From positions 1 through 34,958 of the forward strand of contig DUBU01000028.1 of the NCBI GenBank assembly GCA_012960155.1: a DNA stretch of 34,958 nucleotides, in the 5' to 3' direction. How positions within the stretch are numbered: the stretch's first letter is position 1; every line of letters begins with the position of its first letter. The notes below the pieces were generated by a model, which was not told the origin of the DNA, searched no databases, and saw only the letters and a list, made by a program, of their open reading frames with translations. Positions 1-34,958 of this stretch are shown here, piece by piece. Source of the DNA: Micavibrio sp. (GTDB lineage Bacteria; Pseudomonadota; Alphaproteobacteria; Micavibrionales; Micavibrionaceae). The position numbers were made by a program, and so were the translations under genes.

Positions 1-1070
1 TCTATTTCCTGGAGATGAATCCCCGCCTGCAGGTGGAGCATCCTGTTACAGAGATGATCACAGGTCTTGATCTAGTGGAGTGGCAATTGCGTGTTGCTGC
101 GGGTGAAAAACTGCCGTTAGCCCAAGATGATATCGTGTGTAACGGTCATGCGTTTGAAGTTCGTCTGTATGCCGAAGACCCTGCGACGGGTTTCTTGCCA
201 CAGACAGGTAAGGTAGAGCATTTCTCTGCGCCTGAAGATGTGCGTTTAGATACGGCTGTCGAGGCAGGGGACGCCGTTACAATTCACTATGACCCTATGG
301 TTGCCAAGCTGATTGTTCATGGCAAAGACCGTGATGAAGCGCTGGAGAAGATGCGTGTAGCGCTGGCGGGTACTGTCATAGGTGGTTTGAATACCAATCA
401 GGAGTTTCTATCTCATGTCTTTGTGCAGAAGGACTTTGCCAAGGGGGATGTGGATACGGGCTTTATCGCGCGTTTTGAAAGCGAGCTTATTCCTGAAGAT
501 TACGGTCAGCCGCAGGCCGATGATCTGGGTGTGGCTGTGATGCTGGATTCAGGGCGTAAGGTTATGTGTCCTGACCCATGGAATGCCGCAGATAACTGGC
601 GCGCCCATGGGGATGCTATCCGCCGTATGAGTTTTTCTGCGCGTGGCCAGCGTTATGATATTACGCTGAATTACGGTCTGGGTAGCATTGATATGGCCTT
701 TGAAGGTAAGAGCTACAAGATCAATGATAGTTTGCTGGATGCGGCTGTGTTTGCCTCCCATAAGGGGAATTATACCATTAACCGCGGCGGGCGTGTTGTG
801 ACACTGTCCCGCTTTGATCACAGTGAAGGCGCTGGGGAGGCCGGAGCAGGGCGTATTACAACGCCGATGCCAGGCAAGATCATCGATGTCATGGTGCAGC
901 TTGGTGATAAGGTTGAAAAAGACCAGCCGCTTCTGATCATGGAAGCCATGAAGATGGAGATGACCATTCGTGCAGGCTGTGACGGTGTTATTGATGAATT
1001 ACCCGTATCCGCCAATGATCAGGTTGCCGATGGCGCATTGCTGGTCTCTATTTCCGAAGACGTGGCCTAA
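1..1070 (+). CDS. mccA: Methylcrotonyl-CoA carboxylase biotin-containing (alpha) subunit, 3' part
   Basis: The gene is cut by the left edge; the open frame already reads YFLEMNPRLQVEHPVTE, the late biotin-carboxylase motif, at base 3. It continues through the carboxylase C-terminal domain and a linker with PDPWNAADNWR, typical of acyl-CoA carboxylase alpha chains. It ends in a biotin carrier domain whose EAMKMEM motif places the biotinylated lysine at the codon 951-953. The family carboxylates an acyl-CoA with bicarbonate and ATP in the cytoplasm. Substrate assignment to 3-methylcrotonyl-CoA (leucine degradation, also called liuD) rests on hydroxymethylglutaryl-CoA lyase and isovaleryl-CoA dehydrogenase lying downstream. 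Propionyl- or geranyl-CoA carboxylase alpha remain possible. The stop overlaps the convergent neighbour by 4 bases. The carboxyltransferase partner is not in the window. Confidence 0.85.
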   Translation, partial: YFLEMNPRLQVEHPVTEMITGLDLVEWQLRVAAGEKLPLAQDDIVCNGHAFEVRLYAEDPATGFLPQTGKVEHFSAPEDVRLDTAVEAGDAVTIHYDPMVAKLIVHGKDRDEALEKMRVALAGTVIGGLNTNQEFLSHVFVQKDFAKGDVDTGFIARFESELIPEDYGQPQADDLGVAVMLDSGRKVMCPDPWNAADNWRAHGDAIRRMSFSARGQRYDITLNYGLGSIDMAFEGKSYKINDSLLDAAVFASHKGNYTINRGGRVVTLSRFDHSEGAGEAGAGRITTPMPGKIIDVMVQLGDKVEKDQPLLIMEAMKMEMTIRAGCDGVIDELPVSANDQVADGALLVSISEDVA

Positions 1071-1528
1071 GGCTTAGGCTCTCTAGTTTTGTCCTTACGG
1101 CGGACGTATAAGGTCTTATGGACTTCTGCGACGACATCGCCGTCTTCGTCAACGACATTGACTACGAATTCGGGTTCTACCTTATAGTTCTCATCAGCTT
1201 CTTTTTTGATACGGGCGATTTCATCGGCTGCGATTTCGAAATGGGCTTTGACACGGCCTTTGCCCGGTTTTTTGAATTCTATGCGGGCGGCTTTGTCCCA
1301 GACGATATAATCGCGTCCGATATTCTCCATCAGGATCAGCATAAAGAACGGGTCTGTCATGGCGTATAGGGAGCCGCCGAAATGCGTATTCACGTAGTTC
1401 TTGTTGAAGAAGTTAAGCTTCATGCTGGATTCAACAGACTTAAAGTCGTCGGCGATTTTGACTTTGATGCCTGCGCCTAGAAATGGCGGCCAGAAATTGA
1501 TGAGTTTTAAAACGGCTTTGCTGCGCAT
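1067..1528 (-). CDS. DUF4442-like hotdog-fold protein
   Basis: This 153-residue protein resembles the DUF4442 family of hotdog-fold, thioesterase-like proteins. Recognisable parts are an N-terminal helix (LKLINFWPPFLGAGIKV), a central HFGGSLYAMTDPFFMLIL segment matching the hotdog helix, and the strands IEFKKPGKGRVKAHFEI and TLYVRRKD. The role is probably hydrolysis or binding of an acyl thioester in the cytoplasm, but no substrate can be read. It faces the carboxylase gene with a 4-base overlap of stop codons. It is divergent from the Sel1-like pair, sharing a 109-base upstream region with a perfect 12-base palindrome. The family call is from memory of the pattern. Confidence 0.7.
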   Translation of the reverse strand: MRSKAVLKLINFWPPFLGAGIKVKIADDFKSVESSMKLNFFNKNYVNTHFGGSLYAMTDPFFMLILMENIGRDYIVWDKAARIEFKKPGKGRVKAHFEIAADEIARIKKEADENYKVEPEFVVNVVDEDGDVVAEVHKTLYVRRKDKTREPKP

Positions 1529-1582
1529 GATGTGTCCCTGTTTGTCTTTATAAATTCTATAGCACGTGTATCAGAAAAGTTG

Positions 1583-1594
1583 CAATGCGCATTG
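1583..1594. promoter_or_regulatory. Perfect 12-base palindrome between divergent genes
   Basis: CAATGCGCATTG is its own reverse complement and lies between the divergent starts at 1528 and 1638. Position and symmetry suit a dimeric repressor site, but no regulator is known for it. Confidence 0.3.
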
Positions 1595-1637
1595 ATTTGG
1601 TGCAAGAGTTACGAAAATAATAAAACAGGAGAGGGCA

Positions 1638-2099
1638 ATGCCTAAGGCAATACCACCATGCCCATTGGCGGCACATTTCAAAAGCAACCCGATTGTTGAT
1701 GCGGATACCGATCTGATTACAGAGTTTCGTGAGGCAGCGCTGGGCGGAGATGTAGAGCGTGTTTATAGCTACGCTTTGTTATTGCATCAGCTTATGTTTG
1801 ATACAGATACCTATTTTATGTTTCAGGATGTTCCGCCAGAGGTTTTTAATGCGACGTTGAAGCAATCCTACGAGATGTTCGAGCGCACGGCCTTTGAGGG
1901 TTATCCCGACGGGATGTTGTTTACAGGGTGGTGCAAGCTTATGGGTTTTGGTACGGCCAAGAATGTGCGCGAGGCGCAGGTATGGTTTGATGCGGCGCGC
2001 CAGTATCTGGATGATGATATGCCCATGGTGCGTGTTATGGAGCATGAGCTGAATAAAGCCCGCAAGGACGGCCTGGTGCCTAAGCCTTATATGAATTGA
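1638..2099 (+). CDS. Sel1-like repeat protein, first of a tandem pair
   Basis: A 153-residue soluble protein with no signal peptide. Two stretches fit the Sel1-like (TPR-related) helix-turn-helix pattern: EFREAALGGDVERVYSYALL near residues 29-48, and the GYPDGMLFTGWCKLMGFGT / EAQVWFDAAR stretch near 93-123. Such repeats usually mediate protein-protein contacts; nothing indicates catalysis. A strong ribosome site (AGGAGAGGG, 1629-1637 area) precedes the ATG. The next gene is a clear paralogue with the same layout (CPL near the N-terminus, YEMF, WCK.M..GT, WFDAA). The pair sits between two leucine-degradation genes, which may be incidental. Confidence 0.7.
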   Translation: MPKAIPPCPLAAHFKSNPIVDADTDLITEFREAALGGDVERVYSYALLLHQLMFDTDTYFMFQDVPPEVFNATLKQSYEMFERTAFEGYPDGMLFTGWCKLMGFGTAKNVREAQVWFDAARQYLDDDMPMVRVMEHELNKARKDGLVPKPYMN

Positions 2100-2116
2100 T
2101 AGGGATGAGTAATTCT

Positions 2117-2608
2117 ATGAGTGATGAAAAGTTCAGTATTCGCCAGTGTCCTTTGACGACACATTATATCGAGAATGTCTATCCCGAGACAGCCTCGGCA
2201 CTGAGTATGCTGCATGAATTTCGTAAGGCCGCGGAAGGCGGAGAGGCGGATGCGATTTATCAATACGGATTGCAGATTTACCAGCTTTTGTTAGATGAAT
2301 TTGAAGATGACGATGATAGTCAGAATGTCTTCGGTGATTTGCCGTCAGAAGTCTGGGATGATGCGATTAAGCTGTCATATGAGATGTTTTATGAGGCGGC
2401 CAGAGTAAAGCATCCCGAGGGGATGCTGTGGGTGGCGTGGTGCAAGTTTATGAGTATCGGCACAGAAGAGAATTTATATCAGGCCAAGATGTGGTTTGAT
2501 GCGGCGAAGGACCTTCTGGGTGATGATGTCTATATGCGCGATATTGTTGAAAAGGAGTTAGAGGGAATAGAGCAAAGCCCTTTATACAAAAAGCCGACGT
2601 TCAATTAG
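2117..2608 (+). CDS. Sel1-like repeat protein, second of a tandem pair
   Basis: This protein is paralogous to the upstream gene. It shares CPLTTHY near the N-terminus, FRKAAEGGEADAIYQYGL, LSYEMFYEAA, WVAWCKFMSIGT and AKMWFDAAKD in the same order, with an acidic insertion (DEFEDDDD) between the two repeats. I chose the ATG at 2117 because AGGGATGAG lies seven bases upstream. It also puts the shared CPL motif at about the same distance from the N-terminus as in the paralogue. An ATG at 2105 and a TTG at 2096 are alternatives. It is probably cotranscribed with its neighbour. No enzymatic motif is visible; a scaffold or partner-binding role is inference. Confidence 0.7.
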   Translation: MSDEKFSIRQCPLTTHYIENVYPETASALSMLHEFRKAAEGGEADAIYQYGLQIYQLLLDEFEDDDDSQNVFGDLPSEVWDDAIKLSYEMFYEAARVKHPEGMLWVAWCKFMSIGTEENLYQAKMWFDAAKDLLGDDVYMRDIVEKELEGIEQSPLYKKPTFN

Positions 2609-2618
2609 TGCTGCACAG

Positions 2619-2631
2619 TTTGCAAATTTGC
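2619..2631. promoter_or_regulatory. Overlapping palindromes upstream of the HMG-CoA lyase gene
   Basis: TTTGCAAA (2619-2626) and GCAAATTTGC (2622-2631) are both perfect palindromes and overlap in the 39-base gap before the ATG at 2648. An operator is possible. In an AT-rich gap short palindromes can also arise by chance. Confidence 0.2.
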
Positions 2632-2647
2632 GGGTAGAATACTGCCC

Positions 2648-3541
2648 ATGTCATTACCAAAGAAAATCAAGATATACGAAGTCGGACCGCGTGATGGTCT
2701 ACAGAACGAAAAGCAGATCGTACCTACGGATGTTAAGGTCGGGCTGATTGATCGCTTATCTAAGACAGGGCTGACCGCTATCGAGGCAACATCGTTTGTG
2801 TCCCCTAAATGGGTGCCGCAGATGGGGGATGCGTCTGATGTGATGGCCAAGATCGCGCGTCAGGATGGCATATCCTACCCTGTGCTTGTCCCGAATGAGA
2901 AGGGGATGGAAGCGGCGATTGCTGCGGGCGTGACCGAGATTGCTGTTTTTGCGGCAGCATCAGAGATGTTTAGCCAAAAGAATATCAATTGCTCCATTGA
3001 GGAGAGTATCGCGCGTTTTCGTCCTGTTGTGAAAATGGCCGAGGACTCAAATATCGCCGTGCGCGGTTATGTATCTTGTGTAGCGGGCTGCCCGTATCAA
3101 GGCGATGTTCGTTCGGAGCGTGTGGCGGAAGTGGCTGCGGAACTATACGAAATGGGCTGCTATGAAATTTCGCTGGGGGATACGATTGGTGTCGGCACGC
3201 CGCCGATTATTGGTCAGGTTATCTATGACACGTTAGAGCTTGTGCCTGTGAACGCTTTGGCACTGCACTGCCATGATACTTACGGTCTTGCGCTGGGGAA
3301 TATCTATCAGGGGCTGACGATGGGTGTGAGTGTTATTGATAGTGCCGTTGCAGGTCTGGGCGGCTGTCCTTATGCCAAGGGTGCCAGTGGTAATGTGGCG
3401 ACCGAAGACGTGCTGTATTTCATGGATCGTTTGGGCATTGAGACGGGCGTTGATATGGACGGTATTCTGGATGCGGCGCGTTATATCACAGACGCGCTGG
3501 GGCGCACACCATCATCCAAGACGGCATGCGCACTCGCATAA
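2648..3541 (+). CDS. mvaB: Hydroxymethylglutaryl-CoA lyase
   Basis: The enzyme cleaves 3-hydroxy-3-methylglutaryl-CoA to acetyl-CoA and acetoacetate, the last step of leucine catabolism (also called liuE). The 297 residues match the family's usual length. Visible landmarks are [10 protein letters not shown] (residues 12-21, metal-binding Asp16), [11 protein letters not shown] (49-59) and [10 protein letters not shown] with the two metal-ligand histidines 207 and 209. The active-site loop [12 protein letters not shown] carries catalytic Cys240. These are the signatures of the HMG-CoA lyase branch of the DRE-TIM metallolyases. It lies 39 bases after the Sel1-like pair, with a possible operator in the gap. 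It fits the same pathway as the carboxylase upstream and the isovaleryl-CoA dehydrogenase downstream. Confidence 0.93.
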
Positions 3542-3542
3542 T

Positions 3543-3968
3543 TTATTCGGCAGTCAAACCTTTGAACTTATAGCGGCTCTGGCGCGGGGTTGTGACTGCT
3601 GTAACACCTGCACCGATACAGTCGCGTTGGAAGCGGGGCTTTCCGACTAAGCCGATATAGCTGTCTTCAAGAATTTGTGTCTGGAAGTCTGATGCTACAT
3701 ATGCGTGCTGGGCAAAGGCGCTGCGGACTTTGATGTCTGCTGTCTGAGCGTCGACATCTACGCGGCCACTAACGAGTTGCAGGCAACCTTCCGTAGGGTC
3801 GGCGTGATCACCTAGAAAGCCTGCAATATCGTCATATAGAGCCTGAATGCCATCTTCACCTTTGAATGACAGTGTTAAACAGGCATGTTCGTCTTTTACA
3901 CGCACGCCTTCGCCTTTGTGGGCTGCTTCAAATATTGCTTTCAGCATGGGTTCGTATGAATACTGCAT
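3543..3968 (-). CDS. Conserved-looking protein of unknown function
   Basis: I do not recognise this 141-residue protein. It is soluble, with no signal peptide or membrane segment. It begins with a helix (YEPMLKAIFEAAHKGEGV), has an amphipathic middle (GIQALYDDIAGFLGDHAD) and ends in a basic strand-rich part (TTPRQSRYKFKGL). The start at 3968 is chosen because AGGAGAGAG stands directly before it; an in-frame ATG ten codons upstream lacks such a site. It is convergent with the HMG-CoA lyase gene, one base apart, with no visible terminator. Confidence 0.6.
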   Translation of the reverse strand: MQYSYEPMLKAIFEAAHKGEGVRVKDEHACLTLSFKGEDGIQALYDDIAGFLGDHADPTEGCLQLVSGRVDVDAQTADIKVRSAFAQHAYVASDFQTQILEDSYIGLVGKPRFQRDCIGAGVTAVTTPRQSRYKFKGLTAE

Positions 3969-4106
3969 ATCTCTCTCCTGTATAGATCGGTTATTCATAT
4001 GGCAGTTTTCTTATGTTTGCAAGTTTTCCATATTTTATTGACGGGTTTGTTTTGATTATGCTACGCAGTCTGCGGCACAGAATTATTTACTCTAGGGAGA
4101 ATAGAA

Positions 4107-4973
4107 GTGAGTGAAGAAGAAAACAAAAACGAAGTAGACGGAACAGAAGACCACAAGCCAACAAAAGGCGAAAAGGCTGCTGCTGCCGCAGATAAAGCGA
4201 AAAGCACCGCTACTATTGTTAAGGATAAAGCAGCAACAATTGGGGCCAGTATTAAAGGTCACCTGAAAACAGCTTTTGACAAAGCAACTGACAACAGCCC
4301 CGGCCGCGTTATTCGCGCAACGTTCAACGTTCTTTCTGCTGTGACTTATCCTGTTCGTAAGATTGGTGGTTTTGCCGCTAAGCAAGCATGGAATATTGGT
4401 GTCGCAACACCAAGTAAAATGTGGTGGAACGCTTCGAAATGGGGTGCGACACGCGAAAGCAAACTACTTCAAGGTACAGTGCCGCTCGTTGCTACAGGCC
4501 TTCTGGGCGCTTGGTTTACAGCAACGCAGTACTCCGCACTTTATGGTTTGGTTGCGGCCGGTGATCGTTACTGGTTCGGTGCTGCTTATGAATCAGGCGA
4601 GCGCACAGGTACAATTACGACACTGTCTATGCGCGGTAAGTTTCCTTGTAACTCTATGGAAGGTGAACTGTCCATGCCGAATATTCGCGGCGATGGCAGC
4701 TCGACATTCCCGTTCTCTATTCGTCGTTTTGGCGCCGCTGAGCAGGAAGCTGCTTGGGCTGCATATGAAAGCGGTGATACGGTAAGCATCAACTACGATG
4801 TATCACACTGGCCGACAGAATGGTTCGATTCAGAGCGTGAAGGTTGGTTTGTACCGTTTATTGGTCTGAGCCAATTCGAGTGTGTTCAGAAGACTGACCA
4901 CAACGTTACAAACGTCACCATCAGAGAAGGGCGCGTATTGCCTGCGCCGCCACGCCTGACACCTGGTGAGTAA
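4107..4973 (+). CDS. Membrane-anchored protein resembling a small uncharacterised family
   Basis: This 288-residue protein starts at GTG, with AGGGAGA at proper distance upstream. Residues 1-60 are charged and Lys/Ala-rich (KGEKAAAAADKAKST), likely helical. A basic amphipathic stretch follows (YPVRKIGGFAAKQAWNIG), then one hydrophobic segment near 117-140 (TVPLVATGLLGAWFTATQY). The C-terminal part has GERTGTITTLSMRGKF..NSMEGEL and FPFSIRR, reminiscent of short proteins sometimes mislabelled 6-phosphogluconate dehydrogenase that pair a GxRxGxL strand with a WEGEL strand. That likeness is from memory and moderate. Topology suggests a cytoplasmic N-terminus and an exported beta-rich domain. It is a single gene followed by a strong terminator. 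Function unknown. Confidence 0.65.
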   Translation: MSEEENKNEVDGTEDHKPTKGEKAAAAADKAKSTATIVKDKAATIGASIKGHLKTAFDKATDNSPGRVIRATFNVLSAVTYPVRKIGGFAAKQAWNIGVATPSKMWWNASKWGATRESKLLQGTVPLVATGLLGAWFTATQYSALYGLVAAGDRYWFGAAYESGERTGTITTLSMRGKFPCNSMEGELSMPNIRGDGSSTFPFSIRRFGAAEQEAAWAAYESGDTVSINYDVSHWPTEWFDSEREGWFVPFIGLSQFECVQKTDHNVTNVTIREGRVLPAPPRLTPGE

Positions 4974-5000
4974 TCGCTCTTGATGACATAAGGTTTTTTT

Positions 5001-5034
5001 AAACGCCCTCTGGATTTTTCAGGGGGCGTTTTGC
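5001..5034 (+). terminator. Rho-independent terminator after the 4107 gene
   Basis: AAACGCCCTCTG and CAGGGGGCGTTTT form a stem of about 11 pairs (one G-T wobble) around a GATTTTT loop. A T-run is encoded in the right arm. It lies 28 bases after the stop. Confidence 0.85.
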
Positions 5035-5056
5035 ATTGCACTGCACTGTTAGTGAC

Positions 5057-5085
5057 TTTACCGCGCGGCGTTCAGGCTATAGAAT
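5057..5085 (+). promoter_or_regulatory. Candidate promoter of the isovaleryl-CoA dehydrogenase gene
   Basis: TTTACC (5057-5062), 17 bases, then TAGAAT (5080-5085) lies between the terminator and the ribosome site. The -10 box is good and the -35 box weak. Confidence 0.35.
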
Positions 5086-5122
5086 TCCTGCAAATAAAAT
5101 AACAAACTGCAGGGAGGAAATA

Positions 5123-6349
5123 ATGCAGACAGCAATGAAAGACGATGCTGCCAACAGCAATAACAGAAAGCAGGCACAGCCCATGGTATCTTACCCCACA
5201 CTGAAATTCGGACACCCAGAAGAGATTGATATGCTGCGCGAGGCTGTCAGTCAGTTTGCGCAAGCCGAGATTGCGCCGCGTGCCGAAGAGATCGACCATA
5301 AGAACGAATTCCCGCAAGATCTGTGGGAGAAGTTTGGTGAGATGGGCTTGCTGGGTATTACGGCATCCGAAGAATATGGCGGTGCGGATATGGGGTATCT
5401 GGCGCATGTTGTGGCGATGGAAGAAATCTCCCGCGCGTCTGCATCTGTCGGCCTTAGCTACGGCGCGCATTCCAATCTATGTGTGAACCAGATCAACCGT
5501 AACGGAAACGCCGAGCAGAAAGCAAAATACCTGCCGAAGCTGATTAGTGGTGAACACGCAGGCGCGCTGGCAATGTCAGAGCCGGGCAGTGGTTCTGATG
5601 TTGTGTCTATGAAGCTGAGCGCCAAGAAGGTTGATGGCGGCTATGTGCTGAACGGTAACAAGATGTGGATTACAAACGGTCCCGAGGCCAGCACGCTGGT
5701 TGTTTACGCCAAGACTGACCCCGAGGCAGGTCCGCGCGGTATTACGGCCTTTATCATTGAAAAGGGTATGAAAGGTTTCAGCACAGCGCAGAAGCTGGAT
5801 AAGCTTGGCATGCGCGGCTCTAACACATGTGAGCTTGTGTTTGACGGCTGTGAAGTGCCTGAAGAAAACGTACTGGGCCAAGTCGGGCGCGGCGTGAACG
5901 TTCTGATGAGTGGTCTTGATTACGAGCGCGTGGTTCTATCTGGCGGTCCTCTGGGGATCATGCAGGCCTGTATGGATGTGGTTGTGCCTTACGTGCATGA
6001 GCGCAAGCAGTTCGGCCAAGCGATTGGTGAATTCGAGCTGATGCAGGGCAAGATTGCCGATATGTACACGAAGCTATCCAGCCAGCGCGCCTATGTTTAT
6101 GCGGTGGCACAAGCCTGTGATCGCGGCGAAACAGCCCGTAAGGATGCGGCAGGCTGTATCCTGATGAGTGCGGAAGCCGCCGTGAATGTAGCAGAAGAAG
6201 CCATTCAAACCCTCGGCGGTAACGGTTACATCAACGAATACCCGACAGGCCGCCTATGGCGCGATGCCAAGCTCTACACCATTGGGGCAGGGACGTCGGA
6301 AATTCGTAGAATGCTGATTGGCCGTGAGTTGTTTGAAGAGACGAAGTAA
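5123..6349 (+). CDS. ivd: Isovaleryl-CoA dehydrogenase
   Basis: An FAD acyl-CoA dehydrogenase oxidising isovaleryl-CoA to 3-methylcrotonyl-CoA, the substrate of the carboxylase at the left edge (also called liuA). It passes electrons to ETF. The catalytic base sits in [13 protein letters not shown] (Glu268); a glutamate in this early position is diagnostic of isovaleryl-CoA dehydrogenases rather than other family members. Also present are [10 protein letters not shown] and [10 protein letters not shown] (FAD/substrate) and the C-terminal [28 protein letters not shown]. The start at 5123 has an excellent AGGGAGGAAA site; a longer in-frame extension to 5036 runs into the terminator and lacks a ribosome site. 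The N-terminus is about 20 residues longer than usual and Asn/Gln/Lys-rich. The AbiC-like gene starts one base after its stop. Confidence 0.94.
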
Positions 6350-6350
6350 T

Positions 6351-7208
6351 ATGCCAAGTAAGAAACACGAAGCTGATAAAGAGGAAATTAGTGGTTGGAT
6401 ACTATTTTTCTTTATTTCATGTGTTGTATTTTCTTTTTGGTGTTTAAATATAGGATTGTTATCAGATTTAGATCCTGACGTGCGTGGAACGTATGGTGAT
6501 ATGTTCGGTCCTGTTAATGCTATGTTTTCAGGGTTGGCTTTTGCAGGCGTTATAATTGCTATTTTGCTGCAATCTAGAGAGCTAAAGGCACAACAACGAG
6601 AGTTGCGACTAACCACCGAGGCTTTGAGAGAGCAACGAGAGGAGTTTGTTGAACAGAATAAAACTTTAAAGCAGCAAAGGTTTGAAAATACTTTTTTTCA
6701 AATGTTAAGCATGCTTAACGAAATTACTGAGAACATTTCAGTGGCTTCATCGAATGGTAGGCTTACCTTGACTTCGCGCTCTGCGTTTAAACGGCTCTTA
6801 TGGGTTCATAAGGATATTTCAGACGGGATGATTAAGGCTGGATCAGATCCTGCAAGTTTTGATGTGTCTTTGGATGCGTATCAAAAGCTATATTTAGATT
6901 ATCAGGGTGAGCTAGCACATTATTTTAGAGTTTTACTCGGTGTGGTAAAGTTTGTTGATCGCAGTAAGATAGGAAACTTAAAACAGAAAAAAATATATAT
7001 CGATATGCTGATTGATCAGCTGTCCAATCAAGAACAAAGGTTGTTATTTTATCACGGTCTTACAGCTTATGGGGCAGGCGAGTATAAGGCCCTGATAGAA
7101 AAGTATCAAATGTTGAGGTCGGTTCCACTAAAAGATGGAACGAGATTTTCTGAAGCTGCAAGAAGATATAAGGTAAGCGCGTTTGGTAAAAAGTATCCAG
7201 ACGACTAA
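6351..7208 (+). CDS. Putative phage abortive-infection protein (putAbiC-like)
   Basis: The 285 residues follow the layout of the putAbiC family. Two membrane segments come first (GWILFFFISCVVFSFWCLNI, and MFSGLAFAGVIIAILLQ preceded by GTYGDMFGPVNA). A charged coiled coil follows (LKAQQRELRLTTEALREQREEF). Next is the QRFENTFFQMLSMLNEI core, and a C-terminal NQEQRLLFYHGL. Family members are annotated as membrane proteins that may kill or arrest phage-infected cells; the mechanism is not established and I infer nothing more. The gene is markedly AT-rich: two lines I counted (6361-6480) are 30% G+C, against 55% in 5701-5760 of the preceding gene. It starts one base after the upstream stop and overlaps slyX by 4 bases at stop codons. 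Transfer into the cluster is likely. Confidence 0.75.
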   Translation: MPSKKHEADKEEISGWILFFFISCVVFSFWCLNIGLLSDLDPDVRGTYGDMFGPVNAMFSGLAFAGVIIAILLQSRELKAQQRELRLTTEALREQREEFVEQNKTLKQQRFENTFFQMLSMLNEITENISVASSNGRLTLTSRSAFKRLLWVHKDISDGMIKAGSDPASFDVSLDAYQKLYLDYQGELAHYFRVLLGVVKFVDRSKIGNLKQKKIYIDMLIDQLSNQEQRLLFYHGLTAYGAGEYKALIEKYQMLRSVPLKDGTRFSEAARRYKVSAFGKKYPDD

Positions 7209-7435
7209 TAATGCGGTGGTTTATTCCGTGCCGCAAACTCTGTGGCTGATTGTGGTTTGTCTTCGTCTTCGCTGTCCATGAATTCTTGCAGTTTTTCTTC
7301 GGTCTGCTGGATGTGGCGTTTTAGGCGGTCGATTTCTTTCCACTGCGCGGTGATCATCTCGCTCATATCCTGAATCTGCTGTTCCTGATGGGCGAGGGTG
7401 ATTTCCAGATTTTCGATGCGGTCTGTGTCAGACAT
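7205..7435 (-). CDS. slyX: SlyX family protein
   Basis: A 76-residue acidic coiled-coil protein. It has the SlyX pattern of two helices (RIENLEITLAHQEQQIQDMS, then EIDRLKRHIQQTEEKLQEF) and the signature C-terminus KPPHY. The molecular function of SlyX is not established. Its ATG overlaps the stop of the upstream hydrolase gene by one base (TAATG), so the two are translationally coupled. Its stop overlaps the convergent AbiC-like gene by 4 bases. Confidence 0.88.
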   Translation of the reverse strand: MSDTDRIENLEITLAHQEQQIQDMSEMITAQWKEIDRLKRHIQQTEEKLQEFMDSEDEDKPQSATEFAARNKPPHY

Positions 7436-8406
7436 TATTTAGGGCTTCTTCCTGCGATGAATTGCCAGCGTTTTTCAGGGGAGTCTTGTTCGCTGAGGTC
7501 TTTGAGGATTTCCTGCGGGTGTTTTGCCAGATCAATTGTCAGGCTGGGCATAGCAGGAACAACAAAGACATTATTATCGTAGCCGTAGAAACGCAAGTCA
7601 CGGGACATTGCATCCAGTGTTCTATCATCATTAGCGGGGTTGTGGTGGTGACTGATGAACATTGGTACACCGCCAGCCGCGCAGAGCCTTACACCGTGTT
7701 CGCCTGTGGAGTGGCCGAATGTGCGGAGGAAAGGGCTATCGTTCAGTTCTTTATCCGAGAAATGGCTGTCATAGATCATCATATTGGCGCCATCTATAAA
7801 CTCGATAATGTCTTTGGAAAGAACAGGTTTATCGTCTTTATCGAAGATATGGTGCGTATCGCTAATGACGACTAAGGACTGGCCTTCGTGGTCGATGCGA
7901 TATCCGATGGATTCTTCATCGCCATGAGGCACAAAGAGATAAGAGACTTTGGCACCATTCGGCAGTTCAAATGATTTATGGGTGTCTGTATCCGCCAGTG
8001 TATTAAAACTTATTTTTGCGGCGTATAGCTTTGCCAGATCCGGGTTGAAAGGCTTGTTGGCGCTGTCTTCAAAGACGCGTTTTAAACCAGGGGCGAAGTC
8101 GGGACCATAGATACTGATGGTGTTGTCTTTGCCGAATAGAAACTCGCTCTGCGCCAGACCCATAGTATGATCAAGGTGGAAGTGGGATAGCAGCAAGTGC
8201 ATATCAAATGGTGCTTCGCGCCCCATCAGGGTTTTTAGGGTATAAGGCCATTTCCAGAAGCCTGAGCCCGCGTCTAATGATACGATTGTACCGTCATCAA
8301 ATGTTACGCCGATACATGTTGTGTCGCCGCCATATTTGGCGAAGGGGCTGCCTTCTGAGGCGCCGATCGGACGGCTGCCGCGATTACCGAGCAGGATAAC
8401 TTTCAT
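7435..8406 (-). CDS. Metallo-beta-lactamase-fold metal-dependent hydrolase
   Basis: A 323-residue cytoplasmic protein of the MBL superfamily. Metal-binding motifs in order are SHFHLDH (HxHxDH, residues 75-80), the strand LFVPHGDEESIGYRI, VVISDTHHI, and the late ISHHHNPANDDRTLD. It starts with MKVILLGNRGSRP, the usual glycine-rich first strand, and SLDAGSGFW precedes the metal site. The late histidine-rich motif groups it with RNase Z/PhnP-like phosphodiesterases, so a phosphodiester substrate is plausible but unproven. Its stop is fused to the slyX start (TAATG). The gene follows the ArsC-like gene by 65 bases on the same strand, giving a likely run from the ABC permease down to slyX. Confidence 0.85.
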   Translation of the reverse strand: MKVILLGNRGSRPIGASEGSPFAKYGGDTTCIGVTFDDGTIVSLDAGSGFWKWPYTLKTLMGREAPFDMHLLLSHFHLDHTMGLAQSEFLFGKDNTISIYGPDFAPGLKRVFEDSANKPFNPDLAKLYAAKISFNTLADTDTHKSFELPNGAKVSYLFVPHGDEESIGYRIDHEGQSLVVISDTHHIFDKDDKPVLSKDIIEFIDGANMMIYDSHFSDKELNDSPFLRTFGHSTGEHGVRLCAAGGVPMFISHHHNPANDDRTLDAMSRDLRFYGYDNNVFVVPAMPSLTIDLAKHPQEILKDLSEQDSPEKRWQFIAGRSPK

Positions 8407-8471
8407 AACTTCACACCCTTAAAAGTCTTTAAAAATTGTGCGGTCACTATACTGGCTTCGGGGTGTTTATG

Positions 8472-8822
8472 TCAATTTTTGAGGTTTTGCGCGAATGTGT
8501 CTTCGTCATAGCCAAGGAAGGTTTGTTTATTGGCGACGATCAGCGGGCGTTTGATCAGGGAAGGGTTATCGCAGGCGGCTTTGATGGCGTTTTCTTCGTC
8601 CATATGTTCTTTGGCGATATCAGGCAGATTGCGCCATGTCATGCCTTTGCGGTTGATGACAGTTTCCCAGTCATGCTCGCCCATAGCCTGACGTAGAATT
8701 TCTACGTCAGCGCCTTGTTTTTTATAGTCATGAAAGTCATAGGCGACACCGTTCTCATCCAGCCAGTCGAAGGCTTTTTTCATCGAGTTGCAGTTTTTGA
8801 TGCCGTAAATTTTGACTGTCAT
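8472..8822 (-). CDS. ArsC/YffB-like (Spx/MgsR) thioredoxin-fold protein
   Basis: The 116 residues match the short ArsC-related family. KIYGIKNCNSMKKAFDWLDENG places one conserved cysteine (Cys11) at the start of helix 1. AYDFHDYKKQG follows, then INRKGMTWRNL and the terminal SLIKRPLIVAN..FLGYDEDTF. The second cysteine of Spx-type CxxC is replaced (CNSM), as in YffB proteins, so arsenate reduction is unlikely. Relatives are probably glutathione-linked reductases or RNA-polymerase-binding regulators; which applies here cannot be read. It lies 13 bases after the ABC ATPase gene on the same strand and is probably cotranscribed. Confidence 0.85.
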   Translation of the reverse strand: MTVKIYGIKNCNSMKKAFDWLDENGVAYDFHDYKKQGADVEILRQAMGEHDWETVINRKGMTWRNLPDIAKEHMDEENAIKAACDNPSLIKRPLIVANKQTFLGYDEDTFAQNLKN

Positions 8823-8835
8823 GGCTACTTTCTAT

Positions 8836-10581
8836 CTATGGTTTGGGAGCCTGCCCTTTAAAGCCATATTGCTTATCTTCGGGGATTTCAGACTCGGTGA
8901 TTGTCTGGTTTTCCAAACGCAAATGGTGCGTATGGTATTTCTGCACGTAAGAGTTATGCGCAATACTTAGGACAGTTGTACTACTTGGCAGGGTTTCCAG
9001 CAATGTCTCGTAGACATCTTCCCCTGTTTCTTCGTCCAGACCAGATGTCATCTCATCGGCCACCAAGACGTCAGGCTTATGCAGCAATGCTTGCGCAATG
9101 CCCAGTTTAAGCTTTTGTCCGCCTGACAGGCGCGTGCCGTATGTGATGTCACTGCCGCGCAGCTTCTGGCCTTCCATCGTGACGGTCAGATATTGCGCCA
9201 GTTCTTTGGATTGTTTCCATGCACGTAGCAGGGTAACGGATTTTGTGTATGGCGATACTGCCACGCCAGCCAGTGCAAAGACAGGTTTTGTGACGGCTTT
9301 GCCGAGGGCGTATCCGGTTTTGACAATCCCTTTGCCAACGGCGAAGGCGAATTTCGCGCTAAGCCAGCCTGCTTTGGCTGTGTATTTCGCCACGTTGTAA
9401 GAGGCGCTGTACGCAAAACCTGCGACCTTGTTTCTTTCGCTTAGCTCTGCATTGCGTTCAAGGTTACTTTCGTAAGCTGGTTTGATGGCTTTGTGATATA
9501 GCGCAGCTGACGGTTTCGCGACGGCATATTTAAATGTCAGCGAAAGAGGCTTTGCCACAAATGTGTTGAACTGACGCCCTAGCCAGAAGCTGTTTTCTTG
9601 CTTCAGGCGCATTTCGTAGCCTTCTGCGAGTTCGTTTGCGATGCTTTTGGCTTGTTCGTAGTTGATCACAGGGACGCGGTGTTTATCGTCCGTATCCGTA
9701 TTTTCGATATAGGCGATCAGGCGGCTGTTCAGACTGCGCTTGAATGACAGCGCCAGAGATTCTTTTTGACGCTCTGATAGTGGCCATAGGAAACCGTTGG
9801 TGCGGCGGGCGCGGTCTTTCAAAGTGCCTGACATGGCCAGTACGACGTTAGACGCTAGCTCGTTATCTACTTCGTGCAGGAAGTCAGCGTAGAATTGTCG
9901 CGCGTAATCTTCGGGCATATATTTGCCCAGAATGTTTGCCGCGCGGTCAATAAACTCAGCCTTTTGTTCGGCCGGAATATACTGCGTACCGCTGAAGTTT
10001 TCCTGAATATGCGCTGTCGCCACCATCAGCAGGCTGTATTTAAACGCTTTTAACTGCATGGCAGATGTTGCGTCTTTCAGCATTTCTGCAGATTTCTTTT
10101 TGAGCGTCTTTTCGATCTCTTCCAGCATAATCTCGGTTTGCTGTCCCGGAAGGTGCTGGATAAGTTGATCCAGACCGACTTTTTTCAGAACCGTTACGAT
10201 TTCTTCGTCTGAATGTGCGTAGTCACGCTCTGGCGTCATATTCATGATGCCGCGTAAATCCGTGTCGGGGAAGTAGGGGCTTTGTGGCAAGCCCATGATG
10301 CTGAGGCCATTACGTTTTGTAATCACGCCTGAACCCGGGTCCCACAAATCCAGGATGGCATTTGTTGTAATCGTTTTGCCTGATCCTGACATGCCTGTCA
10401 GAACGTAGCGTTTGCCGCGTTCCAGTGTCAGGTTAACGCTTTTGATCAGCGCGCGACCATTTACACCCGGCAATTTCACGGTGAGATCTCTCAGGATGAT
10501 TGTGGCATCCGCGTCTTCGTGTTCGCCGACAAGGATTAATGGCGTTCTGATTTTTGTGTCTTTAGCTTTTTGTACAGTCAT
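8836..10581 (-). CDS. ABC transporter ATPase, SbmA/ABCD type, with about 300-residue insertion
   Basis: The 581-residue protein has all nucleotide-binding motifs. They are Walker A GMSGSGKT (residues 63-70), Q-loop LPQSPYFPD (from 98), signature LSGGQ (485-489), Walker B VLVADE, D-loop SGLDEETG and H-loop SIAHN. The N-terminal half (IILRDLTVKLP, ILDLWDPGSG) matches ATPase domains of the SbmA/BacA/YddA and ABCD group, which normally sit fused behind the permease. Here the ATPase is a separate chain. Q-loop and signature are about 385 residues apart; 60-90 is usual. The extra segment (about 150-480) is helical, Lys/Ala-rich and partly repetitive (KAGWLSAKFAFAVGKG, KTGYALGKAVTKP). It lies 18 bases after the permease gene. 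The substrate is unknown. Confidence 0.88.
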   Translation of the reverse strand: MTVQKAKDTKIRTPLILVGEHEDADATIILRDLTVKLPGVNGRALIKSVNLTLERGKRYVLTGMSGSGKTITTNAILDLWDPGSGVITKRNGLSIMGLPQSPYFPDTDLRGIMNMTPERDYAHSDEEIVTVLKKVGLDQLIQHLPGQQTEIMLEEIEKTLKKKSAEMLKDATSAMQLKAFKYSLLMVATAHIQENFSGTQYIPAEQKAEFIDRAANILGKYMPEDYARQFYADFLHEVDNELASNVVLAMSGTLKDRARRTNGFLWPLSERQKESLALSFKRSLNSRLIAYIENTDTDDKHRVPVINYEQAKSIANELAEGYEMRLKQENSFWLGRQFNTFVAKPLSLTFKYAVAKPSAALYHKAIKPAYESNLERNAELSERNKVAGFAYSASYNVAKYTAKAGWLSAKFAFAVGKGIVKTGYALGKAVTKPVFALAGVAVSPYTKSVTLLRAWKQSKELAQYLTVTMEGQKLRGSDITYGTRLSGGQKLKLGIAQALLHKPDVLVADEMTSGLDEETGEDVYETLLETLPSSTTVLSIAHNSYVQKYHTHHLRLENQTITESEIPEDKQYGFKGQAPKP

Positions 10582-10599
10582 GTTCTTACCCTATCCCTG

Positions 10600-12618
10600 T
10601 TATGCCGGTTGTGGTGCCGGTGGTTTATCGCCGTTGCCGCCGTTACCACCTTGGTCGCCATTGCCACCGTTACCGTCATCTTTATTCTCTAGCAGCTGCT
10701 TGCTGAGCTGTCGTTTTTCCTGTTCCAGATAGAACGCTGCGTCGGAAGCTACATCCTGCTGATACATACGAACGCCTGTCGCCATCCATGCAGAAATCTG
10801 CTCGAAACGGTTAACGAAGAAGCTCATGGAGCTGTGAACACGGTTAAATGTGTAGTTCAGCGCTGCGATTGTACCCATTGTTGATGCGCCCAAAGGCATT
10901 GTTGTAAGGGCGATGATCAGATACGGGAACGGAATAGACGCGTTACCGAATGTTGCGTCAACAACCTGCACCTTGATGCTTGTGCTGATCTCGCGAACAG
11001 TGTTGCGCAGGGCAGGACGAATACGCTTCTGCATTTCTTGCAGCTCCAGTTCTTCGCTGCCTGTCAGGGCAATCTGGTTCGCTTGGTTATCAATGTTATC
11101 TGTCGCTTTACGCAGATTGGCTTCAACACGCTGCTTGTTACGGAAGATTTCAGGATATTTGTAACCTGCCAATGTTGTCAGGCCGAGCAGAACGGCGGAG
11201 AATGCCGCAGTTGACCATAGATAACCCCATTCCATACCCATGAAAGACCCCATTTCCACGAGGTCAGGGCCGAATACGATGCCAGTGTTGATGGCAGTCG
11301 CGGCACCTGTTAGCAGTGAAACCGTGGCTGTCGAGAATTTGTCAGGGTCTTCCTGCAAACGCTGCCCGGGGTTATCAACCGCGCCGTTAAACAGGTTTTT
11401 CATGCGCAGATAGGCTTTGTCTTTCATGGTTTTGCAAGCCATGTAGCCTGTCTGCCAACCACGCCAGCGCAGCACCATTTGCTGTGTCGCTTTATAGCTG
11501 GCAACTGCAAAAATCATGAATTTCATAACGATGGTTGTGAAGTCCAGATTGTTCCAGGCACCACCCAGTGTGTTGCGCGTATTCTCCGAGAACATATTGT
11601 GCCAGTTCATAAAGGACAGGCGCTTTGCTGTTTCCGGATCGTTCGGGTCGTAGTTCGGGTTAGTGATTGCGTTCCAGCCGGCATTGCTGAAGTAATCCGC
11701 TGTTGCGTTAAAGTTGTCTGTCAGGAAGCTCGGGCTGAACACGTGTTTACCGACATTTGTCATGTTGGCCAGAAACTCGCGGTATGTGAATTCATGGATA
11801 CGCTCACGAATTTCGCGGCTTGTTTCATCGGCCTCAAGAATGCTGCCAAGTTCATTATTGAACGCTTGTAGCTGCTCCATCAGGGCAGGGTTATCTTGCA
11901 TGGCATTCTGGAATGACGGGAACTCGCGGAACAAGTCTTCCATGGTGGGGTTGCGCTCAAGAACCTCGCGCAGTCCGTCATTGGCGCTGATCACGTCTTG
12001 GAATTCGGGCATGCGCAGGATTTGGCTGACGTCAGGGAATTCCTGCATGGCTTTATCAAGCAGATCATTATTTTCCAATAGCTGCTGAAGCGCGGGGTAG
12101 TTTTGAATAATATCGCTGATTGCGTCAGGGCGCATTTCGCTGGTGTGGTTGTATAGATGCGTGACTGTGTTTGTCAGCATACTGAACCAGTCGCGGAAGT
12201 CCGCCATCATTTCAACTGATTCTTTGTTCATCCAGATGGCCATAAACAGCAAGCTGCCTGCCATGGCTCTTTCTTTCCATGAGCCTTCAACAGGGTATCT
12301 GGATGCGGTGTAGAATACGGCGCGTGTTGTACTGCGCGGTGTCGCAAGCGCACTTTCTTCCATAAGCTTTTTGCGTTTTTCAGGCGACAGTACATGCGAA
12401 TCATGGCGGCCGAAAATTTGCGTAGCCTGTAAGAGCGGTCTAACTACACGCGGTGAATTCTCGAAGCCTTTGGCTTGTCCATTAAAAATTTTGCCGATTT
12501 CCTTGATCGGATTTTTACGAGGAAACGGCCTTTCGTAGGCAAAGCCTTCATCGATAGCTGAATCAATCGAAAAGAAGTAGCCGACGCCCTTTTTGGCGTC
12601 CGATTTATCTTGCGACAT
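10600..12618 (-). CDS. ABC transporter permease, SbmA/BacA/ABCD type, with periplasmic repeat domain
   Basis: A 672-residue inner-membrane protein. Family motifs are RWRGWQT (384-390), DNPGQRLQED (415-424) and the late HSSMSFFVNRFEQISAWMATGVRM, all matching the SbmA/BacA/YddA and peroxisomal ABCD membrane domain. Hydrophobic segments lie near 117-130, 360-376, 432-450, 464-485 and 555-580. Between the first two is a loop of about 220 residues holding about eight ten-residue units (PEFQDVISAN, PTMEDLFREF, PSFQNAMQDN, PALMEQLQAF). The C-terminus is a low-complexity Gly/Asn/Asp tail ending in a Pro-rich end. The chain lacks the ATPase domain, supplied by the next gene. SbmA relatives import peptides and ABCD relatives move fatty acyl groups; the cargo here is unknown. 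Confidence 0.87.
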   Translation of the reverse strand: MSQDKSDAKKGVGYFFSIDSAIDEGFAYERPFPRKNPIKEIGKIFNGQAKGFENSPRVVRPLLQATQIFGRHDSHVLSPEKRKKLMEESALATPRSTTRAVFYTASRYPVEGSWKERAMAGSLLFMAIWMNKESVEMMADFRDWFSMLTNTVTHLYNHTSEMRPDAISDIIQNYPALQQLLENNDLLDKAMQEFPDVSQILRMPEFQDVISANDGLREVLERNPTMEDLFREFPSFQNAMQDNPALMEQLQAFNNELGSILEADETSREIRERIHEFTYREFLANMTNVGKHVFSPSFLTDNFNATADYFSNAGWNAITNPNYDPNDPETAKRLSFMNWHNMFSENTRNTLGGAWNNLDFTTIVMKFMIFAVASYKATQQMVLRWRGWQTGYMACKTMKDKAYLRMKNLFNGAVDNPGQRLQEDPDKFSTATVSLLTGAATAINTGIVFGPDLVEMGSFMGMEWGYLWSTAAFSAVLLGLTTLAGYKYPEIFRNKQRVEANLRKATDNIDNQANQIALTGSEELELQEMQKRIRPALRNTVREISTSIKVQVVDATFGNASIPFPYLIIALTTMPLGASTMGTIAALNYTFNRVHSSMSFFVNRFEQISAWMATGVRMYQQDVASDAAFYLEQEKRQLSKQLLENKDDGNGGNGDQGGNGGNGDKPPAPQPA
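11860..12099 (-). repeat. Decapeptide repeats inside the ABC permease
   Basis: Codons for residues about 174-253 encode roughly eight consecutive units of 9-11 residues. The pattern is Pro or Asp, x, hydrophobic, x, x, hydrophobic, x, x, x, Asn or Phe. The repeat is at protein level; the DNA copies are diverged. Confidence 0.7.
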
Positions 12619-12667
12619 ACCTGAGATAACTCCCTAAAAGAAATTTTTTTATAATTATTATTAGAAA

Positions 12668-12696
12668 CTACTAGTTATGGGATTGGGTTCTGTCAA
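12668..12696 (-). promoter_or_regulatory. Candidate promoter of the ABC transporter operon
   Basis: On the minus strand a perfect TTGACA (12696-12691) is followed after 17 bases by TAGTAG (12673-12668), 50 bases before the permease ATG. The -35 box is strong and the -10 box poor. Confidence 0.4.
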
Positions 12697-12837
12697 ACGC
12701 TTTTTTGATAATTCATTCTTTTATGGGGAAGATTCAGGACTATACATTATTGCATCGCAAAATTCACGACTTGTATTTGATTTTATTTCTGTTTTATTGG
12801 CCGCATATCTAAAAAATCAGTAACGGGAGACATCCAC

Positions 12838-13806
12838 GTGGATATCCATACTTTTTATGCCATAGTTGGCTTTTTGCTGGCGGCCTATGCGGTCATTGGC
12901 AATGACTCTGTCCAGACACTCGGCACGTTTATCGCATCTAACATCAAGGTTTTTAAATGGTACTGGTTGTGGCTTGCCGCGAGTGCGGTGCTTGCCTTCA
13001 CTATGATTTATGGCTGGCATATCAATGACGGTGATATTTCATGGGGCAGGCTGGACAAAATTCCGCCCGTTGAAATTCAGTGGTATCACGCGGCGGCGCC
13101 TGCTGTTCTTGTGTTATTGACGCGGATCGGTATTCCTGTTTCGACAACCTTTCTTGTACTGTCGGTGTTTGCGTCAACGGTCGTTCTTGAAAAGATGCTG
13201 GTGAAAAGCGTCGTGGGTTACGGCCTTGCGGCAGTGACAGCGTATATCGTCTGGATGGTGCTGGCGCATTTCATTAACGAGAAGTTCAATACAGTTAAGA
13301 AAGAACATCGCCCTTACTGGCGTACGTTCCAGTGGGTGTCTACGGGCTTTCTTTGGTATTCGTGGCTGTCGCATGATATGGCGAATATTGCAGTGTTCTT
13401 GCCGCGCCAAGTGCCGTTTGAGCTTTTGATTATGTCCGTCACGGTTCTGAGTATGTGGCTAGCATTCATTTTCTGGAACCAAGGTGGAAAAATTCAAAAG
13501 ATTGTTCTGGAGAAGACGGGGTCGCGTTTTATGCGTTCGGCCACAATTATCGATCTCGTTTATGCGGCGTTGCTGATCTATTTCAAAGAAATGAACAACA
13601 TTCCAATGTCTACAACATGGGTGTTTGTTGGCTTGCTGACAGGGCGTGAACTTGCAATCGCGACGGCACACCGTGCTGATTATCATTTCGGATATGTGTT
13701 CCCGCTAGTTGGTAAGGATTTTTTGAAAATGATGGTGGGGCTTGCGGTGTCTGTCGCATTGGTTCTTGCCGTTCACTATATCTTTAATCCGGATGCTATG
13801 GGCTAA
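12838..13806 (+). CDS. Divergent PiT-like (inorganic phosphate transporter superfamily) membrane protein
   Basis: A 322-residue polytopic protein with about nine hydrophobic segments. It shows the two-fold motif layout of PiT transporters: GNDSVQTLGT (21-30) with GIPVSTT (98-104), then SHDMANIAVFLP (178-189) with NIPMSTT (254-260). In canonical PiT proteins the matching motifs are GxNDxANA and P(I/V)STTH; here the histidine after STT is replaced by Phe and Trp, so the substrate may differ. The start is GTG at 12838, with CGGGAGA eight bases upstream. It is divergent from the ABC operon across a 219-base AT-rich gap and shows no terminator. The superfamily call is by motif; phosphate transport is inference. 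Confidence 0.7.
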   Translation: MDIHTFYAIVGFLLAAYAVIGNDSVQTLGTFIASNIKVFKWYWLWLAASAVLAFTMIYGWHINDGDISWGRLDKIPPVEIQWYHAAAPAVLVLLTRIGIPVSTTFLVLSVFASTVVLEKMLVKSVVGYGLAAVTAYIVWMVLAHFINEKFNTVKKEHRPYWRTFQWVSTGFLWYSWLSHDMANIAVFLPRQVPFELLIMSVTVLSMWLAFIFWNQGGKIQKIVLEKTGSRFMRSATIIDLVYAALLIYFKEMNNIPMSTTWVFVGLLTGRELAIATAHRADYHFGYVFPLVGKDFLKMMVGLAVSVALVLAVHYIFNPDAMG

Positions 13807-13905
13807 TTACATCAATGTGGATACGGCAATAATGCTGTGACAGCTGATGATAACCTGCAAACTCTGCTATTTAGAAGTCAGGTTGATTTCTAATCCGATA
13901 GGAGG

Positions 13906-14208
13906 TTAGATGGTAAGCGCTTCAAGTCTATCATCAATGACTCTCTTGGCCATTGCGTGTTTAACAAGACTTCTGCGGACTTGATTGGACACTTTGCTGC
14001 CAGGTGCTGCCATCTGCTCTCTGGCTTGTTTGGCAGTGTCGCGGAATGATGTAGTTAAAAACTCTTTCAGGGGAGCAATATCTGTTTCAGACATTTTGGT
14101 TACGGCCTGCTTGAAGTCTTTAATTAGCGGAGAGATCATACCGTCGCGGGCATAATTATGGTTTAGTAATGCTTCGAGTTCTTTTGAAGGGATTTGAGCG
14201 TAAGTCAT
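13906..14208 (-). CDS. Small protein of unknown function
   Basis: A 100-residue, probably all-helical soluble protein that I do not recognise. It begins MTYAQIPSKELEALLNHNYA and has a basic C-terminal half (NQVRRSLVKHAMAKRVIDDR). The start at 14208 has AAGGAAAAAT directly upstream; an in-frame ATG 16 codons earlier lacks a ribosome site. It faces the PiT-like gene across a 99-base gap with only a weak 6-base inverted repeat. It is divergent from the indolepyruvate oxidoreductase gene. Basic charge could suit nucleic-acid binding, but no known motif is present. Confidence 0.6.
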   Translation of the reverse strand: MTYAQIPSKELEALLNHNYARDGMISPLIKDFKQAVTKMSETDIAPLKEFLTTSFRDTAKQAREQMAAPGSKVSNQVRRSLVKHAMAKRVIDDRLEALTI

Positions 14209-14359
14209 ATATTTTTCCTTGTTCGTTTCTATATAGCAAACTGATATTGTTTTCACAAATTCCTAGAAATATATGGCGCTGCAGCGAAAATAGACTCTAG
14301 CCAAGAGGGCTGTGAGAGTTTATTTTACCGTCCATAATTCATAAGCAAACAGGGATCTC

Positions 14360-17300
14360 ATGGCGCAAGCAGCATTAAAACTCAAAGATGTTTCTCTAGA
14401 TGACAAGTTCGAGCTAGAAGACGGTCAGGCCTTTATGTCAGGCCTTCAAGCGTTAGCGCGTATTCCGATTGTGCAGCGTCGCCGTGATATGGCAAAGGGT
14501 TTGAATACAGGCGGTTTTATCTCGGGTTACCGTGGCTCTCCGCTCGGTGCGCTTGATCGTGAACTTGCCCGCGCCAATAAATATTATGGCGATCTGGATG
14601 TTAAATTCCTGCCTGGTGTGAACGAAGATTTGGCGGCGACAGCCGTTTGGGGGACACAGCAAGTTGGCTTGCTGCCCGGCGCGCAAAAAGAGGGTGTGTT
14701 CGGTATCTGGTATGGTAAAGCGCCGGGTGTTGACCGCAGTCTTGATGTTATCCGTCATGCGAGTGCCAATGGTACAGCGCCCAAGGGTGGTGTGCTTGCG
14801 CTTGTTGGGGATGATCACGGCGCGAAGTCTTCTACGCTGTCTTGTCAGAGTGATCATGTGCTGTATGCAGCGCAGATTCCGACTCTTTATCCAGCCAGTC
14901 TTCTTGAGTTTGTAGAGTATGGTCTACTCGGTATCGAGATGAGCCGTTATTCCGGCTGCTGGACGGCGATGAAGGTGACCAGTGATACGGTGGAGACATC
15001 TGGGACAATTGATCTGTCGCGCGAGAACCGTGAGATCCTGATTCCAACAGATGACGAATACACAATGCCAACGGGCGGTTTGAATATCCGTATGGGTGAT
15101 ACGCCGCGCGATATTGACTGGCGCTTGCAGAACTACAAGCTGTTCGCGTGCCATGCTTTTGCCCGTAAGAACAAGATTGACCGCGTCGTGATGGATAGTC
15201 CGAAAGCACGTTTCGGCATTGTGACTTCGGGTAAGTCATATGGTGATGTGCGTCAGGCTCTGATTGAGCTGGGCATTACCGAAGAGGTAGCCAAGGAAAT
15301 CGGCCTGCGTGTCTATAAAGTCGGCATGATCTGGCCGATCGAGCCTCAGGGCTTGAAGGCTGCTGTTGAAGGTCTTGAAGAAGTTCTGGTCGTAGAAGAG
15401 AAGCGCGAGTTTATCGAATACCAGCTGAAGCAATATGTTTACAACTGGGATAAGCGTCCGAAGGTTATTGTCGGTAAATATGATGAAAACCAGCAGCATT
15501 TGTTGCCGCTTGAAAACGATCATTCTGTCGGTAAGGTTACTCATGTGATCGCGCAGCGCCTCAACCGTTTTTATCACAATGAACAGGTTGAAAACGCGCT
15601 TAAATATTACGAAGATTTCGCCAAGCGTGAGAAAGGCTATCTGCCGCCATCATTGCGCAAGCCTTACTACTGTTCAGGTTGTCCGCATAATACATCGACC
15701 AAAGTGCCTGATGGCAGTTTTGCAATGGTGGGGATTGGCTGTCACTATATGGTGCAGTGGATGGACCGTAACTCTGCGCTTTGTACGCATATGGGCGGCG
15801 AGGGCATTCCGTTTGTCGGCAGTGCGCCGTTCAGCCATACGAAGCATATCTTTGCCAATCTAGGTGATGGCACGTATTTCCACTCAGGCACGCTGGCCAT
15901 TCGTCAGGCGGTCGCCGCGAAGATCAATATTACCTATAAGATTTTGTATAATGATGCGGTCGCCATGACAGGCGGTCAGCATGTGGATGGCGAGATGCCT
16001 GTTTACCGCGTGGCGCAGCAATGTATGGCTGAAGGCGTGGCTAAGTGCTGGCTCGTCAGTGAGCGCCCCGAGATTTACAAAGATCGTTTCGGTCTGCCTG
16101 ACGCAGTGCCTGTTCTGCATCGCAAGCATATGGATAACATCCAGAAAGAAGCGCGCGAAACCGAAGGCACGACAATCATTATCTATGACCAAACTTGTGC
16201 CGCTGAAAAACGTCGCCGTCGAAAACGCGGCACTTATCCTGATCCTGCCAAGCGCATCTTTATTAATAAGGCCGTTTGTGAGGGCTGTGGTGATTGTAGT
16301 GTGCAGTCTAACTGTATGGCTGTGCAGCCTGTTGAGACTGAATATGGTCGCAAGCGCAAGATTAACCAGTCCATGTGTAACAAGGACTATTCCTGTCTGA
16401 CGGGTTTCTGTCCGTCATTTGTGACCGTTCTGGGCGGTAAGCCGAAGAAGACAAAAGCCGAGAATGTCGATGATGCCTTTGCCAATCTGCCTGACATCGA
16501 GGTGAGCGAGATACCGCATGATGCCTATAACATTATGGTGACGGGTATCGGCGGTACGGGCGTTCTGACTGTGGGGGCGCTGCTTGGTATGGCGGCGCAT
16601 TTGGAAGACAAGCATTGCCGCATTCTGGATCAGACGGGTCTGGCACAAAAGGGTGGTGAGGTTCTGTCTCACGTTCGTTTGGCGCATAACCGCGATGAAA
16701 TGCGCACGGGTCACATTAATACGGGCGGCGCTGATTTGCTGCTGGCTTGTGATATCGTGGCCGCTGTCGGTAAGACGGCGCATGAGACACTGAATCCTGA
16801 GCGTACCAAGGCTGTGCTTAACACGAATAACACGCCCGTTGCGGCTTTCGTTCTGAATAACAGCACCGATTTCCATGGTGAGCAGATTAATGACACGATC
16901 CTGAAAGCGACAATTAAGGAGCATCAGCATTTAGTGCCTGCGACAGGTTATGCGCAAACACTTATGGGTGACGAGATTGCAACAAACGTCTTTATGCTGG
17001 GCTATGCATGGCAGAAGGGCTTGGTACCGTTGCATAAGGAATCCATTATGCGCGCGATCGAGCTGAACGGCGTGGCGATTGATGCCAATAAGCGAGCGTT
17101 TAATTTTGGCCGATTGGCCGCACATGATCCTGAGATCGTTGAAAAGATGGCTGAGTCTGTGCGCGGAGAAACAGAGGAAGAGGGTATCGCCGAAACTCTG
17201 GAAGAGCGCATTGCCAAGCGTGTCGAGTTTTTGGGCAAGTACCAAGACGAAGCATACGGCCAGCGTTACAAGCATATGGTTGAGCGTGTTCAGGCGGCGG

Positions 17301-17869
17301 AGCAGAAGACCGTTGCGAACAGCACGGCACTGGTTGAGGCTGTGGCGCGTTTTTACCACAAAGTCATGGCGTATAAGGATGAGTACGAAGTTGCGCGTCT
17401 GTTCAGTGACCCTGCGTTCAAGCAGGAGCTGGAAGCAACCTTTGACGGTGATTACAAGCTGAAGTTCAATTTGGCACCGCCTATCATGGAGCAGAATGAC
17501 CCTGCAACAGGTCGTCCGAAAAAGCGCGAGTTTGGTGCGTGGATGCTGCCTGCTTTCGGGGTGCTTGCCAAGTTCAAAGGCCTGCGCGGTACACCGTTTG
17601 ATATCTTCGGGTATCATAAGGAGCGCAAAGCGGAGCGTGCGCTGATCAAGCAGTATGAAGAGGATCTGGAATTCATTCTGGCCAATCTGAAGCCTGATAA
17701 CCTTGATCTGGCAACAGAGCTTATGAGCTTGCCCGACATGATCCGCGGTTATGGTCCTGTGAAAGAGCGTAATATGCAACAAGCGGCTATTCGCCGTGAG
17801 CAGCTTTTGTCACGCTTTAAAGACCCTAAAGCTAACGGCACGAAAGATAACAAAAAAGAAGCTGCCTAG
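14360..17869 (+). CDS. Indolepyruvate ferredoxin oxidoreductase, fused alpha-beta subunits
   Basis: The 1169 residues match the long fused form common in Proteobacteria. The enzyme oxidatively decarboxylates aryl (and possibly branched) 2-oxoacids to acyl-CoA using thiamine diphosphate and ferredoxin. In order come the N-terminal pyrimidine-binding domain (SGYRGSPLGALD, 54-65), the diphosphate domain (CSGCPHNTST; LGDGTYFHSG; ILYNDAVAMTGGQ), ferredoxin-like cysteines CEGCGDC (about 640) with CNKDYSC..FC, and the gamma-type domain GIGGTGVLTVGALLG (about 728). A C-terminal extension of about 200 residues closes it. It is a single gene with a divergent neighbour. Its last codons form one arm of the terminator hairpin. 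It probably feeds aromatic amino-acid breakdown after transamination; the aminotransferase at 21183 could supply substrates. Confidence 0.92.
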   Translation: MAQAALKLKDVSLDDKFELEDGQAFMSGLQALARIPIVQRRRDMAKGLNTGGFISGYRGSPLGALDRELARANKYYGDLDVKFLPGVNEDLAATAVWGTQQVGLLPGAQKEGVFGIWYGKAPGVDRSLDVIRHASANGTAPKGGVLALVGDDHGAKSSTLSCQSDHVLYAAQIPTLYPASLLEFVEYGLLGIEMSRYSGCWTAMKVTSDTVETSGTIDLSRENREILIPTDDEYTMPTGGLNIRMGDTPRDIDWRLQNYKLFACHAFARKNKIDRVVMDSPKARFGIVTSGKSYGDVRQALIELGITEEVAKEIGLRVYKVGMIWPIEPQGLKAAVEGLEEVLVVEEKREFIEYQLKQYVYNWDKRPKVIVGKYDENQQHLLPLENDHSVGKVTHVIAQRLNRFYHNEQVENALKYYEDFAKREKGYLPPSLRKPYYCSGCPHNTSTKVPDGSFAMVGIGCHYMVQWMDRNSALCTHMGGEGIPFVGSAPFSHTKHIFANLGDGTYFHSGTLAIRQAVAAKINITYKILYNDAVAMTGGQHVDGEMPVYRVAQQCMAEGVAKCWLVSERPEIYKDRFGLPDAVPVLHRKHMDNIQKEARETEGTTIIIYDQTCAAEKRRRRKRGTYPDPAKRIFINKAVCEGCGDCSVQSNCMAVQPVETEYGRKRKINQSMCNKDYSCLTGFCPSFVTVLGGKPKKTKAENVDDAFANLPDIEVSEIPHDAYNIMVTGIGGTGVLTVGALLGMAAHLEDKHCRILDQTGLAQKGGEVLSHVRLAHNRDEMRTGHINTGGADLLLACDIVAAVGKTAHETLNPERTKAVLNTNNTPVAAFVLNNSTDFHGEQINDTILKATIKEHQHLVPATGYAQTLMGDEIATNVFMLGYAWQKGLVPLHKESIMRAIELNGVAIDANKRAFNFGRLAAHDPEIVEKMAESVRGETEEEGIAETLEERIAKRVEFLGKYQDEAYGQRYKHMVERVQAAEQKTVANSTALVEAVARFYHKVMAYKDEYEVARLFSDPAFKQELEATFDGDYKLKFNLAPPIMEQNDPATGRPKKREFGAWMLPAFGVLAKFKGLRGTPFDIFGYHKERKAERALIKQYEEDLEFILANLKPDNLDLATELMSLPDMIRGYGPVKERNMQQAAIRREQLLSRFKDPKANGTKDNKKEAA

Positions 17870-17884
17870 TTTTGGCAGCTTCTT
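17856..17884. terminator. Perfect 11-base hairpin with the stop codon in its loop
   Basis: AAGAAGCTGCC (17856-17866) and GGCAGCTTCTT (17874-17884) are exact inverted copies around TAGTTTT, whose TAG is the stop of the upstream gene. The site lies between convergent genes and could terminate in both directions, as the arms start and end in A- and T-rich runs. The T-tract is interrupted. Confidence 0.7.
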
Positions 17885-17909
17885 GATGATCTTTATATCG
17901 ATTTGATAT

Positions 17910-18425
17910 TTACTTCAAACCTAGTGCTATTTCGGCTTCGTGTTTTTTTGTGGTAAAAGTACGTGCAAAATCTCGTGCTTCTGTGTTTCCAAACAAGCCT
18001 GCAACTTCACCGAATGCGCGACGCATTATCGATGCTACGGGGCCGCCGTGGTTAAGTATTACAAATTTGTGTTGTGTATCTATAATGCGCTTTGCGTCAG
18101 GATTTCCTTGTAACAAGTCTGATTTCAGAACATCTGCGAACATATTACTGTCAGTTTTACCCCAGTCTTTTTGGAAGGCAAGTATCAATTCCTGTTCCTC
18201 TTCAGTGATTTCTGCATCAGCGCGTGAAGGTTTGTAGCCGTTTGCGATGCAGATAATACCTAATTGTCCATTGAATACAGGCATTGTATCAAAGCGCGCA
18301 TCAATTCCTTTTCTTTTCTCAGTAGCTGTGAGGGTTTCAAAATACCCGTAGCGCTCCTCCATATAGTCAGCGAAGTCTCTTACAGCTTTAATTAGTTGTT
18401 CTTTGTTTACCATAGGCTGGGTCAT
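17910..18425 (-). CDS. Protein of unknown function
   Basis: A 171-residue soluble protein that I do not recognise. It opens with a helical part (KEQLIKAVRDFADYMEERYG). A segment GQLGIICIANGYKPSRADAEI follows, then an acidic helix (EITEEEQELILAFQKDWG), and it ends in EARDFARTFTTKKHEAEIAL. No signal peptide, membrane segment or catalytic motif is visible. A good ribosome site (AAGGGAGAG) precedes the ATG. It is convergent with the oxidoreductase, sharing the hairpin terminator. It is divergent from the secreted HExxH gene. Confidence 0.6.
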   Translation of the reverse strand: MTQPMVNKEQLIKAVRDFADYMEERYGYFETLTATEKRKGIDARFDTMPVFNGQLGIICIANGYKPSRADAEITEEEQELILAFQKDWGKTDSNMFADVLKSDLLQGNPDAKRIIDTQHKFVILNHGGPVASIMRRAFGEVAGLFGNTEARDFARTFTTKKHEAEIALGLK

Positions 18426-18507
18426 TTAGCTCTCCCTTAAATGAGTGTTTTTGTGTAGGCGCGATAGACATAAAATATTCTTCTGTATTCTGTCAAATTT
18501 TTTGGGG

Positions 18508-18535
18508 TTGTCTGCAATTTTTCATATGCTAGAGT
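18508..18535 (+). promoter_or_regulatory. Candidate promoter of the secreted HExxH gene
   Basis: TTGTCT (18508-18513), 16 bases, then TAGAGT (18530-18535) lies 32 bases before the ATG. The nonamer TGCTAGAGT around the -10 recurs upstream of prpB at 29408-29416. Confidence 0.3.
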
Positions 18536-18567
18536 TGTGCAAAATATAAAACACAGGGACGGACATC

Positions 18568-19185
18568 ATGACAAAGCGTATCGCGGGGGCGGTTACGGCT
18601 CTCTTTACTTTAGTGACAGGCAGTTTATCAGCATCGGCGCAAACGGCGTCTGATTTTAATACGGCGCGCGCCTTGCTTGATCGTGCGTCCACGATGCAGT
18701 GCCAGCTTCATGACGGTAACAGCGTGGCGGCGATGCCTATGTCAGCAGCAGGGCTATACGGCAGTTTTAATGTGCGTTTCGGCAATGCTGATTATGCAGA
18801 AGGCATGGGCTATCGGACGTTTCTTGACCTTGATCATCTGATGGGCGCTTCCCCGCAGTTGCAGGCGTTTATTGTTGAGCATGAGAATGCCCACCATTGT
18901 CTAGGACATACATACGAAGCGTATGATAAGGGGTTTATAACTCAAGACCGTCATCATGCTCATGAGCGGGCAGCGGACTGCGAAGCCATTCGCAATATTG
19001 CTTTGACGGACGGCTATCGCGGGCGTGAGACTGTGTCTGCAATTTTTGATGAACTGGCGCAGGTGAATGAACGGATTATAATTAGTTTACCAATTGCCGC
19101 AGCCGAGAGAGAAGCATTGCTAAGAGCACTTCCACAGCGTTCTGCCGATCGTAGGGCGGACGGTTTACGCTGCCCGATCTATTGA
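18568..19185 (+). CDS. Secreted protein with HExxH zinc-metallopeptidase-like motif
   Basis: The 205-residue protein begins with a signal peptide (basic MTKR, hydrophobic core, likely cut after SASA near residue 24). The mature part contains HENAHHCLGH (105-114), an HExxH zinc motif. About 24 residues later comes ERAADCEAIR, matching the ExxAD third-ligand helix of gluzincin peptidases such as M48. Two further cysteines (45 and 202) could form a disulphide. The ligand spacing fits a small exported zinc peptidase, but the chain is short and no wider family similarity is recognised, so activity is inference. It stands alone between a divergent gene and the repeat protein, which has its own promoter candidate. 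Confidence 0.65.
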   Translation: MTKRIAGAVTALFTLVTGSLSASAQTASDFNTARALLDRASTMQCQLHDGNSVAAMPMSAAGLYGSFNVRFGNADYAEGMGYRTFLDLDHLMGASPQLQAFIVEHENAHHCLGHTYEAYDKGFITQDRHHAHERAADCEAIRNIALTDGYRGRETVSAIFDELAQVNERIIISLPIAAAEREALLRALPQRSADRRADGLRCPIY

Positions 19186-19196
19186 TTCGAGATTGC

Positions 19197-19224
19197 TTGA
19201 CAGGATTAGGGGCATTGTCATACT
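19197..19224 (+). promoter_or_regulatory. Candidate promoter of the seven-repeat protein
   Basis: A perfect TTGACA (19197-19202), 16 bases, then CATACT (19219-19224) sits 54 bases before the ATG at 19279. Confidence 0.5.
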
Positions 19225-19278
19225 GTTAGGTGTGGTTTGCATATTTCTACTTCGGTTTAACTATAGAGAGGTATTGTT

Positions 19279-20706
19279 ATGCAAACAGAAAAAGAGCCAA
19301 AACTTTCAGGCCAATTTTTAACCGTTGATGATGGAGCGGTTATCAATCTTTCTTCTGTAACCAGTATGTGGCGAGATAAAGCGGGACTGTTCGGTCGCGG
19401 TGATGATCGTTTGCGTTTTTCGTTTTGTGGCGAGGATTACAAGCGCCCGATGAATGATGGCCGTATTACAGCTCTGTTTAACAAGCTGGTCGATGATGGC
19501 AGCTTTGTCGCTATAGGTGATGAGCTGATTAACACGTCCACGCTGCAAAGCCTTTGGTATGATAGTGGCAAGCTTTATTACCAGCAGGCAGGGGATGACG
19601 GCAGTGTCCGTATGCCCCCAAACGAGGCCGAGCAAATCTTTGATAAGCTGTTGGAGCAAAAGAAGTTCATGCGCATTGCCGATGAGGTTGTGAATATGAA
19701 TAAGGTCGTGAATGCATGGTTCGAGGAAGCAGGTTGGTTGTCCAGTGACAAGCTACGCCTTAACTTTATCGGTGATTCAAGTACGACAATCTATGTCGAC
19801 CAAAGGCAAGCCAAAGATGCAATGGATCAGTTTGCCAAACGTCCACATTTTGCGGAAATCGGCGGTGAGATTGTGAATGTTGCCATGGCGGGAAATGTCT
19901 GGCTTAGCGGTAAGAAGCTGCATATCTCATATCCCGGTACATCTTGCACGATCCATATGGGCAGTGAGACGGGGCGTCATTTGTACGATGTATTTGATGA
20001 AAAGTTCGGCTTCCATGAGGTTGGCGATGAATTGCTTAACGGTAATATGGTGTCGTCGGCTGATGCTACTAAGGGTGGCTGGTTTTCCAGTGATCGTGTT
20101 CGTTATAAAATTCTGCGCGATTACGGCAGTATTTCTGAAAATTATAAGGATGCCCAAAGTCTGGTCGACAGTTTTGCCGCGCAGGATAACTACGTTGAGA
20201 TTGAGGGTGATGTTTTGAATATCAACTCGCTGTCATCCATATATTACGATGGTAAGAAACTTCGCATTGCGCAGGGTACGGAAACTGAAAGTTGGCGCAT
20301 GGATCAGCTTGCGGCTGAGGAGATAATCGCCAAGGTCCTAAAGGATGAGAAGTTCGTTGAGATGGATGGTGGTGCCTATAATATTGAAATGGCTGTCGAG
20401 TATAGCTATGAGGATGGAGCTCTGCATATGAATATCGGGCGTGATACAGAGGAAATTCAAATGTCGCCTCAGCAGGCCGAGAAAATTCTGGATATCATTC
20501 GTGATTATGGGATGAAAAGGCATGAAGAGTCGTTGAAACGCCGCACGGATATCAACGAGGTAGAGGCTGATGCTGTTTGGTCACCTGATATGCTGGCAGA
20601 TTTATATGCCGAGATTTCGCGTGAGCAAAATCAAGCCATGATGAATGCCGCTGTTGTTTTGACAGTTATTAATGCAAGTAACACAACGACAAGCACAATT
20701 AATTAG
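19279..20706 (+). CDS. Protein of seven tandem small repeat domains, unknown function
   Basis: The 475-residue protein has no signal peptide. Residues 12-410 divide into seven units of 54-63 residues: 12-74, 75-128, 129-188, 189-244, 245-303, 304-357 and 358-410. Each reads roughly F-x-x-I-G-D-E-hydrophobic-hydrophobic-N, then a W/Y strand, a Leu-rich strand, a hydrophobic strand and an amphipathic helix (AEQIFDKLLEQKKF in unit 2). Units 1, 3 and 5 carry an extra AGLFGRGDD/AGWLSSDK/GGWFSSDR turn where units 2, 4, 6 and 7 have a short SGK/DGK turn. Single copies of such an IN(L)xxV domain exist as small proteins in other bacteria, as far as I recall. The C-terminal 65 residues are charged and then Ser/Thr/Asn-rich. 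A terminator follows. Confidence 0.75.
   Translation: MQTEKEPKLSGQFLTVDDGAVINLSSVTSMWRDKAGLFGRGDDRLRFSFCGEDYKRPMNDGRITALFNKLVDDGSFVAIGDELINTSTLQSLWYDSGKLYYQQAGDDGSVRMPPNEAEQIFDKLLEQKKFMRIADEVVNMNKVVNAWFEEAGWLSSDKLRLNFIGDSSTTIYVDQRQAKDAMDQFAKRPHFAEIGGEIVNVAMAGNVWLSGKKLHISYPGTSCTIHMGSETGRHLYDVFDEKFGFHEVGDELLNGNMVSSADATKGGWFSSDRVRYKILRDYGSISENYKDAQSLVDSFAAQDNYVEIEGDVLNINSLSSIYYDGKKLRIAQGTETESWRMDQLAAEEIIAKVLKDEKFVEMDGGAYNIEMAVEYSYEDGALHMNIGRDTEEIQMSPQQAEKILDIIRDYGMKRHEESLKRRTDINEVEADAVWSPDMLADLYAEISREQNQAMMNAAVVLTVINASNTTTSTIN
19312..20508 (+). repeat. Seven in-frame repeats of about 54-63 codons
   Basis: Codons for residues 12-410 hold the seven units described for the gene. Similarity is at protein level, strongest around IGDE(L/V)(I/V/L)N and the helix before each boundary. 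Confidence 0.75.
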
Positions 20707-20711
20707 GGCAG

Positions 20712-20741
20712 AAAAAACGCCGCTCTATCTGGGCGGCGTTT
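20712..20741. terminator. Bidirectional rho-independent terminator
   Basis: AAACGCCGC (20715-20723) and GCGGCGTTT (20733-20741) pair perfectly around a 9-base loop. An A-run on the left gives a U-tract for the minus-strand gene. It lies between convergent genes. Confidence 0.85.
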
Positions 20742-20752
20742 GAATTCTGTAC

Positions 20753-21103
20753 TTAGCAGCCTCTGGCTAGCGTCGGAAAGACGATGTCGTTCTTGCTTGG
20801 GCGGCCCCATGTGTGGGCTGTCCATTCTTCGAACTTGATGTCTTCTGCTTTCAATTCAACACCCAGCACTTTGGCGCGGCTTTGAATGAATTCTTCAACC
20901 AGCGTAGTTGCGACGCCGTGCATAGCATTCAGGTGGTTCAGGCGGCCAGGGTTTAATTCCTCGAATACTTCATGCGAGTTCAAGGCAACTTCTTCGGATG
21001 CCGGATCAGCAGCGTCACGGAAGTAGTGGCGGCATTGTTTCGGGTCATCATGAAGTTCGGAGCGCGTGTGGAGTCTTTTGAAAGCTTGTAGAGCGATAGA
21101 CAT
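20753..21103 (-). CDS. Small soluble protein of unknown function
   Basis: I do not recognise this 116-residue protein. It begins MSIALQAFKRLHTRSELHDD and includes HYFRDAADPASEEVALNSHEVF. The central part is helical (LNHLNAMHGVATTLVEEFIQ) and the end carries EEWTAHTWGRPSKND. It has many His and acidic residues but no known metal motif. A near-consensus promoter and an inverted repeat at the predicted transcription start lie upstream, so it appears to be strongly and separately regulated. A GAGGT ribosome site precedes the ATG by 10 bases. The bidirectional terminator closes it, so it is a one-gene unit. Confidence 0.65.
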   Translation of the reverse strand: MSIALQAFKRLHTRSELHDDPKQCRHYFRDAADPASEEVALNSHEVFEELNPGRLNHLNAMHGVATTLVEEFIQSRAKVLGVELKAEDIKFEEWTAHTWGRPSKNDIVFPTLARGC

Positions 21104-21115
21104 AGTGTTTTTACC

Positions 21116-21133
21116 TCGTGTTTGGTCAAACGT
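21116..21133 (-). promoter_or_regulatory. Operator-like inverted repeat at the predicted transcription start
   Basis: GTTTG-GT-CAAAC with partly matching flanks (CGT/GTG) overlaps the predicted start (about 21132) of the promoter at 21139-21168. A repressor site or 5' hairpin is possible. Confidence 0.4.
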
Positions 21134-21138
21134 GGCTG

Positions 21139-21168
21139 TTTATATGCTATTGGTCGTTGTTATGTCAA
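21139..21168 (-). promoter_or_regulatory. Near-consensus sigma-70 promoter of the small 20753 gene
   Basis: On the minus strand TTGACA (21168-21163), 18 bases, then TATAAA (21144-21139). The -35 box is perfect, the -10 matches five of six, and it lies 35 bases before the ATG. Confidence 0.65.
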
Positions 21169-21182
21169 TAAAAATCTGGTGG

Positions 21183-22367
21183 TTAGTCAAGGGATGCAAG
21201 GTTTTCCAGCGCTTGTGCCAGTACCGCGTGTTTTTTTGCAAAGCAGAAACGGATCAGGTTTTGCGGAGGTGTTTCGTTATCTGTGCTGTAAAACGCACTC
21301 ATGGGTATGGCTGTGACTTTGGCATATTCGGTGAGCCATTCGCAGAACTCATAATCGCTACCTTTAAAGTCGACCTTGTTTGCGATAGCCGTAAAGTCAC
21401 AGGTCAGGAAGTAGGTGCCTTTGCAGGGCAGAATGTCAAAGCCAAGCTTTGCAAGACCGTCTGCAAGGTATTGGCGGCCTTTATCCATGTCACTAACCAG
21501 CGCAGCAAAATAGTCATCATTTGCGCGCAGACCTGCGGCAATAGCAGCCTGCAGGTTTGGCGGTGTTGTGAAGGTTGTGAATTGGTGGGCGGCGGCTATG
21601 GGCTTAAGTAGGTTAGGTGCGGCGGTTATATAACCGATCTTCCAGCCTGTTAAGGAGAATGTCTTGCCCGCTGAGCCGATACGAATACAGCGATCACGCA
21701 TACCGCCCAGAGCCATAAGCGGGATGTGCTGCTCTCCGTCGAACAATAGGTGTTCATAGACTTCATCACAAATTGCGTAGGCATCAAATTCCAGAACCAG
21801 CTTGGCGATTATTTCCAGTTCATCACGGCTGAAAACCTTGCCTGCTGGGTTCATGGGGGAGTTCAGCATGATGGCTTTTGTTTTGTCAGAGAATGCTGCG
21901 CGTAGGGCTTCTTCGGTAACCGCAAAGTAAGGAGCGTTAAGGCGGACAAAGACGGGTTTGCCGCCAGCGGCGATTACTTGCTGCGGGTATGAATCGTAAA
22001 AAGGCTCTAAGATAATGACTTCGTCACCGTCATTGATCAGCGCATTACAGCAATCAAGCAATGCTTCGGTTGCGCCTGATGTTACAAGGACTTCGGTGTG
22101 CGGGTCGACATCCAGACCGTAAAAGCGCTTATTGGCTTCGGCCACAGCAGCGCGTAGATCGGGTGTGCCGAACATAGGCGGATATTGGTTTGACCCGCTG
22201 ATCAGTTCTTTTGCGGCGATCTCGCGGATCCATTCAGGGCCATCCGTGTCGGGGAAACCTTGCCCCAGATTGACGGCACCGTGTTTATTGGCGAGTGCTG
22301 AGAAAACGGCAAAGACTGTGGTCGGGATATTGTCGAATTGCTTGCTGACGGGCTTCATTAGAACCAT
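21183..22367 (-). CDS. Class I/II pyridoxal-phosphate aminotransferase, KAT/methionine aminotransferase type
   Basis: The 394-residue enzyme carries the aminotransferase signatures. AVNLGQGFPDTDGP is near residue 31, SGATEAL near 97 and NSPMNPAGKVFS near 169. CDEVYEHLLFDGEQHIPL follows near 200, and GSAGKTFSLTGWKIGY holds the PLP lysine at about 235. This pattern fits the kynurenine/glutamine transaminase and YbdL-like methionine aminotransferase group, acting on aromatic or sulphur amino acids with broad oxoacid acceptors. It could supply aryl-pyruvates to the indolepyruvate oxidoreductase (inference). The start is uncertain: ATG at 22367, or ATG at 22358, which overlaps the zntB stop as TAATG. 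It is the last gene of a tightly overlapping minus-strand operon. Confidence 0.88.
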   Translation of the reverse strand: MVLMKPVSKQFDNIPTTVFAVFSALANKHGAVNLGQGFPDTDGPEWIREIAAKELISGSNQYPPMFGTPDLRAAVAEANKRFYGLDVDPHTEVLVTSGATEALLDCCNALINDGDEVIILEPFYDSYPQQVIAAGGKPVFVRLNAPYFAVTEEALRAAFSDKTKAIMLNSPMNPAGKVFSRDELEIIAKLVLEFDAYAICDEVYEHLLFDGEQHIPLMALGGMRDRCIRIGSAGKTFSLTGWKIGYITAAPNLLKPIAAAHQFTTFTTPPNLQAAIAAGLRANDDYFAALVSDMDKGRQYLADGLAKLGFDILPCKGTYFLTCDFTAIANKVDFKGSDYEFCEWLTEYAKVTAIPMSAFYSTDNETPPQNLIRFCFAKKHAVLAQALENLASLD

Positions 22368-23335
22368 TTCATCTTTTTAAACAGCCATATCTGGAAGACC
22401 ACGATGGCGGTCAGAATGCCGCAGAAGATCAAAAACGACATGCTGTTATCAGCGCCGGGGATGCCGCCGACATTGATGCCGAGCAAGCCTGTAAGGAAGC
22501 CGAGCGGCAGGAAAATCGCCGCGATGACTGATAAGACATACATATTTTTGTTCAGGCGATCAGCCAACATATTTTGCAGCTCGTCTTTAACCACCTGCGC
22601 GCGTTCGCGGATCATATCAAGGTCCTCGATATAGCGCGTGACACGGTCGTAAGATTCCTGAATGCGGCGCTTGTGGCTTGTATCAAGCCATGCCAGCTCT
22701 GTTGTGCGCAAGTGCATTAACACATCGCGTTGCGGCACGATGTAACGGCGGAACATGATGGCTTGTTTGCGGATATTGATGATTTCCGAGCGCTCTTCCA
22801 GATCAGGTTCTTCCAATATGCTTTCTTCAATATCGTCTGTGCGTTCATCTAGTTCGGTAAAAACTGGTTCCATACGCTCGAACAGTCGGCTAGATAGAGA
22901 CACAAGGAAGTCGGCTGAGTTTTTTGGGCCTTTGCCTTGCTCTAATTGTTCTCTGATATCAACGACGGCCTTCAGTTTACGGCGGCGCAGACTGATGATG
23001 CGGTGTTCGTCAATCCACAAGCGGATAGAGACCATGTCTTCGGGCGATGCGTTTTCGTTAAGGTTAACTCCGCGCAGGATCAGCAGAACGCCTTCAGGGA
23101 ATTCGACAATACGCGGGCGGGTTTCATCGGCTAACAAAGCATCGATAATGATCGGGTCAAGATATTGCAGCTCTTGTTCAAGCCAAGGGCGTGTGCCGGG
23201 ATGCGTGGCATCAAAGTGAACCCAAGCCAAGTCTTCCGCTCTTATGAGTTTGGATATATCTTCGCCGACGAGCTTCGTACCTGATCCGTCGCCATTGATC
23301 TTGATAGCGTAAATGATCGCGTTTTCTTCAGTCAT
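22358..23335 (-). CDS. zntB: ZntB-like CorA-family divalent cation transporter
   Basis: A 325-residue protein with a large cytoplasmic N-terminal domain (helical, including SRLFERMEPVFTELDERTDD). Two C-terminal membrane segments follow: MYVLSVIAAIFLPLGFLTGL, then the second segment after GINVGGIPGADN. The loop GINVGGIPG replaces the CorA GMN motif in the way typical of ZntB zinc transporters. The short basic end KKMKWF lies in the cytoplasm. ZntB-type proteins move zinc, probably coupled to protons; transport direction has been debated. The gene overlaps the CPA2 antiporter by 8 bases and the aminotransferase by 3 or 10, so the three are one operon. Confidence 0.88.
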   Translation of the reverse strand: MTEENAIIYAIKINGDGSGTKLVGEDISKLIRAEDLAWVHFDATHPGTRPWLEQELQYLDPIIIDALLADETRPRIVEFPEGVLLILRGVNLNENASPEDMVSIRLWIDEHRIISLRRRKLKAVVDIREQLEQGKGPKNSADFLVSLSSRLFERMEPVFTELDERTDDIEESILEEPDLEERSEIINIRKQAIMFRRYIVPQRDVLMHLRTTELAWLDTSHKRRIQESYDRVTRYIEDLDMIRERAQVVKDELQNMLADRLNKNMYVLSVIAAIFLPLGFLTGLLGINVGGIPGADNSMSFLIFCGILTAIVVFQIWLFKKMKWF

Positions 23336-24527
23336 GGTTCAGTCTATCCCGTTTTGTTGCCAGTGTTCTTTTGTGGCGGATTAGGTTCAGTTTGCGAACA
23401 GTATAAAGCCATAGTGGTGTCATCACCAGCGATAGAGCGATGGCAGCCACAACATATTTGTAGCCTATATCAGTGATATAGGCCGAACTAAGACCGAGGG
23501 CAGCCAGTACAAAAGAAAATTCTCCGATTTGTGAAAGTGCTGCACCCATAACAGTTGAGTTGCGCTTGGATAACCCCATAGCGCGCAGGAAGCTTATGTT
23601 GATAACTGTTTTAAGCACCATGATAGTCGCAAGAAGCGCCAATATGCGCCAGAACTTGTCGGCCATGAACTCCAGATCGATCATCAGTCCTATGGATAGA
23701 AAAAAGACCATCATCAAGACGTCGAAGATGGGGGCAATCTGTTCTTCGTATTTGTGCGCTTTAGAGGTGTTGCCGATAACCAGCCCCGCTAGGAAAGCGC
23801 CGTAACCTGCTGATAGACCTGCGTAATCTGATATCGCTGCGGCGGAAAAGCAAAGGGCCAACCCCAGTAAGGCAATTTGGCTGTGTTCAGGAATTTTAGC
23901 CGCAAGTGCGTTGAACCATTGCGGCTTTTTACTCAGCGCTGTGATTAGGGCAGCCATGAAGGCCAAGGCAAGGACTATACTGATATAGTCTGCGGCACCT
24001 TTGTGTTCTGAACCGAAGAGGCCGATGATAAGCAGCATCGGAATAACAGCAATATCCTGTGCGATTAAAATCCCGATCGTTGTGCGCCCGAGTGTGGTGT
24101 GCGTTTCTTTCATATCATGCAGCAGCTTTATCGCAACCGCTGTACTGCTGAGCGAGATGGCGAATCCGATGATTATGCAGCGCTGTATCGGCCAGTCAAA
24201 AAGAGCGCCGAGCATAAAGGATGCCGAAAGTGAGGCAACAATTTGTGCGGTGGTAACCAGTATGGCAACGCGGTATACGGGTTTGAATTTTTTTAAATCA
24301 AGCTCCATCCCCACAATAAAGAGCAGAAGCAATATGCCCATTTCTGCAAGAAAGCCGATGGTTTCCCTGTCGTGTACGATACCGAGAACGGACGGACCAA
24401 GCAGCAAGCCGACCAGTATGTATCCGACGAGGGCAGGCTGTTTTAGTTTTTCGAGGATAGCGCCGCCCACATAGGCAAAAACCAGTAAAATTGCGAGGTT
24501 GGAAAGGGCGTGGGCGTGTTCTTCCAT
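23328..24527 (-). CDS. CPA2-family cation:proton antiporter (KefB/YbaL type without RCK domain)
   Basis: A 399-residue polytopic protein with about 12 membrane segments. Typical CPA2 parts are VGYILVGLLLGPSVLG, GILLLLFIVGMELDLKKF (the LLFxxGxELD motif), SLSSTAVAIKLLHD and SQIGEFSFVLAALG. It ends after the membrane domain with a basic tail and lacks a RCK/TrkA-N domain, so it is shorter than KefB/KefC. It probably exchanges K+ or Na+ for protons across the inner membrane. It starts 11 bases after the thioesterase stop and overlaps zntB by 8 bases. Confidence 0.9.
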   Translation of the reverse strand: MEEHAHALSNLAILLVFAYVGGAILEKLKQPALVGYILVGLLLGPSVLGIVHDRETIGFLAEMGILLLLFIVGMELDLKKFKPVYRVAILVTTAQIVASLSASFMLGALFDWPIQRCIIIGFAISLSSTAVAIKLLHDMKETHTTLGRTTIGILIAQDIAVIPMLLIIGLFGSEHKGAADYISIVLALAFMAALITALSKKPQWFNALAAKIPEHSQIALLGLALCFSAAAISDYAGLSAGYGAFLAGLVIGNTSKAHKYEEQIAPIFDVLMMVFFLSIGLMIDLEFMADKFWRILALLATIMVLKTVINISFLRAMGLSKRNSTVMGAALSQIGEFSFVLAALGLSSAYITDIGYKYVVAAIALSLVMTPLWLYTVRKLNLIRHKRTLATKRDRLNHD

Positions 24528-24538
24528 ATAAATGCTTT

Positions 24539-24964
24539 CTAAGGTTTAGGTGTTACCGCGCAGGTTAGTTCTGTTTTTGCGATCAGCTTGCCGTCGTCAT
24601 TATAAACGGGGATGTCCCAAACATGCTTTGTGCGACCGAGGTGAACCGGTTTTGCGATGGCTGTGACATAGCCGTCTTTGACAGGGCGCAAGTGGTTTGT
24701 ACTGATATGGGAGCCTACGGCATAGTGTGTTTCTGGGTTTATGACCATGAGTGAGGCGAAGCTGCCGACTGATTCCGTTAGCACGCAGGTTGCGCCGCCG
24801 TGCAATATGCCGTGGATTTGGTGTGATCGGCTGTCGACTTTTAAACGGAAGGATAGTGAATCAGGTGTGACTTCAACAAATTCCAAGCCTAATGCCGTGA
24901 CGATATTCTCGTGGGTCATAAAGCCTTTTAATTCTTCGATAGTGTAGTCTTTAAACCAGATCAT
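24539..24964 (-). CDS. PaaI/YdiI-type hotdog thioesterase
   Basis: A 141-residue hotdog-fold acyl-CoA thioesterase. The active-site segment HGILHGGATCVLTESVGSFAS has the HGG turn and the catalytic Glu on the hotdog helix, as in PaaI, EntH and MenI/YdiI. THYAVGSHISTNHLRPV and TELTCAVTPKP give the last strands. The start at 24964 (MIWFKDYTIEEL) matches usual family length and avoids overlap with the divergent methyltransferase; an in-frame ATG at 25033 exists. It is the first gene of the minus-strand operon with the antiporter, zntB and the aminotransferase. The substrate is unknown; phenylacetyl- or other aryl-CoA is plausible. Confidence 0.88.
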   Translation of the reverse strand: MIWFKDYTIEELKGFMTHENIVTALGLEFVEVTPDSLSFRLKVDSRSHQIHGILHGGATCVLTESVGSFASLMVINPETHYAVGSHISTNHLRPVKDGYVTAIAKPVHLGRTKHVWDIPVYNDDGKLIAKTELTCAVTPKP

Positions 24965-25003
24965 ATTTGTTCCATAGTCAGTTATTGAAAGGTTGGCACT
25001 ATT

Positions 25004-25804
25004 ATGAGCAAGGACGACGTTGTTATCAATCACTATCAGAAAACTTCGCTGCTGGAAGAAATACTAGCTGCGTGCGGTACCAATACGCCGACCTTGGATC
25101 AGTTATCTGCGTTTGATGAGTTCCATGTAGGTCGCGGTGAGGCAACATCATATCTCGGAATTTTGATGGAGCTCACAGCGGGTATGAATGTGCTTGATGC
25201 GGGCTGTGGTGCTGGCGGCGCTGCGAGGCATATGGCGTCACGTTACGGTGTTAATGTCAGTGGTATTGATTTGACACCTTCTTTCATTGATACAGCACGG
25301 CAGTTGTCAGAGATTACCACTATGGAAGACAAGACTGATTTTGTGTGTGGTTCGGTCACAGATATGCCTTTTGAAGAAGCACAGTTTGATGCGGCCTACA
25401 GTATTCATGTAGGTATGAATGTTTCTGATAAGACTTCGTTTTACAATGAAGTCAGGCGCTGCCTTAAACAAGGTGGCACGTTTGCGATTTACGATATTTG
25501 CGGGCATCAAAGTCAAATGAAGTTTCCTATGCCTTGGTCTGCTGCTACGGAAGATAGTGCGGTTTTGGCAGCGGGGGATGTTCAGGCGCTTTTAGAGAAT
25601 TCAGGCTTTACTGTTATTTATCAGGAAAAGCGCAGGGAGTTTGCGTTGGAAAGTCTGTCGAAGCCGCGTGCTATGCGTGAGGCGGGCAAGCTTGAGAAGG
25701 CCGCACCGCCCGTTTACATGGAAGATTTCGCCAAGAAAACATCCAATTTGATTGATGGTCTTGATGATGATGTTTGTAGTCCGTGGATATTTATCTGTCG
25801 CTAA
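25004..25804 (+). CDS. Class I SAM-dependent methyltransferase
   Basis: The 266-residue protein has motif I NVLDAGCGAGGAARHMA (about residues 63-79) with the acidic end of strand 2 in VSGIDLTPSF. Motif II-like FEEAQFDAAYSIHVGMNV and post-II LKQGGTFAIYDIC follow. A lead-in LDQLSAFDEFHVGRGEAT is shared with UbiE-like and sarcosine/dimethylglycine-type small-molecule methyltransferases. It acts in the cytoplasm; the substrate cannot be read. It is divergent from the thioesterase operon across 39 bases and overlaps the convergent GNAT gene by 4 bases. Confidence 0.85.
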   Translation: MSKDDVVINHYQKTSLLEEILAACGTNTPTLDQLSAFDEFHVGRGEATSYLGILMELTAGMNVLDAGCGAGGAARHMASRYGVNVSGIDLTPSFIDTARQLSEITTMEDKTDFVCGSVTDMPFEEAQFDAAYSIHVGMNVSDKTSFYNEVRRCLKQGGTFAIYDICGHQSQMKFPMPWSAATEDSAVLAAGDVQALLENSGFTVIYQEKRREFALESLSKPRAMREAGKLEKAAPPVYMEDFAKKTSNLIDGLDDDVCSPWIFICR

Positions 25805-26325
25805 AGTGGCTTTGTCATCTCGATGATGGCGGGATGGCCGCTAATATCCCTGATGTCATGTATGGCAGTGCCTGACTGTGCATTAAGTGCGATCAGGTCG
25901 CTGGAAGCCTGTGTGAACTCGTAGCCCAATTTCATATGCATCGCCAGAGAAGCAGCATTGTTGACTTCCACCTGCACTGTAGTTTGATTTTCGCCGATAC
26001 TGCGTAAGTAGTTGTTGCGCTCTTCTGTTAGGGCAGCACCTATGCCTTGGCCTCTGAATTCTTCTTTTACGATCACGCCGCCGCTGACATCATTTGTTGA
26101 AATCATGCCAGCAGCCTTACCTTCGTGTAGAGCTATCCATGCTTTGGACGGGTGCTCAGGATCGCATATTTTTTGTGCTACAACGGCAGGGGCGTATACG
26201 GTTTCCTGCAAGTTAATGATGTCTTCATCGCTATAGGCAGATTCAAACCATTCCCGAAGAAGAAAGTCTTCTACCGTAGATCGCCAGTCGTGGTTAGCTT
26301 CGAATATTACAGTATCTTTTTGCAT
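25801..26325 (-). CDS. GNAT-family N-acetyltransferase
   Basis: A 174-residue protein. The acetyl-CoA-binding motif A is visible as VIVKEEFRGQGIGAALTEER (R/Q-x-x-G-x-G, near residues 85-104). It is followed by the motif B region VEVNNAASLAMHMKLGYEF. The N-terminal EANHDWRSTVEDFLLREWFES is a helical cap. The acceptor may be a small molecule or protein and is not deducible. No clear ribosome site precedes the ATG at 26325. The stop overlaps the convergent methyltransferase gene by 4 bases. Confidence 0.85.
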   Translation of the reverse strand: MQKDTVIFEANHDWRSTVEDFLLREWFESAYSDEDIINLQETVYAPAVVAQKICDPEHPSKAWIALHEGKAAGMISTNDVSGGVIVKEEFRGQGIGAALTEERNNYLRSIGENQTTVQVEVNNAASLAMHMKLGYEFTQASSDLIALNAQSGTAIHDIRDISGHPAIIEMTKPL

Positions 26326-26430
26326 ATTTTATTATGCGCTTTGGGGACTTAAATTGTCAAAAACTGGACGTTTAACAAAAAGGCCTTACTATGATGTTTA
26401 GCAGAATCAAATACACAGGAATGGGAACGC

Positions 26431-27606
26431 ATGACTGATATTAAAGACCCAATTGTTATTGTAGGTATGGCCAGAACGCCTATGGGCGGTTTTCAAGGTG
26501 ATTTGTCGCCACTGACAGCGCCGCAACTTGGTGCACCTGCGATATATGCAGCAGTTGATCGTGCAGGTCTGGCGGAAGAAGATATTGATGACGTAATCAT
26601 GGGCTGTGTTCTGCCTGCAGGGCAGGGGCAAGCGCCGGCACGCCAAGCGGCATTAGGTGCGGGGCTGAGCGATAATACGGGGTGTACCACGATTAACAAG
26701 ATGTGTGGTTCGGGTCTGAAAGCGGTTATGATGGCGCATGATGCTATTCTGGCGGGCAGCCATAATGTCATGGTTGCGGGCGGTATGGAGAGTATGACCA
26801 ATGCGCCATATCTTCTGCCCAAAGCGCGCGGTGGTATGCGTATGGGGCATGGCAAGGTTATTGACCATATGTTTATGGATGGTCTTGAAGATGCCTATGA
26901 TCAGGGCAAATTGATGGGCGTGTTTGCTGAAGGCTGTGCCACAAAATACCGTTTTAAGCGCGAAGATCAGGATGCGTTTGCCATTGAATCATTGATGCGC
27001 GCGCAGAAAGCTGATTTTACCAAAGAGATTGCTCCTGTCACAATCTCGGGGCGCAAAGGTGAGGTTGTTGTCGATAAGGACGAGCAGCCATTCAAAGCCA
27101 ATATCGAGAAAATCCCGACATTGCGCCCTGCCTTTGATGCGGATGGCACTGTAACGGCAGCGAATGCGAGTTCGATTAGTGATGGCGCGGCGGCGCTGGT
27201 TGTTATGCGTCGTAGTGAAGCGGATAAGCGTGGCCTGAAGATTCTGGCGACGATTAAAGGTCACACAACCCATGCGCAGGCGCCTGAATGGTTTACAACG
27301 GCACCTGTTGGGGCGTTGCAGAAACTTTACGAAGTTACGGGCTGGAAGTCATCGGATGTTGATCTGTATGAAATTAACGAGGCTTTCGCTGTGGTGACCA
27401 TGGCAGCGATGAGAGATTTGTCTTTGCCACATGACATTGTAAATATTCATGGCGGCGCTTGTGCGCTAGGCCACCCGATCGGGGCGAGCGGTGCCAGAAT
27501 TCTGGTGACGCTATTGAACGCCATGGAACAAAACGATGCCAAGAAGGGTATGGCTACATTATGTATCGGCGGCGGCGAAGCTGTTGCCTTGGCAGTGGAA
27601 AGGTAA
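26431..27606 (+). CDS. Acetyl-CoA C-acyltransferase (thiolase)
   Basis: The 391-residue enzyme is of thiolase II length. The nucleophilic cysteine lies in NKMCGSGLKAV (Cys92). NEAFAVV, GGACALGHPIGASGARI (catalytic His) and CIGGGEAVALAVER (second catalytic Cys, about 380) complete the site. In the last motif the usual Gln/Met-Gly after GGG is Glu-Ala. It either condenses acetyl-CoA or cleaves acetoacetyl-CoA/3-oxoacyl-CoA. With the HSD17B10-like dehydrogenase 3 bases downstream, a role in branched-chain (isoleucine) or fatty acyl-CoA degradation is plausible. Confidence 0.92.
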   Translation: MTDIKDPIVIVGMARTPMGGFQGDLSPLTAPQLGAPAIYAAVDRAGLAEEDIDDVIMGCVLPAGQGQAPARQAALGAGLSDNTGCTTINKMCGSGLKAVMMAHDAILAGSHNVMVAGGMESMTNAPYLLPKARGGMRMGHGKVIDHMFMDGLEDAYDQGKLMGVFAEGCATKYRFKREDQDAFAIESLMRAQKADFTKEIAPVTISGRKGEVVVDKDEQPFKANIEKIPTLRPAFDADGTVTAANASSISDGAAALVVMRRSEADKRGLKILATIKGHTTHAQAPEWFTTAPVGALQKLYEVTGWKSSDVDLYEINEAFAVVTMAAMRDLSLPHDIVNIHGGACALGHPIGASGARILVTLLNAMEQNDAKKGMATLCIGGGEAVALAVER

Positions 27607-27609
27607 GTT

Positions 27610-28341
27610 ATGCAAGTTGATAAAAAGACAGTCGCAATTGTTACAGGCGGCGGATCAGGTATTGGTGCGGAGACTGCGCGCTATCTGGCGTCGCAAGGAA
27701 TTAAGGTCGCGCTTTGGGATATGAATCTGGACGGCGCGCAGGCTGTTGCTGAAGAGATCAAAGGCCTTGCGATTGAAACGGATGTGACGCGCGAAGACAG
27801 CGTCATGGCCTCGCTTGATAAGACGATCGAAAAACTGGGCGTGCCGCGTATTCTGATTAATTGTGCGGGTGTGCTGTTCGGTAAGAAGATTTTGGGCAAG
27901 GACGGCGTTGCTGATCTTGGTCATTTCGAAAAGACTGTGTCAGTGAACCTTGTCGGGACTTACAACACGATGCGCCTGGTAGCTGGCAAGATGGCGGAAG
28001 CCGACCCTGTGTCAGATGATGGTGAGCGCGGTGTTATTATTAACGCAGCGTCTATTGCCGCATTCGAGGGTCAGATGGGGCAGGTAGCCTACAGCGCGTC
28101 TAAGGGCGGTATTGTGGCTATGACTTTGCCTGCGGCCCGTGATTTGGCGCGTAATGGCATTCGTGTTCTGGCGATTGCACCAGGTGCGGTTGAAACCCCG
28201 ATGATGGCTGGCGTGCGCGATGATATTCGCAAGGCGATTGAAGAAAATGTTCCATTCCCGTCCCGTATGGCCGATCCCGAAGAATTTGCAAAGCTTGCGA
28301 TGCATATTGTCGAGAATAGCTATTTAGGTTATTCGCCTTGA
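27610..28341 (+). CDS. Short-chain dehydrogenase, 3-hydroxyacyl-CoA dehydrogenase type 2-like, C-terminus frameshifted
   Basis: The 243 residues resemble HSD17B10-type 3-hydroxy-(2-methyl)acyl-CoA dehydrogenases. NAD site VTGGGSGIGAETA (11-23), NCAG (84-87), catalytic Ser148, and YSASK with Tyr161 and Lys165 are intact, as is VPFPSRMADPEEFAKL. Family members then continue ENxxLNGEVIRLDGALRM. Here the frame breaks after VENSYL and ends GYSP at 28341. In another frame bases 28328-28363 still read VIRLDGGSRLA plus stop. The fit is an 8-base deletion removing the Asn-Gly-Glu codons. The lost last strand normally completes the core and the subunit interface, so activity is uncertain. It lies 3 bases after the thiolase gene and is probably cotranscribed. 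Confidence 0.85.
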   Translation: MQVDKKTVAIVTGGGSGIGAETARYLASQGIKVALWDMNLDGAQAVAEEIKGLAIETDVTREDSVMASLDKTIEKLGVPRILINCAGVLFGKKILGKDGVADLGHFEKTVSVNLVGTYNTMRLVAGKMAEADPVSDDGERGVIINAASIAAFEGQMGQVAYSASKGGIVAMTLPAARDLARNGIRVLAIAPGAVETPMMAGVRDDIRKAIEENVPFPSRMADPEEFAKLAMHIVENSYLGYSP

Positions 28342-28363
28342 TGGTGGTTCTCGCCTTGCCTAG
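28328..28363 (+). pseudogene. Detached C-terminal coding remnant of the short-chain dehydrogenase
   Basis: Bases 28328-28363 translate as VIRLDGGSRLA and TAG, the expected C-terminal end of the upstream dehydrogenase, shifted out of its frame. It now overlaps the start of the acetyltransferase gene. Confidence 0.75.
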
Positions 28364-28817
28364 TAAAATTAAGTTTGACCTTCGTGACTCCCACCTTGGT
28401 GATTGGGACTTCTTGCGAGAGCTTTATAAGGAAGCTCTTTACGACTCTATCGTAGAGCAATTCGGTGAGTGGGAAGACAGTCGTTTAGATGAGTTCTTCA
28501 CCCATGCTATTAAGCGTGGTGCTGACTTCACGATTATCACCAGTGGCGGCAAGGACATTGGTGCGATGGAGATCGTTGATGATGAGGAATTCATTCAGGT
28601 TGAGGAAATTCTGTTACTGCCTGCTTACCAGAATAAGGGTATCGGCAGTAAGATTATCAAGGATGTTATTGCTGTGGCAGAGCGTAAGGAAAAGCCTGTA
28701 ACGCTTTATGTTTTAAAGGAAAGTCGTGCTAAGGACTTTTACGAAAAGCATGGCTTTGCTTACAAGAGTAATACGCCAACACACTATTTCATGATCTGGG
28801 ACCCACGGGCGCACTGA
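28341..28817 (+). CDS. GNAT-family N-acetyltransferase
   Basis: A GNAT protein of about 158 residues. Motif A is VEEILLLPAYQNKGIGSKII (Q-x-x-G-x-G type). Motif B is LYVLKESRAKDFYEKHGFAY, and YFMIWDP closes the fold. The acceptor is unknown. The start is uncertain because the region overlaps the frameshifted dehydrogenase. ATG at 28341 overlaps its present stop as TGATG. TTG at 28356, with GGTGG eight bases before, would lie inside the ancestral overlap and gives MPSKIKFDLRDS. Confidence 0.82.
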   Translation: MVVLALPSKIKFDLRDSHLGDWDFLRELYKEALYDSIVEQFGEWEDSRLDEFFTHAIKRGADFTIITSGGKDIGAMEIVDDEEFIQVEEILLLPAYQNKGIGSKIIKDVIAVAERKEKPVTLYVLKESRAKDFYEKHGFAYKSNTPTHYFMIWDPRAH

Positions 28818-28823
28818 CTCTGG

Positions 28824-29333
28824 TTAAGTGAGTGATGCGCTTAGTTGAGGTCTAACAATTTCACCGCGCGCTGTCACTGTCAGACGGCTGAGATTGTTCT
28901 CTACGCGCGTATCAGGAATGATTGTCATGTGGTATTGCGCTTTTTCCTGTCCCACTTTTTTACCTGGGACGCAGGCGTAATCCCATTCCATCTTTACGTC
29001 GCGCAATGTGCGAGACGCGCCTTTGAGCTCAAGAACCGTATCACAGCCTTTGCGACCTAAAGTGACGAAATTGAAGTGACAATTGGGCGGCAATTTCATT
29101 GGCGGTATTTCTACGCCAACCATTTTCCAAACAGCTTCCCATGCTTGTTGGGTGCCGCCTTCGTAATGCAGCAGGCCTTTATCAAAGCCCTCGAATGTAC
29201 CGGTAAAGTGGCGGCCTACGTGATCGGATAGGGGGTTGGTTGGGCGCAGTGCTTCTTCGAACATCTTTACGTATTTATCGCTTTTGATGTCGATTTGATT
29301 GGCTTCGCTTAGGCGCTCAACAGTTTTATTCAT
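28824..29333 (-). CDS. Protein of unknown function
   Basis: A 169-residue soluble protein that I do not recognise. It has an N-terminal helical part (KTVERLSEANQIDIKSDKYV). Aromatic and Gly-rich strands follow (HFTGTFEGFDKGLLHYEGG), then a WEAVWKMVGVEIPPMKLPP segment, and a beta-rich second half (RTLRDVKMEWDYACVPGKK; NLSRLTVTARGEIVRP). No catalytic motif or signal peptide is seen. It is divergent from prpB across a 102-base gap that holds a complex repeat. It ends 6 bases from the convergent GNAT gene. Confidence 0.6.
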   Translation of the reverse strand: MNKTVERLSEANQIDIKSDKYVKMFEEALRPTNPLSDHVGRHFTGTFEGFDKGLLHYEGGTQQAWEAVWKMVGVEIPPMKLPPNCHFNFVTLGRKGCDTVLELKGASRTLRDVKMEWDYACVPGKKVGQEKAQYHMTIIPDTRVENNLSRLTVTARGEIVRPQLSASLT

Positions 29334-29377
29334 TCCCTAATTCCCAGTCAGTCTTGTTTATTACTTTGTTTATTAAG

Positions 29378-29409
29378 CATGGTTGATCATTGATTTTCAA
29401 CCATGGTTG
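29378..29409. promoter_or_regulatory. Repeat-rich operator candidate upstream of prpB
   Basis: CATGGTTGA (29378-29386) and TCAACCATG (29397-29405) are exact inverted copies with centres 19 bases apart. The second copy is part of a palindrome, AACCATGGTT (29399-29408), giving a third half-site. It lies between divergent genes, just upstream of the probable prpB promoter region. Confidence 0.55.
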
Positions 29410-29435
29410 CTAGAGTATAAGCAGAAAGTAATAAT

Positions 29436-30323
29436 ATGTCAAAGATTATGGTAAATAAAATGAATAAGTCAGGGATTTACAAAGCATTAGAGAACGAGAA
29501 GCCACTGCAGATTGTCGGCGCCATAAACGCTTATAGTGCTATGCAAGCTGTGAAGGCAGGGTTTCAAGCGCTCTATCTGTCAGGGGGCGGCGTAGCTTAC
29601 GCGTCTAACGGTTACCCGGATTTAGGTATTACCGATATGCATGACGTGCTGGAAGAGGCACGCAAGATTACGGGTACTGTCAATGTGCCACTTTTGGTGG
29701 ATATCGATGTTGGTTGGGGCGGAGCGTTTAATATTGGCCGCACGATCAAGGAAATGCAGCGTGCTGGTATTGCCGCGGTTCACATGGAAGACCAGATTGC
29801 TCAGAAACGTTGTGGTCATCGTCCTAATAAGGAGCTGGTGAGCAAAGAAGAAATGGGCGACCGTATTAAGGCCGCCATGGATGCCAAAGTCGATGACAGC
29901 TTTATGATGATGGCGCGTTGTGATGCGCTTGCGTCCGAAGGGCTGGACGGTGTGATTGAGCGCTGTTCTTACTACGTGGAGTGTGGAGCGGACGCAATTT
30001 TTGCAGAGGCAATGACAGATCTTGATCATTACCAGCAAATCAAAGATGCCGTGAAAGTGCCGCTGCTTGCCAATATTACCGAGTTTGGCAAGACTGATTT
30101 ATATACTACAAACGAGCTAGGGTCACATGGCGTTGATATGGCGCTGTATCCATTGTCTGCGTTTCGCGCGATGGCACGTGCGGCAGAAACTGTCTATGGC
30201 GCTATTCGTAGGGATGGCACACAGAAGAGTGTCGTTGATATGATGCAAACCCGTGCTGAACTTTATGAAACGATTGATAATGCGACTTATGAAGAAAAAC
30301 TGGACAAGCTTTTTGGTAAGTAA
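29436..30323 (+). CDS. prpB: 2-methylisocitrate lyase
   Basis: The enzyme cleaves 2-methylisocitrate to pyruvate and succinate, the last step of the methylcitrate cycle. The 295 residues contain [16 protein letters not shown] (substrate loop region) and [15 protein letters not shown] (Mg ligands, 89-101). [20 protein letters not shown] carries the isocitrate lyase-family signature KRCGH (124-128). [16 protein letters not shown] matches the methylisocitrate branch. Length and motifs exclude true isocitrate lyase, which is much longer. In-frame ATGs at 29448 and 29460 are alternative starts; the ribosome site at 29436 is weak. It heads the cluster with prpC and prpD. A likely operator lies upstream. 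Confidence 0.92.
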
Positions 30324-30329
30324 CAAAAT

Positions 30330-30358
30330 TTGACAACTTATTTTCCATCAGGTATTTT
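30330..30358 (+). promoter_or_regulatory. Candidate promoter of the 30414 gene
   Basis: A perfect TTGACA (30330-30335), 17 bases, then TATTTT (30353-30358), 7 bases after prpB and 55 before the next ATG. Confidence 0.5.
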
Positions 30359-30413
30359 ATTTACATAATCTTCTTTATGAATTCATTTCATGTGTGTTTT
30401 TAAGGAGGATGTG

Positions 30414-30821
30414 ATGGAAAATCAAAATTCAGGAGTTCTCGGTATCTTTAACGCTGCCGCGGACAAACTTTCTCAAGTAAAAGATTATTTGGCCACGGCT
30501 AGCCTTGATATAGGTGGGCGTGTTGCTACTGCCGCTACGGAAATGGGTGTCCATTTGGGCGTTGGCGGTGCGGCGATTGCGGCTATGGGTATACCGATTG
30601 CGCTGGCAACAGGTGAAGGCGCGTTGCCTGGTCTTGGTTTGTCAGCTGTGTTTACAACGCTTGTAGGTGTACCTGTCGGTATGGGCATTAATAATATGAT
30701 AGGTTTTGATGTAGAGCGTATTGGCGATCATGTGCAGCGTTACTTTGATCGTAAGTATGATGATTATATTGAGAAGCACCAGCCGACTGCCTTATATGAC
30801 AGTTTTGACTTTAGACCATAA
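30414..30821 (+). CDS. Small glycine/alanine-rich membrane protein, unknown function
   Basis: The 135-residue protein starts at 30414 after a perfect AAGGAGG site; an upstream in-frame ATG at 30390 lacks one. An amphipathic N-terminal helix (IFNAAADKLSQVKDYLATAS) leads into two Gly/Ala-rich hydrophobic stretches (MGVHLGVGGAAIAAMGIPIA and LGLSAVFTTLVGVPVGMGIN), followed by a charged C-terminus with many Tyr and Asp (RYFDRKYDDYIEKH). I do not recognise the family. A two-segment inner-membrane hairpin is the likely topology. It interrupts the prp genes and has its own promoter candidate, so it may not belong to propionate metabolism. Confidence 0.65.
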   Translation: MENQNSGVLGIFNAAADKLSQVKDYLATASLDIGGRVATAATEMGVHLGVGGAAIAAMGIPIALATGEGALPGLGLSAVFTTLVGVPVGMGINNMIGFDVERIGDHVQRYFDRKYDDYIEKHQPTALYDSFDFRP

Positions 30822-30832
30822 TGTGCTTATAG

Positions 30833-30856
30833 GTGTTTCCCTAGTCAGGGAGACAC
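30833..30856 (+). promoter_or_regulatory. Hairpin sequestering the ribosome binding site of the next gene
   Basis: GTGTTTCCCT (30833-30842) pairs with AGGGAGACAC (30847-30856) over ten positions (one G-T wobble) around the loop AGTC. The 3' arm contains AGGGAG, the ribosome site for the ATG at 30860. There is no T-tract, so it is not a typical terminator. Confidence 0.6.
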
Positions 30857-30859
30857 ATA

Positions 30860-31354
30860 ATGTACAGACGCTTATTTTCTTTAATGCCAGCCTTTGTGGC
30901 CGCGTCAATGATCGGTACTGCGCAGGCGGATGATAGTAATATCATTGATTACAGTGTAGAGGGCAGTATTCGCACCGTGGATGATCCCGACTTTGCGACT
31001 GCCTTTGGGCGCTCGCTGGATTATTTTGGTGAATGCGATTTCAACGATAATTTCAGCTTGATGCTAATGGAAAACAACGAGGCCTTCTTGATGGGTAGTG
31101 TTACTATTTCATCTTTTCCGTACGAGGCAATGTTAAGGCCATCTGAAGTCTATGATCATTATGTCGGGGGAACCCTTCATCTTGATCTGATCTTTAAAGC
31201 CGCATCAGATGCACAGTTCTATGCTCCACGTGATCAGAAAGTTGATATTCCGTTCAAAATGCCTGAAGGCACGGGATATGTGTATTTTCATGTTTCAGAA
31301 CAAAATCTAGGGCAGCAGCCTGATTTTAGATGCCGTATACCAAGCCCTGAGTAA
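30860..31354 (+). CDS. Exported protein of unknown function
   Basis: A 164-residue protein with a clear signal peptide (MYRRLFSLMPAFVAASMIG, likely cut after AQA near residue 23). The mature part is acidic and beta-rich (SVEGSIRTVDDPDFATAFG, GGTLHLDLIFKAA, VDIPFKMPEGTGYVYFHVSE). It has two cysteines (CDF near 59 and CRI near the end) that could form a periplasmic disulphide. I do not recognise the family. Its ribosome site is buried in a stable hairpin, so translation is probably controlled. It lies 38 bases after the glycine-rich gene and 73 before prpC. Confidence 0.65.
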   Translation: MYRRLFSLMPAFVAASMIGTAQADDSNIIDYSVEGSIRTVDDPDFATAFGRSLDYFGECDFNDNFSLMLMENNEAFLMGSVTISSFPYEAMLRPSEVYDHYVGGTLHLDLIFKAASDAQFYAPRDQKVDIPFKMPEGTGYVYFHVSEQNLGQQPDFRCRIPSPE

Positions 31355-31427
31355 CATTACGGCTACTATTGCCAAGGCTGCGTTGCTCCCTTAATCTTCT
31401 ATGCAAATAAAAGAGAGGAGATTCATT

Positions 31428-32570
31428 ATGGGAGAAGCAGCCTTGAAACAAGACGCACCTAAGAAGAAAACTGGCGGCCTTGCCGGTATAGTCGCTGGCG
31501 AAACAGAGATTTCAGCAGCAGGCGGTGCGCATACCCTCGAATACCGCGGATACTCGATTTATGACTTGGCTGAGAAGGCCGAGTTTGAAGAGGTTGCGTA
31601 TCTGATGCTGTATGGATATCTGCCAAAGAAAGCCGAGTTAGAAGGGTATAAGAATAAGTTAAAGGCGATGCGTGATATTCCGCAGAGTCTGAAAGAGGTT
31701 CTGGAACGCATTCCTAAAGACGCGCACCCAATGGACGTCATGCGCACGGCCACATCTTTCCTTGGTAATGTTGAACCTGAAGGCGATGATAACTGTCAGG
31801 AAGCGATTACGGATCGTTTGATTGCGGCGTATCCTGCCATTCTCGTTTACTGGTGGCATTTTGCCCATACAGGCAAGCGCCATGAATGCGTTACAGATGC
31901 CGATACAGTGGCAGAGCATTTCCTGACATTGCTGCATCGTGAGAAGCCTAGTGCAACGCATATTAAGGCGATGAACGTGTCATTGATCCTGTATGCCGAG
32001 CATGAGTTTAATGCGTCTACCTTTACAGCGCGCACAATTACGTCGACGATGTCTGATTTCTATTCAGCTGTGACTGGCGCGATTGGCGCGCTGCGTGGTC
32101 CGTTGCACGGCGGTGCGAATGAAGCGGCGATGGAATTGCTGCGTAGGTTTAAAACACCGGAAGAAGCAGATAAGGGCATTCATGAAATGCTGGCAACCAA
32201 GCAGCTGATTATGGGCTTTGGTCACCGTGTTTACAGCGAAGCCGATCCGCGTAACCGCGTAATAAAAGAATGGTCACGTAAGCTTTGTCATGAAGGTGGC
32301 AAGGATGATTTGTTTGCAGTTTCCGAGACCATCGAAAATATCATGTGGGAAGAAAAGAAGTTGTTCCCAAACCTCGATTTTTACAGCGCTTCTGTCTATC
32401 ATATGATGGCGATTCCGACAGGCATGTTTACACCGATCTTTGTGATGTCTCGCATTACGGGGTGGGCGGCTCATATCTTCGAGCAGCGCAAAAACAACAA
32501 GCTTATCAGGCCTTCTGCGGACTATACGGGTCCAGAGGGTCTACCTTTTGTGAATATTGAAGATAGATAG
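31428..32570 (+). CDS. prpC: 2-methylcitrate synthase / citrate synthase
   Basis: The 380-residue enzyme condenses propionyl-CoA (or acetyl-CoA) with oxaloacetate. The catalytic set is complete: AEHEFNASTF (His192), LRGPLHGGANEA (His227), MGFGHRVY (His266) and NLDFYSASVYHM (Asp317). Its length of about 380, rather than about 430, places it in the short methylcitrate/citrate synthase group. Position between prpB and prpD supports PrpC. The start at 31428 follows GAGAGGAG; an upstream ATG at 31401 would overlap this site. The N-terminus MGEAALKQ resembles that of prpD (MGGAALAHQ), perhaps by chance. Confidence 0.9.
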   Translation: MGEAALKQDAPKKKTGGLAGIVAGETEISAAGGAHTLEYRGYSIYDLAEKAEFEEVAYLMLYGYLPKKAELEGYKNKLKAMRDIPQSLKEVLERIPKDAHPMDVMRTATSFLGNVEPEGDDNCQEAITDRLIAAYPAILVYWWHFAHTGKRHECVTDADTVAEHFLTLLHREKPSATHIKAMNVSLILYAEHEFNASTFTARTITSTMSDFYSAVTGAIGALRGPLHGGANEAAMELLRRFKTPEEADKGIHEMLATKQLIMGFGHRVYSEADPRNRVIKEWSRKLCHEGGKDDLFAVSETIENIMWEEKKLFPNLDFYSASVYHMMAIPTGMFTPIFVMSRITGWAAHIFEQRKNNKLIRPSADYTGPEGLPFVNIEDR

Positions 32571-32582
32571 GAGATTTTTTCA

Positions 32583-33050
32583 ATGCGCAGGAATGCCAGC
32601 CTTCTTATGTTTTTTATGGTGTCTATGGTCGGCGGGATGCTGGGGGCGATGCTCTTTAGCTCTACGCCTTTGCAAGCACAGCGTAGTAAGGGCGTGTTTA
32701 GCGAGATGGCCGTTTATAATCAGGATGGCGTTCGCATTGGATTAATTACGCCTGGACGCGTGCAACAGGGGACTATGTGGCTGTTTGATGATCGCGGCGA
32801 GTTCCGCATCCAGATGGGAACTTATGAGAACCCTGGCGAACGTGGCCAGCCTTTGATCGGTATGCATGATAATGGTAAAAATCTGCGTGCGTTGATGCGT
32901 TTGCATGGTGATACGGACTCTCCTGTGATCGTAATGAAAGATAAGACTGGTTATGACCGCCTTGTCATGGGTCTACGTGCAGGTACGGAAGAACCGTATC
33001 TGGAATATACAAATGCTGATGGCGAAAAGATTGACTTGCTGAAGAAGTAA
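32583..33050 (+). CDS. Exported beta-repeat protein of unknown function
   Basis: A 155-residue protein whose first 33 residues are a signal peptide or anchor (MRRNASLLMFFMVSMVGGML, possible cut at LQA). The rest repeats a strand-turn pattern: DGVRIGLITPG, DDRGEFRIQMGTY, HDNGKNLRALMRLHG, DKTGYDRLVMGL and NADGEKIDLL, each with an Asp/Asn-x-x-G turn and a following hydrophobic strand. Such D-x-x-G-x-x-R-hydrophobic repeats occur in uncharacterised exported proteins. It starts 12 bases after prpC and ends 3 bases before the glutaredoxin-like gene, so it is in the same transcript. Confidence 0.65.
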   Translation: MRRNASLLMFFMVSMVGGMLGAMLFSSTPLQAQRSKGVFSEMAVYNQDGVRIGLITPGRVQQGTMWLFDDRGEFRIQMGTYENPGERGQPLIGMHDNGKNLRALMRLHGDTDSPVIVMKDKTGYDRLVMGLRAGTEEPYLEYTNADGEKIDLLKK

Positions 33051-33053
33051 GTC

Positions 33054-33548
33054 ATGGCACCTCTTTATAATTCATCAGGAAACAGGCATAGATCAGCATC
33101 AATATTGATGACTGTGATCAGTATTTTGGCGGTCTTAGGCTATTTTGCTTACGAGCATCTTGACGTAAAGGTGCAGGCTAAAATTGAGAGTATGCGAGAC
33201 CCGCTGCGGTCAGAGTATGTAAAGACTATTCCCGTGAGCTACGGTACTTCCGGTAAGCAGGTGCGTGTTTTTGGTACACAGCAATGTTTCCGAGGGCCTG
33301 TGACACGGGTTCGTTTTGAACTTGAGTCAAAGGGCTATGTGTTTGATATGTACGATTTGAATGCTAATCCTAAGTTTCACCGCACCTTTCAGAGCTTATT
33401 GGCCGTCACTGGCTCCAGTAAGTTTGTACTGCCTACTTATATTGTCCATGACCGCATGATCTACGATAACGATGATATTATTGAGCAGATTAGGGCGGTT
33501 GTCGAAGTTCAGCCCGCACAAACACCTGTGCCACAAGGAGTTAATTAA
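33054..33548 (+). CDS. Membrane-anchored glutaredoxin-like protein
   Basis: The 164-residue protein has a basic N-terminus and one membrane segment (ASILMTVISILAVLGYFAY, about 15-33). A thioredoxin-fold domain begins near residue 69: VRVFGTQQCFRGPVTRVRFEL gives strand, cysteine turn and helix, with Cys78 alone and no second cysteine (CFRG). Then come YVFDMYDLNA, and VLPTYIVHDRMI with the cis-Pro127, as in glutaredoxins. The C-terminal IIEQIRAV helix completes it. Topology predicts the domain on the periplasmic side. A single-cysteine site suggests a monothiol or non-catalytic role. It starts 3 bases after the preceding gene and ends 2 before marC. The fold call is by pattern only. Confidence 0.65.
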   Translation: MAPLYNSSGNRHRSASILMTVISILAVLGYFAYEHLDVKVQAKIESMRDPLRSEYVKTIPVSYGTSGKQVRVFGTQQCFRGPVTRVRFELESKGYVFDMYDLNANPKFHRTFQSLLAVTGSSKFVLPTYIVHDRMIYDNDDIIEQIRAVVEVQPAQTPVPQGVN

Positions 33549-33550
33549 TA

Positions 33551-34168
33551 ATGTTCGATCTGTTTTTGTCTGCGTTTGTCAGTTTGTTCGTTGTCGTTGA
33601 CCCGATTGGTACATCCGCAATTTTTGCGACACTGCTGAGTAAGTCCGATGCGGCGGAAAAGAAGAAGATTGCCATTAAGGCTGTTGTGATCGCAGGCGTT
33701 GTGGTGATTACGTTTGCCATTATCGGCCATTGGCTTCTTACCTATATGAGTGTGTCGCTCTCGGCCTTCCGTGTGGCGGGTGGCTTGCTGCTGTTTGTTA
33801 CGGCGTTTCGTATGATTATGGGTTTTCATGATCCTGACCAGCTGGACTCGCAAGGCTCTGTTTACAAAGATACGAGCAATCTGGCTGTATTCCCGCTGGC
33901 GATACCGCTGCTAGGTGGCCCGGGCGTTATGACGGCCGCGCTAATGTATATGACGGAATCGAGCGCGCCTGTGGAATACGCCATCGTTGGCGGTACGGTT
34001 ATTTTGGTGCAGTTACTTGCATTATTCTGTCTGCTGGGGGCAGGTTCGCTCAGCCGCTTGTTCGGTAAGACAGGGAACGGTATTATAGCGCGCGTGATGG
34101 GTATTTTGCTGGCTGCTATGGCTGTGCAATTCGTCGCGGACGGTATTAAAGAACTTATAGCCTCATAA
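33551..34168 (+). CDS. MarC family integral membrane protein
   Basis: A 205-residue protein with six membrane segments. It begins MFDLFLSAFVSLFVVVDPIG, with the conserved DPIG after segment 1. RVAGGLLLFVTAFRMIMG and AIPLLGGPGVMTAALMYM are typical of MarC/YhgN proteins. Despite the name, MarC is not established as a drug-resistance factor and its substrate is unknown. It lies between the glutaredoxin-like gene (2 bases) and prpD (24 bases), within the prp transcript. Confidence 0.9.
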   Translation: MFDLFLSAFVSLFVVVDPIGTSAIFATLLSKSDAAEKKKIAIKAVVIAGVVVITFAIIGHWLLTYMSVSLSAFRVAGGLLLFVTAFRMIMGFHDPDQLDSQGSVYKDTSNLAVFPLAIPLLGGPGVMTAALMYMTESSAPVEYAIVGGTVILVQLLALFCLLGAGSLSRLFGKTGNGIIARVMGILLAAMAVQFVADGIKELIAS

Positions 34169-34192
34169 CAAATAACAATAAGGAGAACTAAA

Positions 34193-34958
34193 ATGGGAGG
34201 AGCTGCATTGGCGCACCAGAACGTGGACTTAAACGAGCGTCCGACATATGACAAGGTCATAACGGATATCGCTGATTACGTTGTGAATTATGAGGTTAAA
34301 AGCGAAGAGGCATATAAGACCGCGCGCTATGACCTGATGGACTCATTGGCTTGTGCGATTTTGGCGCTGAAATTTCCAGCCTGTAAAAAGCTGCTGGGCA
34401 ATGTTGTTGAAGGAACGAGCGTGCCGTATGCTGTGCGCGTACCCGGTACGAAGCATCTGGTTGATCCGCAGAAAGGCGCGTTTGATATTGGCGCGATGGT
34501 GCGCTGGCTGGATTACAATGATACGTGGCTGGCAGCGGAATGGGGGCATCCATCCGATAACCTTGGTACAATTCTGGCGCTTGGTGATTATCTGAGCCAG
34601 AAGGCCGAGGCCGAAGGCAAGCAGGGCTTCACAATGCGTGACATCCTGACATACATGATCAAGGCACACGAAATTCAGGGCTGTCTCGCGCTGGAAAACT
34701 CCTTTAACCGCATTGGTATTGACCATGTTGTGCTGGTGAAGTGTGCGTCTACGGCTGTGGCAACGCATATGCTGGGCGGTACATATGAGCAGATTTGTGA
34801 TGCGCTGACACAGTGCTGGGTTGATGGTCAGTCATTGCGTACTTATCGCCACGCGCCGAATGCGGGTCCGCGTAAGAGCTGGGCGGCTGGTGATGCTTGT
34901 CGCCGTGCAGTTACGCTTGCCATGATGACAATGGCGGGCGAAATCGGCTATCCATCTT
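34193..34958 (+). CDS. prpD: 2-methylcitrate dehydratase, 5' part
   Basis: The frame stays open to the right edge, giving the first 255 residues of an MmgE/PrpD protein of usually about 480. Translation from the ATG at 34193 (AAGGAGAAC seven bases upstream) gives [71 protein letters not shown] and [18 protein letters not shown] follow, all PrpD landmarks. The enzyme dehydrates 2-methylcitrate to methylaconitate or 2-methylisocitrate in the cytoplasm. It completes the prpB-prpC-prpD set. Confidence 0.93.

Follow-up and report, generated by a model that had tools for sequence, protein, structure and literature searches.

The window, that is the whole stretch of 34,958 nucleotides analysed here from a Micavibrio sp. 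contig, contains on the minus strand (8836..10581) a gene encoding an ABC ATPase of 581 residues (P0001), matched by PF00005 with an E-value of 4.6e-16 and a score of 60.1 bits against a cut-off of 25, the match being broken into two stretches. Eighteen nucleotides upstream, on the same strand (10600..12618), lies the gene of the partner permease (P0002, 672 residues), which is of the SbmA/BacA or ABC_membrane_2 type and scores above the Pfam cut-offs of both PF06472 (73.4 bits, cut-off 24.4) and PF05992 (51.3 bits, cut-off 24). In the PDB this permease is matched best by 6tqe (E 3.9e-16), presumably Rv1819c, the mycobacterial BacA. In the ATPase, Walker A starts at residue 63, the glutamine of the Q-loop is Q100 and LSGG starts at residue 485, followed by Walker B (D509-E510), the D-loop (L515-D516) and the H-loop (H542). 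The N-terminal half of the nucleotide-binding domain (residues 1-147; 10141..10581, minus strand), delimited by alignment and by the predicted model, holds Walker A, the Q-loop and the helices up to 'PGQ', and the C-terminal half (8836..9129, minus strand), delimited by the family alignment and the alignment with ABCD1, holds LSGGQ, Walker B, the D-loop and the H-loop. All the catalytic motifs are invariant in the ten ATPases, one from each genome carrying the insert described below, of a ten-row alignment, and the initial annotation, which had read this gene as an ABC ATPase with a full set of catalytic motifs, is borne out on this point.

The distance between these motifs is far from usual, as had also been claimed. 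Q100 and LSGG are 385 residues apart and Walker A and LSGG 422, against 93-108 residues between the latter two motifs in compact relatives (n=5, those in which both motif patterns were matched). Moreover, the cassettes of the same genome are mostly continuous: there are 31 PF00005 matches, 23 of which are full and continuous, two are the halves of the P0001 gene, two are the halves of a 955-residue frame that, by eye, reads as UvrA, and four are partial and below the cut-off. A continuous cassette with the usual spacing is thus a feature absent from P0001, which is nevertheless a single cassette, with one Walker A and one LSGG found by the motif search. Some of the related ATPases (L042, L043, L044, L051 and L093) bear CPxC cysteine pairs near their extreme C-terminus, possibly metal-binding, that P0001 does not have.

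From the Q-loop to LSGGQ the protein has gained roughly 315-330 residues, in good agreement with the figure of about 300 first proposed, and they are placed directly before LSGGQ. In fact, residues 9-146 align to residues 455-594 of ABCD1 (7rr9) and residues 23-144 to 6tqe up to its residue 541, and the signature motif of ABCD1 presumably lies about a dozen residues beyond the aligned position 594; the extra residues should therefore run from the end of 'PGQQ' (145-148) to LSGGQ. Judged by these alignments, the insert stands not midway along the helical subdomain but where type IV transporters have the X-loop. This loop is a short element on the permease-facing side of the motor, which it couples to the permease. 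The earlier suggestion of an insertion in the helical subdomain near the permease interface is thus kept as regards the permease-facing side, by the signature motif, and corrected as regards the subdomain. The predicted core of P0001 aligns to ABCD1 7shm with a Z of 19.1 (rmsd 2.5, 213 residues within 14-565), a score that ties with those of many other ABC domains, and on this model the cassette would close normally around the insert.

The insert is made of three parts. The first is a conserved, all-helical inserted domain (residues about 148-335; 9577..10140, minus strand), recognized from the alignment, the predicted model and the relatives; the second is a lineage-variable linker (residues about 336-449; 9235..9576, minus strand), with a pLDDT of 37-63 by block; the third is a closing helix leading back to LSGGQ (residues about 450-484; 9130..9234, minus strand), whose blocks 451-480 have a pLDDT of 77-84. 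When the whole ATPase was modelled (mean pLDDT 75.4, with the ten-row alignment as input), the predicted helices of the insert spanned residues 147-167, 174-195, 204-218, 224-241, 244-251, 254-261 and 270-293 and onwards. Thirteen of the 18 ten-residue blocks of residues 151-330 have a pLDDT of 82-92 and the rest 63-78, in contrast with the blocks of residues 351-450, at 37-58, where the linker is predicted with low confidence as long helices. The shortest version of the insert, that of L045, was folded alone with a mean pLDDT of 80.8 and a pTM of 0.70, giving seven predicted helices of 11-42 residues each. The idea of a compact extra domain with conserved homologues, which are found in ten genomes of the order, is therefore upheld. 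An ordered insert is predicted for most of residues 151-330, but not for about 351-450, where low confidence and variability among lineages indicate that a good part of the segment as first described may be disordered.

The composition of the insert had been described as Lys/Ala-rich and partly repetitive, with no membrane segment. The first property holds for residues 385-447 (9 K and 14 A of 63, with zero acidic residues) but not for the whole insert, with 9% K and 13% A. Repetition is weak: in tests of 200 shuffles each, the best self-alignment score was reached 6 times with the insert taken whole, 13 times with residues 345-450 and 170 times with the conserved part. No membrane segment was seen, the highest 19-residue Kyte-Doolittle mean being 1.38, at 434-452. 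The net charge of the linker region ranges from +5 to +11 in P0001, L042, L043 and L047 and from -3 to +3 in the other six carriers. Within the conserved domain, the alignment reveals an acidic loop, NxDTDDxxR...N (residues 294-307; 9661..9702, minus strand), whose NxDTDD is kept in eight of the ten rows and missing from L049 and L050. An EF-hand-like, cation-binding role of this loop was considered but is not put forward, given its loss in these two members and a match to EF-hand_8 in one member only (0.074).

As for possible relatives of the insert, a Pfam scan of the ten members gave no family in more than one of them (best E 0.0044), a PDB sequence-profile search gave nothing convincing (best E 0.15), and Foldseek searches of the L045 insert model against the PDB and against BFVD gave zero matches at E<=0.001 in each. 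With VIA-align, the best match of the same model was the designed helical repeat 5cwb (Z 6.3 over 72 residues), followed by TetR-type regulators and designed helical proteins. The lack of a match to known structures does not establish that the fold is new.

The ATPase gene adjoins the permease gene in nine of the ten carriers and is fused to it in the tenth, G083, where the permease and the insert-bearing ATPase form one chain of 899 residues (L050:4032-6731, minus strand). The permease has a peculiarity of its own, an enlarged TM1-TM2 segment of 223 residues (11548..12216, minus strand) that is ubiquilin/STI1-like according to Pfam and stands out by length comparison. This segment measures 191-223 residues in eight of the ten pairs and 170 in G022, against about 45, by eye, in the compact L051; the enlarged loop is missing in G082 (a permease of 448 residues), in G083 (within the 899-residue fusion) and in G065 (a permease of 441 residues), and the permease of G027 has an enlarged segment of different sequence. 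PF23195 (UBQLN1) matches it in seven of nine members at E<=1 (best 7.5e-9), exceeding the cut-off of 27 in three of the nine (L047 35.6, L048 28.8, L096 30.9) and reaching 26.9 in the window; the segments of L044, L045 and L046 gave no UBQLN1 match at 0.01. Acidic residues outnumber the basic ones in nine of nine members. By homology with other type IV permeases, the loop would be periplasmic. The hypothesis that the ATPase insert and the enlarged loop are one co-evolved unit was discarded, since G082, G083 and G065 have an insert without the enlarged loop.

A profile search with the insert found carriers in ten of the 142 genomes of the order, a result that rules out both an insert unique to the source genome, a possibility that would have told against the initial annotation, and, together with open frames and low dN/dS, a sequencing or assembly artefact. 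In a class-wide draw, one of 385 genomes matches the profile, and it is the source genome itself; in a phylum-wide draw the matches are three of 398, namely the source genome, G825 and G777. The last two were counted as chance: in G825 (L149) the two long frames listed have low-complexity repeats and no ABC motif was seen in them, and in G777 the match covers 58 positions on a frame of 129 residues.

The history of the insert was followed on a tree of 39 permeases, built by a quick method with a midpoint root and excluding ATPase sequences except in fused chains. All 41 PF06472 places were covered; the tree left out the duplicate L106, L092 and L118 had no permease match, and the five rows without a fetched partner ATPase were scored as NA. 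The state 'none' was measured where both motif patterns were matched and otherwise taken from protein length and absence from the insert-profile matches. The ten long-insert rows, two rows with shorter inserts and G022, whose ATPase falls outside the fetched stretch, form one clade with an SH-aLRT of 100, within which the order of the basal branches is weak (support 48 and 63). The shorter inserts, with 215 residues from Walker A to LSGG in G065 and 206 in G027, are tied to the long one by place in the tree only, and both genomes are flagged as long branches of unsure placement. The long-insert rows alone need three changes on this tree, with G022 and the two mid-size rows taken as other states. 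The tree weakly suggests that the enlarged permease loop came later than the ATPase insert.

Selection on these segments was estimated with a Nei-Gojobori script written for the purpose on the closest pair of carriers, L045 and L046: dN/dS is 0.073 in the insert, 0.077 in the N core, 0.045 in the C core and 0.036 in the enlarged permease segment, values that are rough, since dS in the insert is 1.5, near saturation. Over the ten members, mean pairwise identity is 25% for the insert domain and 47% and 49% for the core halves. The insert, therefore, is constrained but evolves faster than the core. The motor motifs are intact, and the insert is conserved, is under purifying selection and has a predicted fold.

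The pair lies among metabolic genes, all on the plus strand and conserved as neighbours: a biotin carboxylase subunit, similar to methylcrotonyl-CoA carboxylase (MCC) alpha and cut by the edge of the window (15..1070), an HMG-CoA-lyase-like gene (2648..3541), an acyl-CoA dehydrogenase (5036..6349) and a gene of the indolepyruvate ferredoxin oxidoreductase family (14360..17869; NF009589, 1588 bits). From their sequences, these neighbours would fit leucine and 2-oxoacid breakdown. The oxidoreductase is found at <=5 kb from the pair in eight of the ten carriers (window, G001, G002, G024, G080, G076, G082, G083), and homologues of the other three within about 9 kb in seven (the same list without G083). 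None of the four occurs on the stretches seen of G023 and G079, whose contigs run on for about 4 kb and 0.2 kb past the pair, the only acyl-CoA dehydrogenase match near the G023 pair being 27% identical, nor on the stretches taken from G026, G047, G065 and G027, relatives that lack the long insert. Somewhere in the genome, the oxidoreductase is present in ten of ten carriers and in 49 of the 142 genomes, 39 of these 49 being without the long insert. Some of the neighbourhood may go back to an older synteny, because the compact, insert-free pair of G026 (G026:C1:1156691-1166146) lies near homologues of three other genes of the window, its aminotransferase, thiolase and citrate synthase.

Other genes were seen close to the pair. 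In G076 the oxidoreductase beside it (G076:C16:18322-21800) falls into three matches, two containing internal stops, either a broken gene or sequencing errors. The window also encodes near the pair, at 6318-7208 on the plus strand, a putAbiC domain protein (PF16872, 71 bits), a putative phage abortive-infection protein. A SAM methyltransferase gene, recognized by Pfam, stands beside the pair at L045:7189-8004 and L049:7378-8193, and ORFs of similar length and start occupy the same place at L046:6892-7707 and L050:7205-8044.

From a functional perspective, the best reading, with a probability of roughly 0.42, is that the pair forms a split importer taking up amino-acid-rich solutes (peptides, for example), with an additional module of the ATPase at the interface between motor and permease. 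Two permease and two ATPase chains would form a split transporter of the SbmA/BacA/Rv1819c (BclA) kind, in which the ATPase would be an ordinary ABC motor with the all-helical domain replacing the short X-loop near the coupling helices. The pump would import amino-acid-rich solutes, for instance short peptides, and feed the adjacent amino-acid breakdown pathway; the inserted domain might take over the coupling contacts of the X-loop and gate the motor, or else receive the cargo or a cytosolic partner. The partnership with the permease (by adjacency and one natural fusion), the single clade in the permease tree and the gene neighbourhood are computed results, from which we infer the position relative to the membrane, the number of subunits, the direction of import, the cargo and the role of the insert. 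The likeliest task would be the import of peptides or similar solutes, given the amino-acid context and the apparent presence of a predator in the family. In fact, the carrier G080, of the family of the window, appears to be the predator Micavibrio aeruginosavorus ARL-13 and was taken as such; as it has the pump beside amino-acid breakdown genes, the pump is a concrete candidate for tests in a cultured strain. It would not be the sole candidate for peptide uptake there, since G080 encodes two SBP_bac_5 proteins (C1:726206-727426 and 772638-773837), in contrast with the ARL-13 paper, according to which no known peptide transporter is encoded. More generally, SBP_bac_5 proteins were found in 12 of 12 genomes tested, so that peptides could be taken up by routes other than this pump. 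One report ascribes to the mycobacterial BacA (Rv1819c) a large polar cavity and the uptake of diverse hydrophilic compounds, including a peptide (PMC10960864).

The same report, describing transport both ways by the mycobacterial BacA, makes the direction of import uncertain (PMC10960864). A pump working as an exporter of a peptide, a lipid or a waste product of amino-acid breakdown is the alternative that survives best, although it is rather unlikely: it would agree with the type IV exporter fold, with the movement of cobalamin in both directions by the mycobacterial BacA, as stated in that report (PMC10960864), and with the wording 'import (and possibly export)' used for the peptides handled by SbmA/BacA and BclA in another (PMC12003926), but the families closest by sequence, SbmA/BacA and Rv1819c, are described in these sources mainly as importers (PMC12003926, PMC10960864).

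A slightly less probable alternative, unlikely in its turn, concerns the insert itself, which could serve for the docking of a chaperone or an enzyme of the cytosol, for instance one from the 2-oxoacid and leucine pathway encoded nearby, without taking part in motor coupling. The neighbourhood conserved in seven to eight of ten carriers, the NxDTDD loop conserved in eight of ten and the cationic linker of P0001, L042, L043 and L047 are in line with such a role; against it, the insert is retained in G023 and G079, where the stretches seen show no such neighbour (one side of G079 being nearly unseen), and the linker of the other six carriers lacks the charge. It is more improbable still that the insert is a tolerated expansion with no specific function. 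Its size among carriers, from 220 to 337 residues in total, the linker pLDDT of 37-58, an identity below that of the core and the ATPases L052 and L091, which get by with shorter inserts, would all be expected from a tolerated expansion, but a dN/dS as low as that of the core, a predicted compact fold and invariant columns inside the domain argue for a function.

A bolder version of the import hypothesis, which is decidedly doubtful, sees a feeding pump of a predator lineage, an ABC importer of larger fragments of prey polypeptides, in which each face of the membrane would bear a chaperone-like helical module: the STI1/ubiquilin-like periplasmic loop would capture unstructured polypeptide, and the insert at the X-loop would receive stretches of it or gate ATP hydrolysis. 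Lastly, the idea that P0001 is an ATPase of the DNA-repair or ribosome type (UvrA or ABC-F like) and not a transporter subunit, prompted by the UvrA-like nature of the other clearly split cassette of the genome and by EttA and VmlR among the fold matches, is hardly credible for a protein with one cassette only and a permease partner, the G083 fusion largely refuting it.

Returning to the split importer, the comparison with known systems begins with Rv1819c (6tqe) and BclA, which share with it a sequence-related permease core and ATPase and the exporter-type fold. In these proteins permease and ATPase are in one chain, of 647 residues in 6tqe, whereas here they are split except in G083; furthermore, the present pair is set apart by its additions, roughly 315-330 residues in the ATPase and the enlarged TM1-TM2 segment in the permease. 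ABCD1, of the peroxisomal ABCD transporters, is similar in the ATPase core (7shm, 213 residues, Z 19.1) and has a related permease; it is not known to have a comparable insert before LSGGQ, consistently with the alignments made here. SbmA/BacA (PF05992) resembles P0002, which exceeds the Pfam cut-off (51.3 against 24 bits), but SbmA is described as a secondary transporter that draws on the proton gradient (PMC13316013). Here, on the contrary, a cognate ATPase is encoded, adjoining in nine of ten carriers and fused in one.

Among non-transporter ABC ATPases, UvrA, SMC/Rad50 and the ABC-F proteins, with their arm, bear large segments before the signature motif, UvrA and ABC-F as tandem cassettes and SMC/Rad50 with a long coiled coil. 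P0001 differs from UvrA and ABC-F in being a single cassette with a permease partner, and the SMC/Rad50 insert is a long antiparallel coiled coil; for comparison, the L045 insert alone is predicted as seven helices of 11-42 residues, and the low-confidence linker of P0001 as long helices. Among the matches listed by the PDB profile and fold searches, none significant linked the insert to any of the three, by sequence or by structure. Ubiquilin and STI1 domains are of the chaperone type and belong to the eukaryotic cytosol, and here the match sits instead in the TM1-TM2 loop, which would be periplasmic by homology. Neither the PDB sequence and fold searches nor the literature searches turned up an ATPase in which a conserved domain stands at the X-loop, whether its permease has an STI1-like loop or not, and this evidence, although limited, agrees with the initial annotation, which knew of no described transporter of such form. 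The transporter family is already known, and the ATPase with a domain at the X-loop is a new form within it. Since the X-loop couples motor and permease, a whole domain at this place offers a natural case for testing how extensively the coupling contact can be remodelled.
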